Assembly (NCBI GenBank): GCA_021827665.1
Contig: JAKAUR010000008.1
Location: forward strand, 1 to 58,321
Reading direction: 5' to 3'
Source: Microcaldota archaeon
GTDB lineage: Archaea; Micrarchaeota; Micrarchaeia; Micrarchaeales; Micrarchaeaceae
Length of the DNA: 58,321 nt
The position numbers were made by a program, and so were the translations under genes. Under the pieces are notes generated by a model. The model made no database searches, was not told where the DNA came from, and saw nothing but the letters and a program-made list of their open reading frames with translations. Below, in pieces: positions 1-58,321 of the stretch (position 1 is the stretch's first letter; each line of letters opens with the position of its first letter).

Positions 1-103
1 CAAAACTAGCTGCGTTTTCTGGGTGTAAGGTTTAAAGGCTTAATCTGCTTATGTATTGTTAGCGCAGGCTATTTATATTATAAAAATCATTATTGGTGAT
101 ATT

Positions 104-883
104 ATGGGTATATTTTTAAATACGGACAGAATAAAGATAATAAATGATGATATCCTTAAAACTAAGAAGATAGAAGACGGAACAGTCGATCTGATAATTA
201 CGTCTCCGCCTTATAATTTAGATATAAAATATAACAGCCATAATGATAAAATCTCGTATATTGATTATTTAAAGTTCAGTAAAAGATGGATTAAGAAGTG
301 TTTTAAACTGCTTAAAAATGATGGTCGATTCTGTCTTAATATACCTTTAGACAAAAATAAGGATGGGCAACAGAGCGTAGGTGCTGATTTAACCTGCATC
401 GCAAAAAATATTGGTTTTAAATATCATTCTACAATAATATGGAATGAAGGTAATATATCAAGAAGAACTGCGTGGGGATCATTTAAAAGTGCGTCAGCAC
501 CATATGTTATTGCTCCCGTCGAACTTGTCATAATACTATATAAAAGCCAATGGAAAAAAACAAGCGGTACAAAAATATCTGATATATCTAAAGAAGAATT
601 TATGGCATGGACTAATGGACTATGGTCTTTTAATGGTGAAAATAAAAAGCATGCTGGAGGTCATCCAGCAGCATTTCCTTTAGAGTTACCCAAACGTTGC
701 ATAAAACTATTTAGTTTTGTTGATGATTTAATACTAGATCCATTTTTAGGTAGTGGAACTACATTAGTCGCAGCAGCGCTCAGTCAAAGGAGAGGGATAG
801 GTGTAGAGATAGATAAAGACTACTGCAATATAGCAAAAGAAAGACTTAAGAATGAAGCATATTTATTTAATAAAAAGTTGTGA
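104..883 (+). CDS. Site-specific DNA methyltransferase, beta-class motif order (N4-cytosine/N6-adenine)
   Basis: TSPPYNL (motif IV) precedes DPFLGSGTT (motif I); ATG at 104 preferred over upstream start in ORF track. Confidence 0.92.
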   Translation: MGIFLNTDRIKIINDDILKTKKIEDGTVDLIITSPPYNLDIKYNSHNDKISYIDYLKFSKRWIKKCFKLLKNDGRFCLNIPLDKNKDGQQSVGADLTCIAKNIGFKYHSTIIWNEGNISRRTAWGSFKSASAPYVIAPVELVIILYKSQWKKTSGTKISDISKEEFMAWTNGLWSFNGENKKHAGGHPAAFPLELPKRCIKLFSFVDDLILDPFLGSGTTLVAAALSQRRGIGVEIDKDYCNIAKERLKNEAYLFNKKL

Positions 884-887
884 TTTA

Positions 888-1475
888 ATGTCAGAAGATA
901 AAGAATCTCAGATGGATATTATAATGGAATACTTCAAATCTCATCCTAAAAAAGATATTCCGCATCCAGAAGTTGTAGATTGGGTTACAGCAGAGTATAA
1001 ACATCGAACAGGTAAGGTTTTTCGTGATCCAGATAGGGCCATAAGAAAGCTTTCACAAGAAGGATACCTAATAAAAGTTAAGAAAGGTGTGTATAAGTAT
1101 GACCCCTATGCGGTAACACATAAGGAGTTAGAGGATTTTACCCCTGCACAAAAGAAGGCGATAATGGAAAGAGATGGCTATAAATGTGTTATATGTGGTA
1201 GAGGAATAAAGGATGGAGTAGAGCTACAAGTAGATCATATTAGACCTAAAGATTTAGGTGGTACAAATTCTATAGAAAATGGAGAAACTCTATGTGCACA
1301 ACACAATATCCAGAAAAAAAATTATAAACAAACAGAGTCAGGGAAACGCTATTTTATAAGATTGTATGAAGCAGCAAAAGCAAATGGTGACAAGGAATTG
1401 CAGAAATTTTGTGCTCAGATTCTTGAAGTATATGAAAAAAATGGGGTTAATGGGCATATTGTATGGAAAAAGTAA
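888..1475 (+). CDS. HNH endonuclease with N-terminal winged-helix-like region, probable restriction partner
   Basis: CVICGRGIKDGVELQVDHIRPKDLGGTNSIENGETLCAQHN HNH motif; immediately follows the methyltransferase. Confidence 0.88.
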   Translation: MSEDKESQMDIIMEYFKSHPKKDIPHPEVVDWVTAEYKHRTGKVFRDPDRAIRKLSQEGYLIKVKKGVYKYDPYAVTHKELEDFTPAQKKAIMERDGYKCVICGRGIKDGVELQVDHIRPKDLGGTNSIENGETLCAQHNIQKKNYKQTESGKRYFIRLYEAAKANGDKELQKFCAQILEVYEKNGVNGHIVWKK

Positions 1476-1806
1476 ATTTCTCTTTTTTATCAATTTATTT
1501 TATGTAATGTAGATAGTTTTTTGATTAGATCTAAACTATTAGCATCAAAGTTTTTATTTGAATGTTAACTTCTATGTCATTAAAATCTATATCTATTAAA
1601 TAATGTGCAATTTCGTTTCTGCTAGAATAAAATTTCGATAGGTTTTATAAAGCTGATTATTTACGTTATACAAAGTATTTGTTTATGGCTATGGATAGTT
1701 GAAACTATGGCCTTTAATGGTCTAACACTCTCTTGAGTAGCAGGCATCGGTATTGGTAATGAAAGGAATAGATAGCCAAGCTTGATAAAGATTAGTCAAT
1801 AAAGGT

Positions 1807-2295
1807 CTATTTATACACGGCCTTTTTCAGGAGACTAAATAATATAAAACATCTATACACTCTGATGAAACAGAGTATTATTAGTAATAATCCGAGACCT
1901 AATACAACTTCTAAGTAATAAGACCCGATAGACGACAAATAATTTCCACTAACTAAAATGTAAATTATACTCAAAATTATAAGACTTAAAAAAATTAGTA
2001 TAAGTGAATCACTATATCTTTCATATAATTGTATTTCCTTATTTGAACTCTTTAAAATTTTAATTGCTTTATTATTTTTAAACGTATCTTCAAACACTGT
2101 AAATAATGTCATTATAACTGCAATTACGCCTAATAGAGTTACGAATATAGTTATGAATACTGAGATAGTATTGGACTGATCGAGATAACTAAAAGCGTTA
2201 ATATTTTTGAAAACAATAAAATATACCACGAAATAGACTATCACAATAATTAAGGATAATAAGATATCTCTTGATTTAGACCTATTTTCTAGCAT
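1807..2295 (-). CDS. Small multi-pass membrane protein (about 4 TM)
   Basis: Several hydrophobic segments; start directly follows stop of upstream gene (TAGATG). Confidence 0.7.
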   Translation of the reverse strand: MLENRSKSRDILLSLIIVIVYFVVYFIVFKNINAFSYLDQSNTISVFITIFVTLLGVIAVIMTLFTVFEDTFKNNKAIKILKSSNKEIQLYERYSDSLILIFLSLIILSIIYILVSGNYLSSIGSYYLEVVLGLGLLLIILCFIRVYRCFILFSLLKKAVYK

Positions 2296-3279
2296 CTACT
2301 CCTCTCGTTCCATACCTAATTTTTCTGCTAATTTCTGGGATAGCCACTCTTTTATTCTAGTTTCATCTGATATTTCCACTTTGTCTATACTTATACTAAC
2401 TCTGTCATATTTTTTAATAATATTTATAGTCTCCTTTTGTTGAGTTTCATCATCTAAAATTTCCACTTCGAGATTAGTAAGAAATGCAGGTAAATCAATT
2501 CCATCATCTATTGCTTTTTGAAGTGGATTTCCGAAGAGATTATTGAAATATCCGTCTACGTCGAGTATCTTTGTTTTGTCTGTATTTTTTGTTATCCGCA
2601 TTGTTGCGTCTATCTCTAAGATATAATTTTCTTCTACTCCAACCTTTTTTAATAATTCCTCAACCTGTTCATATTGGGAGGGTATTTCTGGATTCTTCCT
2701 AAATCTAATTTTTATACTTTTAAGCTTCTTTTTAGTAATCTGTTGTAAGATGCTCATTCTTATATTTTTCAGAGGTTCGTAATAAAATTTATATGGAGAA
2801 AAGCACTTCTCAAAGAAATCTCTAATTTTTTGCATTCCAGGAACGTGAAAGCCTACTTCTGTTAGAAATACTAATTCATCGACATTATCTTTCTTTCTTG
2901 AAGTAAAAACAAAATTTCCTAAATCCCGTCTTTTTTCACCTATTCTTTCTGCGTCCTCTATATCTTCAACCACCTTTGTTTGAGTATCTGTTTTAAAATA
3001 TTCTTCTTTTTCTTTAGACCTGATTATATGTCCATAATAGATACCATTCAATAATTTTTCTATTACTATTTGGTGGTTTATGTTAGACTTTGAAAGAGTA
3101 TATTTAGAACTAAATACATCCCAATCTGCATCTTCTACCAGCTTTGCTATATCTATCGGTTCCCTATCTTCCGTTTGGCAGGTCATAGAATAGAAAAAGA
3201 AATCTATCTCATCAGAATCGTTATTCATAGTAGAAACTTTAGAAGGAAAGACTTTAAAGACTATGTAAGCTAAAACCAT
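2296..3279 (-). CDS. Hypothetical soluble protein, coupled to downstream membrane protein
   Basis: 327-aa ORF, AT-rich, polar sequence without TM segments. Confidence 0.75.
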   Translation of the reverse strand: MVLAYIVFKVFPSKVSTMNNDSDEIDFFFYSMTCQTEDREPIDIAKLVEDADWDVFSSKYTLSKSNINHQIVIEKLLNGIYYGHIIRSKEKEEYFKTDTQTKVVEDIEDAERIGEKRRDLGNFVFTSRKKDNVDELVFLTEVGFHVPGMQKIRDFFEKCFSPYKFYYEPLKNIRMSILQQITKKKLKSIKIRFRKNPEIPSQYEQVEELLKKVGVEENYILEIDATMRITKNTDKTKILDVDGYFNNLFGNPLQKAIDDGIDLPAFLTNLEVEILDDETQQKETINIIKKYDRVSISIDKVEISDETRIKEWLSQKLAEKLGMEREE

Positions 3280-3358
3280 TTAATTTTCACCCACCTGCCG
3301 AATACGACACCTTGAAAAAAACTCTGAATTTGTTGACAATATCTTATTTTTTGCTTTA

Positions 3359-3397
3359 GTAGCCTCATTTTCCCACCTTCTTCTTCAATGAGGCTAC
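3359..3397. terminator. 11-bp perfect inverted repeat overlapping the integrase stop codon
   Basis: GTAGCCTCATT (3359-3369) / AATGAGGCTAC (3387-3397), 17-nt spacer. Confidence 0.5.
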
Positions 3398-4243
3398 CTC
3401 GCTCAAAGCTATGCTGTCTATAACATCATAGACCTCCTGTTTGCTCGTGCTTATGTAAATGCTAGTGGTGCTCGGATCCACATGCCTTGCGAACCTGCTG
3501 GTAAGGATTAGGTTGCCGTTTGCCTGCTTTGCGAACCTAGTTATTGCGTAGTGCCTTAGGCTGTGCGTGGTGAGCCTGTGCAGCCTTCTGGGCCTCCTGC
3601 CCTGCTGCTCATCGCTGGTATCGTAGACCTCATCCAAGCCTGCAAGCTCAAGGTAGTGCCTGAACCTGTTCCTTACATAGTTAGGCTCAAGGTAAGGCTC
3701 AATCCTGTGGCTCTTGGCTGCATCGCTGAAGAATATGTAGCCCTGAGCCTGCTCTATCAAGCTTGAATTAGCCTGAGCGAACTCCACAAGCTCCTTGAAT
3801 AGCGGCAATGGTATCCTTAAGCTGTCCAATAGCCTTGTCTTCTCTGTCCGTACAGTAAGCTCTCTTGTCTCAAAATCTATATCTTTTACATTCACTCTTA
3901 TCACCTCCCCTATGCGTAGGCCTAGCTGGGCCTGAAAATCGAAAAGAAGCCTGAATTTAGGGTCTTTTATGGCTCTGAAAAACCTCTGAAGCTGCTCTTC
4001 CGTGAAGCCCTTGTTTATCGTTCCGTACTTAGGCGTCCTTCTCCTGTGGAACTTTGTTATGTAATACTGCCTTATCATGTGGGTAAGGTCTTCTACCTCG
4101 TGCTTTGCCAAGTGTGGCAATAAGCTCTGTATGTACCTCTTTGCCTCTATGGGTGCAGTTTTGCGTTCAGATTCGTGTTCGGATTCCTGCAAATATCCGA
4201 ACCCAGCTTTCGCTAATCCTTTATTGCTCTTCATGGCTACCAC
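3365..4243 (-). CDS. Tyrosine recombinase/integrase (XerC/D-like)
   Basis: Catalytic motifs LGLRIGEV, HSLRHYAITRFAKQ, RHVDPSTTSIYISTS. Confidence 0.93.
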   Translation of the reverse strand: MVAMKSNKGLAKAGFGYLQESEHESERKTAPIEAKRYIQSLLPHLAKHEVEDLTHMIRQYYITKFHRRRTPKYGTINKGFTEEQLQRFFRAIKDPKFRLLFDFQAQLGLRIGEVIRVNVKDIDFETRELTVRTEKTRLLDSLRIPLPLFKELVEFAQANSSLIEQAQGYIFFSDAAKSHRIEPYLEPNYVRNRFRHYLELAGLDEVYDTSDEQQGRRPRRLHRLTTHSLRHYAITRFAKQANGNLILTSRFARHVDPSTTSIYISTSKQEVYDVIDSIALSEVASLKKKVGK

Positions 4244-4466
4244 TATTGTATTTGTTTTGAGCCTCTGAGCGTGTATCCGAACCCGTATAGTCTCTAAGCT
4301 TTCTCTGGCTTAAAAGCCTGTCAAGCTTGTCAAGGACCTTGTTAAGCTTCTCTATGGCCTTGGCGTGGGCTTCTATCCTCTCGGCGTAGTAGTTGAGGTT
4401 GTTGGCCTGCTGGAGCTGGAAGGCTGTAAGCTGGCTAGAATTAGTGTATTGCCTCTGTATCCGAAC
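4177..4466. repeat. Four copies of ATCCGAAC/GTTCGGAT upstream of and within the integrase start region
   Basis: 4177-4184 (inverted), 4195-4202, 4275-4282, 4459-4466; the three direct copies extend to TATCCGAACYC. Confidence 0.6.
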
Positions 4467-4571
4467 TCTCTCTATTCTCTCTGAAACAAGGAATGGGGCT
4501 GCCGAGATTTGAACTCGGATATCCAGCGCCCGAGGCTGGAAGTCTGCCAGGTTAGCGTACAGCCCCAACAA
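4221..4571 (-). CDS. Short coiled-coil-like ORF reading through the tRNA; possibly split by integration
   Basis: Open frame from within the tRNA into the element, overlapping the integrase start by 23 nt. Confidence 0.3.
   Translation of the reverse strand: MLGLYANLADFQPRALDIRVQISAAPFLVSERIERVRIQRQYTNSSQLTAFQLQQANNLNYYAERIEAHAKAIEKLNKVLDKLDRLLSQRKLRDYTGSDTRSEAQNKYNSGSHEEQ
4494..4566 (-). tRNA. tRNA-Pro (anticodon CGG)
   Basis: Acceptor GGGGCTG/CAGCCCC, anticodon arm CCAGC-CTCGGGC-GCTGG, T-arm CCGAG-TTCAAAT-CTCGG, discriminator A; D-stem weak. Confidence 0.88.
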
Positions 4572-4658
4572 AAGCTCGATTTACGGGCAAATAGTTTTAT
4601 CCGTGCTTGCTTTTAACCTTTTTGAAAACCTCCTTAGCTGCATTTCTTTTGCGCAGCA

Positions 4659-5324
4659 TCAGTTATCATAGATATTTCCAATCAGTTCTTCGTATACCTC
4701 TCTCCTGTATTCTGGATCGGCTTCAGACATGGAGAAGTAATCGAATATATCCCATCCATGTGTTCCGTTCATGCTGGCTACCTGCATGAGGTCAACGTAC
4801 AAGCGTTTTAGTGCAAATTCATACGTGAAATCTCCGAACTCCTCCGTTTCTGCGTCAAACTTTATAACGATGCCAGCGAAAAGCTCACCCTTCGCCTTTT
4901 CTATTTCTTGCTTGGGCTTGTTTTCTTCTTCCATTCTTTCTATCTCTTTCAAGGCATTCCCGAATCTCTCCACATAACCATCGAGTTGCTTTTCTATTTT
5001 TTGTATGTCGGCCTCGGCGTTGTTTCTTTTTATTACCCTTCCCAAAAGGTTATCCGGGGATATTCGTTCGGCCAGCTCAAACGAAAAAGAGTCATTGTCG
5101 TCGAAAATCGAGTATAAACTCAGTTCGTCTACGAAGCTCTTGAAAGCGTTTTCAAAAGCCGGGAATTTTATTGGCAAATACTCCTCTTCCTCATAATCCA
5201 TGCCCATGATTTCGTCTCCGATTACGGTTTCTTGTGCAGGTTCGCTTTCTGAATGACTGTCAGGGGCGACGCTGTCCAGCCTAAGCAAACGCGAATTGCC
5301 GATGGCCTTTTTCTGCTTTTCCAT
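4659..5324 (-). CDS. Hypothetical acidic protein
   Basis: 221-aa ORF divergent from primase gene. Confidence 0.65.
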   Translation of the reverse strand: MEKQKKAIGNSRLLRLDSVAPDSHSESEPAQETVIGDEIMGMDYEEEEYLPIKFPAFENAFKSFVDELSLYSIFDDNDSFSFELAERISPDNLLGRVIKRNNAEADIQKIEKQLDGYVERFGNALKEIERMEEENKPKQEIEKAKGELFAGIVIKFDAETEEFGDFTYEFALKRLYVDLMQVASMNGTHGWDIFDYFSMSEADPEYRREVYEELIGNIYDN

Positions 5325-5387
5325 AACAACACTAGTTATTTAATTCTGAAAAGGTTTATATTTGAATTGTATACTCCAGTGTTTTGG

Positions 5388-6350
5388 ATGGTCACTAGCG
5401 AAGAGATAGACATAGCGTACAAATACCCATTCTCGGAAGAGGCCAAGGCCGTCATAGCGGAGAAAGGACCAAAGCAGATGGACTACAGGTATCTGGAGCT
5501 CGGCAGGGACAGGATAGAAGCGGCCATGAACAAGAAGCAGGCCTATTTCAGGATAGAGATAGAGAACGTCAAGCTGGGCTACATAATAAGCTATATCTAT
5601 TCCAGGATGCTCGCAAGCGCAAGCGGCAACCCGCTGCTCATAAAGGCCTTTGCGTCTGGGGAGGCCAAGCGTTCTGGGATGGCTTTGAGGGAGGAAACGG
5701 ACCAGGCAATAATGGGGCTTGCCAAGCAGCTCTCGTACAACGTATCCAGCAACGGCAGCGGCGAATTCATAATAAGCTTCACGGAATACCTGATGAAGAA
5801 GCCCAGCGGAGAGCACTACGCGCTTGTCAACATGAAGCTCAAGAACGGTTTTGTGATAATGGACAGGGCCGAGCTCTCAAGGGCGCTTGAGCATTCGATA
5901 TATCTTAAGGTTATGTCAGGGCTGCCCATACCAAATGGGCAGCTTCCGAAAGAAGTCCTGGACTATTACGCTTCGTCAAAAATAAAGCTTCCCGATTCGA
6001 TGTCCAAGCGCGTACCGGAGATGCAGGGCAGCACATGGGTTGACAAGGTACTTGCAACCCCGATACCTGATGTGCGCCATAGGACCGTGAACCTGGTTCT
6101 GGCCCCATATCTGATAAATGTAAAGGGGATGGACGTGGAACAGGCGGTAGAAACGATAAAGAGATACATAGACGAATGCAAGCAGCTCAATCCAAACACT
6201 GATGTGAGCGAGGCGTACATACGCTACCAGTGCAACTACTCCAAAAACAAGGGTATGAGGCCGCTTTCCCTGTCAAAGGCCAGGGAGCTGCTAGGCGAAT
6301 ATGTGGATCTCGGCAAGGGCCAAAACCCTGTCCAAAAAGCAAAAAAGTGA
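5388..6350 (+). CDS. priL: DNA primase large (non-catalytic) subunit, PriL-like N-terminus with PriX-like C-terminal region
   Basis: DYRYLELGRDRIEAAM.., C-terminal WVDKVLATPIPDVRHRTVNLVLAPYLINVKGMDVEQAVETIKRYIDEC; ATG at 5388. Confidence 0.75.
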   Translation: MVTSEEIDIAYKYPFSEEAKAVIAEKGPKQMDYRYLELGRDRIEAAMNKKQAYFRIEIENVKLGYIISYIYSRMLASASGNPLLIKAFASGEAKRSGMALREETDQAIMGLAKQLSYNVSSNGSGEFIISFTEYLMKKPSGEHYALVNMKLKNGFVIMDRAELSRALEHSIYLKVMSGLPIPNGQLPKEVLDYYASSKIKLPDSMSKRVPEMQGSTWVDKVLATPIPDVRHRTVNLVLAPYLINVKGMDVEQAVETIKRYIDECKQLNPNTDVSEAYIRYQCNYSKNKGMRPLSLSKARELLGEYVDLGKGQNPVQKAKK

Positions 6351-6495
6351 TGAGGTGGAAGTAACAGTATTGTGCGACATATGCGGCAAAAGGCTGGCCA
6401 AGCACACGTGCAGGCTGTGCGGTAGAAGGGTTTGCAATGAGGATTTTGACGAGAAGCTCGGAATCTGCAAATCCTGCAAGCTAGGCCGCAAATAA
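6301..6495 (+). CDS. Small zinc-ribbon protein
   Basis: CDICGKRLAKHTCRLCGRRVCNEDFDEKLGICKSCK; true start probably GTG near 6355. Confidence 0.6.
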   Translation: MWISARAKTLSKKQKSDEVEVTVLCDICGKRLAKHTCRLCGRRVCNEDFDEKLGICKSCKLGRK

Positions 6496-6627
6496 GCCAG
6501 AAAACATGCGCCTCGCCACAGAGAAGTGGGTGTTAAGTGGGGTGCAATGGGGGATTTAAACATGACACCTTGGGCTTAACACAGAAAATATATTGAAACG
6601 ATACCGCTAAATAAATATTGCAAAAGG

Positions 6628-7044
6628 CTACCTCTTTCTGTACTGTACGAAGCACAAGAGCGCAAGCACAAGGTTGAAAACCAGGAATATGGTAAATGCT
6701 GCAGAGGTGCCGAAAGAAGACAACGGCGTAGTCCCAAATCCGAACAGGTAGGAGAATCCGTTAGTTCCCTTGAATCCGCTTATGGGTAAATTTAGTGCAG
6801 CATCTGCCATCTGCGCAATGAACATGAGCAGCGAAAAGACGCCTATCAACGCGGTGAGCGCTTTCTTCTTGGCAATCTGCCTTATAACTACTACTACGGC
6901 AACGACTATCAGGTATGCCAAAAGTATTATCCAATGAAAATAGCCGAACTGCCTCAGGAGCTTGTCAAAAAGAAGAAGGTACAGCCCTGACAAGTATACA
7001 AGCAGCAATGCCGCATGGCTCGCCAGGGCTGACCTATCCATCAT
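6628..7044 (-). CDS. Hypothetical membrane protein
   Basis: Four hydrophobic segments. Confidence 0.65.
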   Translation of the reverse strand: MMDRSALASHAALLLVYLSGLYLLLFDKLLRQFGYFHWIILLAYLIVVAVVVVIRQIAKKKALTALIGVFSLLMFIAQMADAALNLPISGFKGTNGFSYLFGFGTTPLSSFGTSAAFTIFLVFNLVLALLCFVQYRKR

Positions 7045-7047
7045 CGT

Positions 7048-8166
7048 TCACTTCTTCCTGCGCATCGTAGCAGCCACCACGACTATTATTATGATGACTA
7101 TCACAACTATCGCGGCAGCGTAATATCCGCTGTTGCTGGAGCTGCTGGTATACTGCGCAGTCGTTGGTATTGTTGTCGGTGTCGTGGTTGGAACTGTTGA
7201 CACCGTTGTCGGGACGGTAGACGTTGCCGTAACGTTGCTTGGCTTTATCATGAACACCCACATAACTGGCTTGAAGAACTCTGTGTTGACTATTCCGTTT
7301 AGTGTGCTGTTATACGTCCATACGTTGGCAAATTTGTAGCTGCCGCCGACGTAGCTCGTATTGACTTGTTTTCCCCCGAGCACGGTCCAAGTGGTCCAGC
7401 TTGAGTTGTACTGCGCCGTAGTTATCAATGGCCTGTCTGCCCCTGTGGAGTTCACGAAGCTTATGTTTGGGCTTATCAATCCGTTGACTAGGAATGCAAA
7501 TCCGTATGTAACTATGTCCTTGCTTACAGTGGATGGAGCTGAAAGATTCGATATGGTGTATATTGCAAGGGTGAAGTTGTAACTTGAAAGCGTCTTATTG
7601 TCCATTTCAACGTATGTTCCTGCCGGGACAGTGACATTTACCAGCTTGCCGTCCATGGCCATGAGCGAGAATTTGGCTCCCTTCGTGGCGTTGACGGTTT
7701 TGGTGGTGGAATTGTAAAGCGAGAATGTTGGCACAAGCGTGGGCGCTATCGTTGTCGTCGTGTTGATTGCGCTTGTCTTAACGAAAACGGTAAACAGCGC
7801 GTTGGTTACCGAAGGGTCGTCTCCCGTGGCGTTCAAAAGCACGGCATACCTGCCCGGCTTAGTAGTTCCAGACACCTTTACGGTCATTACTCCTGTGTAA
7901 TTAGGGTCCGAATATGTCTTGCTCAGGCTTACGTTTATGCCCTCCTTGCTAAGGTTGGCCGCGTTGACTAAATTTGTGTTGGTGCCCCATACGTTGCCGC
8001 TGACAAGGCTTACTGTGTAAGATGCCGTACCTGCGGAACCCGGTGCTATCGTTACGTTTGCTGAAGAGAAAGTTATCTTCGATGTACCTATACCGGATGC
8101 AAAAGAGACTGCACTAAGCAATACGAATGAAAATGCCATTAGCATTGCCACTGATTTCGCGTTCAT
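7048..8166 (-). CDS. Secreted surface protein with Thr-rich stalk and C-terminal TM anchor
   Basis: Signal peptide, TVSTVPTTTPTTIPTT stalk, C-terminal hydrophobic helix then RRKK. Confidence 0.8.
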   Translation of the reverse strand: MNAKSVAMLMAFSFVLLSAVSFASGIGTSKITFSSANVTIAPGSAGTASYTVSLVSGNVWGTNTNLVNAANLSKEGINVSLSKTYSDPNYTGVMTVKVSGTTKPGRYAVLLNATGDDPSVTNALFTVFVKTSAINTTTTIAPTLVPTFSLYNSTTKTVNATKGAKFSLMAMDGKLVNVTVPAGTYVEMDNKTLSSYNFTLAIYTISNLSAPSTVSKDIVTYGFAFLVNGLISPNISFVNSTGADRPLITTAQYNSSWTTWTVLGGKQVNTSYVGGSYKFANVWTYNSTLNGIVNTEFFKPVMWVFMIKPSNVTATSTVPTTVSTVPTTTPTTIPTTAQYTSSSSNSGYYAAAIVVIVIIIIVVVAATMRRKK

Positions 8167-8256
8167 AAAACAACCCGTACATATCTGAAAGCCAAAAAAT
8201 AAAAACGGTTGCTGCGAGGGCTTTACTTAATGTAAAAAACAGGTATTAAAACAAGA

Positions 8257-8373
8257 GTGCCAAACAGCAACATGCTTTCCCATCCGCAGACAGTACACAC
8301 ATATCGTGAGCAGGCTTAGCTTCCGAGTTCGGAATGGGATCGGGCGTTTCCCTGCTCCTATTACCGTTTGGCA
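8257..8373 (-). rRNA. rrf: 5S ribosomal RNA
   Basis: Complement contains GATCCCATTCCGAACTCGGAAGCTAAGC; terminal helix TGCCAAACGG/CTGTTTGGCA. Confidence 0.93.
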
Positions 8374-8455
8374 TTGTATTTTAACCTTTAAGATTTAAAA
8401 GCGTTGCGCTTGTGTCCCCCTTCAGCCTTCTTTCTGCCATTTCAGGATAGAGGTT

Positions 8456-8476
8456 GCAGCAATAACTGATTGCTGC
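8456..8476. terminator. Hairpin downstream of the polyprenyl synthase gene
   Basis: GCAGCAAT-AACTG-ATTGCTGC perfect 8-bp stem. Confidence 0.4.
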
Positions 8477-8497
8477 CCGGACTAACTATATGCACTG

Positions 8498-9520
8498 TCA
8501 CTTGTCCCTTTTGTAGAGCTTCTGCATAGCCGATATTATTATGTCGGTATATTCGTTCTTGGGTATTGTGCTGGCGTATTGCTCTACGAGCTCCTGTGCC
8601 CTGCTCCCGTATTTTTCCGCCACGCTCTTGGCATAACCTATTCCGTCGTACTTCTCTATTATCGACCTTAAGTAGTCTATCTCCTCCTGCGTTTTCTCCT
8701 GCCTTCTTTTCCTGTATATCGCATCTATCTTGCGCTTTTCCTCTGGCGTTGCGCTTTTGTACGAATGCAGTATTATCAACGTTAGCTTTCCCTCATAAAG
8801 ATCTCCGAAGTTCTTCTTTCCGAACTTTTTCTCGTCGGCTGTCATGTCAAGTATATCGTCGGTTATCTGGAAGGCCACTCCTGCGTTCTCTCCAACTTTC
8901 TTGAGCAGCTCCAGCGTTTCGTCACCCTGATCTGCCACGATTGCTCCAAGCTGCATGGGGCCGTAAACAGTATAGTAGCACGTCTTGCTGTCTACGATTC
9001 TCATGTAGAGGCTTTCGTCAGCTTTGCTCAGGTCCTTTGTGTCGATTATGAAGGTGTTCTCAATGTACTGGCCCTCTACTGTATAAGCCATCATATCGTA
9101 GAATTTTTCATATAGCCTGTTGCCCTTTTTTATCCCTGCCCGTACTATGTAGTCTTTTAGCATCTTCCACATAGCTATCTGGCCGGTATCGCTTGCATCT
9201 ATCGCGTGCACTATGCCGTATTTTTTGTGCAGCGCAGGCAATCCTCGCCTCAATTCCGAATCGTCTTCTATATCATCCTGGATGAGGATCCAGTCTTCGG
9301 AAAGCTGCTGTGCAGCAGCTGGGAGCAGTGCGTCTTCAGGCTTTGCGCCGTAGAGCTGCGCGGTAAGCATTACAAGTCCAGGCCTCCTGTAGCTGCCCTG
9401 CCTGTCTATGTAGTCCCTGGTTATCTTATAATGGCCCAGAGGCTCCTTCATTGGCACGTATTCGCATATCTTGTCATATACGAGCTTCCTGTAATTTTCT
9501 ATGTACTCTAAGAAATCCAT
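8498..9520 (-). CDS. Polyprenyl (geranylgeranyl-type) diphosphate synthase, paralog 1
   Basis: QDDIEDDSELRRG and ITDDILD motifs; ATG at 9520 preferred. Confidence 0.9.
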   Translation of the reverse strand: MDFLEYIENYRKLVYDKICEYVPMKEPLGHYKITRDYIDRQGSYRRPGLVMLTAQLYGAKPEDALLPAAAQQLSEDWILIQDDIEDDSELRRGLPALHKKYGIVHAIDASDTGQIAMWKMLKDYIVRAGIKKGNRLYEKFYDMMAYTVEGQYIENTFIIDTKDLSKADESLYMRIVDSKTCYYTVYGPMQLGAIVADQGDETLELLKKVGENAGVAFQITDDILDMTADEKKFGKKNFGDLYEGKLTLIILHSYKSATPEEKRKIDAIYRKRRQEKTQEEIDYLRSIIEKYDGIGYAKSVAEKYGSRAQELVEQYASTIPKNEYTDIIISAMQKLYKRDK

Positions 9521-9590
9521 AAGTATCGTAGTTTTTAATATGGTTAAAGATAAAATGGTTAGCATAGGCATAATAAACTGACGAAGTGAT

Positions 9591-10196
9591 TTGCTGTTCG
9601 TTAAAAAGGGCATAAAAATAACGGAGTGTCATGACGTCTACAGGCCAAGGGAAGATTCCGATCTGCTGTCAGAAGCCGTTGAGCGCCTGGCTTTAGGGAA
9701 AACCCTGGATATGGGCACTGGCACCGGCATACAGGGAATAATAGCGGCAAAGAAGGGCTGCGAGGTCACTTTTTCCGACGTGAGCATACACGCTATAAGA
9801 TGCGCAAGGCACAACGCCGAACAGAACAGTGTAGAAGGCAACTTTGTAGTTAGCGACCTTTTCGAAGACATAAGGGGAAGGTTCGACACGATAATATTCA
9901 ACCCGCCGTATCTGGAATCGGCACGCCTCGGAGCCGAAACGAAGGACTACTTAAAAATCGCTACCGACGGAGGAGAATCTGGCCGTGATCTCATAGACAG
10001 GTTCATCAAAGACTCATTCAGCCACCTGTCCGAAAGCGGAAGGGTGATAATGGTGGAGAGTACCGTGAACAAATACGAGCTCGACGTGGAAAGGCTGAAT
10101 GCGGAGGTGCTAAGCAAAAAGCACATGTTTTTTGAGGATATCGTTGTAATAACATACAAGAACAATAAGAAAAGCGGTGTTTTCAGTTGGAGATGA
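9591..10196 (+). CDS. HemK/PrmC-type methyltransferase (archaeal release-factor glutamine methyltransferase-like)
   Basis: GTGTGIQGIIAA SAM motif and NPPY; YRPREDSDLL N-terminus. Confidence 0.85.
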   Translation: MLFVKKGIKITECHDVYRPREDSDLLSEAVERLALGKTLDMGTGTGIQGIIAAKKGCEVTFSDVSIHAIRCARHNAEQNSVEGNFVVSDLFEDIRGRFDTIIFNPPYLESARLGAETKDYLKIATDGGESGRDLIDRFIKDSFSHLSESGRVIMVESTVNKYELDVERLNAEVLSKKHMFFEDIVVITYKNNKKSGVFSWR

Positions 10197-10669
10197 GTGC
10201 TTACGAGGTGTACAAGAAGGACGACTGGCAGTGCATAATAGGCCATGCTGGATTCATAAAGACACCAGAGGATCTTTACGGGGCAATGGCCTCTGCAGCC
10301 CCAAACGTGAAATTCGGTCTTGCCTTTGTCGAAGCCAGCGGTGAAAGGTTGGTAAGGTATGAAGGAAATGATGCCGAGCTCATTGAAGCTGCGAAAAAGA
10401 ATGCCATGGGCATAGCGGCGGGGCACACCTTCATAATATTCTTTACCGGAGCCTTTCCCATAAACGTCGTAAACGCAGTGAGGTCTGTCCCAGAGGTGTC
10501 TGAAATATTTTGTGCGACAGCAAACAGGGTGCAGGTCGTTATAGTTTCTACGGATCTTGGAAAGGCGGTAATAGGTGTAGTGGACGGGCAGACGTGCCTT
10601 GATGTCGAGGACGAAGAGCACATAAAGCAGAGGAGGGAACTGTTAAAGAAATTCGGCTATAAGCCATGA
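10193..10669 (+). CDS. Adenosine-specific kinase family protein
   Basis: AFVEASGERLVRYEGND..NAMGIAAGHTFIIFFTGAFPINVVNAVRSVPEV. Confidence 0.85.
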   Translation: MSAYEVYKKDDWQCIIGHAGFIKTPEDLYGAMASAAPNVKFGLAFVEASGERLVRYEGNDAELIEAAKKNAMGIAAGHTFIIFFTGAFPINVVNAVRSVPEVSEIFCATANRVQVVIVSTDLGKAVIGVVDGQTCLDVEDEEHIKQRRELLKKFGYKP

Positions 10670-10672
10670 CAT

Positions 10673-12373
10673 TCAGCGTTTCGTTTTCTTTGTCTTCAAT
10701 GTGCTTGCGGCCAACGAATAGAACCCAGCTATAAGCATCGCCGCGAAAAAGAAAATTATCAGCAGTTCGAGCATATGTGCATAGAGGCTTCCTTCAAAGT
10801 TATTAACCTTTGACGTTCCGGGCCGAACCGTCGTTGTCGTTTTCGGTATAGTGCTTGAGGTGGTAATGGAGTTATAGTCTATCGTAGTGGTTACGATGTC
10901 AAAAGAGCCGTTGTAAGACTTTACTATGGAGCCATCTATAAGGGTCCCATTGTGGGAATACCCTATAAGGTTGGTCTTGTACAAGTAAAGGCTGGAATCA
11001 TTTAGCACGAAAGGCACGTTGGTGTCATTGTTTGCTATTATGGTACTGTTGTATATGCTCATGTTTTTGGATCTCATTGCATCTATGGCATTCCCATATA
11101 TCCTGCAATCCTCCAAAGAGAGATTGTCGGCACCGATCGTATGTATGCTCGTATTTGTAGAGTTTATCGTTCCGCCCAGGCAGTTTATTCTTATGTTACT
11201 GTTTACTACCGTTAACGCAGTATTGCAGGTCTGGTTTGACGGGAAGAAGGTGTGCAACAGCCCAAGGTACTTGTAAGCCATTGTGTAATATCCCGGCATG
11301 AAAAGATCAGGCTCCTTCTGCGTGCAGAACGCCAGCCCAACTCCATAAGTTTCGGTGGTGGAGTTGTCATGTTCATTAAACTCTGGCGATTTGAGCACGG
11401 CTATGGTTTCGTGTATTCCAGGTGTCTGGACTCCCCTTTCGTAGCTGTATTTGCCGTTGGTCACGTTGCGTGTCTCGTACATTATCCTTCCGTTCGGGGA
11501 AACCTGATATCCCTTCCAAAAATAGAATGTCATGTTGGTGGCGTTGCTGTACTTTACCACAGTGTAGTTCCAGTATATCGATGTGTTGTCAGGAAACTGT
11601 ACATTCTCTGTCATCCTGGGGTAGACAAGCGTCGGGGTAAAGTTGACGTTAGAGGTTATGTTCATGACCTTGAACGTGAGCTCATCCCAGCCCCAAAACG
11701 GGCTTATGAAGAAATATGGGTTGTAGCTGAAGGTTCGGTTTCTGTATACGCTGTAAGCCTCTACGGCGAAGCGCTGGGGACCGAAGAGTACTGGCCCTGG
11801 GGCAACGGCCCCGAAGCGCGGCATGGTGTAATTGTTTATCTGTGCGTCACGTACTATCTGTTCATACGTTGTCTGCTGCGACCCTCCTACTCCTGGGTCG
11901 AACTTTACAAGTGCATCGGGCATTATCGCTGCGAAGCCTCCAAGCGAATAGTTGCCGTTTGGCCCTCTTGGGACAAAAACGAAGTAATATCCGACTGCCA
12001 GGTTTGAAGAGTTTCCCAAAAAGCTAGTGTTGTAACTGCCATACGGGCTTATTATGTTGTTCTGTGCATTGCGCATGCTTGCTATCTTCGCATCAGCAAA
12101 CGTGCAGTTGAAAAGCGTGTCGTTATAGGTATCGTTACCGAAAAGCACGCTGCTTATGCTAGACCCCTGGCCGCAATAAAGCCTGGCTTCTGACACTCCT
12201 GCAGGGAAGATTATCCCAGCATCGCTGCACGAAGTGCCAATCTCATAAGTTCCGTTGGAGCTTATCGCAGGGTTGCATGGGGATCCAACATTCGCCGCAT
12301 GCACAATTGCGCCGCACAGCATCAGGGCTAGCATGACGCCAAAGGATGCCGCAAGCAATGCCCTGCTCTTCAT
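10673..12373 (-). CDS. Secreted surface glycoprotein with C-terminal TM anchor
   Basis: Signal peptide, N-glycosylation-rich, Thr-rich linker, C-terminal TM then KTKKTKR. Confidence 0.75.
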   Translation of the reverse strand: MKSRALLAASFGVMLALMLCGAIVHAANVGSPCNPAISSNGTYEIGTSCSDAGIIFPAGVSEARLYCGQGSSISSVLFGNDTYNDTLFNCTFADAKIASMRNAQNNIISPYGSYNTSFLGNSSNLAVGYYFVFVPRGPNGNYSLGGFAAIMPDALVKFDPGVGGSQQTTYEQIVRDAQINNYTMPRFGAVAPGPVLFGPQRFAVEAYSVYRNRTFSYNPYFFISPFWGWDELTFKVMNITSNVNFTPTLVYPRMTENVQFPDNTSIYWNYTVVKYSNATNMTFYFWKGYQVSPNGRIMYETRNVTNGKYSYERGVQTPGIHETIAVLKSPEFNEHDNSTTETYGVGLAFCTQKEPDLFMPGYYTMAYKYLGLLHTFFPSNQTCNTALTVVNSNIRINCLGGTINSTNTSIHTIGADNLSLEDCRIYGNAIDAMRSKNMSIYNSTIIANNDTNVPFVLNDSSLYLYKTNLIGYSHNGTLIDGSIVKSYNGSFDIVTTTIDYNSITTSSTIPKTTTTVRPGTSKVNNFEGSLYAHMLELLIIFFFAAMLIAGFYSLAASTLKTKKTKR

Positions 12374-12426
12374 ATACTCACAAACTTTTTTAGCAAGATT
12401 CTTTATCTGTTTTCAATATTGGTTTT

Positions 12427-14175
12427 TCAACTAATATAATAAACGTTTGTCGGAAAGTAAGGGAGCTGCGGCGTTTCGTATTCTATGAAATACTCTGGTA
12501 TGCCTACAGGTTCCGAAACGTTGAAAACATTTACCCAGTTGTCGCAATGTGCAGGTCCATGCCATATTACGTAACTGTAATTGTAGAAATGGCTGCACGA
12601 AGTCGAATTGTCTATTTCAAAATGCAGCATGTTGGTTGAAGGGTTTCCCAAATACTCTGGCATGTTGGAGCCAGTGTACGGCACCACTGCGTCGTTATAA
12701 AACGCCTCTGTGTATATTGGCGTGGTGGCAGTAGCGTTGCTGTCATACCTTATGTAGCGCCCCGCCTGTATTGATATGGACTCCGGATAGTACTGCCAAT
12801 AGTACCAGAAAGTCGATACCACCGTATTGTTGAAATACATTATTGCCAAGAGGCCTATCACCAATATTATTCCAGGTATCAGGAAGTAAAGCCTCTTGAA
12901 TTCCGTGAGCTTTGAGAAGGCGATGCCTATCATCACCGAAGCCGCAGGTATAGTTATAATGAGGAATCTTCCCAGCCTGTAAGCGAGTATGTAACGAATG
13001 CTCAGCGGATCTAGGCTTATGCCTGCCGACATCGGGCCGAACTGCAGGAAAAGGAACATGAAGGCGAACCATATCCCTATGAAAAGGGCCCTCCGTTCCC
13101 TGGAAATCAGCAATATTATTATCGCAAGCACAACCACGTAAAAGGAAATTCCAAATTCTGTCAGCGTACCTATTCCGAAGACGTTGTTGTTAATTGTATT
13201 GAGCATCTGGCCCAGGCTCATGTGCAGCGTAAGCAGGCTTATGAAGTGGTATGGGAACATGTCCTTAGGGTAAAACATCAGGCTGATGTCCGTAGTAGGT
13301 ATGGTAGGAAGCCCGTTGATCGAACCTCCAACCGCGCTGTAGAAGTTTAGGTTTCTTGTAACCGTAATATACGGTCCGGAATTTGAAAAGTAAGCGCTAA
13401 ATATGAACGTAACCAGGAACCCGATTATTATTCCAAGAGCAAGGAACGTGCTTCCCTGCTTGCCGAGCCAATCGTAAAAATGCCGTGCTTGCAGATATAT
13501 CTCTCTATATTTCCCCTTGGCCAAATGGTCGAAAAATCCATAGAACGAGCCAGCCACGGCTTTGCCAAAGTGCTTCTTGTGGTCGTAAAAGCGCTTCGCT
13601 GTGTAATAAAGGGCCATGACCAAAACAAACGCTATCACTACCCCTGCCTCATAACTTATAAGCCAGGCAGCCACGAGCAGTATTCCGCTTGCGACGTAAT
13701 ATTTCGGCTTGTGCGTCCTTATGCCGTACAGGAGCATCAGTATGGCTAGGGAAGAGATGAACATCAGAGGCGGGTCTTCTCCAGTTGTAACTGCATATTT
13801 TGTAAGCAGCGGAAATACGCTTATGGTAAAGGCCGCAAAGAGCCCAGCCTTATCGCTATAAAAGAATCTGCCCAGCAGGAAAGTGACCACTATTGCGCCC
13901 AGGTATGCAAATATGTCCCACGCCGATGCGGAATACGTATGCACCCCAAATATGGCGTAAAACATCGCTATCGGGGCAAACTGCATTACCCTGAGCGAAA
14001 ATATGTAGCCTGGATTCATTACGTATGTGCCCTGAAGCATTGAGCTAGCGAGATATAGGTAGTTTGGGTCGTCCCCGTATACGCTCGGGCCTTCGTAATG
14101 GGTAAAGCCGTAATACGCTGCATTAGCAACTATTATTGCGAGTATCAAATAAACCAATGCGGTTTTCCTGTTCAT
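12427..14175 (-). CDS. GT-C type glycosyltransferase (family 39/PMT-like membrane protein)
   Basis: GDDPNYLYLASSMLQG acidic loop after TM1; many TM helices. Confidence 0.7.
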   Translation of the reverse strand: MNRKTALVYLILAIIVANAAYYGFTHYEGPSVYGDDPNYLYLASSMLQGTYVMNPGYIFSLRVMQFAPIAMFYAIFGVHTYSASAWDIFAYLGAIVVTFLLGRFFYSDKAGLFAAFTISVFPLLTKYAVTTGEDPPLMFISSLAILMLLYGIRTHKPKYYVASGILLVAAWLISYEAGVVIAFVLVMALYYTAKRFYDHKKHFGKAVAGSFYGFFDHLAKGKYREIYLQARHFYDWLGKQGSTFLALGIIIGFLVTFIFSAYFSNSGPYITVTRNLNFYSAVGGSINGLPTIPTTDISLMFYPKDMFPYHFISLLTLHMSLGQMLNTINNNVFGIGTLTEFGISFYVVVLAIIILLISRERRALFIGIWFAFMFLFLQFGPMSAGISLDPLSIRYILAYRLGRFLIITIPAASVMIGIAFSKLTEFKRLYFLIPGIILVIGLLAIMYFNNTVVSTFWYYWQYYPESISIQAGRYIRYDSNATATTPIYTEAFYNDAVVPYTGSNMPEYLGNPSTNMLHFEIDNSTSCSHFYNYSYVIWHGPAHCDNWVNVFNVSEPVGIPEYFIEYETPQLPYFPTNVYYIS

Positions 14176-14879
14176 GAGACTTTCACGCTTGTGCAGTTAT
14201 CCGATACGAAGTTCAGCATGCTGGAATTGTGTACGTCTGTGCCGTTGAAGCTTAAATAACTAAACTGGCCCCCGCTGTGCGTATTGTTGAGGTATGCGAG
14301 GAAAAGCCCGCCGCAGAAGTCCCATACGTTTCCGCTCGCGTTGGAAGTGGGCTCCAAATACACCGTTTCCTGAAGGTAATTTGAAGGATTCAGGCCTGCC
14401 GGTACTCCCATCGTTGAATTTTTGAGAGTGAAATATTTCGAAACGTTCGCTACATTGTCATATACGAGCAGGTTTTTTGCCCCTGCACTTCTGTATCCGA
14501 AATAATACAGGTTTACTGTCTTCTGAAGGAAAGCGCTGCTGTTGTAGTCTCCAGTATTGAATCCAAAATAACCATTGTAAAGTATTCTTAATGAAAACAG
14601 CTGTCTGGGCCTAACCTCATTGGAGCTGACATTCAAGGTTATGGCGTTTATGCCCACCATCTCAGCGATGCCGTCAAGCCTTTTGCCATTATTCGAGTAT
14701 ATATATTCGTAGGTTACGTTTTTTACCTTGCTTATCTGCCCGGCAATTCCTCCATTCTGAGAACCCGCAGTCGTGCCTGTGCGATGCAGGTTGGAGGCAT
14801 GTGCCTCTTGGGCATATAGTAGCACACCTGCAAGTATTATTATGAATACCAGTGTCAATGTAAAAGCACTAAAGCGCAT
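14172..14879 (-). CDS. Secreted hypothetical protein
   Basis: N-terminal signal peptide; overlaps start of downstream GT gene. Confidence 0.65.
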   Translation of the reverse strand: MRFSAFTLTLVFIIILAGVLLYAQEAHASNLHRTGTTAGSQNGGIAGQISKVKNVTYEYIYSNNGKRLDGIAEMVGINAITLNVSSNEVRPRQLFSLRILYNGYFGFNTGDYNSSAFLQKTVNLYYFGYRSAGAKNLLVYDNVANVSKYFTLKNSTMGVPAGLNPSNYLQETVYLEPTSNASGNVWDFCGGLFLAYLNNTHSGGQFSYLSFNGTDVHNSSMLNFVSDNCTSVKVS

Positions 14880-14961
14880 TTTATGTACCTCCGCCTAACC
14901 GATTTTATAAAATTGCTATAATAATCTTTATAGCTTTACAAATATAATAAATAGTGTTTGG

Positions 14962-16959
14962 ATGCTTTTTTGGATAGTAATTGCCGTTCTTCCTTCATCG
15001 ATTGCCGCTCTGATAGCACTGCGAATGCAATTCTCGAGAAGCGCGATTGAATCCATGGCAATTGGCATACCATTCGGCATAGTATCTTTCACATCGCTCC
15101 TGTTTGCCTTTGACTATGCTTTCGGAAGCATAAACTCATACGCCATAGGATTTTCATTCCTGGTAATGCTAGCCGCGCTGGCTGCAGTCTATTCCAGGCC
15201 GATTTACGATTTCGTTTCAAGAAAACACAAGAAGCGCAGCAAAAAAGATTTCAATGTACCGATAACTTCCCTTCCGAGATGGGCGTGGATATTTGCACTA
15301 GTAATAACCATCATAATCGCCATAATATTCATAGCGGGCACGGGAAATTACAGCAACGGCATATACTGCATAGACGCCTCCTGCTCTGATGCCCTTTATC
15401 ATATAGGCATAGGGTATTCGGTGGCCTTCGGCCATTTTCCGCCGGAATATTACTTTACGATAGGTACGAAAAACGTTTTCCCATTCATGAGCGACCTTTA
15501 CATGGGCATGCTTCACAGGTTCGGACTGGGCATAGTCGGGGCACTGCTGCTGCCTGACGTGATGCTTGTGTTCTCATTTGTGTGGCTTAGCATGATGGTG
15601 GCTTATGCGATATCAAAAAGCACAAGGATATCTGCAATAGCTACAACAATGTTCTGGTTCGGTGGAGTTGGATTCATAAAAATTCTTGATTTTCCATTCA
15701 TAAAGCAGATAACTCCATTATTCCAGCCTGCGCATCTTTTCTATTTGCCCCAACCGCACAATACAATACCTTCTTTCATATATTCTGTCCTAAAGATGTC
15801 GGAAATACCGACGTCATACTGGACCAGCATAATAAACAGCATGCTTCTTGCCCAAAGGGATCTGCTGCTGGGTCTGCCCCTTGCGCTTGCCGCAATATAC
15901 ATAATATATCTGGGCTTCTTCTCCGAAAAGAGGTTCGGTGCCAAGGAATACCTGTTCCTGGGGGTGCTGGCAGGCATGCTTCCGCTTGCCAACGCAGAGA
16001 GCGTGGTACTGGTGGCATTTCTTGGTATATCCGCCCTGTTCTACCTGCTTGCAAAAAAAGGCAGGCTAAGAAGCTTGTATAATTTCATTCTTGCTGTGCT
16101 GCCGTTCGCAATAATAGGTTCCATAGAGCTGCTGTACATGGATTCGCAGAAAAGGGAGGTCAACTGGTCATACTTCATATATCAGGATTACATACTGCAC
16201 GGAAGCAATGCTGTCCTTACTGCGATATTGAGCATGGAAAACATCCTATTCTTCTGGCTTCAGGTTGCCGGGATACCTGTAATACTTGGTTTGCTGGGCC
16301 TGTACTATGCAAAACGTAACTCCAAGGCGTTTTTCATACCTTTCATGGCGCTATGGGTATTCGTGACTGCGTACACGCCGCAGCCAAATCCTGCGGATTC
16401 TAACAAGATATTCATATATGTATTCCTGATGCTCTGCCTTTTCATGGCCTATCTGATAGACGCAATGTGGAAGAAAGGACGTTTGTGGGAAGCGTTTGGG
16501 ATATTGTTGGTGATATTGGTCATAATAAATTTCCCTCTGTTCTTCACGCACGACGTATTTGCCTTCAAGCAGCCCCTTCTCACAAACGCAGAGATTGCAG
16601 CTGCAACGTACATAACAAACAATACGCCTTCAGGCGCAATCTTCGTAGTCAATGATTACAACGCCTTCAGGAATCCAGTGTCCAGCATAGCAATGAGGCA
16701 GACGCTGATTTCTATAGGTCAGTATGTCGGAGGCATATACAAGTACCCACCACAGCAGACGATAAATGCAACAATGCAGATAGTTTCCAGGGCGTCATGC
16801 TCCGCTGCAAAGGAATACAACGTCTCATACGCGTATCTGGAAAATCCAAACTCCACCACACTCGCACTCTTCAATGCCTCAGGTTTCGAAATGGTATTCA
16901 ACTATTCCCAGCCATCGATTCCACAAAAGATTTATGTTTATAAGCTCAACTGTTCATGA
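14962..16959 (+). CDS. Large multi-pass membrane protein, possible GT-C glycosyltransferase
   Basis: 665 aa, many TM helices, DASCSDALYHIGI acidic loop. Confidence 0.7.
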   Translation: MLFWIVIAVLPSSIAALIALRMQFSRSAIESMAIGIPFGIVSFTSLLFAFDYAFGSINSYAIGFSFLVMLAALAAVYSRPIYDFVSRKHKKRSKKDFNVPITSLPRWAWIFALVITIIIAIIFIAGTGNYSNGIYCIDASCSDALYHIGIGYSVAFGHFPPEYYFTIGTKNVFPFMSDLYMGMLHRFGLGIVGALLLPDVMLVFSFVWLSMMVAYAISKSTRISAIATTMFWFGGVGFIKILDFPFIKQITPLFQPAHLFYLPQPHNTIPSFIYSVLKMSEIPTSYWTSIINSMLLAQRDLLLGLPLALAAIYIIYLGFFSEKRFGAKEYLFLGVLAGMLPLANAESVVLVAFLGISALFYLLAKKGRLRSLYNFILAVLPFAIIGSIELLYMDSQKREVNWSYFIYQDYILHGSNAVLTAILSMENILFFWLQVAGIPVILGLLGLYYAKRNSKAFFIPFMALWVFVTAYTPQPNPADSNKIFIYVFLMLCLFMAYLIDAMWKKGRLWEAFGILLVILVIINFPLFFTHDVFAFKQPLLTNAEIAAATYITNNTPSGAIFVVNDYNAFRNPVSSIAMRQTLISIGQYVGGIYKYPPQQTINATMQIVSRASCSAAKEYNVSYAYLENPNSTTLALFNASGFEMVFNYSQPSIPQKIYVYKLNCS

Positions 16960-16992
16960 GTATGGCCCACAAATGCGTGCTCCGGTGCTTGG

Positions 16993-17721
16993 TTGGAAAA
17001 TCAAAAATCCAAGAAAGAGAATGAAATTGCTAGCAGGTCGTCTGAAATAATAAAAGCGTCAGTATTGAAATTTTCGCTGTACTTAGGGGAGGATCCAGAA
17101 AAGATCATGCCATATGCTCCAAAGCTAGTCATCAGCCAGGCGGAAAAGGAACCATACATAAAATATGAAAATAACAACAATACAATAACCTTGGCCGGAC
17201 AGAATACCGGAGATCAATTTACGCATATGGTCATAAACGGTGTAATCGCTACGCACTATTATCAAGAAAAGCAGAAGCAGCGCACCTCTTCCGACAACGA
17301 TTTCCCTGCGAACTACGCCACAGACCGGCTGCTCAGGATTAGTTTCTCCTCTCTGTTTACCGCAATGGCTTCGGACAAGGGCAATGCCACAAGTCTTTTT
17401 GCAGGAAATATCTTCCGCAGGCAGGAGCTTGCCGACATGCATAACCTAAAGGAAATGCTGGTCTTGCTTTACAAAAACGTAGTTGGCGGCTCTTTGGAAA
17501 AATTCATATCCAGCTTATACGGAGAGGAGGATTACGACTCCATAGACCTTGTGGGCCGTATACTGGCCGTAGCCATAGTAATTGCTGAAGGCGGTGATAT
17601 AAGGCGTTCTTTAAGAGACATGTATTACAAGGGCTACAAATCCATAAATTCGATAGCATCCATAGGGTTTGAGCGCTTCAAGCAGCATGTAGACACACTT
17701 TTCAGCAACAATGCTGGCTGA
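16993..17721 (+). CDS. Hypothetical protein
   Basis: 242-aa ORF with TTG start between GT genes. Confidence 0.6.
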   Translation: MENQKSKKENEIASRSSEIIKASVLKFSLYLGEDPEKIMPYAPKLVISQAEKEPYIKYENNNNTITLAGQNTGDQFTHMVINGVIATHYYQEKQKQRTSSDNDFPANYATDRLLRISFSSLFTAMASDKGNATSLFAGNIFRRQELADMHNLKEMLVLLYKNVVGGSLEKFISSLYGEEDYDSIDLVGRILAVAIVIAEGGDIRRSLRDMYYKGYKSINSIASIGFERFKQHVDTLFSNNAG

Positions 17722-17733
17722 AGTTGATTACCG

Positions 17734-18522
17734 ATGAAAGTATACCTGATCATACCGGCTTATAACGAGCAGGGCAGGATAATTAACACCCTGAAATTTT
17801 ATGAGGAAATCTTCAAGAAGAATGCCATAAGGCGCTCGATAATAGTGGTTTCGGAATCTACGGACAAAACAAACGCCATTGTCAAGGATATCGGAAGGAA
17901 GCACGCCAATATATCACTCGTATATTCAAGACGCAGGCTGGGCAAGGGTGGAGCCATAACCAAGGGTTTTCTGTATGCAATATCCAAATCTTCGCCAAAC
18001 GACTTAATAGGGTTCGTAGACGCGGATAACGCAGTTCATGCTTCCGAATTTATGCGAATGGTCGATTATCTGAGGACAAACAAGGACGTGGCTGGAGTAA
18101 TAGCGTCCAGATATACCAAGGGCGGCAAAATAGTCGGCTACTTTCCGTTGTCAAGGCATCTGTCGAGCAGGTTCTACAATCTCATGGTTAGGATGCTTTT
18201 CGGGTTGGGCTACAGGGACACACAATGCGGCGCAAAGGTCTTCAGATCAGATGCAATAAAAAAGATAATCCCTACTCTTTCTGTTGTGGATATGAGCTTT
18301 GACATAAACCTTCTCTATTCCGCAAAAAAGCTAGGCATAAGGGTAAGGGAAATTCCGATAACTTATCATCAGGTGAACGAAGGAACAAAGCTCGTACTGC
18401 ACAAGCAAATCCCACAGATGTTTATAGCTACGCTAGGTTTCAGGATATCAAGGTCAAGGTTCAACAGGCTGTTCCCTTCAAAGTTCAAGGGATACGTATA
18501 CGATGCCGTAAGAAGATGGTAA
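17734..18522 (+). CDS. Glycosyltransferase family 2 (dolichyl-phosphate glucosyl/mannosyltransferase-like)
   Basis: IIPAYNEQGRI, GFVDADNAVHASEF, DTQCGAKVFR. Confidence 0.9.
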   Translation: MKVYLIIPAYNEQGRIINTLKFYEEIFKKNAIRRSIIVVSESTDKTNAIVKDIGRKHANISLVYSRRRLGKGGAITKGFLYAISKSSPNDLIGFVDADNAVHASEFMRMVDYLRTNKDVAGVIASRYTKGGKIVGYFPLSRHLSSRFYNLMVRMLFGLGYRDTQCGAKVFRSDAIKKIIPTLSVVDMSFDINLLYSAKKLGIRVREIPITYHQVNEGTKLVLHKQIPQMFIATLGFRISRSRFNRLFPSKFKGYVYDAVRRW

Positions 18523-18526
18523 TGTC

Positions 18527-18898
18527 TCAATTTCTGAGGGTTATTATTGTTCCTGCGAGTGCGATTATGAAGCCTACGCCAAAACCCCACAAAGAAGGTA
18601 TTTCAATCAGATATAGTATAAGCACCACTACGGCCCAGGTCTCAGATTTTTTGGCGTCGGTAGTGTAAGCATTCATCGCTCCAGCAATTATCGCTATGCC
18701 TATTATCGCTCCGGCGCCGGCATCCGCGATTGCAAATACCGGTTCACTGGAAAATGCAGTTATGCCTACTATTATGCTTACCAAAATGGCTATTGCTCCT
18801 GCTATAACCAGAAGCGAAACTCCAAGTTTTGGTTTTTTCTTCAAGGCTTTTGCCTTCCGCCCTCTTGGCTTGGCAACGTGCCCCTTATGTGCTGCCAT
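18527..18898 (-). CDS. Small membrane protein
   Basis: Basic N-terminus and TM helices. Confidence 0.65.
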   Translation of the reverse strand: MAAHKGHVAKPRGRKAKALKKKPKLGVSLLVIAGAIAILVSIIVGITAFSSEPVFAIADAGAGAIIGIAIIAGAMNAYTTDAKKSETWAVVVLILYLIEIPSLWGFGVGFIIALAGTIITLRN

Positions 18899-18988
18899 CT
18901 AAACACGTTAAATTATCAATTCATATTATAAAGCTATCTGTAAACAGCAAAACTTAATTATCCGAATGCAAATTATTATCGTGATAAT

Positions 18989-19912
18989 TTGGCAGAATAT
19001 GTGGGGATAGGTTACGGAGGCTCCAAAGCTAAGATTACCAGGATAGGACTAGGGACGTGGAAGATACCGAACGATTCCGAATCCGGAATTGCAGCGATAA
19101 GACATGGCATTTCTCTCGGAATAAATTTTGTCGATACCGCAGAGATGTATGGAAACGAAGAACTGGTCGGAAAGGCGATAAAGGGGCTTGAAAATGTCTT
19201 TCTTGCAACGAAGGTGTCTCCATCACATTTCAGGCACGACGAGCTGATTAAAGCATGCGAGTCAAGCCTGAAGCGCCTAGGCAAGAAAAGCATATGGCTG
19301 TATCAGCTGCACTGGCCCAACAACAGGGTGCCAATAGCGGAGACCATGCGAGCCATGGAGGAACTGCTGGACGAAGGAAAGATTATGAACATAGGCGTCA
19401 GCAACTTTTCGGTTGAGGAGATGATGAGGGCACAGCAGGCGCTTGACCATTCGAAGATAGCATCAAATCAGGTGGAATACAGCATATCCGTAAGGGATCC
19501 GGAGTCGGGCCTGCTCAAATTCTGTAAAAAGGAGGGAATAGCATTGATAGCCTACAGCCCTTTGGCAAGAGGTGCAATATTCGGCGACAAAACTATGGCG
19601 GAATCGCTTTCTGAAGTGGGCAATAAATATTCCAAGCCTGCATCGGAGGTGGCATTGCGTTACGTGCTCCAGAAAGGAAACGGCAGCGTCGTAGCTATAC
19701 CGAAGGCATCTTCACCAAAGCACATTGAGGAGAACGCCGATGCGATGTCTTGGAGCCTATCAAATGAAGACATGAAATACCTCGAATCGCTAAAAGGCCT
19801 TTCGCGCCCTCCTCTTGCCGGAAAGATGCTGAAAGCCTTCCTGAAAAATACAACACTATGGGCCAAGCTTATGGAGCAGAATGAAAAAAGGAGAAGGGAG
19901 CGTCACCAGTAA
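18989..19912 (+). CDS. Aldo/keto reductase
   Basis: FVDTAEMYGNEELVGKAI, YQLHWP, GVSNFSVEEM, IPKAS. Confidence 0.95.
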   Translation: MAEYVGIGYGGSKAKITRIGLGTWKIPNDSESGIAAIRHGISLGINFVDTAEMYGNEELVGKAIKGLENVFLATKVSPSHFRHDELIKACESSLKRLGKKSIWLYQLHWPNNRVPIAETMRAMEELLDEGKIMNIGVSNFSVEEMMRAQQALDHSKIASNQVEYSISVRDPESGLLKFCKKEGIALIAYSPLARGAIFGDKTMAESLSEVGNKYSKPASEVALRYVLQKGNGSVVAIPKASSPKHIEENADAMSWSLSNEDMKYLESLKGLSRPPLAGKMLKAFLKNTTLWAKLMEQNEKRRRERHQ

Positions 19913-22900
19913 TCCTTGAGTTCTCTGGCTTCAGTTTTCGTTCCGAAAGCCCTTGCGAGCCTTAATCCAAGCCTGGCATTCAACACCATCGGTACATTAA
20001 AATCCGCGCAGGCTCTCCTTATGTTGTAATCTCTCTCCGGGATATGCCCATCGGTGAAAACTATATCTATGGTTTTGTTCCTCATTGCATTCAGGGCCTC
20101 CTTTTCGGATAGCACAGCCCTATCATCATTGTCCTCAAAGCCTTTCAGGCCATAAAGCTTCAGGTGCAGCTTGCCATTCAACTCTCTTTCAAGCGTTTTT
20201 GTAGCGTTGCCGTTTCCATAAACCAGGGCACCCTTGCTGGGTATCCTGTTCGGCTGGGCCGAAATCCAGCTTTTCATAAGCGCCGCATCGATATCCTTGT
20301 CGAAGGATGCCACCTCCCCGGTGCTTCTCATCTCTGCTCCTAGATACGGATACGCTCCCTTTATCTGTGCCCAGGAAAACTGAGGGGATTTTATCCCGTA
20401 TGCCTTTAGCTTGGGGCTGTAAAATCCGTCCCAGTCGAAATGGGACAGGCATCCCCTCATTGCATGATCTAGGATTTCTACGCCTGTTGCCTTGGAACCG
20501 AACGGCATGGACCTGCTTGCCCTGAGATTAAGCTCTATGACGTAAGGCACGCCGTCCTTCACTGCGAACTGGAGGTTGAACGGCCCGCGTATGCCAAGCC
20601 TTTCAACCAAGCTGCCCGCAATCTGCTTCATCTTTTCAAGAACATATTCCTTTTCCTTGGCCTCTTTTGACTCTGTAGGAAAAGCCTGCATGGTCGAATC
20701 TCCGCTGTGGATTCCGGCCTCTTCTATGTGGAAAAGCGGAATCCCAATTATGGATTTTCCATCAGATGCACAATCCAAGTCTGCCTCCTCAGCATCCGAT
20801 ATGAACTTCGATATGACTACGGGCTTGTGCACGTATCGTTTTTCAATGCCTAAAATTTTTCTTCTGAGCTCGTCTTCGCTGTTGACGATTCCCATCGAGG
20901 ATCCGCTGAGCACAAAGCTTGGCCTTACCATAAGAGGATAGCCCACTCTGGATGCAAAATCTACGGCTTCATATACCGAAGTTACGCTCTCCCATTCCGG
21001 TTCTCTGATGCCAAGCTCGTTTATTATGTTTGAAAACGACTTCCTATTCTCCGCGCTTTCTATCGCTTTATGCCCGCTGCCCAATATGTTTATGCCCCTG
21101 CCGTGCAATTCCTCCGCTATGTTGTTTCCTATTTGCCCCGCTGTAAAAAGAACCGCGTCACTTATCCCGAAGCTCTTCGATATTGAAACTACAGATTCAG
21201 AGCCGACATGGTCGAACACCAATATCTTCGAGAAATTCCAATCGGTAGAAACAGTTTCCGGGTTGCAGTTGAGCATAATCACATTTTTGCCCAGATTTTT
21301 TGCAGCGTTTGCGGCCATCACGGTAGCATAATCAAATTCTACGGAAACGCCTATCCTGAAACACCCTGCCCCAAGCACAAGCACACCGTTCTTATTGGCC
21401 TCCGTCTCTGCTTCGTCAAAAATTGCATTCCGGGTAAGGTACATGTAGTTCGCATCGGAAGGCCATTCGCCGGCGAGTGTGTCTATGTGCTTTGCCTTTT
21501 GGGAAAGGCCTTCGTAACCGAGCTGCTTCTCGGAGAAACCCAGCCCAAGCATCTCGTCAACCATTTCCTTTTTCCTCTTTGCTTCCAAACTGCAAAATTC
21601 AGAGTATTTGTTTACTATCTGTTTGATCTTTTCTAGGAAGAATACGTTTATCCCAGTGGCGTTATGAATCTCGTCAATGCCTGCGCCTTCTGCAAACGCT
21701 CTCGTTACATAAAGAAACCAATAAGGCTTCCTTGCGGCAAGCGCAGATACTGCCTCGTCCTTACCCATGGACCTTATCGCCTCGCTTGAGCTTATTATGC
21801 CCTCTTCCCCTATGTCGAGCATTCTCACGGCCTTTTGAAGCGCTTCTTCAAAATTCCTGCCTATGCTCATCACTTCCCCTATGCTTTTCATCTCGCTGCC
21901 TATTGAATCCTCAGCCATCTCGAACTTAGTGCTGTCCCAGCGCGGCATCTTCACCGCAATATAATCCATGCTGGGTTCGAAATACGCGCTCGTGCTGCGC
22001 GAAATCTCATTTCGCAGTTCGTGAAGCCTGCTCCCAAGCGCCAGCTTTGCAGCCACGTACGCTATCGGGTATCCGGTCACTTTGCTGGCAAGCGCGGAAG
22101 ACCTTGACATCCTGGGGTTGGTTTCTATCACAAAAAATTCGTAGCTGTTTGGCTCCAGGGCAAATTGCACATTGCATTCTCCTACGAGATTTATCGATTC
22201 GGCTACTCGTATGGCCGTGCTCCTCATCTCCTGGTATACGTAATTGTCCAGGGTCTGCGCCGGCGCAACTACAACTGATTCCCCTGTATGCGTACCCATC
22301 GGGTCCAGGTTTTCAAGGCACGCGATTACTGCGGTATTCCCGTCACTGTCCCTCATAACCTCGTACTCGAGCTCTTTCCAGCCGCTAAGGTATTTCTCAA
22401 CAAGCGCTTCGCCGGTTCCGCTCTGTGCGAATGCCCTGGATATCGAGCTTTCGAACTCATCCATATTGTGCGCTATGAAAGAGCCTCGTCCGCCCAGGTT
22501 GAAGCTGACTCTGCACACTACCGGGAATCCAAGCTTCTTTGCCGCGCCGATTCCCTCCTCGATGCTCTTAACCCCAAAGCTTGGCGGGACGGGTATTTCG
22601 AGCTTACGCATTAGCCTTTGGAAATCAGCTCTTCCCAATGCATTTCTTATCCCTTCAGGGGGTGTGCCAAGGAATTCCACGCCGTTAGCCTGCAGGAATC
22701 CGTCGTCCCAAAGCTCAAGGCACGCACTGAGAGCCGTCTGTCCTCCGAACCCAGACAGTATCGCATCCGGCTTCTCTTTTTCTATCACGCGCCTGATATA
22801 TTCAGAGGATATCGGTAATATGTAAACGGAATCCGCCATAGCGTAGCTCGTCTGCACCGTGGCTATGTTTGGATTGAGCACAATGCTTTTAATGCCGGAA

Positions 22901-23013
22901 TCCCTGAGAGCGCGAAGCGCCTGAGAACCGCTGTAGTCGAATTCAGCAGCTTCAGCTACTTTTATGCCTCCTGAACCTATAAGCAATATCTTCTTTGCTT
23001 TACTCTTTTCCAC
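19903..23013 (-). CDS. carB: Carbamoyl-phosphate synthase large subunit
   Basis: KILLIGSGGIKVAEAAEFDYSGSQALRAL; two ATP-grasp halves. Confidence 0.97.
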   Translation of the reverse strand: MEKSKAKKILLIGSGGIKVAEAAEFDYSGSQALRALRDSGIKSIVLNPNIATVQTSYAMADSVYILPISSEYIRRVIEKEKPDAILSGFGGQTALSACLELWDDGFLQANGVEFLGTPPEGIRNALGRADFQRLMRKLEIPVPPSFGVKSIEEGIGAAKKLGFPVVCRVSFNLGGRGSFIAHNMDEFESSISRAFAQSGTGEALVEKYLSGWKELEYEVMRDSDGNTAVIACLENLDPMGTHTGESVVVAPAQTLDNYVYQEMRSTAIRVAESINLVGECNVQFALEPNSYEFFVIETNPRMSRSSALASKVTGYPIAYVAAKLALGSRLHELRNEISRSTSAYFEPSMDYIAVKMPRWDSTKFEMAEDSIGSEMKSIGEVMSIGRNFEEALQKAVRMLDIGEEGIISSSEAIRSMGKDEAVSALAARKPYWFLYVTRAFAEGAGIDEIHNATGINVFFLEKIKQIVNKYSEFCSLEAKRKKEMVDEMLGLGFSEKQLGYEGLSQKAKHIDTLAGEWPSDANYMYLTRNAIFDEAETEANKNGVLVLGAGCFRIGVSVEFDYATVMAANAAKNLGKNVIMLNCNPETVSTDWNFSKILVFDHVGSESVVSISKSFGISDAVLFTAGQIGNNIAEELHGRGINILGSGHKAIESAENRKSFSNIINELGIREPEWESVTSVYEAVDFASRVGYPLMVRPSFVLSGSSMGIVNSEDELRRKILGIEKRYVHKPVVISKFISDAEEADLDCASDGKSIIGIPLFHIEEAGIHSGDSTMQAFPTESKEAKEKEYVLEKMKQIAGSLVERLGIRGPFNLQFAVKDGVPYVIELNLRASRSMPFGSKATGVEILDHAMRGCLSHFDWDGFYSPKLKAYGIKSPQFSWAQIKGAYPYLGAEMRSTGEVASFDKDIDAALMKSWISAQPNRIPSKGALVYGNGNATKTLERELNGKLHLKLYGLKGFEDNDDRAVLSEKEALNAMRNKTIDIVFTDGHIPERDYNIRRACADFNVPMVLNARLGLRLARAFGTKTEARELKDYW

Positions 23014-24097
23014 CGATAAAACCCCTTACTGAAGAATCGAAGAGCTCAAAAATTCTGAATCCGTCTTTAGTTCCAGGCCTAGCCTCTGGATGGAACTGCA
23101 CAGTCATTACGTTATGGCTTTTGATGGCCATTCCCTCTATGGTCCTGTCGTCAAGCGAAACATGCGAAATCTCAACGCCGTCAGGTGCATCGCCGAAAAC
23201 CGCATATCCATGATTGTGCGTAGTTATCATGCATCTTCCGGTTTGCAATTCCATTACGCCCTTGTTTATGGCTCTGTGACCGAAACCCATTTTCCTTATC
23301 TCCATGCCTGAAGCCATTGCTACAATCTGGTGCCCCAAGCATATACCCAAAATCGGTATGTTGTGCTCAATCAGTTTTGCAACTGTTTCGGTCTCTTTGC
23401 TTAGCAGCATCGGATTTCCCGGACCGTTGGTAAGCACTATGCCATTCGGGTCGTAGGAAAGTACCTGTTCTTCAGTGGCATTGTGGGGCAACCTGACTAT
23501 GGAATATCCCATAGAATATATGCAGTCCAGGATTCCTTCCTTCAATCCATAATCCACGACTACAATCGTAGGTCCCTTATTTTCATAAATTATCGGTCTC
23601 TTTACAGATACCATTTCAACGAAATTTATGCTTTCATAATCATTGCCGTCCCTGGAATCCATGCCGTCAGAAATAATACCTGCCATGGCGCCTTTCTTGC
23701 GTATGTGTAATGCAAGCGCCCTCGTATCAATCCTGGATATTCCAGGCACATTTTCATCTGCGAGCCATTTTTCGAGACTTTTTTCGGAATTCCATTCAGA
23801 GCCGTGGGTTATTTCCCCTACTATCAAGCCTGAAACCTGTATGTTTTCGGATTCGAAATTCGATAATATCCCGTTCCTTCTTTCCTTTTCGGGCACCCCG
23901 TAATTTCCTACGAGAGGATGAGTTATTGCCAGCATCTGTCCTTTGTACGACGGATCAGAAAGAGATTCAACATATCCGTTCATAGAGGTGGTAAAGACGA
24001 CCTCTCCGTTCGCATCGGAATGCGAGCCGAAGCGGGTGCCAGGATAAACAGAACCGTCTTCAAGAACGAGGTAGGCCGCATCGTTTCTTTCCGGCAT
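23000..24097 (-). CDS. carA: Carbamoyl-phosphate synthase small subunit
   Basis: LGICLGHQIVA class I glutamine amidotransferase motif; overlaps carB by 14 nt. Confidence 0.96.
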   Translation of the reverse strand: MPERNDAAYLVLEDGSVYPGTRFGSHSDANGEVVFTTSMNGYVESLSDPSYKGQMLAITHPLVGNYGVPEKERRNGILSNFESENIQVSGLIVGEITHGSEWNSEKSLEKWLADENVPGISRIDTRALALHIRKKGAMAGIISDGMDSRDGNDYESINFVEMVSVKRPIIYENKGPTIVVVDYGLKEGILDCIYSMGYSIVRLPHNATEEQVLSYDPNGIVLTNGPGNPMLLSKETETVAKLIEHNIPILGICLGHQIVAMASGMEIRKMGFGHRAINKGVMELQTGRCMITTHNHGYAVFGDAPDGVEISHVSLDDRTIEGMAIKSHNVMTVQFHPEARPGTKDGFRIFELFDSSVRGFIGGKE

Positions 24098-24145
24098 CTA
24101 ATCTATATAGCAATTTAACCGTACTGGTATAAATATGCTACGCAA

Positions 24146-25171
24146 TCAGTTGCCAAAGTAACCATAGGAACCGAGCACTTTGATGTAAGGCGTAGTCTGG
24201 GATATCGAGGTATAGTATTCCAGCGTTAGGTTTCCAGTCACCGAATTGTTCACTTCCTTGACTCCGCTAATGTTGATTACAGCAATCTTTCCGCTGCTAA
24301 GATTGCCTATATAATATGACGGATCGGAAGTGCTGAAATTCTGTCCAAATGGGACGAAGAAAACCCTGCTCTTCATCATGCTTATACCTAATGACTGGCT
24401 AACCCCTGCAGAGATGACGCCGTTGGAGAAAGATGCATGCGTGCACAAGAACCCAGTACTAGGTACGCAAAATGACGAGCCCGCAAGGCCTGTGTGGTTA
24501 TGGACCAAAAGCAGGACAGGCACTTCTATCGCAATAACTATTATGCTCAAAATTATTCCAGAGATTAGTATGCCTCCGAAGGCCCTCCATCCGCTGACTT
24601 GCTGCTGCCTTGCCATCGATATTATAAGAACTATAAAGCCCCATATGCTCGCCGCAATAGCAACTATTTGCCCAAGCACAGGTATGAAAAAGGTCCATAG
24701 CAACAACATTGCAGGGAAGCTCGCATACATAGTAGCGGTTATGGTCTTAGACATATCGTTTTTCCAAACCCTGAAAAGCGTTTTCGCAAAGAAGTGGTAT
24801 ATCGCACCGTCAACAATTATGCCTATCGGTATGAGCAGGAGAACATAAGCCAGTCCTATGACTGCCCCTACAATTCCCATAAATGCCGGAGCATATGTTA
24901 TTAACCCGCCTGCAAGAGCACTGAATGCGCTGAAAATTCCCAATGCCAGGCTTCCGAACGCGAAGAGCAGAACGAAGCCTAGAACCGCCGCAGCTATTGC
25001 AGGGATTATTGCTGCCTTGTAATAGAAAGCTATTGCATCCCCTATACGATAGCTCTGATTCACGCTGCCAGGATGCAGCGCTATGTCCAAAGCTTTCTTC
25101 GTATAACCCCAAAGCGAAAGCCCCCTCCCTTTCATCGCGCCATTTGTCAAACCCATAAAATCACTAACCAT
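24146..25171 (-). CDS. Yip1-domain-like membrane protein
   Basis: Multiple TM helices with long C-terminal extracellular segment. Confidence 0.6.
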   Translation of the reverse strand: MVSDFMGLTNGAMKGRGLSLWGYTKKALDIALHPGSVNQSYRIGDAIAFYYKAAIIPAIAAAVLGFVLLFAFGSLALGIFSAFSALAGGLITYAPAFMGIVGAVIGLAYVLLLIPIGIIVDGAIYHFFAKTLFRVWKNDMSKTITATMYASFPAMLLLWTFFIPVLGQIVAIAASIWGFIVLIISMARQQQVSGWRAFGGILISGIILSIIVIAIEVPVLLLVHNHTGLAGSSFCVPSTGFLCTHASFSNGVISAGVSQSLGISMMKSRVFFVPFGQNFSTSDPSYYIGNLSSGKIAVINISGVKEVNNSVTGNLTLEYYTSISQTTPYIKVLGSYGYFGN

Positions 25172-25215
25172 TGAACAATCTCAAATAAACTATAAATATG
25201 CAACGCCATTCAGGA

Positions 25216-25860
25216 TCAGCTGTGCAGGGCCTCGTAGATTTCTGCAACGCCCCGTATGAGTATGTAAGCGGTTAGGATACCTATTAGTACATAGCCTATC
25301 CAGAGCGGGTAAGAGAGCACATACACCAGGGCCAGATATGCGAAGGTAACGAACTTGGTTATCTGTATCCCTGCCCTGCTCACGTTGGAGGCGTATAGCG
25401 AGCGTGCAATTCTGGAATGCATCTTTGAAGATGTCCCCTTTGCACCGAGGAGCGCGTCAGCAAACGAGTGCCTTATGATTATTATGAAGAGCACGAAAAG
25501 AGGGACTATGTGCAGGAACGTGAACGTGACCCAGAGCACGTATTCGCTTATCCTGTCTCCTGCTATGTCTATCCTGGGCCCATATGGCGCGCTTTCGCCA
25601 ACGCGCTGCTTGATTTTGTGTACTACGTCCCACTCCTTTTTGTTTCCTGTCGCGGCTCTGACGTAGGTTATGAAGCCTATTTTACCCTTGCTCTCCTCCC
25701 TGACTGCAAAGTATCCGTCTATCGCGTCTGAGAGCATTGCTACTGCAAGCAGTATTATTATGGCGAACGCGTTGAATTTTACGATTACCAAATAAGCGAC
25801 AACTATTATCAGTGCGGTCCTGAGGTATGTAACCAGGTCTGCGCTCCTTATTTTCGTCAA
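25216..25860 (-). CDS. CDP-alcohol phosphatidyltransferase family protein
   Basis: Membrane protein with DAIDGYFAVREESKGK..D..GDR-type motif. Confidence 0.75.
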   Translation of the reverse strand: MTKIRSADLVTYLRTALIIVVAYLVIVKFNAFAIIILLAVAMLSDAIDGYFAVREESKGKIGFITYVRAATGNKKEWDVVHKIKQRVGESAPYGPRIDIAGDRISEYVLWVTFTFLHIVPLFVLFIIIIRHSFADALLGAKGTSSKMHSRIARSLYASNVSRAGIQITKFVTFAYLALVYVLSYPLWIGYVLIGILTAYILIRGVAEIYEALHS

Positions 25861-25893
25861 GACACCTTTTGGTATTTATGCTAATTTCATTTT

Positions 25894-26289
25894 TTATTGG
25901 ACGTAGTTCCTTTTGATATTCAACTTCCTGAATGGAATTATGCCCTTCAGCGCTTTCAGGATTCTCGCGCTGACAACGCTAACATTATCTTTCCCGAAAG
26001 CCCTTATATGTTTTTCTACGGTATTCTGGACCGCATCATTCTCGTCCTTGAAGATCCCCATACTCAAAAATTTGTAGCTTCCGCTCAGCAGCGAAATGTT
26101 TCGGAACGTGCTCAGAATCCCGAACCTGTCTGCGTCGAAATAATCGTAGAGCCTCAGGCTCGCCTTGTACCTTGTTTTCTTGTTGAATACGTCTAGTTGG
26201 ACAGATATGCAATCGCATAGGGCCTCTGCGGCTTTTGTGAAGCTACGGCAAAAACTCTTTATTGCTCTATCCTTTGCAATCCTTTCCAT
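25894..26289 (-). CDS. Hypothetical protein (frame remains open upstream to about 26430)
   Basis: 131-aa ORF, no family recognised. Confidence 0.45.
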   Translation of the reverse strand: MERIAKDRAIKSFCRSFTKAAEALCDCISVQLDVFNKKTRYKASLRLYDYFDADRFGILSTFRNISLLSGSYKFLSMGIFKDENDAVQNTVEKHIRAFGKDNVSVVSARILKALKGIIPFRKLNIKRNYVQ

Positions 26290-26489
26290 GCTATATCTTA
26301 TCGTCTCACCGCCGATGTGCGTGTTCGTCTTCAGAACAAACTTCAGCCCGAGCTCTTCGGTAAGGTCCTTTAGTATTTTGGATGCTGAAGGCCTAATACC
26401 ACAGATATCATGGAAAGACTTGAGACACTAGCCCTCGAATCCAGGCTCAGTAACCCGGTTATTATTTCACTGGCGCCATGCAATCCCAT

Positions 26490-27710
26490 TTATCCAAGCA
26501 CCTTTTCCACAACCCCTATTCCGGCAAACTTGCCTGAGCTGTAGACCACGAACCTTCCAAGGTCCCTGAAGCTCGAAAATTCCTCAACAGCCACCTTTTT
26601 CCCCAGCCTTATTATGCATTCCGCGGCGTCTAGGGCCTTGGGCCTCTGCGTGTTCTTCGGTCTTCCGGTGACTGTGTCTATGACCTTGTCCAGGCTTATC
26701 CTCGCATCAGTGCCATTGCCGTTGAACCTGATTTCCACGTTCCCGCTTACTGGCTTTACAAAGAAAAGCATAGTGCTTATCGCGTTTGCAGCCTTTGTCA
26801 TGTTCGTGCTGCTTATCACCGCGCCGCGCATGTTGCCCATGTCCTGCGATATGTTTATCGCTATGTTCTCATCGGCCTTGGCGCTGCGCGCCTCCCTGCC
26901 CTTAACGTAAAGTCTTTTCACCGTCGCCCTTTTATCGATGGGCAATATCCTTATGCTTGATCCCGTTTCTATGGTGCCGCTCAGCACCTTTGCCGTGTAT
27001 GCCACACCACTTTCAGTCTCGAGCGTTCCCTGAATTATTGCCCTAAGCGGCATCTTTGCTGCGGAGTTCTTCGTATGGCACGTTAAAAGCAGCTCCATTA
27101 GCGGCTTGCCCCTGTACCAGTGCATGTTCTGCGATTTTGAAATTATGTTCTCGGACTTGTACGCCGATATGGGGACGAAGTTGACGCTTTGCGAGTGTAC
27201 TCCTATGCCGTCAAGATACGCAGCTATGTCGTTCTTTATCATTTCATAATCGTTTTGGGAATAATCCACGGCGTCCATCTTGTTTACTGCGACTATGAAA
27301 TGCCTTATGCCCAGCATTTTGGCAAGGAATAGGTGCCTCTTAGTCTGCGGCCTTATGCCTTCGTCCTTCGCTGCCGATACGACCAGCACCGCTGTGCTGG
27401 CGTACGATGCGCCGCTGAGCATGTTTTTTATCAGCTCCTCGTGGCCCGGAACGTCTATGAGCTCAAAGGCCTTTCCCTTGTACTTTATCTGCGCCCTTGC
27501 TGTGTCTATGGTGAGGCCGCCCTCGCGCTCCTCGGAAAACGCGTCCAGTATGTATGCCGGCTCAAACTGCCTGCCAAGCTTTTTGCTTGTGTTTTTTGCG
27601 TCTTCTATGCGCTCTTCCGTGGCCGCTCCTGTGCTTATGAGCAGGGATCCTATGAGCGTGGATTTGCCGTGGTCTTTGTGCCCGAGCATTGTTATCTGTT
27701 GGATCTGCAT
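26490..27710 (-). CDS. cysN: Sulfate adenylyltransferase subunit 1-like GTPase
   Basis: GHKDHGKST, DVPGHEELIKNM, NKMD. Confidence 0.88.
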   Translation of the reverse strand: MQIQQITMLGHKDHGKSTLIGSLLISTGAATEERIEDAKNTSKKLGRQFEPAYILDAFSEEREGGLTIDTARAQIKYKGKAFELIDVPGHEELIKNMLSGASYASTAVLVVSAAKDEGIRPQTKRHLFLAKMLGIRHFIVAVNKMDAVDYSQNDYEMIKNDIAAYLDGIGVHSQSVNFVPISAYKSENIISKSQNMHWYRGKPLMELLLTCHTKNSAAKMPLRAIIQGTLETESGVAYTAKVLSGTIETGSSIRILPIDKRATVKRLYVKGREARSAKADENIAINISQDMGNMRGAVISSTNMTKAANAISTMLFFVKPVSGNVEIRFNGNGTDARISLDKVIDTVTGRPKNTQRPKALDAAECIIRLGKKVAVEEFSSFRDLGRFVVYSSGKFAGIGVVEKVLG

Positions 27711-27719
27711 GCGAATCCC

Positions 27720-27748
27720 TCACATATATCCGAGAGCCCTCAGCTTCT
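27720..27748 (-). repeat. Copy 1 of 29-bp repeat encoding the KLRALGYM C-terminus (cysD)
   Basis: 28/29 identical to 28536-28564. Confidence 0.9.
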
Positions 27749-28508
27749 CCATTATGTAAGCCGTCTCCTTGTCCTGCTGTCTTCCGCTCCTCTCTTCAAC
27801 CTTTGTGTTCTTGAGTTCGTTTATTATCTTGTCGACGCTGTCTGCATTGGACTTTATTGGAACGGTGCAGTGGGTGCATCCTAAGCTCCTATATCTCGTT
27901 CCGTCCCTGGCGAAATAAAGGCTGTTTATTGGTACCTTTTCCCTCTTTATGTAGTTCCATATGTCTATCTCGTTCCAGTCCAGCAGCGGATGCACGCGTA
28001 TGTGGCCTCCATTGCTCTGCTTCGACGAGTAATCGTTCCATAGTTCTGCGGGCTGATCCTTGTATTTCCATTTGAAGTCCTTGGTCCTTGGGGATATGTA
28101 TCTCTCCTTGCCCCTTATCCCGTGCTCGTCCCTCCTTATCGAAACTATCAGCGCATCGAAGCCACGCTCTCTCATTATCTTTTTGAGCGCCACGGTCTTG
28201 TTGGCCCCGCAGCACGCATATCCTGATATCTCGGGCTTTATATCGCTCTTTTGCACTATAAGATCTAGCTTCCACTGCTTGGCCAGTTTCTCCCTGAACT
28301 CGTAGGTTTCCGGAAAGTCTATCCCGTTGTCTATGTGTATGACTGGGAAGGGGACCTTGCCCATAAACGCCTTGCGCGCCAGTGCCAGCATTACCGTGCT
28401 GTCCTTCCCCATGCTCCAGAGTGCTGCAATATTTCCGAAGCGCTCCTTCGCCTCCCTCATTATGTATATGCTCTTCTCCTCTAATTCGTCAAGGTTTTGC
28501 TCTATCAT
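27720..28508 (-). CDS. cysD: Sulfate adenylyltransferase subunit 2 / PAPS reductase-like
   Basis: WSMGKDSTVML PP-loop, RSLGCTHCT..IKS; adjacent to cysN. Confidence 0.88.
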   Translation of the reverse strand: MIEQNLDELEEKSIYIMREAKERFGNIAALWSMGKDSTVMLALARKAFMGKVPFPVIHIDNGIDFPETYEFREKLAKQWKLDLIVQKSDIKPEISGYACCGANKTVALKKIMRERGFDALIVSIRRDEHGIRGKERYISPRTKDFKWKYKDQPAELWNDYSSKQSNGGHIRVHPLLDWNEIDIWNYIKREKVPINSLYFARDGTRYRSLGCTHCTVPIKSNADSVDKIINELKNTKVEERSGRQQDKETAYIMEKLRALGYM

Positions 28509-28535
28509 GTAAACCAGCTTTATTGCGTTTAATCG

Positions 28536-28564
28536 TCACATATAGCCGAGAGCCCTCAGCTTCT
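28536..28564 (-). repeat. Copy 2 of 29-bp repeat encoding the KLRALGYM C-terminus (RHH gene)
   Basis: 28/29 identical to 27720-27748. Confidence 0.9.
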
Positions 28565-28763
28565 TCGCTATAGCGCTTTCTTCGGAATTTTTACCTATTC
28601 TTTTCGAGTTTAGTTCTGCGGTCGTTTCCCTGAGAATGTACGTCGCGTAATCTGAAACGGAAGAAAATCCAGTGTCCTCTATGCTTCTCTTTATGCTCTC
28701 GAAAAGCGGCGTAGGTATCGTTATGGTAGTATATTTCCTCTTTTCCTTTTCTGCCGAAGCCAT
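28536..28763 (-). CDS. Ribbon-helix-helix (CopG-like) regulator with LRALGYM tail
   Basis: YTTITIPTPLFESIKRSIEDTGFSSVSDYATYILRE. Confidence 0.7.
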   Translation of the reverse strand: MASAEKEKRKYTTITIPTPLFESIKRSIEDTGFSSVSDYATYILRETTAELNSKRIGKNSEESAIAKKLRALGYM

Positions 28764-28874
28764 GCAATCATCAATGTATTTTAATGTTATAACATAATAA
28801 TACATTAATATATAAAAAGGTTTGTGTTAGTTCCGTACGTGCATCTGTAATAAAGAGACTAAATTTTGATGCCG

Positions 28875-30689
28875 TCATTGCCTTTTATCTGCGCGTTTTG
28901 GGCTTTTAGTAGTATAAACGTTCCCTTCTTTTTCCAATAATCCTTTCCTGAGCAATTCCTTAACGTGCCATTGAGCTCCGGCGTAAGTGACGGCAGTGTC
29001 TTCGCCGAGCTTTTGGGCTATTTCGTACAGCCTGCTTCCTTCCTTCGCAACATCCAGTATCGTCTCTGCCAATTTGGAATTTTTCCCAATCTTATGCCTA
29101 TTTTCGGAAAGATATCTAAAATGTGCTGAGCAGTCTTCGATCAGTCTGCCGTCTTTTGCATAATCCCGCAATCCGTTCAAGTATTCGTCATAGCTGAGCA
29201 CTGCTGCCTCCAGCCTGTCCAAAGGTCCTCCACCATTGCCATCACGCAAGCCTGCTTCCTTTGCCACATTATACAACCACGATAGCAGCCCGTTCCATAC
29301 GTTGACGGTATTTTCGTTGGCCTTTGCTGAGGATCTCTTTTTATTCCACTCTGCTTTGCGTTCAAGAACTCCTGCCTTTGAAAGCATGACCAGACATTTC
29401 GAAGAAAAGTCGACGTCGCTGCCAGAAGCCTTCGATACGTCAAATCTGTCAATGTCCTTATCCAGATTTTCGTTTATGAACTCTATGGCTTTTCCCAGCC
29501 TCCAGGACTTTTCTGGTCTTTGTACAAAACCCTTTTTGTGCAGCTCTTCTAAGCTCGTCGTTCGCAACACCCTGTAGTTCAGCTTGCCTTCGGATCCTCC
29601 GTTGCTTGAAAAGGACTCATAGTCCAAAAGCCTGCGAGATTTAAACAATCTAACGTCGTGCCTCACGCTGTCGCTATCCATAATTTCCCTAATCTCGTAA
29701 AGCGTGAAATCTTTATTTCCGTTTTCGGCAAGCAGTTTCATCAGTCCGAAAAGATTCTGCGAATGTGCCCTGCTCATCCTCTGTGCCACCGATATGGAAA
29801 AGATGTCGGAAAGCATCAATCCTGCCGGCTCCAATTTTTCCTTGCATGCTCTTACTGCATGGGAAGCAACGGCATCAAAAGCACGGAGGTGCTGGCTTTT
29901 GGTGTAGACGCGGGTTTCTTTCCTGTGAAGTTCAATTTTTCTTTCATGGACAACCCCAACCGATGCCAAGCTTTCCATTATCGATCCAATGTTCACGTGG
30001 TTTTCCAGCTCTTCAAGACTGCATCCAAATTTATTTGCCATAGCCTTGAGAATTCCTGAAACTGTGTACTCCGTTCCAGCATCCATGGCAAGGTAAGCCA
30101 AAGGCTTTATGTCAGGGCTAAGCATGGTTGTGAAGATAGAAAGGTAATCGTAGAAATTCCCATTTTGGGCACGTTTTTCCCTTTCCGACTCCATGTGCTC
30201 TTCAAGCTCTCTTTCCATCGATGAATACCACCCTTCGTTGAAAACGAATTTAGAATTCGGAAAAGGATTAGTCTCGGCGGTTTTCAAATCCTCTACTGAA
30301 ACGGAATCGAAGAGCTCCTTGTAAACTGCTTCGGGGGCTTTCACGTTCTTCGTCTTTTCATAAGCATGCGCAATCAATTCGTATATGCTGTCCATGTTCA
30401 GTATCCATCCGTTTAAAGTCCACTCCTTCCCTGCATACTTGCCTCCAGTAATCTTTTCGATAGTCTGGCTGGTTTTGAGGATTCCTTTGTCTTCCATCTG
30501 GTAAAACACGTCCCTATCGTATCTCATCAGCATATTGTCTATTATCTCCTCTTCGTAGCCAAAGAACGACAGTAGGTAATCTGCCAGATCCGAAGCATCC
30601 TTTGGGTCTATTTCCAAATTTTTTAAAAAGTAGCCTGACCTTATCGCCAGTGCCAGCTTCTTCCTGTAATCATCCATATAAAGACACAA
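28875..30689 (-). CDS. Large hypothetical protein with predicted helix-turn-helix segments
   Basis: 604-aa ORF; winged-helix-like C-terminus (TILDVAKEGSRLYEIAQKLGEDTAVTYAGAQWHVKELLRKGLLEKEG). Confidence 0.65.
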   Translation of the reverse strand: MCLYMDDYRKKLALAIRSGYFLKNLEIDPKDASDLADYLLSFFGYEEEIIDNMLMRYDRDVFYQMEDKGILKTSQTIEKITGGKYAGKEWTLNGWILNMDSIYELIAHAYEKTKNVKAPEAVYKELFDSVSVEDLKTAETNPFPNSKFVFNEGWYSSMERELEEHMESEREKRAQNGNFYDYLSIFTTMLSPDIKPLAYLAMDAGTEYTVSGILKAMANKFGCSLEELENHVNIGSIMESLASVGVVHERKIELHRKETRVYTKSQHLRAFDAVASHAVRACKEKLEPAGLMLSDIFSISVAQRMSRAHSQNLFGLMKLLAENGNKDFTLYEIREIMDSDSVRHDVRLFKSRRLLDYESFSSNGGSEGKLNYRVLRTTSLEELHKKGFVQRPEKSWRLGKAIEFINENLDKDIDRFDVSKASGSDVDFSSKCLVMLSKAGVLERKAEWNKKRSSAKANENTVNVWNGLLSWLYNVAKEAGLRDGNGGGPLDRLEAAVLSYDEYLNGLRDYAKDGRLIEDCSAHFRYLSENRHKIGKNSKLAETILDVAKEGSRLYEIAQKLGEDTAVTYAGAQWHVKELLRKGLLEKEGNVYTTKSPKRADKRQ

Positions 30690-30851
30690 AATCGCTCTGA
30701 TGAGCCATATATTTATGTCTTACAGTCAAGTTTTTTACAATGTATTGTAATCCGAAAGCCATCCAACCAAACGCATCACAGGCAGAGAATGCAAATCGGA
30801 CAAAGTGTAAGTTATATAAAGCTTGTTTAAGCTATATAAAATGGTGTATAA

Positions 30852-31499
30852 ATGCACACTCGAATGCCAAAATATTTCGCTATACCTCTAGTAATGCTTT
30901 TTTCAATAACTCTGATATCGTTTGCATCGTCCCCTACGGGCGTTGCATTCCCAAAGGTCAATCCAAGCCACGTTTTCCTATATCTAAATTCTACAGACTA
31001 CATAAACTATACAATAACGGTCTATAACGGCACTGCGAGCAACGTGACGGTTGGTACCAGCCCAGCACTTGCACCATACGGGATCAACATCGGATTCATA
31101 CCTAATTCAGGACTTCCGCCTTACAGTGGTAAAATAAGGTTCCATGTTAATGCCAATGCCACTCCTGGAAACTACACTGCATACCTTGCGACGAGCCCTT
31201 CAATGTCCAATACACACGGCGTAGCCGCGATATATATAGTAGTATATAACAGGACAGTGCCGACCACCTCAACATCTTCAGTACCAACAACTACGACGAT
31301 AAGCCCTTCAAACACTGTTACTACTGTTCCTACGACGACGCCGACTACGGTCGCACCAACAACCACTGCGCCTGTAAGCACTACGGTGCCTCCAACAACA
31401 CTTGGCCCTAACGCTATAGAATATCTGGTTGCAGCCATAGTTGTCATAATAGTGATAGCAGTGATAGTGTACCTGGCTGTTAGAAGAAAGAGATGGTAA
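30852..31499 (+). CDS. Secreted protein with Thr-rich stalk and C-terminal TM anchor
   Basis: Signal peptide, VPTTTPTTVAPTTTAPVSTTVPPTT stalk, C-terminal TM then RRKRW. Confidence 0.8.
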   Translation: MHTRMPKYFAIPLVMLFSITLISFASSPTGVAFPKVNPSHVFLYLNSTDYINYTITVYNGTASNVTVGTSPALAPYGINIGFIPNSGLPPYSGKIRFHVNANATPGNYTAYLATSPSMSNTHGVAAIYIVVYNRTVPTTSTSSVPTTTTISPSNTVTTVPTTTPTTVAPTTTAPVSTTVPPTTLGPNAIEYLVAAIVVIIVIAVIVYLAVRRKRW

Positions 31500-31530
31500 C
31501 GGTCGCTCTACTTATAAATGAGGGCTGCCG

Positions 31531-32586
31531 TCATTCTGTATAGAGAGCGCCTATGAGTTCCATAAGGGCTTCAGAATAAGGGTTTTCCGGGATTATGTCC
31601 CTGGCCCTCATGAGAGCGTTTAAGGCGCTCTTTTCGTATTCTTTCCTTATCTTTCTCGCGTATCCGACAGATCCAGTTTTCTCAATAAGCCCTAAGATGT
31701 AATTTATGTCATTGTCGTCCTTATCTGAAGGCTTTTTCGAATATATGGATTCCATTATTGCCCTTTCTTCAGGCCCAGAATTTTTGTACGTGTTTATCGA
31801 TATCAGCGTGGCCTTGCCCTGTCTTATATCCTCGTACTGGCTTTTGCCTACTACCTTGCCTTCCACGTCCTTTATATCGTCGTTTATCTGGAAGGCTATC
31901 CCCGCAGGCAGGCCTATGTCCTCCAGAACCTGAAGTTCTACAAGCCCTGATCCGCCTATCAATGCGCCTATCTGCAACGGCCCGTATACGCTGTACGCTG
32001 ATGTCTTGTCTGCCGCTATGCTTATGTAAATCTCCTCGGTAGCTTCCAAGGCATTCCTCCCGGAGTAATATATATCCTTGTCCTGCCCTATGGAAGTTAT
32101 GTTGCCTATCTCCCTGGCTTTTTTGTATATCTCGTCCCCGTTTTTTTGTTTTGAAACCCTGTAAAGCAGCCATTCCACTGCGGAATGCAGCATGTCGCCT
32201 GCGTTTATGGCCCTGCCGATTCCATATTCTGTCTGTATGGTTCTCCTGCCTCTCCTAAGTAAGCTACCATCTTCTATATCATCGTGCACAAGCGCAAAAT
32301 CCTCGAAAAGCTGGATTGCAGCCGCGGGCAATATGCAATCATTATAATTGGCGCCTGCTGCCATGGCAGAAAGCGTCATTATCGAAGCCCTTGAATACTT
32401 GCCCATGGAATCCGGATAATACCTTAACATATCCATCAATCCAGGCGCCTTGATTATGTCCCTAGACTGTGAAACCAAAACGCTTTTGATTGTTCTTATT
32501 ATCTCGGAATGTACATCCTCTCTCATTTTGGAGATGATACTCATTACGTCCTGATCTCGCTCCTTCCTAATTTCCATGGTCGGCAT
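31531..32586 (-). CDS. Polyprenyl diphosphate synthase, paralog 2
   Basis: HDDIEDGSLLRRG and INDDIKD motifs. Confidence 0.9.
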   Translation of the reverse strand: MPTMEIRKERDQDVMSIISKMREDVHSEIIRTIKSVLVSQSRDIIKAPGLMDMLRYYPDSMGKYSRASIMTLSAMAAGANYNDCILPAAAIQLFEDFALVHDDIEDGSLLRRGRRTIQTEYGIGRAINAGDMLHSAVEWLLYRVSKQKNGDEIYKKAREIGNITSIGQDKDIYYSGRNALEATEEIYISIAADKTSAYSVYGPLQIGALIGGSGLVELQVLEDIGLPAGIAFQINDDIKDVEGKVVGKSQYEDIRQGKATLISINTYKNSGPEERAIMESIYSKKPSDKDDNDINYILGLIEKTGSVGYARKIRKEYEKSALNALMRARDIIPENPYSEALMELIGALYTE

Positions 32587-32757
32587 TAGTTCACTTTGGA
32601 TCCTTCAAGGCATTTCCTGCATACACATACTTTCGCTGTTGGAAAGACACGATCTCTGCTCTCCTATAGTTTTTACTTTCATGCACCAGCAGATCCTTCT
32701 TGGAAAAATTTCGGTGCACTCAAATTCTTCGGAGCAAATGCTGCAATAACTCTTCAT
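32586..32757 (-). pseudogene. CWC-type cysteine-rich zinc-ribbon gene with an apparent single-base frameshift
   Basis: Frame 1: MKSYCSICSEEFECTEIFPRRICWCMKVKTIG; other frame: ESRDRVFPTAKVCVCRKCLEGSKVN ending TAATG on the next gene start. Confidence 0.55.
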
Positions 32758-32765
32758 ATGCTATC

Positions 32766-33563
32766 CTAATATAAAATCTTTTCCTTCTTGAAATCCTTCA
32801 CGCTTATATAGAAAATTACCGCATCCACTATGCTAAGGGCAGCTATCACGTATGCGAAAAAAGCTACGTCGAGGTTTGCTATTCCTAGTATGGAAATAAA
32901 CGGTATGAGCAGTATGGGCAGGACAAGCAGAGTGCTGATCTGCTGCGCCTCCTTTATGCCTTTGACGTGCGCTGACACAAAAACTACAACCGCTATGGCC
33001 GCAAGCGCCAAAAGCGGTGCAGAAGCCAGCATCATCAGCCATGTTGGAGTAGGGAGCACCGCGGTGTGGAACTCTCTTATTGAAAGGAAATTCACAGTAG
33101 CTCCATATATGCCGAAAACCGCAAGCGTTAACAGTATGGTAGGTATCAGCGAAGCCAATATCTTGCCCAAAAGCAGCTCGCCGTTGGTTATCGGAGCTGC
33201 CAGGAGGTTCTCCGAGGTTTTGCGCTCCTTCTCGCCTGCAAAGCTGTCCGCCGCTATCACCGAAGCCGTGAATATCGGTATGGTAAGGAATATAGGACCA
33301 AGAACGTTTATGGCAAAAAAGTACATGAACGAAAGGCTGTTGACCTGCGATGCAGACGCGCTGGCTACCGGCGTTATCGCTATTCTTGAAGCTATGCTTG
33401 GAGCGGCATGCAGCGCAACGTATACAGTCAGGAACGGAAGAGCCACGGCGAAGAACAGCGGCACGCCTATCATCGGCCCGTAGATGGAGACGCTGCTAAA
33501 AACCTCGCGTATGTCCTTCACGGCTATTGCCATCGGCTTACTCCTCGTCATCGTCACCTGCAT
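32766..33563 (-). CDS. ABC-2 type transporter permease
   Basis: Six hydrophobic segments, FAGEKERKTSENLLAAPI motif. Confidence 0.88.
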   Translation of the reverse strand: MQVTMTRSKPMAIAVKDIREVFSSVSIYGPMIGVPLFFAVALPFLTVYVALHAAPSIASRIAITPVASASASQVNSLSFMYFFAINVLGPIFLTIPIFTASVIAADSFAGEKERKTSENLLAAPITNGELLLGKILASLIPTILLTLAVFGIYGATVNFLSIREFHTAVLPTPTWLMMLASAPLLALAAIAVVVFVSAHVKGIKEAQQISTLLVLPILLIPFISILGIANLDVAFFAYVIAALSIVDAVIFYISVKDFKKEKILY

Positions 33564-34449
33564 AAAGCTTTTCTATCATGGGCTCGGCGTAATCCACGCT
33601 CGCTATGTACGCCCCGTTCTTAATGAGCCTTTCAAGCACTTCGTTTATGTCTTTGTAGTCGCGTATCCTTGCCTTTACGATGTTGCCATTCTCTATTACA
33701 ACGTTTTTTCCCAGCCTTCCGCGCATCTCCGTCACGATGGGCTTCGCAAGCCTTATGCTCACGGTTATTCCGCTAAGGACCTCGCGGTAAAGCCCTTGCG
33801 TATTGGTGTCCTTGATTATTTTTCCCTTCCTTATCACGCATATGCGGGAATTGAATCTGGTTGCCTCGTCGACCCTTTGTGTGACAAAGACCACGCATTT
33901 TCCAGCCTTTGCCATATCCGATAATGCTTCCCTTACCTGCGCCGAGCTGCTCGCATCCAGGAATGCGGTGGGCTCGTCGAGCAGTATCACATCTGGATCG
34001 TTGACCAAGGCCTTGCAGAAAAGCATCTTCTGCTTGGTGCCCCTGCTCAGCTGTCCGACCTTCATGTCTATATAGCCGTCCGCATCAAGCATTCTGAGCG
34101 TTTCCATGGCTTTTGATATTGCAGTCTCGTCGTTAACCCCGTAAAGCCTTGAGAAGAAAAGTATGTTGTCCCTTACACTCAGGAAGTCGTACAGCCCGTA
34201 GTTGTCCGGCATGAATGAGATTTTTCCCCTTATAATCGCATCGGAATATGGGTCCTTTCCCAATACCCTGATCGTGCCCTCGTCGGGCTTGTAAAGCCCT
34301 GCCATGCACCTCAGCAGCGTGCTCTTGCCTGCCCCGTTGGGCCCCAGGACAAGCGTTATGCCCTTGCCTATTTCTAAGCTTATGTCCTTGAGCGCGTACT
34401 CCTTTCCGAACCTCTTCCCTATGCCGTTTATGCTTATGGCGTATTTCAA
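33538..34449 (-). CDS. ABC transporter ATP-binding protein
   Basis: GPNGAGKST, LSRGTKQK, VILLDEPTA; TTG start at 34449. Confidence 0.93.
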   Translation of the reverse strand: MKYAISINGIGKRFGKEYALKDISLEIGKGITLVLGPNGAGKSTLLRCMAGLYKPDEGTIRVLGKDPYSDAIIRGKISFMPDNYGLYDFLSVRDNILFFSRLYGVNDETAISKAMETLRMLDADGYIDMKVGQLSRGTKQKMLFCKALVNDPDVILLDEPTAFLDASSSAQVREALSDMAKAGKCVVFVTQRVDEATRFNSRICVIRKGKIIKDTNTQGLYREVLSGITVSIRLAKPIVTEMRGRLGKNVVIENGNIVKARIRDYKDINEVLERLIKNGAYIASVDYAEPMIEKLYAGDDDEE

Positions 34450-34450
34450 T

Positions 34451-35335
34451 TCAATCTCCCATGAGTCTTGACAATGCATCTGCTGTTTCGTGCGATACGT
34501 CCACAGTTTCGCAGCCTTTGCTTCCGGTGCTGTTTGATCCGAAAATGTGGTTTGCCCCTGCATTCTTTATCTTCTCGTAAGCGTTTCCTACTAGCAGCAT
34601 GTGCGCAGCAGCCACGCTGACACTGGCAGCCCCCTTTGAAATGGCCTCTCCTACTGCCAGCGCAGCAGTCCCTCCTGTGCTTATCATGTCATCAAGAACC
34701 AGGGCCTTTACGCCGTCAATCCTTTCCAGGCCCTTCCCCATGCTGAGGCTGCCGTCATCCCTGCTTCGCTTCTTTTCTATGTAATCCCACTCTATGCCCA
34801 GATCCTCGGCAATCTTTTTAACGCGCGGCGAGCTGCCGTAATCAGGCGCTATGAGTTTTTCCGCGCCAGTTATCCTCACCGCTTCCCTCGCGACGCTTCC
34901 CAAAACCTCTATTGGCATGGACCTGCCTTTGAAATACGAAAGCTCTTCCTCCTTATGCGGCTCTATTACCGCAAGCCTGGATATGCCTGCGTCGTGCAGC
35001 GCCCTGAGCGCTACCCTGGCACTTATCGGTTCTCCCGGTCCAAACGTACGGTCCTGCCTTGCATAGGCCATGTAGGTTATGAGCCCGTATACGTTGTTTG
35101 CTCCAGCATTTGTCACAGCATCAGCTGCCATCAGCATCTCAAACAGGCGCTTGTCCTGGTTCGAATCCATGCCCTGCACGAGCAGCACGTCGTCTCCCTT
35201 CATTTCCCTCTCAAGCCTGAGGTATGACTCGCCATCGGGAAACACCTTAGAAAAGAATCTGCAGTACTCGGCTCCCAGACGGTCGGCAACGCCACTTCCT
35301 ATGCCGTAATCTGCGGTGACTCCAGCAACAATCAT
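34451..35335 (-). CDS. prs: Ribose-phosphate pyrophosphokinase
   Basis: YARQDRTFGPGEPISAR, ALVLDDMISTGGT. Confidence 0.95.
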   Translation of the reverse strand: MIVAGVTADYGIGSGVADRLGAEYCRFFSKVFPDGESYLRLEREMKGDDVLLVQGMDSNQDKRLFEMLMAADAVTNAGANNVYGLITYMAYARQDRTFGPGEPISARVALRALHDAGISRLAVIEPHKEEELSYFKGRSMPIEVLGSVAREAVRITGAEKLIAPDYGSSPRVKKIAEDLGIEWDYIEKKRSRDDGSLSMGKGLERIDGVKALVLDDMISTGGTAALAVGEAISKGAASVSVAAAHMLLVGNAYEKIKNAGANHIFGSNSTGSKGCETVDVSHETADALSRLMGD

Positions 35336-35522
35336 TATACCAAAGCTATTTTTCCACCAAACAATTAATATCCATAATGTTATACAGTTATGCTCCGGGC
35401 AATCCGAAGGCTTTCTTGCCCTTACAGAAGGGGTTAAATATTTTTTGCAACCAATCTAATTGCTACGACATTAAAGCCCGATGTGGTGCGCGCTTGATGC
35501 CTTGCTAATCTTTGGTGATTTA

Positions 35523-36266
35523 TTGTTCGAAATAAAGATAGACGACGCTAAGTATTGGAAGAATTGCATTGACTCGATCGTTAACCTTATAGACGAGGGA
35601 ACGTTCTCCATATCCAAGGAGGGCATAACGCTTCGCGCAATGGATCCGAGCGGCATAAGCATGATATCATTCTTCATACCAAACAAGGCGTTTTCCAAGT
35701 ACGACGTTGAGAAGCAGTCATCAATAGGGCTCAACATCGACAACCTCAGCAAGATACTCGCGAGCGCAAGGCCTGGCGAGCAGCTTCTTATGAAGGATTC
35801 GAACAACAAGTTCGCCATAGAGTTCATAGGGGAGAAGAGCAAGAGGCGCTACAGGCTACCCATGATAGAAGTGAAAAAGGACGTTGAAAAGGAACCGAAG
35901 GTGGAATTCGAATCCAAGGTTGAAGTGAAGAGCGACTCCTTCAAGGACATACTAAGCGACGCAAACCTGCTTTCTACATACATAGGCTTCAAGGCGGACA
36001 AGGACTCCTTTGTGGTATCTGCAAAGGGTGACGCAGGAGAGCTTGAAGAGGAGCACATGAACGCCGCAGAGGTAATAAAGAAGATAGAATCAGAGAAGCC
36101 GGCATCGGCCACTTTCAATCTGGATTATCTCGGAAGGATAGTCAAGGCATGCCCGTCAAGCTCGTACATAAACCTTTCTATAAAGACTGACGAGCCCATA
36201 AAGGTCGACTACAAGATAGGCGATGCGGAGGTGGCGTACTACCTGGCTCCTTACATGGAAAGCTAA
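35523..36266 (+). CDS. pcn: DNA polymerase sliding clamp (PCNA)
   Basis: LRAMDPSGISMISFFIP, C-terminal YYLAPYMES; TTG start. Confidence 0.95.
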   Translation: MFEIKIDDAKYWKNCIDSIVNLIDEGTFSISKEGITLRAMDPSGISMISFFIPNKAFSKYDVEKQSSIGLNIDNLSKILASARPGEQLLMKDSNNKFAIEFIGEKSKRRYRLPMIEVKKDVEKEPKVEFESKVEVKSDSFKDILSDANLLSTYIGFKADKDSFVVSAKGDAGELEEEHMNAAEVIKKIESEKPASATFNLDYLGRIVKACPSSSYINLSIKTDEPIKVDYKIGDAEVAYYLAPYMES

Positions 36267-36275
36267 AGTGTTTTT

Positions 36276-37154
36276 TTGAATAAGTTCAAGAGGAATCTTG
36301 CGGCAGGCATAGCAATACTCGTTTTCGGGGTTGTCCTAGTACATGCTCTCCTCGCCTACCGAGTAGTGCCCGATTCATACGCCATGTATTTCAACGTGGC
36401 CCTCACCGTAATATTCAGCATAATCATAGTAGAGCTTGTTGCCCGCGGCATGCTGCTCATAGGGAGCAAAACGCCCAAGGAGGAGGGATCGGCTCTTGCG
36501 GATCTGTTCAGGGTAGTGGCATATACTATAGTTGCCATAACCGTGCTCTACGAGCTCAAGGTCAACGTTACCGGACTGCTGGTAGGGGCTGGCTTTTTAG
36601 GCATAGTGCTCGGCCTGGCTGCGCAGAACACTCTCGGAAACATACTGGCCGGATTCGAGATAATGGCCACAAAGCCCTTCAAAATAGGCGATATGGTAAA
36701 GGTGTCAACGTGGCAGTACGGCAACATAGCCTCGACGTGGCCCCACGGGCTCATAGTCCCTGGTTTTGAGGGCAAAGTGGAAAAGGTTGGCCTTGTATAT
36801 GCGTCGCTTCTGGGCCCTGACAACATAAGGACCTACATACCAAACGGGATACTGATACAGGCTCTTGTCATAAACTACGAGAGGAGCGAAACCATGCACA
36901 TGGAGCAGCGCGTCGAGCTGCTTCTCTCAAAAAGCTTCGATGACTTCGAATCTAAGATGAACAAAAGCGTGAAGTCGCTGCCCCAATCGGTTCGCAGGCG
37001 GATTTTGGCGTTTGACATAGAAATCACAGACATAAACAGCACTTTTTACGGCGTAAGCCTTAAGGCCGAGGTGCCGGTAAAGCAGTACTCCGAAATATCA
37101 AAAATCATAAAAGAGAAATCTCTGGAAGCTCTTGCTTCTACAAAGCAGGTGTGA
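36276..37154 (+). CDS. MscS-family mechanosensitive channel
   Basis: GLAAQNTLGNILAGFEIMATKPFKIGDMV. Confidence 0.92.
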   Translation: MNKFKRNLAAGIAILVFGVVLVHALLAYRVVPDSYAMYFNVALTVIFSIIIVELVARGMLLIGSKTPKEEGSALADLFRVVAYTIVAITVLYELKVNVTGLLVGAGFLGIVLGLAAQNTLGNILAGFEIMATKPFKIGDMVKVSTWQYGNIASTWPHGLIVPGFEGKVEKVGLVYASLLGPDNIRTYIPNGILIQALVINYERSETMHMEQRVELLLSKSFDDFESKMNKSVKSLPQSVRRRILAFDIEITDINSTFYGVSLKAEVPVKQYSEISKIIKEKSLEALASTKQV

Positions 37155-37567
37155 AAATGCGATTCATGTGCTGGCATGTGGACTACGTAAAGGCCGAACC
37201 GAAGGGCGCGGGGAGGTCCGGAGTCATAGAGCAGGGCTCCCCGGTAGAAGCGGGCGAATCGCTACTCATATTTGCAAACTTCGAGAAGAAGGACGAATCG
37301 TCAAAGCAGGACACCGTTGATGCAGTGACGTTCGAGATACAGAAGATAGCCACACAGCTAAAGGTGGGAACCATAGTGCTCAACCCGTTCGCCCACCTTT
37401 TCGGAGACAACGCATCCCCGCAGGAATCAGCAATAATGCTTTCGATGCTCGAAAAGGCCCTCAGGGACCACAATTTCACGGTCAAGAAGATGTCCTTCGG
37501 GATTTTCTACGAGCTCGAGCTCAAGGCCAAGGGGCACCCTCTCTCAAGGATATCCCGCTCCTTCTGA
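37151..37567 (+). CDS. Free-standing archaeal threonyl-tRNA synthetase editing domain
   Basis: MRFMCWHVDYVKAEPK..VLNPFAHLF..FGIFYELELKAKGHPLSRISRSF then stop. Confidence 0.85.
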   Translation: MKMRFMCWHVDYVKAEPKGAGRSGVIEQGSPVEAGESLLIFANFEKKDESSKQDTVDAVTFEIQKIATQLKVGTIVLNPFAHLFGDNASPQESAIMLSMLEKALRDHNFTVKKMSFGIFYELELKAKGHPLSRISRSF

Positions 37568-37611
37568 ACGGGCTTTAGGAACGTTATAAATCTTTTTCTT
37601 GCAAATTATTC

Positions 37612-38142
37612 ATGATTCAAATGCGCATGCTCATATTCCTGCCGCCAATAGATTTCAGGGAGGAAAGCCTCTCAACGCTAAAGCTTTTCTTCGACAGATG
37701 GGGCATAGGCTACACGACAACGAGCTATACGAAGTCGGAGTGCAGGGGCAAGCACGGAGCCTCGGTGAAGCCTGACATACACACTGCCAACGTTGATGTC
37801 CATGACTACGATGGCATGGTGCTCCTTGACGGCGCCGGCGTAGATACGTCGAGGCTTTACGAGTTCAGGCCGCTTTTGGACCTTGCAATGGTGTTCGACA
37901 ACGCAGGCAAGCAGATATGGGCCATAGGCAACGCGGTCAAGATTGTGGCAAGGGCCAACATAATAAAGGGCAAGGAGCTCTCATTTCCGAAGAACGAGGA
38001 GACCCTCAGGCTCGTAAGGCTTTTTCACGGAGAGCCGTCGCAGTCGTCCTACAAGATATCCGGGAACCTGGTCACGATAAGCTCAGGAGCCGCGATAGAG
38101 TCGAGCATCGACTCGATACTGTCAGACCTAAACATAAAGTAA
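37612..38142 (+). CDS. DJ-1/PfpI-like protein, nucleophile Cys apparently absent
   Basis: YDGMVLLDGAG..LLDLAMVFDNAGKQIWAIGNAVKIVARANIIKGK. Confidence 0.75.
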   Translation: MIQMRMLIFLPPIDFREESLSTLKLFFDRWGIGYTTTSYTKSECRGKHGASVKPDIHTANVDVHDYDGMVLLDGAGVDTSRLYEFRPLLDLAMVFDNAGKQIWAIGNAVKIVARANIIKGKELSFPKNEETLRLVRLFHGEPSQSSYKISGNLVTISSGAAIESSIDSILSDLNIK

Positions 38143-38146
38143 TATC

Positions 38147-38464
38147 ATGCCAAGGCAAAGCCCAAAAACCAAGGACCTGTCGAGAGCCATAGCAAGGAAG
38201 CGCGTTGCAGGCCTTCTCTCATTGTCTGAAAAGGCCCTAATGGAAGGAGACGAAAAGCTTTCAAGGCGTTATGCTGCTCTTGCCTCAAATATACAGTCCC
38301 ATTACAGGATACGTCCGTCTCTCAGGTTCAGGGTTTGCAAGGGCTGCGGCTCGATTTTGGTGCCAGGCATAACCTCTTCGACAAGGCTTTCAAGCAGCAA
38401 CAAATACGTGGTCGTAAAGTGCCTAGTCTGCGGCAAGGAGCTGCACAAGGTATATAAAAAATAG
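38147..38464 (+). CDS. rnp4: RNase P protein component 4 (Rpp21/Rpr2)
   Basis: RYAALASNIQSHYRIRPSLRFRVCKGCGSILVPG..CLVCG. Confidence 0.85.
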   Translation: MPRQSPKTKDLSRAIARKRVAGLLSLSEKALMEGDEKLSRRYAALASNIQSHYRIRPSLRFRVCKGCGSILVPGITSSTRLSSSNKYVVVKCLVCGKELHKVYKK

Positions 38465-38488
38465 CAAACAAGAGCTTATGGTGTTTGC

Positions 38489-39178
38489 TTGGAATATAAA
38501 ATAGTGGGAAACAGCATGCAGTCCCTGGCGATAAGGCTTGAGGACGGCGAGGCAATATACGCTGATTCTGGGAAGGTGATAAGCAAATCATCAAACATAA
38601 AGATGGATCCAAAGCTGGCAGGCGGCCTGGTTGGCGCCCTAGAAAGAAAATTCACAGGAGCTTCGGGATTCCTCACGGAATTCAAGGCCTCGGGCTCGTC
38701 CGGGCTTTTGAGCGTTGCCGGCATAATACCTGGAAAGATATACGCAGTACAGCTAGGAGAAGGAGAGGAGTTCATAGCAGAGCACTATGCTTTCATAGCG
38801 GCGCAGGAGAGCGTAAAATTCAGCATAGAAACCGTAGGCATAGGTGCAGCTTTCTTCGGCGGCGCAGGCCTGATTCTTCAAAGATTTACCGGCCCGGGAA
38901 CGCTTTTTATACACGTTGCTGGCGACATAATAGAATATAATGTCACTGACGCCGATCCTCTGGAGATAGACCCTGGGCACATAGCAGGGTTCGACGCTTC
39001 GCTAAAATACAAAATAACCTTCGTTGACAACATTAAAACGGCAATGTTCGGCGGCGTAGGGTTGTTCCTGGCAAAGTTCGAGGGCAACGGCAAGGTGGTG
39101 GCGCACTCGGTGTCAAGATACAAGCTGTCGACCGAGCTTTACCTTCAGGGAAGGGAAGATACAAAGAACAACAAATAA
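38489..39178 (+). CDS. AIM24/TIGR00266-family protein
   Basis: Gly-rich beta repeats, GLILQRFTGPGTLFIHVAGDIIEY. Confidence 0.85.
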   Translation: MEYKIVGNSMQSLAIRLEDGEAIYADSGKVISKSSNIKMDPKLAGGLVGALERKFTGASGFLTEFKASGSSGLLSVAGIIPGKIYAVQLGEGEEFIAEHYAFIAAQESVKFSIETVGIGAAFFGGAGLILQRFTGPGTLFIHVAGDIIEYNVTDADPLEIDPGHIAGFDASLKYKITFVDNIKTAMFGGVGLFLAKFEGNGKVVAHSVSRYKLSTELYLQGREDTKNNK

Positions 39179-39185
39179 AATCAGC

Positions 39186-40178
39186 TCAGCCTATCTTGCT
39201 GAAATCTATTATTCTGTTGCGGGCGGACTCCTCGTCTCTGGCAAGCAGCACAACCCTGCTTGGAGCGTGCTCGGAGACGCGCCTGTACTCTGTAAGTTCA
39301 GCGAGCCTGTCAGCGAATTCCCTGATCTCTACATGGTTCGGCATGCTCGAAAGGCTGAGCCCCCTCTCCTCGTTCCTTGCGCCTCCAACATACGAGAAAC
39401 CCTTCACTTCAACGTAATTAGGCATGGCCCTCTTTATCAAGCTGGCATAGCCCTCCTCGTTCTTCATGTTCAAACCCTTTATCAAGGTCATCCTCAACAC
39501 CGTTCTCGTTTTGAGCGTATGAAGCATGTCAAGCGACTTTAAGAATCTGTTCCAGGTGTCCTTTATCTTCGGCCTTGTGACATAGATGTAGGTTTCTTCG
39601 TCAGGAGCCTGAAGCGATATGTAAAGCTGCGTCGGAAGCGGATTCAGCTTTGCTATGGCCTCCGGAAGCGTCCCGTTGCTTACCAGGAAGGTGCTTATGC
39701 CCTTCTTGTGAAAGGCGTTCAGCAGCCCGGACAGCTTAGGGTAGAACGTCGGCTCTCCAGTCAGGCTTATGGCAACGTGCTTCGGGTCGTTGGCCTCGTT
39801 CCACCTTTTCATCTTGAGGTCGTTGTCGGCAACCGACTTGTAGCCGCTAACTATGCGCCTCTGCTCTTTCATCATGCCCTCTACAATGCCCTCTGGGTCG
39901 TCCCACTGGCTAAGGGCGTTGAGCTCGTTCCACTTGAAGCCCTCCTCCTCGGGTATCAGCCTCCAGCAGAACCTGCAGCCTATGTCGCATCCTATTGCAG
40001 GAGTTCCCTGTATGCACTGCCAGCTCCTTATGCCGTAAAAAGTGTACTTATAGCACAGGGTCTCGCCCCTGAGCCCGTTGGCCGTGTACTCGCATATCTT
40101 GACTGCCGAGTGCTGGCCCACGAAGTGGTAGCCCTGCTTTTCCATCCTCTTTTGCAACTGCTCTGGCATGTTTGCCAA
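39186..40178 (-). CDS. taw1: 4-demethylwyosine synthase (TYW1/Taw1), radical SAM
   Basis: PAIGCDIGCRFCWRLIP; SLTGEPTFYPKL. Confidence 0.93.
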   Translation of the reverse strand: MANMPEQLQKRMEKQGYHFVGQHSAVKICEYTANGLRGETLCYKYTFYGIRSWQCIQGTPAIGCDIGCRFCWRLIPEEEGFKWNELNALSQWDDPEGIVEGMMKEQRRIVSGYKSVADNDLKMKRWNEANDPKHVAISLTGEPTFYPKLSGLLNAFHKKGISTFLVSNGTLPEAIAKLNPLPTQLYISLQAPDEETYIYVTRPKIKDTWNRFLKSLDMLHTLKTRTVLRMTLIKGLNMKNEEGYASLIKRAMPNYVEVKGFSYVGGARNEERGLSLSSMPNHVEIREFADRLAELTEYRRVSEHAPSRVVLLARDEESARNRIIDFSKIG

Positions 40179-40323
40179 TTAAACACCGATAGGTTAAACG
40201 CTCAGATATGTCCTGTTTCGGCTATTTAATACGTTCGGAAAAATACATTTCAAGATATACAAAAAAAGAAACAAAAAAAGAGAAAAAAAACAGAATAAAC
40301 TGTCAACAACCCAAATATGGGGT

Positions 40324-40503
40324 TCAAGCGTTCTTTATCGCCGCCTTTACCTTCTTCATAGTTGCATCGTCTATCTTGTTCATTCCGTGCGCTTCCTTAG
40401 CGTGCTTAGCGATCTTCTGCATAAGGTCCTGTTCGTTCGCGGCTTCAGCCGTAAATCCGCACTGCATTCCGATGTCCTTGCATGCATATGTTTTCTTTGC
40501 CAT
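40324..40503 (-). CDS. Small DUF1059-like protein (59 aa, missing from ORF track)
   Basis: MAKKTYACKDIGMQCGFTAEAANEQDLMQKIAKHAKEAHGMNKIDDATMKKVKAAIKNA. Confidence 0.8.
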   Translation of the reverse strand: MAKKTYACKDIGMQCGFTAEAANEQDLMQKIAKHAKEAHGMNKIDDATMKKVKAAIKNA

Positions 40504-40567
40504 TCATACCACCATTACTAATTGGCATTGGACCTATTTATTTATAGCAGTAAGATGCGGAAGTGCC

Positions 40568-40960
40568 TTAAATGCTACGTTTTTTCAAAATGATTAAAAG
40601 CTCGGCCTTCTCCTCCTTCCCAAGTGCATGCCTTTTCGAATATCCATGGGAGTATCTGGGTATTATGTGTATGTGTGTATGCATCACCACCTGGCCCGCA
40701 TACTCTCCTATGTTGGTGCCGACGTTGACGCCCTTGGCTTTCAGCTTCTCCATCGCCAGCCTGGCGAAATCCTGGGCGATGCCGAAGCATGAGGAAAGCT
40801 CGTCCTTAGGCACGTCAAGCATGTTTTCGTAGTGCTTTTTCGTTATTACGAGCATATGACCCCTCGTCACCGGGTTTATGTCAAGAACTACGTAGCAATT
40901 CCCGTCATCGTAGAGGTGATCTTCCGAATCTGCAGAGAGCCTGCAGAAAACGCAATCCAA
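40568..40960 (-). CDS. HIT-family protein
   Basis: CVFCRL..; HTHIHIIPR. Confidence 0.93.
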   Translation of the reverse strand: MDCVFCRLSADSEDHLYDDGNCYVVLDINPVTRGHMLVITKKHYENMLDVPKDELSSCFGIAQDFARLAMEKLKAKGVNVGTNIGEYAGQVVMHTHIHIIPRYSHGYSKRHALGKEEKAELLIILKKRSI

Positions 40961-40961
40961 T

Positions 40962-41501
40962 CTACCAGCCCCCCTGTTCTAGCTTAAGGAGCCTGCCAGC
41001 TATGTCTTTCTTTGCGCTTATTATGCTGTCCATAAGGTGTTTCGCAGCTTTTTCCGTAACGGTGCCCAGATACTCCTCCGCAAGTAGCTTAAGCTTGCTT
41101 ATCATGTCTTCGTCTTCGGTGATAGCAGCTACAAGGATGTTCCTTATGCCTGCAGCAGCGGATCCCTCAAGCCACTCTGCTCCTGCCAAGTGGCTGTATG
41201 TCTGTAAATCCTTTGTTTTCCTAAGCTTTATTTCTCCTAGCCTGTCTAACTCCACCATGTTTCTGAAAGACCTTGACTCTTCAAGGCACTCTTTTTCTCT
41301 CAATATTATATTCTCTATGCTGGACCTCACGCTGTCGTAGGGCGTATTCTCTGTTATTTTTTTATACTCTGCAATCCTGCGCCCCTTTGACATTATAAAA
41401 CCGTCAATATGCCTTAGTGCCTCTTCCTGGCTCATCTTATTTGATATGTGCCTGCCGTCGCCTGTTTGCCCAAATTTCCTGCTAACATCCATTAAACTCA
41501 C
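40962..41501 (-). CDS. Hypothetical helical protein
   Basis: 179-aa ORF abutting HIT gene. Confidence 0.6.
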   Translation of the reverse strand: MSLMDVSRKFGQTGDGRHISNKMSQEEALRHIDGFIMSKGRRIAEYKKITENTPYDSVRSSIENIILREKECLEESRSFRNMVELDRLGEIKLRKTKDLQTYSHLAGAEWLEGSAAAGIRNILVAAITEDEDMISKLKLLAEEYLGTVTEKAAKHLMDSIISAKKDIAGRLLKLEQGGW

Positions 41502-41598
41502 AACCGTTTGGACTTGATGCTATTTATCATTTTCGCATAACCGCTGCCGCTTTCGCAAAACGCAAAAAAATAAAAGGACCGATAGCCAATATCATCTG

Positions 41599-42390
41599 AT
41601 GATGCTGCTAGCCCCTAAGGCCGCAAAAGCTTACTACGGGGAAATGGAGACCACGGACAGGAGGTATGTCGGTAATCTCATAAAATCCGGCCTGATGGAC
41701 ATGGGGATGTCGAAGCTGCAATACGGCTACAAGTCGTATCCTATCTACGCCCCGGGCAGGCACTCTGAACATCCGTTCATAAACGAAGTATATGCCAGGC
41801 TGGACTACCATTATGCGTCCGACAAGAATATCTTGAGGCTGCCGCGCCCAGATGGCTCCGACTATTACGAGTTCCAAAAAGCCATTGGGCTCATGGCCAT
41901 GGGCAGCAATGCTGCATACGACGAGGTCCTTAAAAGGTACGGTTCTTCTTTCGACATAGTCGAAACTCTCGCAATGAGCATAAACGATCCCGACTACCTC
42001 AAAATATTCATCGAAACCCAAAAAGACGTATACGCGGTTGCTTTTGCACTAATGAACAACGTTTTCAAACCCAAATCTGCAGATGGGTCAAACCTTATCG
42101 CAGATTTACTATTTGGCCGCTCCAGCAGCAAAAGCATGATGCTCACTATGGCAGCGGTATCTGCGGAACCGGATCACGAAACGCTCATGCGCATACTCGA
42201 AGAGCAGGAATTCATATCGCAAAAAACTGCGATATATCATCTACACGATTCAGATGCAATAGAATGGCTTTCGGAAAACAGCACTTACAGGGACATACGC
42301 TCTGCAGGTTCTTATGCCTTGAAGCAGATTAGAAAGTACGACAGGTTGCTGCGCCTTGAGAAAAGTGTGCACAAAATCTTAAAAGTGTGA
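41599..42390 (+). CDS. Hypothetical protein
   Basis: 263-aa ORF. Confidence 0.6.
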   Translation: MMLLAPKAAKAYYGEMETTDRRYVGNLIKSGLMDMGMSKLQYGYKSYPIYAPGRHSEHPFINEVYARLDYHYASDKNILRLPRPDGSDYYEFQKAIGLMAMGSNAAYDEVLKRYGSSFDIVETLAMSINDPDYLKIFIETQKDVYAVAFALMNNVFKPKSADGSNLIADLLFGRSSSKSMMLTMAAVSAEPDHETLMRILEEQEFISQKTAIYHLHDSDAIEWLSENSTYRDIRSAGSYALKQIRKYDRLLRLEKSVHKILKV

Positions 42391-42393
42391 GCT

Positions 42394-43710
42394 TCAGGCG
42401 TGCATGCTGTCGGAATACACAACACCGTCGAAATACGCGAAGACCGTATAATTCATGCCATTAATCGGTGTCGTACTCTGGCCCATGTAGCTAAGGTTCC
42501 CGATATCATAAACGAGGCTAGCGCTTTCCCCTGGGCTTATGGTCAGGCTGCTATAGTTCAGAGCGCCTACGCTCCTAGGCAGACTCAAGGTTTTATTGCC
42601 CGAAACGTTAAAGTCGAGCAGTCCATGGTACGCGTTTTCCCATGCGCTTATCCTTCCTGCGTATTCTACCACAGAGCCATTTAGCGGATCAAAATTTTCC
42701 AGTTCATGCATCGCCACATAATAGCTCTGATTCTCAAGCATAAGGCTTTCCAGGTAATCCAGCCTAGAAACGTTAAGTGTGGCGTTGAAATCGGAGTAAA
42801 ACTGTGCAGAACTGGTTATGGACCCAGAATTTGCCTCTGAAACAAACTTGCCCACTGCGCTGGCGTTAGTCTGCAAGTAAGACTGCGTGCTTGTAAGGTT
42901 CATGTTTATCTTCAGAGAGTTTATCGCTTCCAGAGTATAAGCATCCCCGTTGCTGACTACATTCACCGGCGGCAGCTTGAAATTCCTGGATTCAGATCCG
43001 AGGAAGTATCCCACGACCTCTATATTGGTAAGTTTCAGCGTCCTATTCCAGTTGTTTGCAACGTTCACTTCGAGGACATATCCAGAGCTGGTATTCGCCA
43101 TTTTGAATGTGACAGGAGCATGGATGCTTACATTATATTGCAAGGTTCCCGGTACGCTCTCGTTGTACACAAATTGGTGGATATTGCTGATATTGCCAAT
43201 ATAATAAACAGGGTAAAGCCCAGTGCGCAATGCGATTTGTGCAGCTGAGGAATAATATGCCAAGGGAAACATGCGCAGCCCTACTATAACTACATTTGCC
43301 GAAGGCAAGTTGCCCAATCGAAGAGGAAGCGATATGTTGCCATTTCCGAAGCTGTTATTTTCGCCCTCAAAATAAAACTGCGGTTTTTTTATCAAGAAGT
43401 CTGCCGTTGCGTTGCTCCAGCTACGGTTTAAGCTCGCGGCATACATCGCCGAGCTAGCCAGCGCAGCAGGCTTGAAATTGCTGTAATTGAAGCTCGACGA
43501 GACGTTTCCGTGGAGCACGGCTATTTCCAAGCTTGAAGAGAGATTGTAAAGCACATAAGGCAAACCCCTCCCGTAAAGCAATATGGGCACGGTTGACTCC
43601 GGTGCGGTTTCTGCGGGCTTTGGGCCAGCCAGCAGAAGCACCGCCGTGGCTATGATGATTATTACAACAATCGCGGCAGCCAAAAGTCCGAGTTTCGCCA
43701 TCCAAAACAC
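42394..43710 (-). CDS. Membrane-anchored extracellular protein
   Basis: N-terminal TM/signal anchor, N-glycosylation-rich. Confidence 0.7.
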   Translation of the reverse strand: MFWMAKLGLLAAAIVVIIIIATAVLLLAGPKPAETAPESTVPILLYGRGLPYVLYNLSSSLEIAVLHGNVSSSFNYSNFKPAALASSAMYAASLNRSWSNATADFLIKKPQFYFEGENNSFGNGNISLPLRLGNLPSANVVIVGLRMFPLAYYSSAAQIALRTGLYPVYYIGNISNIHQFVYNESVPGTLQYNVSIHAPVTFKMANTSSGYVLEVNVANNWNRTLKLTNIEVVGYFLGSESRNFKLPPVNVVSNGDAYTLEAINSLKINMNLTSTQSYLQTNASAVGKFVSEANSGSITSSAQFYSDFNATLNVSRLDYLESLMLENQSYYVAMHELENFDPLNGSVVEYAGRISAWENAYHGLLDFNVSGNKTLSLPRSVGALNYSSLTISPGESASLVYDIGNLSYMGQSTTPINGMNYTVFAYFDGVVYSDSMHA

Positions 43711-43744
43711 TTAGTCTATTGCATATCCATATTTAAATTCCTAA

Positions 43745-44503
43745 TTGGACAGTTATACGGTGCATATGAAGATTACTTCACAAGTTATAGCTTATACTGT
43801 TATAGCAGTTATGGTGCTCATAATCGGCACCGCAATAACGTATTACCTTGGCAGATCCGGCAATTTCAATGTAAAGATAAACACACCATTGACTGCGCTT
43901 TACTTCGTTGTAGTTACATTGGGCACAGTGGGTTACGGTGACATTGTGCCTGTCACACCAATAGCAAGGGCCTTTGTGATAATGCTGATACTTGTCGGGC
44001 TTAGCGTGTTCCTGAGCGCGGTTACAATAATATCGAGTGGTTTTGTGAATTCTAGAATAGATAGTCTGAGTGGGAGGATATCCAGAATGGAAAGGAGGAA
44101 CCTTGGCAAGCACATAGTGTTGATAGGCTACGGTCCTACGAACGTATACATAGCCAAGATGCTGAAGCAAAAGGGGTCAAAATTCATAATAATCGTGTCG
44201 GATAAGGTTACCTTTGACAGGATAAGGTCTCTGGGCTACAAGGCATACGTTGCTGACGAGACCCTAGAGGAGGATATGGAGCAGTTCGAGCTGAAGAAGG
44301 CCAAGTACATCGTCATAGACACCAGCGACAGCGCAAGGTCCCTATATGCTGCCATAATCGCCAAGAACATAGCTTCTTCAAGGCCAGTGTCGGTGGTTGC
44401 GGACAATCCCGACATGGAGAAGCACCTCAAAGGAATAGGGGTAGAGCACATAATAAACCCGATAGAGATTGCCGCAAAGGCCATCGCATCAAGGATGGGA
44501 TAG
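43745..44503 (+). CDS. Potassium channel with TrkA-N (RCK) domain
   Basis: TLGTVGYGDIVP selectivity filter; HIVLIGYGPTNVYIA Rossmann fold. Confidence 0.92.
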   Translation: MDSYTVHMKITSQVIAYTVIAVMVLIIGTAITYYLGRSGNFNVKINTPLTALYFVVVTLGTVGYGDIVPVTPIARAFVIMLILVGLSVFLSAVTIISSGFVNSRIDSLSGRISRMERRNLGKHIVLIGYGPTNVYIAKMLKQKGSKFIIIVSDKVTFDRIRSLGYKAYVADETLEEDMEQFELKKAKYIVIDTSDSARSLYAAIIAKNIASSRPVSVVADNPDMEKHLKGIGVEHIINPIEIAAKAIASRMG

Positions 44504-46135
44504 CTATGTCCCGGATTCTTTTATTATGGGCCCGAAAGTTATCTGTGGCTGCTGCCCTCCGCTAAGCATTGTAACAGATCTGACCCAGTTGACTTTGTAA
44601 ACAGCACTTTGGCTTTCCAGTCCGAAATAGCTCACAGCCCCTATGCTTTTGCCTCTAAAATGTCCATATGTCTGGCTTGTTTCGGCCTGCATGGTGCTAT
44701 TGTAAAAGAAGTACGCATTTGAAAATCCGTTTCCAAGCCCTACTGTGAAAGTTCCTGAATTTGGATTTGAAGTGCTGACGTTGGTTGCGGTTCCGTAAGT
44801 AACCGCTGCAGACCCTATTCCCTTTAAGCTGTATAAATCCCCATAGCAGAGGTCGCTAGGCTCGATGCCTATGCTTATCCATTTGCTGTCATAGGGCCCG
44901 TTGCTGCATTCGTCGCTGTAGCCTGTGCCGTTGACTCCTGCAACAAGGCCCCCAATTCCGGAAGTGGTCAACGTTATCCTGGCTTCGGTAAGGTTATATA
45001 TGTTTACTGGGAAGTTGTCGACCTTTTGCAGCAGTGCCATGCCTGTAAAATATACCCCATTATCTATGGAATAGTTATTTCCAAGCAGATTGTTCCAACC
45101 TGTTGGCAATGCCGTTCCGGCAAAGTTTGTGTAATAATTGAACACGTTCTGGCCGTTGTCATATTTACCATAGAGCGTTGTTAGCCCAGGGGCAAGTCCA
45201 GAATGGACTCCGCTGAAGGTCGTACTTATGGGGGTGAAATACATTAATATCGTCGTTTCGGTTGGGCAGCTATTGAAAAAGCAGCCGAGCTTGTAAACGG
45301 TCCTTGGTGGCAGTTTCACCCAAAATATGGCATTGCCGCTCATGCTGCTGTTGCAGTTCTCGCACCAATCGTAAAGCTCCTGGTTATTGTAATAAAATCT
45401 CACGTTACCTAAGTCTGGAGACTCGTGTAGCGAATAAGATGTGTTTTTTGGATTGAAGCTTATCCTTACCTGGTATCCTGGCTCTATGAAATTTATAAAA
45501 AACCAATCGAAGAAATTGAAATTGCTTATGGTTATGTTTATCGGCACCGCGTATATGCCGCCTATGGTCCTCAAAGTTCCTTGCGTCCTAACCACGCCTC
45601 CATATCTGTAATAGCTAGTTGCGTTTGGCGGAGGGCAATAAGCTGTGGATATAATGCTAGGTGCTACTGCACAATAGTTCGCATATATGCTGAAGGTCCC
45701 GGAATAAAGCTTTCCCGGGCTCAGTGTTTGCCCACTGAAAAACGCAATGCAGTACACTTTCTGGCCCTGCAATGCTACTTTCGGGGCGCAATAGCCTGAG
45801 TTGCTCTCTACGCCTCCCACAAACGCGCTGAAGCTGCTGGTATTTATTATCCCGGGCTCCTCAAAATTTGCAACCACAAGAAGAGCAGTTCCTGTCGGCA
45901 CATTGCTGCTGGTGTAATTTATTCCGTAAACTGCGTCGTAGCAGCCGAAGCTGTTATAGAAGTTGCATTCTGTCGGAAGTATTGATTTAGGAAGCGATAT
46001 GAAAAGGAAAAGTACTGCTATGGCAACTGTTATTATAAGCAGTACGGTGCTGTAAGTTGTTATAAACTCTATCGCGCTTTGCGCTTTCGGCCCTTTTCGC
46101 ATAATAGGCTTTGCAATTAACATTTTAAATATCAT
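44504..46135 (-). CDS. Pilin-like secreted protein with DUF2341-like region
   Basis: Class III-like signal KAQSAIEFITTYSTVLLIITVAIAVLFLF; NFFDWFFINFIEPGYQVRI. Confidence 0.7.
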   Translation of the reverse strand: MIFKMLIAKPIMRKGPKAQSAIEFITTYSTVLLIITVAIAVLFLFISLPKSILPTECNFYNSFGCYDAVYGINYTSSNVPTGTALLVVANFEEPGIINTSSFSAFVGGVESNSGYCAPKVALQGQKVYCIAFFSGQTLSPGKLYSGTFSIYANYCAVAPSIISTAYCPPPNATSYYRYGGVVRTQGTLRTIGGIYAVPINITISNFNFFDWFFINFIEPGYQVRISFNPKNTSYSLHESPDLGNVRFYYNNQELYDWCENCNSSMSGNAIFWVKLPPRTVYKLGCFFNSCPTETTILMYFTPISTTFSGVHSGLAPGLTTLYGKYDNGQNVFNYYTNFAGTALPTGWNNLLGNNYSIDNGVYFTGMALLQKVDNFPVNIYNLTEARITLTTSGIGGLVAGVNGTGYSDECSNGPYDSKWISIGIEPSDLCYGDLYSLKGIGSAAVTYGTATNVSTSNPNSGTFTVGLGNGFSNAYFFYNSTMQAETSQTYGHFRGKSIGAVSYFGLESQSAVYKVNWVRSVTMLSGGQQPQITFGPIIKESGT

Positions 46136-46158
46136 TCGCAGAGATTAATATCGAGCGA

Positions 46159-46431
46159 ATGCCTGCTGTGAAAATAACCGTGCATGGGGTAGTGCAAGGA
46201 GTTGGCTATAGGGCCCTGGTTATGGAGATAGCCACGCAGCTCGGGATAATTGGTTATGCGAAGAACATGCCGGATGGCAGTGTCGAGATACTTGCAATAG
46301 GGCAAAAAGACAGGATTGACGAGTTCCGGAAGCTGATAAACGTTGATGCAAAGCACGGTCCGCAGGTGCATAAAATCGACGCTGCCGCTGCGGAAGAAAC
46401 CGAAAGCTACAATTCCTTTGAAATCAGATAG
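46159..46431 (+). CDS. acyP: Acylphosphatase
   Basis: ITVHGVVQGVGYRALV..GYAKNMPDGSVEI. Confidence 0.93.
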   Translation: MPAVKITVHGVVQGVGYRALVMEIATQLGIIGYAKNMPDGSVEILAIGQKDRIDEFRKLINVDAKHGPQVHKIDAAAAEETESYNSFEIR

Positions 46432-46435
46432 GCAG

Positions 46436-46849
46436 TCAGGATTCTATCCCTGTCGCGTTTGAAACTCCTGCGCTTGCTCCGGCCTTGTTCTGCCTGCATT
46501 CGATGCTGCTTGTTTCTTCTATTCTGTCGCTTATGGTCCCGTCTTCGTCATACAAATATACGACGAAGTTTATCCTGTAGCTGTCAGGGAAATTGTTTGG
46601 AAGGGTATAAAGGTTCACCACCTTGTTTACGGTCGAATTGGGCTTGAGGAGCCCTATTCTTATCCTGCCGTTCTCCATGGGCATATCGTGTGCCAGCGAT
46701 AGCGGCGCCTTTGCTATTATGTCGGATTCGCACCAGTATATGTGCTCTGGGTCGCTGTTCTTGAACTCTACTTTCATCCGGAATTCGTTTTTCATAAAAG
46801 CCCTCAGGGTCTCGGGCTCGAAGCTTGTCTTCAATTCAACGGTCGCCAT
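46436..46849 (-). CDS. Hypothetical protein
   Basis: 137-aa ORF, beta-rich. Confidence 0.6.
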   Translation of the reverse strand: MATVELKTSFEPETLRAFMKNEFRMKVEFKNSDPEHIYWCESDIIAKAPLSLAHDMPMENGRIRIGLLKPNSTVNKVVNLYTLPNNFPDSYRINFVVYLYDEDGTISDRIEETSSIECRQNKAGASAGVSNATGIES

Positions 46850-46911
46850 GAAAACACCATCAATCCGATAACTTATGCGGCTTAAGTATTTTATATCTTT
46901 AACAAAATAAT

Positions 46912-47406
46912 ATGACAGAGGCGTTAAACCCGCAAGAGATATCCATGCCAGCCATAAACGAAGCCAAGCTTATACAGGCAGAGGTAAAGCTAAGGAATCT
47001 CCTTGTTACAAAGGAGGTCACAGAGACCCGAAGGTCCATGGTAAGGTGGCTTGCGCTGTCGCTCGGGATAATAAACCCGGGTGAGACAAGGCTGAGCGCC
47101 ATATACGTTCTTGATGCCATGCTCTACTTCCAGTTCCAGAAGAAGCACGACCCGAACGTGGAGGAGCTTTCGGAATACATATCGAAGTCATGGCAGCCCA
47201 TAAACGAGAAGACCCTGCGCTACCATTTGTTGCAGCTTAAGACCAGCAACATAATAGGGCACTCTAAGGGCAGATATTCAATGCTTTTCCCGGAAGACGG
47301 GGAGAAATACGACGAGAACGCATGGATACGCGGCTATTTTGAGTCAGAAATATCTCCCATACGCGAAAAGATAGCTTCCGTCATAAGGGAAATTAAAAAG
47401 CGCTGA
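46912..47406 (+). CDS. Predicted helix-turn-helix protein
   Basis: PNVEELSEYISKSWQPINEKTLRYHLLQLKTSNIIGHSKGRY. Confidence 0.6.
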   Translation: MTEALNPQEISMPAINEAKLIQAEVKLRNLLVTKEVTETRRSMVRWLALSLGIINPGETRLSAIYVLDAMLYFQFQKKHDPNVEELSEYISKSWQPINEKTLRYHLLQLKTSNIIGHSKGRYSMLFPEDGEKYDENAWIRGYFESEISPIREKIASVIREIKKR

Positions 47407-47423
47407 GCAATATAAGTGATAAT

Positions 47424-49139
47424 ATGTCGTCCGATAAGAACATACTGCTGTACGGAGGAATAGCGATAATCGTAGTCATAGCTGTTTTCATAGCGATAGT
47501 GGTTTCCTTCCAGCCCTCGGGCCCGTATAAGCTCGACGTGTCGATGAAGGCCCCGAATTACAATCCAAACGCCACTTATCTGTTCAATACCACTTATTTC
47601 AACATAACCATAAGCAATACTGGTTCGGCCGCAGTGCACGGCATGGAGGTTGGCTTCTATCTGGACGACCAGGCCATAAAATATTACAACGTTTCGATAC
47701 CTTCACACGAAAGCGCTTACATAACGGAAAACTACACCTACTCGCAGAACGGCACATACAATTTTTCAGTAGTTGCGGATCCGAGCAGGATACTTGACAT
47801 TGCCAATTCGTCCGTAACCTCTGCGCAGCTTAGCATAAACGTTAGCAATCCGCAGCAGCCAAATCTTTACCAGTACATACCGTCGCAGAATACTAATGAA
47901 ACTTACACATTCACACTCTTCCCTAAGGGCATGGAGCTTTCGTCCCTCATGGATATTGAGTACAACGTTAGCCAGTTCAAGCCGCTCCTGGGCCCAGACA
48001 CTGGAATATCATTCAGCATAATGCACGACCTTTCGCCGCTGCTGAATCTGGGCAACGGCGTTTATTCAAAATATGCCAACAGTACAGCAGTATACGGGCT
48101 ATGGCTCGAGGGTGTGATAAGCAATGCAGACATAAAGTCTCTGTTGTCCACATATTCGTTCCCCGAGCATAGCTTCCAGAAGGGGGACTCATCAGCCCTT
48201 TTTGCGAAGCTGAACTACACCACGAGCTTCTGCAGCTATTCAAGCAGGGGCTGGACAAAGATATTCATATACTACAACGCAACCGAGGGAGGCACCTGCG
48301 AAAGCATGCTCGGCAGCAAGTATAATGATACGGAATACGCCATGCTTTCAAATGCTACGTCCTCCCACAGTGGAGAATATGCAAAGGATGCAAACTTCAC
48401 CTATCAGAATTCAACTGGCGAAGGCTTCGCAATTAGCCTCATAGGCAAGAACTATTCGATATACAGGCTTTCCGAAGACGGGGCAGCAGGAAACTTCGCC
48501 AGCATAATGGGATTCCATCCTTCCATAAACGTTTCTGCATACCATAGGGTTTGCCCCGGCTACATATACGTCAACAACAGCACCGGCTTAAACATGTGCA
48601 CCGAATACTTCAAGTCATCGGTACCTGAGCTTCAGAACTATTCGCTCTCGGATTCAATATCCCTCTCGAAGAATTATACCCTGCAGCTTTACTCGTTCGT
48701 CGATCTCAACTATAGCGGAGATGCGCTTTTCAACGCAGCATCGCTTTTCACAAAACTCAATCTTACTAACCAGTACGCATCTTGGGAGCCGCTCGACAAC
48801 AACACGTGCAGCTTTGCAAATTCATCCATTGGGTGCAGGTACGAAAGTTTCAATTCCACGTCGAAGAAGTACAGAGTAAGGATAAGCAATGGATTCAGCA
48901 CTCCGATAAAGATAGAAGCAATAGGCTGCAGTTCCTATCTCCCTGTAAACTCCACGACATCGATAAACGAGACGCTGGCCGCAGGCCAGAGCATAAACGC
49001 ATCCTTCTCGTGCAAGCTTCCTTCAATACCAATAGCAAGTACTGTGTCGACGTACTTCATGAACGTGAGCTATTCCATGGCGGGCAAGCAGCTGTACGAA
49101 AACGGAACCATTACCTATGCGGACTTTTACGTGGGCTGA
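47424..49139 (+). CDS. Membrane-anchored extracellular glycoprotein
   Basis: N-terminal TM, N-glycosylation-rich, CARDB-like N-terminal region. Confidence 0.7.
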   Translation: MSSDKNILLYGGIAIIVVIAVFIAIVVSFQPSGPYKLDVSMKAPNYNPNATYLFNTTYFNITISNTGSAAVHGMEVGFYLDDQAIKYYNVSIPSHESAYITENYTYSQNGTYNFSVVADPSRILDIANSSVTSAQLSINVSNPQQPNLYQYIPSQNTNETYTFTLFPKGMELSSLMDIEYNVSQFKPLLGPDTGISFSIMHDLSPLLNLGNGVYSKYANSTAVYGLWLEGVISNADIKSLLSTYSFPEHSFQKGDSSALFAKLNYTTSFCSYSSRGWTKIFIYYNATEGGTCESMLGSKYNDTEYAMLSNATSSHSGEYAKDANFTYQNSTGEGFAISLIGKNYSIYRLSEDGAAGNFASIMGFHPSINVSAYHRVCPGYIYVNNSTGLNMCTEYFKSSVPELQNYSLSDSISLSKNYTLQLYSFVDLNYSGDALFNAASLFTKLNLTNQYASWEPLDNNTCSFANSSIGCRYESFNSTSKKYRVRISNGFSTPIKIEAIGCSSYLPVNSTTSINETLAAGQSINASFSCKLPSIPIASTVSTYFMNVSYSMAGKQLYENGTITYADFYVG

Positions 49140-49141
49140 AT

Positions 49142-49402
49142 TTAGAGCCCCATGAAGTCCACGGCTCCCTTTCCCTTCGGGAAAGCGCGCATTTTTTCCG
49201 CCTCTACAGGCAATCCTGTCTCGTCTGCCACGCGCTGCAGCTCGTTCAGCTCGAGATGCCTCGGCAGGTACAATTCGACGAATTCGTGCTCTCCTATCTT
49301 TATCCTCTTTACCGTGAACAGCATCTTCTGAAGCATTCCGGAGCGCTTTACCTCTATCCTTATGCTGCCCCTGCTTATTATTGAAGCCGTTTTGTCTTCC
49401 AA
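49142..49402 (-). CDS. Hypothetical protein
   Basis: 86-aa ORF. Confidence 0.5.
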   Translation of the reverse strand: MEDKTASIISRGSIRIEVKRSGMLQKMLFTVKRIKIGEHEFVELYLPRHLELNELQRVADETGLPVEAEKMRAFPKGKGAVDFMGL

Positions 49403-49551
49403 TCTAACACCCGTTACGTTCTGATTTTGCCGACAGCATATTTATTAATTGCGAAGGATGCTGCCAATTTCGCATTGCGAAATCTTGCTTTACTCCAAAA
49501 TCAAATCAATTATAAAATTTTAGCTTTCAATAGATATAAATCGGTGCTCAA

Positions 49552-50598
49552 TTGATAGCTGTCAGCTCTGGGTTTATAAGCGGGCTCTACTCCGCGATAT
49601 ATGCATATCTGCACAGCTACATGCCTGCAATATACGCGAATGTCCTTTCTTTCCTGATATCATTTGTAATATTCGCAATAGTACTTTCAATACTCATAGT
49701 CCTTTTCGTATACTTGTTCGGGTGGGGCGAAAGGAAGATAATGGGCAGGATGCAATCTAGGCACGGGCCTACCTATACCGGGCCGTTCGGCATACTGCAG
49801 AACATGGCAGACGTCCTGAAGCTGCTTTCTAAGGAAAACATAATTCCAAACAATGCAGACATGCCGATATTCGGGATGATACTGCCAGTGGTATACGCGC
49901 TTTTCGTATTTACTTTTGCGTTCATACCCATAACGAGTACTTTCGTTGGCATAAACACCTCAATAGCGCTCATAGCGGTTTTCCTGGTGCTTTCGTTCAT
50001 GCCGCTTCTATTGTTCCTTGCGGGGTGGACAAGCGGAAACAAGTTCGGATCGATAAGCGCGCAAAGGTCGGTAATAATGCTGGTGAGCTACGAAGTTCCA
50101 CTCATTCTTGTCATAGCCTCGGTCGCGATAGCGGCGCACGGATTCTCGTTCATGAACATAGTGGCGTCTCAGTCTCACGTGTGGTACGCACTGATGCTGC
50201 CGATAGGCTTCGTTCTTTTCTTCATAATAATGCTGGCGGAGCTCGAAAGGCCGCCGTTCGACATAAGGGAGGCAGACAACGAGCTGATAGCAGGCTGGCT
50301 TACGGATGTAAGCGCTCCATATTACGGCCTCGCGCTTTTCTTGGATTATACCAGGATGTTCGTCGGGACTTTGCTGATTACGATATTATTCCTAGGTGGC
50401 TGGAACGGTCCCGTTCTGCCTCCATTCGCATGGACGATAATAAAAGTGGTAATACTTACGATTTTCATAATAATAATAAGGGCGACCACTGTCAGGATGA
50501 CGATACGCAAGCTGCTAAGGATAGGCTGGCTCTACCTGCTGCCACTGGCAGTAATAAACGTTTTGGCATCATATATAATATTCGTGTGGTTGGCATGA
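49552..50598 (+). CDS. nuoH: Respiratory complex I subunit H
   Basis: GWGERKIMGRMQSRHGPTYTGPFGILQNMADVLKL; ELERPPFDIREADNELIAGW. Confidence 0.95.
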   Translation: MIAVSSGFISGLYSAIYAYLHSYMPAIYANVLSFLISFVIFAIVLSILIVLFVYLFGWGERKIMGRMQSRHGPTYTGPFGILQNMADVLKLLSKENIIPNNADMPIFGMILPVVYALFVFTFAFIPITSTFVGINTSIALIAVFLVLSFMPLLLFLAGWTSGNKFGSISAQRSVIMLVSYEVPLILVIASVAIAAHGFSFMNIVASQSHVWYALMLPIGFVLFFIIMLAELERPPFDIREADNELIAGWLTDVSAPYYGLALFLDYTRMFVGTLLITILFLGGWNGPVLPPFAWTIIKVVILTIFIIIIRATTVRMTIRKLLRIGWLYLLPLAVINVLASYIIFVWLA

Positions 50599-50960
50599 CA
50601 ATAATGAAAGGAGTATATGAAGTGGGCAAGGGGTTGCTCAAGAAGCCCTCCACGCTAGAATACCCGGAGGTCAGGGAGGACCTCGCGGACAATTACAGGG
50701 GCATACACAAGCTCGACATGAAAACGTGCATAAGCTGCGCCGCATGCGCAAGGATATGCCCGAACCAAACGATAGACATGGTCGACACTGAAACGGACAA
50801 GGGAACAAAAAAGATGCCACAGATAAACCTAGAACGATGCCTTTTCTGCGCCCTGTGCGAGGAGGTGTGTCCTCCACAATGCCTGATACTTACCAAGGAC
50901 TACGATTACGAAGCATACGACAGGAGGGAATACGTCAAGCGTCCGGAAGACCTGCAATGA
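50595..50960 (+). CDS. nuoI: Respiratory complex I subunit I (2x[4Fe-4S])
   Basis: CISCAACARICP and CLFCALCEEVCP. Confidence 0.93.
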   Translation: MTIMKGVYEVGKGLLKKPSTLEYPEVREDLADNYRGIHKLDMKTCISCAACARICPNQTIDMVDTETDKGTKKMPQINLERCLFCALCEEVCPPQCLILTKDYDYEAYDRREYVKRPEDLQ

Positions 50961-50968
50961 GGTTTTGA

Positions 50969-51454
50969 ATGTACGAAATTTGGCTGTTGGTCATCGTTGC
51001 AATAATTGCAGTGCTTGAACTGGCAGCGATAGCATTCATATTCATATCGAAAAGCCTTCTGCACTCGGTCATAAGCCTGACTCTTGCGTTTGTGGCGAAT
51101 TCGGCCCTTTTCCTGGCCATGCAGCAGCCCTTCCTCGCGATAATACAGCTCTTCATATTCGTCGGCGGCATATCCACGTATGCCATTGTCGGCGTCGCTT
51201 CGGCCAGCTTTTCCAAATTTCCACATACAAACAAAGTCGTTTTCATGGCTGTGTTCATAATACTGCTGGCATTGATATCATACCCTATATTCGGGATGAA
51301 AAATACCACAGCACAGCACAACCCGTTTACCGCGCTTCAGGTAAAAACGGGGATATCGTCATACATCGGTCTTTTCTATTTGATAACGGCGATGCTGTTT
51401 GGCATAGCAATAGGCTCAATAATTCTGGTAAAATCTCTTGGACGATCTAAATGA
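50969..51454 (+). CDS. nuoJ: Respiratory complex I subunit J
   Basis: Membrane protein in nuo order; IQLFIFVGGISTYAIVGVA. Confidence 0.88.
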   Translation: MYEIWLLVIVAIIAVLELAAIAFIFISKSLLHSVISLTLAFVANSALFLAMQQPFLAIIQLFIFVGGISTYAIVGVASASFSKFPHTNKVVFMAVFIILLALISYPIFGMKNTTAQHNPFTALQVKTGISSYIGLFYLITAMLFGIAIGSIILVKSLGRSK

Positions 51455-51750
51455 TGGAGCAGGTATTCATATTTCTGGGCTTCGCCGTGTTCGTTCTTGG
51501 CGTGGCCGGGATAGTTTCAAGCAGGAACGTTATCGTAATGCTGCTTTCTACAGAAGTGATAATGCTATCGGCATCCTTCATGGCTGTAGTGTTCTTCAAC
51601 TTTAACGTAAACGGCAGCATAGTTCCGCTACTGTTCGTAATATGGTCAATAGCGGCAGCAGAGGTCATAATGGTCATAGTGTTCTACAGATATCTTGCGG
51701 GCAGCAAGGCGAGCCTCGACATAAAATCGCTTTCGAAACTCAGGGATTGA
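51451..51750 (+). CDS. nuoK: Respiratory complex I subunit K
   Basis: NVIVMLLSTEVIMLSASFMAV. Confidence 0.92.
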   Translation: MMEQVFIFLGFAVFVLGVAGIVSSRNVIVMLLSTEVIMLSASFMAVVFFNFNVNGSIVPLLFVIWSIAAAEVIMVIVFYRYLAGSKASLDIKSLSKLRD

Positions 51751-51751
51751 A

Positions 51752-53518
51752 ATGCTTACGCTGTTGGTAATATTTCCGCTTTTGGCTGCATCATTCCTAG
51801 CCCTGCTTACCTATGGGAGGGAAAAATACACCGGTCCCATAGTGCTTGCTGGAAGCCTGCTCACCTCCTTGATGATCGCATACGCGTCGTTTTACTCTTA
51901 CGGCAAGATACAGGAGCTAGGCTGGTTCGGGATATCTGGTTACACATTCCACATAACAACGGAATTGCTTCCCCTAAACGTCATACTCGCGATGCTCATC
52001 GGAACCATAACGCCTTTGATAATCCTGTATTCGATGGGTTACATGGACTCGAAGGTGGAGAGGCCAAGGTTCTTCTTCGAGATGGGTGTCTTTGCCTCGG
52101 CAATGCTTCTTTTTGCGATATCGGGCAATTTCATAACCATGTTCATAGCATGGGAGATGCTCGGAATAACGAGCTATCTGCTCATAGGCTTCTGGTACTA
52201 CAAGGAGCATGCGCCATATGCGGCCAGAAAATCAATATCCACGATAATCATAGGGGACTTCTCGATGCTTGCAGCAATGCTGATAATATGGTCGTCCTAC
52301 CATACGTTCAGTTTCTCCGCCATACTTTCAGCCCCTTCTACCTTTTACTTGCCAATAGCGATGTTTTTTGTTCTCGTGGCATGCTTTACCAAATCGGCGC
52401 AGTTTCCGTTCCACGAATGGCTTGCCGACGCCATGGAAGGCCCGACTCCAGTTTCCGCATTTCTTCATTCATCCACAATGGTCAAGGCCGGCGTATTCCT
52501 GGTTCTTGTGCTTTCGCCGCTTTTCTTCAAGGCGGGCCTATCTGAACTGATACTTTCAATAGGTATAATATCCGTGATTCTGGGTGCCTCGAATGCCATA
52601 TCTTCTCATCATGTCAAAAAAATACTCGCATATTCAACCATAGAAGACCTCGGACTGATGTTCGTGGCCATAGGACTTCATGCAATAATAGCAGCCGTGC
52701 TGTTCTTCATAGTACAGGCGTTCTACAAAGCCGTCCTTTTCATGTCTGCCGGATCCATAATGAGGGCGAACAACGAGGAGGAGGACATATACAAGCTATA
52801 CGGCTCATCAAGCAGGAAGTCGCTTTATGTGCCTATGCTTATAGGTGCGGTTTCGATAGCTGGCATATTCCCCTTGAGCGGCTTCTTTGGAAAAGCAGCA
52901 ATAGACACGGCAGCCTCATCTAACATTTTTGCATATATTATCCTTGTAATAATAGACTTCGCAACAAGCGCCTACATATTCAGGTGGATGTTCATACACT
53001 CGCGCAAAGCCCCAAAGGCGCATACGGGCAATTACGGTCAGATACCACGCAGCATGATATACGCAGGTGCGATAACATCCGTGCTTGTAATACTCGCTGC
53101 GTTTGTTTTCCTCTACATAAGCGGCTTCCTTTCCTATTACGGATACAGCGCAGGCCTGTCAATAAGCCTGCTTGATTCGATAATTGAAACCGTAGCTGTA
53201 GTGCTGGGGATAGCAGCATCGTACAAGCTTTTCGTCCTGGCAAAGCCTACCGGAGCGATAAAAACGCGCCTATACTACGCGCTTTTCAACAGCGTGCTGG
53301 TAAATTCGGCTTACGCGTACATTGCCAAGGCTATTATGTATTTTGCAGAGGGGATTAACGTTCTGGACGAGCTCATATATGGATTTTTCGCCTCGGGGGG
53401 CGAAGGCATGGTAGCCATATCGAATAAGCTAAGGCTGATAGTCACGGGAGATACAAACAATTATCTGATAGCCTTCGTGGCTGGCATAATACTCATAATA
53501 TTGCTTTTGCTGGTGTAA
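51752..53518 (+). CDS. nuoL: Respiratory complex I subunit L
   Basis: FFEMGVFASAMLLFAISGNFITMFIAWEMLGITSYLLIGFW; EGPTPVSAFLHSSTMVKAGVFLV. Confidence 0.95.
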   Translation: MLTLLVIFPLLAASFLALLTYGREKYTGPIVLAGSLLTSLMIAYASFYSYGKIQELGWFGISGYTFHITTELLPLNVILAMLIGTITPLIILYSMGYMDSKVERPRFFFEMGVFASAMLLFAISGNFITMFIAWEMLGITSYLLIGFWYYKEHAPYAARKSISTIIIGDFSMLAAMLIIWSSYHTFSFSAILSAPSTFYLPIAMFFVLVACFTKSAQFPFHEWLADAMEGPTPVSAFLHSSTMVKAGVFLVLVLSPLFFKAGLSELILSIGIISVILGASNAISSHHVKKILAYSTIEDLGLMFVAIGLHAIIAAVLFFIVQAFYKAVLFMSAGSIMRANNEEEDIYKLYGSSSRKSLYVPMLIGAVSIAGIFPLSGFFGKAAIDTAASSNIFAYIILVIIDFATSAYIFRWMFIHSRKAPKAHTGNYGQIPRSMIYAGAITSVLVILAAFVFLYISGFLSYYGYSAGLSISLLDSIIETVAVVLGIAASYKLFVLAKPTGAIKTRLYYALFNSVLVNSAYAYIAKAIMYFAEGINVLDELIYGFFASGGEGMVAISNKLRLIVTGDTNNYLIAFVAGIILIILLLLV

Positions 53519-54939
53519 TGGTGTTTCCGATACTTTTCGTAATGCTTGCCGTCCTCGGCATAGGGGGTCTAGCGTCAGTGCTGGTAAGCAGTTATTCCGG
53601 CTCCAAGCGCATCGCAATACTTTTCAGTGCTATTGTACTCCTGATAGCCGCATACATGGTATTCGAAGCGATTACGGTTTCGGGATTTCTGGGCAGCACT
53701 GAATCACTTCCATACATAGGACAGTTCGGAATATACTTCTCATTCACAGCCACGCAATTCGGAGTGGTGCTGGTGCTGCTTGCTTCAATAGTCTCTTTTG
53801 CGGCATCTGTCGCGGTTTCAACCAAATTCGAGAACACAAAAAACCTTTATCCCCTCATACTGCTTTTTGAATTCTCCGCGATAGGGCTATTCGTTTCTGC
53901 CAACCTGTTCCTTTTCTACATATTCTGGGATGTCGGCGTAGCGGCATCATACTTCCTGATAAGTGCTTTCGGAAAGGGAGAGAACAAGCATGCGGCGAAC
54001 ACCTTCCTCATATATTCGATATCCGCCAGCGCAGTACTGCTTTTCGGCATAATGCTGATATATTTCTACACTCCTGTCCATTCGTTCGACATAAGCTACA
54101 TTGCGTCGCACAGCTTCGAAATACCCGTAGATATACAAGGCACGATATTCACGCTCTTCTTCCTTGCGTTCATGGTCAAAATGCCGATATTCCCATTCCA
54201 CTCCTGGATTGCAAACGCATATTCCGAAGCGCCAACACAGGGTTCAATGCTCATATCAGGGGTTCTGTCAAAATTCGGGGCCTACGGCATGCTTCTGCTC
54301 TTCACAATTTTCTCCTTTTCATCGGAGTTTGCGAAATACGCTTTCGTGACAGGCGCGATATCGGCGTTCTATGCCGCTTTTGTTGTAATGAGGCAAAAGG
54401 ATCTTAAGAGGATAATCGCGTATTCCAGCATGCTGGAATCCGGGATAATACTGGTAGGCATATCGTCGCTTAACGTTTTCGGAACCGCCGGTGCGCTATA
54501 CCTGATGCTTGCGCACGGCCTCGTGATGGCCTTGATGTTTGCGGTAATAGGCGGTATAGAAATCTCATACGGCAGCAGGAACATAACGATGCTGAAGGGC
54601 ATTGTAAGGGACTCGGTAGGTTCGGCATACTCATTCCTGGTGGGTATCTTCGCATCCACCGGCATACCGTTGACTGCAGGATTCATAGCCGACGTTCTTA
54701 TATTCATAGGCGCAATAAAAACCTACGGTTTATACGGTGCTATACCTATATTCAGCATAATGCTGCTCGGTTTTTACATGTATTACGCTATAAACAAATC
54801 ATTCCTTTCTACGAAGGAGTCGTCACAGAGCATAGCCAAGCTGCCCAGGCAAATGGCGTTCACATATGCCATAGCAATGGCTGCAATATTCATTTTCGGA
54901 ATATTCCCCTATCTGGTGACTGCGCTTTTCGGCATATGA
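53518..54939 (+). CDS. nuoM: Respiratory complex I subunit M
   Basis: MVKMPIFPFHSWIANAYSEAPTQGSMLISGVLSKFGAYGML. Confidence 0.93.
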   Translation: MVFPILFVMLAVLGIGGLASVLVSSYSGSKRIAILFSAIVLLIAAYMVFEAITVSGFLGSTESLPYIGQFGIYFSFTATQFGVVLVLLASIVSFAASVAVSTKFENTKNLYPLILLFEFSAIGLFVSANLFLFYIFWDVGVAASYFLISAFGKGENKHAANTFLIYSISASAVLLFGIMLIYFYTPVHSFDISYIASHSFEIPVDIQGTIFTLFFLAFMVKMPIFPFHSWIANAYSEAPTQGSMLISGVLSKFGAYGMLLLFTIFSFSSEFAKYAFVTGAISAFYAAFVVMRQKDLKRIIAYSSMLESGIILVGISSLNVFGTAGALYLMLAHGLVMALMFAVIGGIEISYGSRNITMLKGIVRDSVGSAYSFLVGIFASTGIPLTAGFIADVLIFIGAIKTYGLYGAIPIFSIMLLGFYMYYAINKSFLSTKESSQSIAKLPRQMAFTYAIAMAAIFIFGIFPYLVTALFGI

Positions 54940-56343
54940 GTGGTATCGATGTTTGAAATTCTGAATTTTGCCATCCCGATTCTTCTCGTAGCTCTTATAG
55001 CCTCCGGCCTCGCTACCGCCCTGCACAAAAACAAAAGGCTGTCGTTCTTTTCGAATACGATAATACTGTTATTGATTCTGGCTTTCGGGATATACTATTC
55101 CGTTTTTTCGATATCGTTCAACGTGGTTTCACTCTACAACGTTTATCCATTTTCGTCGTTCCTTTTGGTGCTGTTTCCCCTGGCTTTGCTCATAGTCAAC
55201 GCCGCAGCCATGCATCTCGATGAAAAATACGTGAAATTCGGAACCATGCTTCCGCTGCTTACCGTAGGCATACTGTCTGTTGGCATGGCGGCATCGCTCC
55301 TGGCAATAATAGTTTCAATAGAGCTCATGACTGTCCCGACGATACTCCTTATAGCATTCAAAGGGAAGCAGTTTGCCGAACCTGCGACGAAACTCTTCCT
55401 TATGGCTGCAATATCCATATCGGTACTCGCGTTCGCCATAACGCTTGTTTTCCCATATGATTCTAATCTGTCGCTCTCCCAGGCAGCATCGGGCAGCATA
55501 GGCTCACAATATTTCCTTATACTGGCTCTCGCACTGCTGATAGCATCGCTAGGCACCGAAGCAGCGCTATTCCCGTTTGATCTTTGGATACCGGACGTTT
55601 ATCAGGGGTCCCCGCACAGCGTAAGCCCGCTTCTGGCCGGAATAAACAAGAAAGTGGCATTCGTCGCCCTGATAGAAATAGCGTTCGTTGTGTTTTCTGG
55701 TCAAAAGGCGGAAATATCCCTTATATTCGAAGTGCTGGCCATACTTACAATGTTCTTCGGCAACCTCGGGGCAATGGTGCAGACAAACGTCAAGCGCATG
55801 CTGGCATATTCATCTATATCGCAGGCCGGATATATAATGGTCGGTCTCGCAGCGTTTTCTGTCTTCGGACTTGAAGCTTCCCTTTTCCAGATATTTGCGC
55901 ATTCGTTCATGATAATAGGTGCTTTTGTCCTAGCAGGATTCCTATCGATGGAGGGGCTCAACAGCATAAACGACTACTCTGGCTTGTACAAGAGGAGCGG
56001 TTTTCTTGCATTTTCGCTTACCATAATGATGCTGTCCATGGCTGGCATACCGGTTCTTATAGGCTTTGTTGGTAAGTTTCTGCTGTTCTCCAGCGCAATA
56101 AGCTCTGGATTGATTGCCCTGGCATTCATAGGCGTAATAAACAGTTTCCTCTCAATATACTATTATGGAAGGCTGATAAGCAACGTCTATTCCAGCAGAT
56201 CGCACAAGACCATGCACGTGCCCAAGGCAATATACCTGCCAATACTGGCTACGGTAGTAATAATAATCGTTTTCGGCGTATATCCGACGCCACTGATGTA
56301 CCTTGCACATTCTGCGGCTTCTTCATTGTTCTCGATCATTTGA
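54940..56343 (+). CDS. nuoN: Respiratory complex I subunit N
   Basis: FPFDLWIPDVYQGSPHSVSPLLAGINKKVAFVAL; VKRMLAYSSISQAGYIMVG. Confidence 0.93.
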   Translation: MVSMFEILNFAIPILLVALIASGLATALHKNKRLSFFSNTIILLLILAFGIYYSVFSISFNVVSLYNVYPFSSFLLVLFPLALLIVNAAAMHLDEKYVKFGTMLPLLTVGILSVGMAASLLAIIVSIELMTVPTILLIAFKGKQFAEPATKLFLMAAISISVLAFAITLVFPYDSNLSLSQAASGSIGSQYFLILALALLIASLGTEAALFPFDLWIPDVYQGSPHSVSPLLAGINKKVAFVALIEIAFVVFSGQKAEISLIFEVLAILTMFFGNLGAMVQTNVKRMLAYSSISQAGYIMVGLAAFSVFGLEASLFQIFAHSFMIIGAFVLAGFLSMEGLNSINDYSGLYKRSGFLAFSLTIMMLSMAGIPVLIGFVGKFLLFSSAISSGLIALAFIGVINSFLSIYYYGRLISNVYSSRSHKTMHVPKAIYLPILATVVIIIVFGVYPTPLMYLAHSAASSLFSII

Positions 56344-57442
56344 CTAATCTGCGCAGGAACAGGCGCTTAAGCATGAGCGTAGGACTGTCCATGTCTCCGT
56401 GCTTGGAGAAAAAGCTCTCTGCTCCGAGCGCCTTGGCAATGCCTATGAACCTTTCCATGTGCGCTTCGCTTACCTTTGAATAATAATCGTGCAGCATGGC
56501 ATGCATCTTCAGGTCAGTGCCGTAAGATCTCCTCCAGTCCTTGTCATAAAGCGAAAGCTTCCTGTCTTCCTTGAGGTGGAGGTATATGCTTCTAGCTGCT
56601 ACTTTCGCGCACGCTATCCCGAATATTATGCCTCCTCCTGTTGTTGCCTTCGTCTGGCCCGCTGCATCCCCTACCAAAATTACGTTGCCCTCTGCGGTTT
56701 TCGCCCTGCTTGAAACCGGTATTATGCTTGCGAGGCCCTTGACAAGTTCCGCATTGCCTATGACGCTTTTTACGCCCTCTGTCTCTGCAAACAAGTCAAA
56801 TGCCATTACACTGTGTTTTTTCACCCTGTCCGTTATGCCTATGCCAAGCTCTGCAACGGAATCCGAATACGGGGCAATCCAGCCGAAGAACCCCTGGGCA
56901 TATTTTTTCGAGAAATAAAGGTCCACCATGCTCCTATCGCCTATTTTGGCATTCTTGTATTCTGCCTTGTACGTTAAAACGAAGTTCTCTATTTGCGGGA
57001 AAGAAAATGCCCTCGCCACGCTTGACACTGCGCCGTCCGCTCCGACTATTATGGTGTTGCCATCGTCAAAATCACGTATCTGCTCCAAACTAAGCCTGCT
57101 GCCGAGTTTTATGTCCACGCCTGCCTCGACTGCGCTCCTGTAATTAATCTCTGCAAGCTTTCCCCTGTCAAGGACGTATGCCTGCACCTTTTCAGTGCTT
57201 ACCTTGAGCGTCTGCCTACCGAAATGAAGCCTTGCGCCATTGAGGGTGTTCACTATGCTCTCCTTATACTCTATGCCGCTGAGCTCGAGGCCCCTCTTGG
57301 AAAGTATGCCAGAAGCTTTTTCAGACCCTTCGGCAACGCTCTTTTTCCCGTCATAGACCGTTACATCAAGACCGTAACCAGTAAGCTCCTTGGCCATAGC
57401 CAGGCCAATTATGCCGGCACCTACTATAACTACTCTTTTCAA
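56336..57442 (-). CDS. FAD-dependent geranylgeranyl reductase family protein
   Basis: VVIVGAGIIGLAMAKEL; GNVILVGDAAGQTKATTGGGI. Confidence 0.88.
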   Translation of the reverse strand: MKRVVIVGAGIIGLAMAKELTGYGLDVTVYDGKKSVAEGSEKASGILSKRGLELSGIEYKESIVNTLNGARLHFGRQTLKVSTEKVQAYVLDRGKLAEINYRSAVEAGVDIKLGSRLSLEQIRDFDDGNTIIVGADGAVSSVARAFSFPQIENFVLTYKAEYKNAKIGDRSMVDLYFSKKYAQGFFGWIAPYSDSVAELGIGITDRVKKHSVMAFDLFAETEGVKSVIGNAELVKGLASIIPVSSRAKTAEGNVILVGDAAGQTKATTGGGIIFGIACAKVAARSIYLHLKEDRKLSLYDKDWRRSYGTDLKMHAMLHDYYSKVSEAHMERFIGIAKALGAESFFSKHGDMDSPTLMLKRLFLRRLVK

Positions 57443-57497
57443 CCGAAACGCCTCTGCGGTATTTATAGCTTTCTATTTAAACTTATTATTAACTGCG

Positions 57498-57862
57498 GTG
57501 GTTCAACGCCAAACAAGAAAAGCACAAAAAAAAGCGATACAAAACCGGCAGGCGCCCAAACAGGAAGCCTGGAATCTCCTAAAATATCCATTTATAACAT
57601 AGTCGTCAGTGCTGATCTTCATGCTGTCGTGGACCTTTACGCCTTATCGAAGGAGGTAAAGGCCGTGGATTATGAGCCTGAGCAGTTTCCCGGGGCCATA
57701 TTCAAAATATCAGAGTCCAGGACTGTCATACTGTTCAAGAACGGCAAAATGATCTGCACCGGAGCGAGGACCGAACCTGAGGTCAAGAGCATACTCGAAT
57801 ACGTTGCAAAAGTAATGTCAAAATACGTGATTTCACTGAATCCTCCGGAAAAGGAAAAGTGA
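57498..57862 (+). CDS. Single-repeat (half-length) TATA-binding-protein-like gene, needs a -1 shift or one extra A at an A8 tract
   Basis: ISIYNIVVSADLHAVVDLYALSKEVKAVDYEPEQFPGAIFKISESRTVILFKNGKMICTGARTEPEVKSILEYVAKVM then short tail and stop; GTG at 57498 in a different frame. Confidence 0.75.
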
Positions 57863-57871
57863 ATTCCTAAA

Positions 57872-58321
57872 TCAGGATTTCGAGACCAATTTAAGTTCCT
57901 TGTCGAATTCCCTGAAGAAATGCCCCCAAGAATAGTTTTTGATTACGTGTTTTCTTCCTTCCCTGCCCATCCTTGAGGCAAAATCCTGATCCTTAGATAT
58001 TTTCAACATTGCGTTGCACATGGAATGCTCGTCATTGACTAGGTAGCCGGTCTTGCCGTCTATCACGGTCTCTTTTGGTCCCCCTTGGTTGAGAGCTATG
58101 ACTGGCTTGGAGCTTGCCATCGCCTCAAGCGGTACGAGCCCGTAGTCTTCGTTCATGGGAGGGTACAGAACGGCCGTGGCGCCTGAGTAAGCATTCCTGA
58201 ACTCTTCCTCGTCAACGTTAGTCATTATTGAAATATCCTTCCTGCCTTTTACCATCTTGGCTATGCGGTTGTAATAATCCTGATAAAAGGCGTCCTTTGA
58301 CACTGCGCCCATGAGTACGAG
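57872..58321 (-). CDS. Glycosyltransferase family 1/4, C-terminal part, runs off window
   Basis: YSGATAVLYPPMNEDYGLVPLEAMASSKPVIALNQGGPKETV; frame open to window edge. Confidence 0.93.
   Translation of the reverse strand, partial: LVLMGAVSKDAFYQDYYNRIAKMVKGRKDISIMTNVDEEEFRNAYSGATAVLYPPMNEDYGLVPLEAMASSKPVIALNQGGPKETVIDGKTGYLVNDEHSMCNAMLKISKDQDFASRMGREGRKHVIKNYSWGHFFREFDKELKLVSKS

Follow-up and report, generated by a model that had tools for sequence, protein, structure and literature searches.

The window analysed here, a stretch of 58,321 nucleotides, comes from an archaeal genome of the genus Micrarchaeum (Micrarchaeaceae; 852 kb, 87% complete). Near its end, on the forward strand, lies an open reading frame that matches the TATA-binding protein (TBP) profile PF00352 and encodes a one-lobe TBP of 118 residues, TBP-A (57506–57862, with a probable ACG start). 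TBP, which marks gene starts, is a pseudo-symmetric two-lobed protein thought to be descended from a dimer of half-size chains. On one side TBP-A is flanked by a divergent ORF for a FAD-dependent geranylgeranyl-reductase-like protein (56336–57442, reverse strand), a syntenic neighbor outside the system, and on the other by a convergent glycosyltransferase ORF cut by the window end (57872–58321, reverse strand). TBP-A ends in NPPEKEK, followed by its stop at 57862. Since ORFs bound the locus on both sides, with a start at 57442 and an end at 57872, a second repeat cannot fit there, in line with the original prediction that none could be accommodated downstream. A TATA-like element, TATTTATA (57460–57467, forward strand), is the probable promoter, and TATTTAAA (57474–57481) is a second candidate; both were identified from the sequence, and TBP-A orthologs keep a TATA-like element roughly 40–48 nt upstream of the ACG.

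The gene had been predicted to begin at 57498, which does not hold: the GTG found there lies in another frame, and no ATG, GTG, or TTG occurs in frame nearby. Judging from its conserved position and the Shine-Dalgarno sequence of the orthologs, the ACG at 57506 is most likely the start. It is preceded by a Shine-Dalgarno-like GGTGGT (57497–57502, forward strand), conserved as GGTG[AGT]T in the orthologs of the window's family, f1. ACG is the only sensible start in 53 of the 83 scored genes of this type (type A) and almost always has GGTG[AGT]T at −9 to −4 before it; the combination is conserved in the window (57497–57508) and at loci L003–L082, L157, L163, and L168. In at least 12 type-A genes the ACG comes immediately after an in-frame stop, a canonical start is absent from the scanned frame in about 22 of the ACG-type ones, and A/P/S-K-rich tails come after the ACG. 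Most type-A genes of the sister family, f2, have ATG at the same place, and at least eight changes of start codon are required on the type-A tree. A programmed frameshift leading from GTG 57498 through an A8 run was rejected because the ACG and the reading frame of the N terminus are retained in the orthologs, in some of them with an in-frame stop directly before the ACG. No excess of Shine-Dalgarno-preceded ACG as a general start was seen in 400 kb of the congener G264, and the literature searched yielded no paper about ACG starts in archaea. The ACG start possibly provides translational control of the TBP-A level.

The TBP lobe itself (57584–57826, forward strand), assigned by profile match, AlphaFold, and Foldseek, contains the phenylalanines of EQFPG and ILF and the glutamates of YEPE. 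Its match to PF00352 is significant, as anticipated, at 73 bits (E = 9.5e-21; cut-off 22.9 bits) and covers profile positions 2–85 of 85; neither DUF3378 nor a nuclease domain was detected in the protein, only PF00352. AlphaFold models the window protein as one TBP lobe with a core pLDDT of 93–96, and the best 44 PDB matches of this model in Foldseek are all TBPs, mostly at 1.5–2 Å over about 80–88 residues. The segment YEPEQFPGA is invariant in 57 half-TBPs, as are V33, D43, L44, F77, K78, G80, I83, C84, and G86. In TBP, a pair of phenylalanines intercalates DNA; among the 57, the intercalating F61 and F77, which are the EQFPG and ILF phenylalanines already suspected to be conserved, and the contact residue V33 never vary, and N31 is nearly invariant. 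E57 and E59, the two acidic residues of loop L3 (YEPE) that bind TFB, are likewise invariant. Two glutamates of TBP contact an arginine and a threonine of TFB (PMC7221094).

TBP-A is under very strong purifying selection, with dN/dS values of 0.005–0.016 against four relatives with finite dS (dS is saturated against L006). These values, around 0.01, rule out a pseudogene. An assembly break that removed a second lobe is ruled out by the closed genome of the congener and by single-contig genomes. With a single PF00352 lobe, bounding ORFs, conservation, and intact contact residues, TBP-A can be accepted as a half-length TBP in the form of a complete gene. No viral source for the lobe was found among the viral contigs searched; nine IMG/VR contigs (L252–L260) have matches over nearly all of a two-lobe TBP, at 31–49% identity to an archaeal query.

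A PF00352 search of the source genome yielded two lone lobes only, TBP-A and, on a different contig, TBP-B (C27:1632–1877), and no two-lobe TBP. The closed genome of G264 (NZ_CP060530.1; 989,838 bp) likewise contains just two matches, both lone lobes, at 156 and 787 kb, and its TBP-A ortholog has the same gene layout as the window. Two tandem lobes in one polypeptide are absent in TBP-A, in TBP-B, in G264, and in G124, an f2 genome on a single contig. The half form is thus conserved in relatives, and nothing that would have refuted the original prediction (a full TBP elsewhere, decay of this copy, or a broken assembly) was encountered. TFB is encoded in the source genome by a single ordinary gene, whose product begins with a Zn-ribbon-like segment and contains two cyclin repeats.

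We surveyed 303 Micrarchaeota genomes with PF00352; no other DPANN phylum was included. One-lobe TBPs alone occur in 16 families, and two-lobe TBPs in 11. Exactly two one-lobe genes are present in 29 of the 33 f1 genomes that are at least 90% complete. At the same completeness, f2 has one half-TBP in 11 of 19 genomes and two in 8, and the sole half-TBP of many near-complete f2 genomes is B-type; G124 has exactly one. Families f14–f16 and f18–f28 also have one-lobe TBPs, mostly from one gene, with two or three in some f15 genomes. In f3–f13, both lobes lie in one frame of ~190–260 residues, as judged from ORFs for f3, f4, f6, and f13 and from match coordinates for the others. The single genomes of f17 and f29 gave no PF00352 match. 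The metagenome-assembled genomes are not complete, and PF00352 could miss a second lobe that is very divergent and encoded elsewhere. Half-TBPs fall below the cut-offs of all the NCBIfam archaeal TBP models (NF001592–NF001601), which may explain why they escaped notice; the window protein reaches no more than 80 bits, versus cut-offs of 181–347.

Several individual genomes deserve comment. The f15 paralogs, two or three per genome, are L212–L214 (G090), L245 (G094), and L246–L247 (G093), and two of them sit near each other in G094. G242 has a weak third TBP-like lobe (C3:8789–9031, L391; 40.9 bits) besides two normal halves. The f3 genome G010 has a single-lobe TBP (L242/L365) within a two-lobe family, and this lobe groups with C lobes, which shows a recent independent return to one lobe. 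The two-lobe TBP on contig C43 of G256 (L203) was not accepted as native: it is of the FSSGK type of other archaea, and the genome also has two half-TBPs. It probably came into the bin with host DNA or was acquired by transfer. The apparent second matches of G273 and G274 and the third of G065 are noise below threshold, and the single lobe of G058 is a two-lobe gene cut at a contig end.

Promoters were analyzed in G124 (56% GC), where the half-TBP is the only one. A motif search of upstream regions in 400 kb recovered an 8-bp TWTAWWWA element preceded by an AA BRE, with a log-likelihood of 164 versus 46 for shuffled sequence. TATA-like hexamers are most frequent 25–40 bp ahead of start codons; for most tRNAs, an A+T-rich box occupies a similar position. 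Similar motifs were found in G264 and in the two-lobe genome G003. That a full-length TATA box is served by a one-lobe TBP suggests two lobes per site. The palindromic character of the TATA element cannot be taken as proof of a homodimer: the motif is equally near-palindromic in a two-lobe genome, so its symmetry does not discriminate. Conceivably, a single half-TBP chain could suffice if TFB provided the remaining hold on the promoter, for the lobe is complete and its TFB contact site is kept; however, the promoters of a one-gene genome keep the full 8-bp TATA element, and all intercalation residues are kept as well, making this monomeric mode very improbable.

As the most economical interpretation, we consider it highly likely that two lobes, encoded by one gene or by the A and B paralogs, pair noncovalently into a saddle, dimerization and DNA binding both being inferred. 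A saddle of two one-lobe chains would bind the 8-bp TATA box, each lobe would intercalate two phenylalanines, and TFB would grip the saddle through the YEPE stirrup, with its contact to the BRE setting the direction of transcription; the TFB–BRE interaction can supply this direction (PMC7289017). What we observe is that the genes encode one lobe, that a two-lobe TBP is absent, that the lobe is conserved, has the TBP fold in its model, and keeps its contact residues, that TFB is ordinary, and that a one-gene genome has BRE–TATA promoters; for a saddle on the 8-bp TATA box, the support is only indirect, namely the 8-bp TATA and BRE in a sole-half-TBP genome, without binding data. In one-gene lineages the saddle would be a homodimer, and there homodimerization is nearly forced, though as an inference in the absence of dimer data. 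For the source genome, homodimerization as originally proposed is a reasonable inference that has to be qualified, because two half-TBP genes are present and a heterodimer is possible. In f1, with both genes kept, an A–B heterodimer or mixed dimers would be likely.

How the two genes of the source genome share the work can be approached from their history. TBP-A and TBP-B share about 48% identity and belong to separate clades older than the f1/f2 split, and a long stem branch leads to type A in the lobe tree, TBP-A being the derived paralog. Together with the retention of both paralogs in those 29 of 33 near-complete f1 genomes, each of these features speaks for an obligate A–B heterodimer, an asymmetric TBP re-invented from two genes, to which we give slightly less than an even chance. 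The B-type gene alone in many near-complete f2 genomes indicates, however, that B alone suffices there, and both proteins retain the residues that contact DNA and TFB and show no obvious division of labor. Alternatively, a TBP-B homodimer may do the housekeeping, with TBP-A as a specialized or regulatory half-TBP, comparable to the additional TBPs of haloarchaea, held at a low level through its ACG (expression being inferred). Type-B or sole halves and two-lobe TBPs are both divergent from rpl21e in many loci, and, as both adjoin rpl21e, are positional orthologs; B is thus at the ancestral TBP locus and A at a new one, with the geranylgeranyl-reductase-like gene, found by motif, beside type A in 62 of 88 loci. 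This assignment is further favored by the dispensability of A in f2 lineages and by its conserved non-AUG start in most scored orthologs, but the very low dN/dS and near-universal retention in f1 favor a core role for A, and we regard it as no more than a tentative possibility.

In lobe trees, which did not include other DPANN phyla, the Micrarchaeota lobes, whether half, N, or C, form one clade versus the lobes of other archaea (99–100/97). Topology tests reject grouping the N lobes with other archaeal N lobes (p-AU 0.005) and the C lobes with C lobes (0.011); a single re-duplication (0.38) and an affinity of all Micrarchaeota lobes to C lobes (0.195) are not rejected. The N and C lobes of one two-lobe TBP are 49–80% identical in Micrarchaeota versus 41–56% in three other archaea. 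Lobe-by-lobe orthology being rejected and the lobes forming one clade, the phylum probably had a one-lobe TBP at some stage and duplicated the lobe anew afterwards, which we favor over concerted evolution. A tree of RpoB′ rooted with Thermococcus and Sulfolobus has f22–f28, all one-lobe, as its first-branching clade; parsimony on it requires four changes, or five with the outgroup, and does not choose a direction. As a separate observation, RNA polymerase subunit B looks split, with a ~610-residue RpoB′ frame, in nearly all Micrarchaeota sampled (L321–L359); in G275 (L341), unlike other RpoB′ loci, RpoB′ lies within an open frame of 1111 residues.

A rival account posits a normal two-lobe ancestor whose lobes were homogenized by gene conversion, with half-TBPs arising by repeated lobe loss. 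It draws support from the clustering of N and C lobes together in some f3 genomes, from the recent single-lobe return in G010, and from the indecision of RpoB′ parsimony. Yet it needs concerted evolution throughout the phylum before the families split, and the first-branching clade of the RpoB′ tree is wholly one-lobe; we see it as possible, with doubt. To a fuller scenario we assign even odds: a Micrarchaeota ancestor with a one-lobe homodimeric TBP, later tandem re-duplication, and, in f1, a half copy at a distant locus with an ACG start, possibly heterodimeric. Deep placement of the lobes is weak because only ~88 columns and few outgroups are available. The half form has a long history in the phylum, and descent from an N lobe, a C lobe, or a pre-duplication protein cannot be distinguished from the data.

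The half-TBPs share lobe fold and sequence family with archaeal and eukaryotic TBPs (Sulfolobus acidocaldarius, 1mp9; Pyrococcus woesei, 1ais), as well as the intercalating phenylalanines, YEPE, the partner TFB, and BRE–TATA promoters, but those proteins have two covalently joined lobes per chain. The two-lobe TBPs of f3–f13 have in common with them the lobe clade, the rpl21e locus where visible, and the FPGAI/FKNGK signature; they differ in having the lobes fused in one protein. Bacterial RNase HIII (DUF3378) likewise has one lobe of the helix-grip/TBP superfamily per chain; unlike the half-TBP, it is fused to a nuclease and is not a promoter factor. The RNase HIII lobe lacks the TFB-binding glutamates, and single TBP lobes have been placed in bacteria (PMC7221094). 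Haloarchaea, like the source genome, have several TBP paralogs, but in haloarchaea each copy typically has two lobes (three were checked). Surveys of DPANN simply record the presence of TBP, and the open-access literature that we searched on archaeal and DPANN TBP and on TBP evolution contains no description of an archaeal single-lobe TBP, in agreement with the original prediction; novelty remains provisional.

With living organisms whose transcription relies on a half-size TBP, the inferred half-size ancestor would become testable, and the fused form in sister families offers a before-and-after comparison. If the half form derives from neither an N nor a C lobe, it would represent a surviving form of the TBP that preceded the duplication. 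A half-size TBP would also show that the covalency and the asymmetry of the lobes are dispensable, in which case promoter direction would have to come from TFB and the BRE alone.
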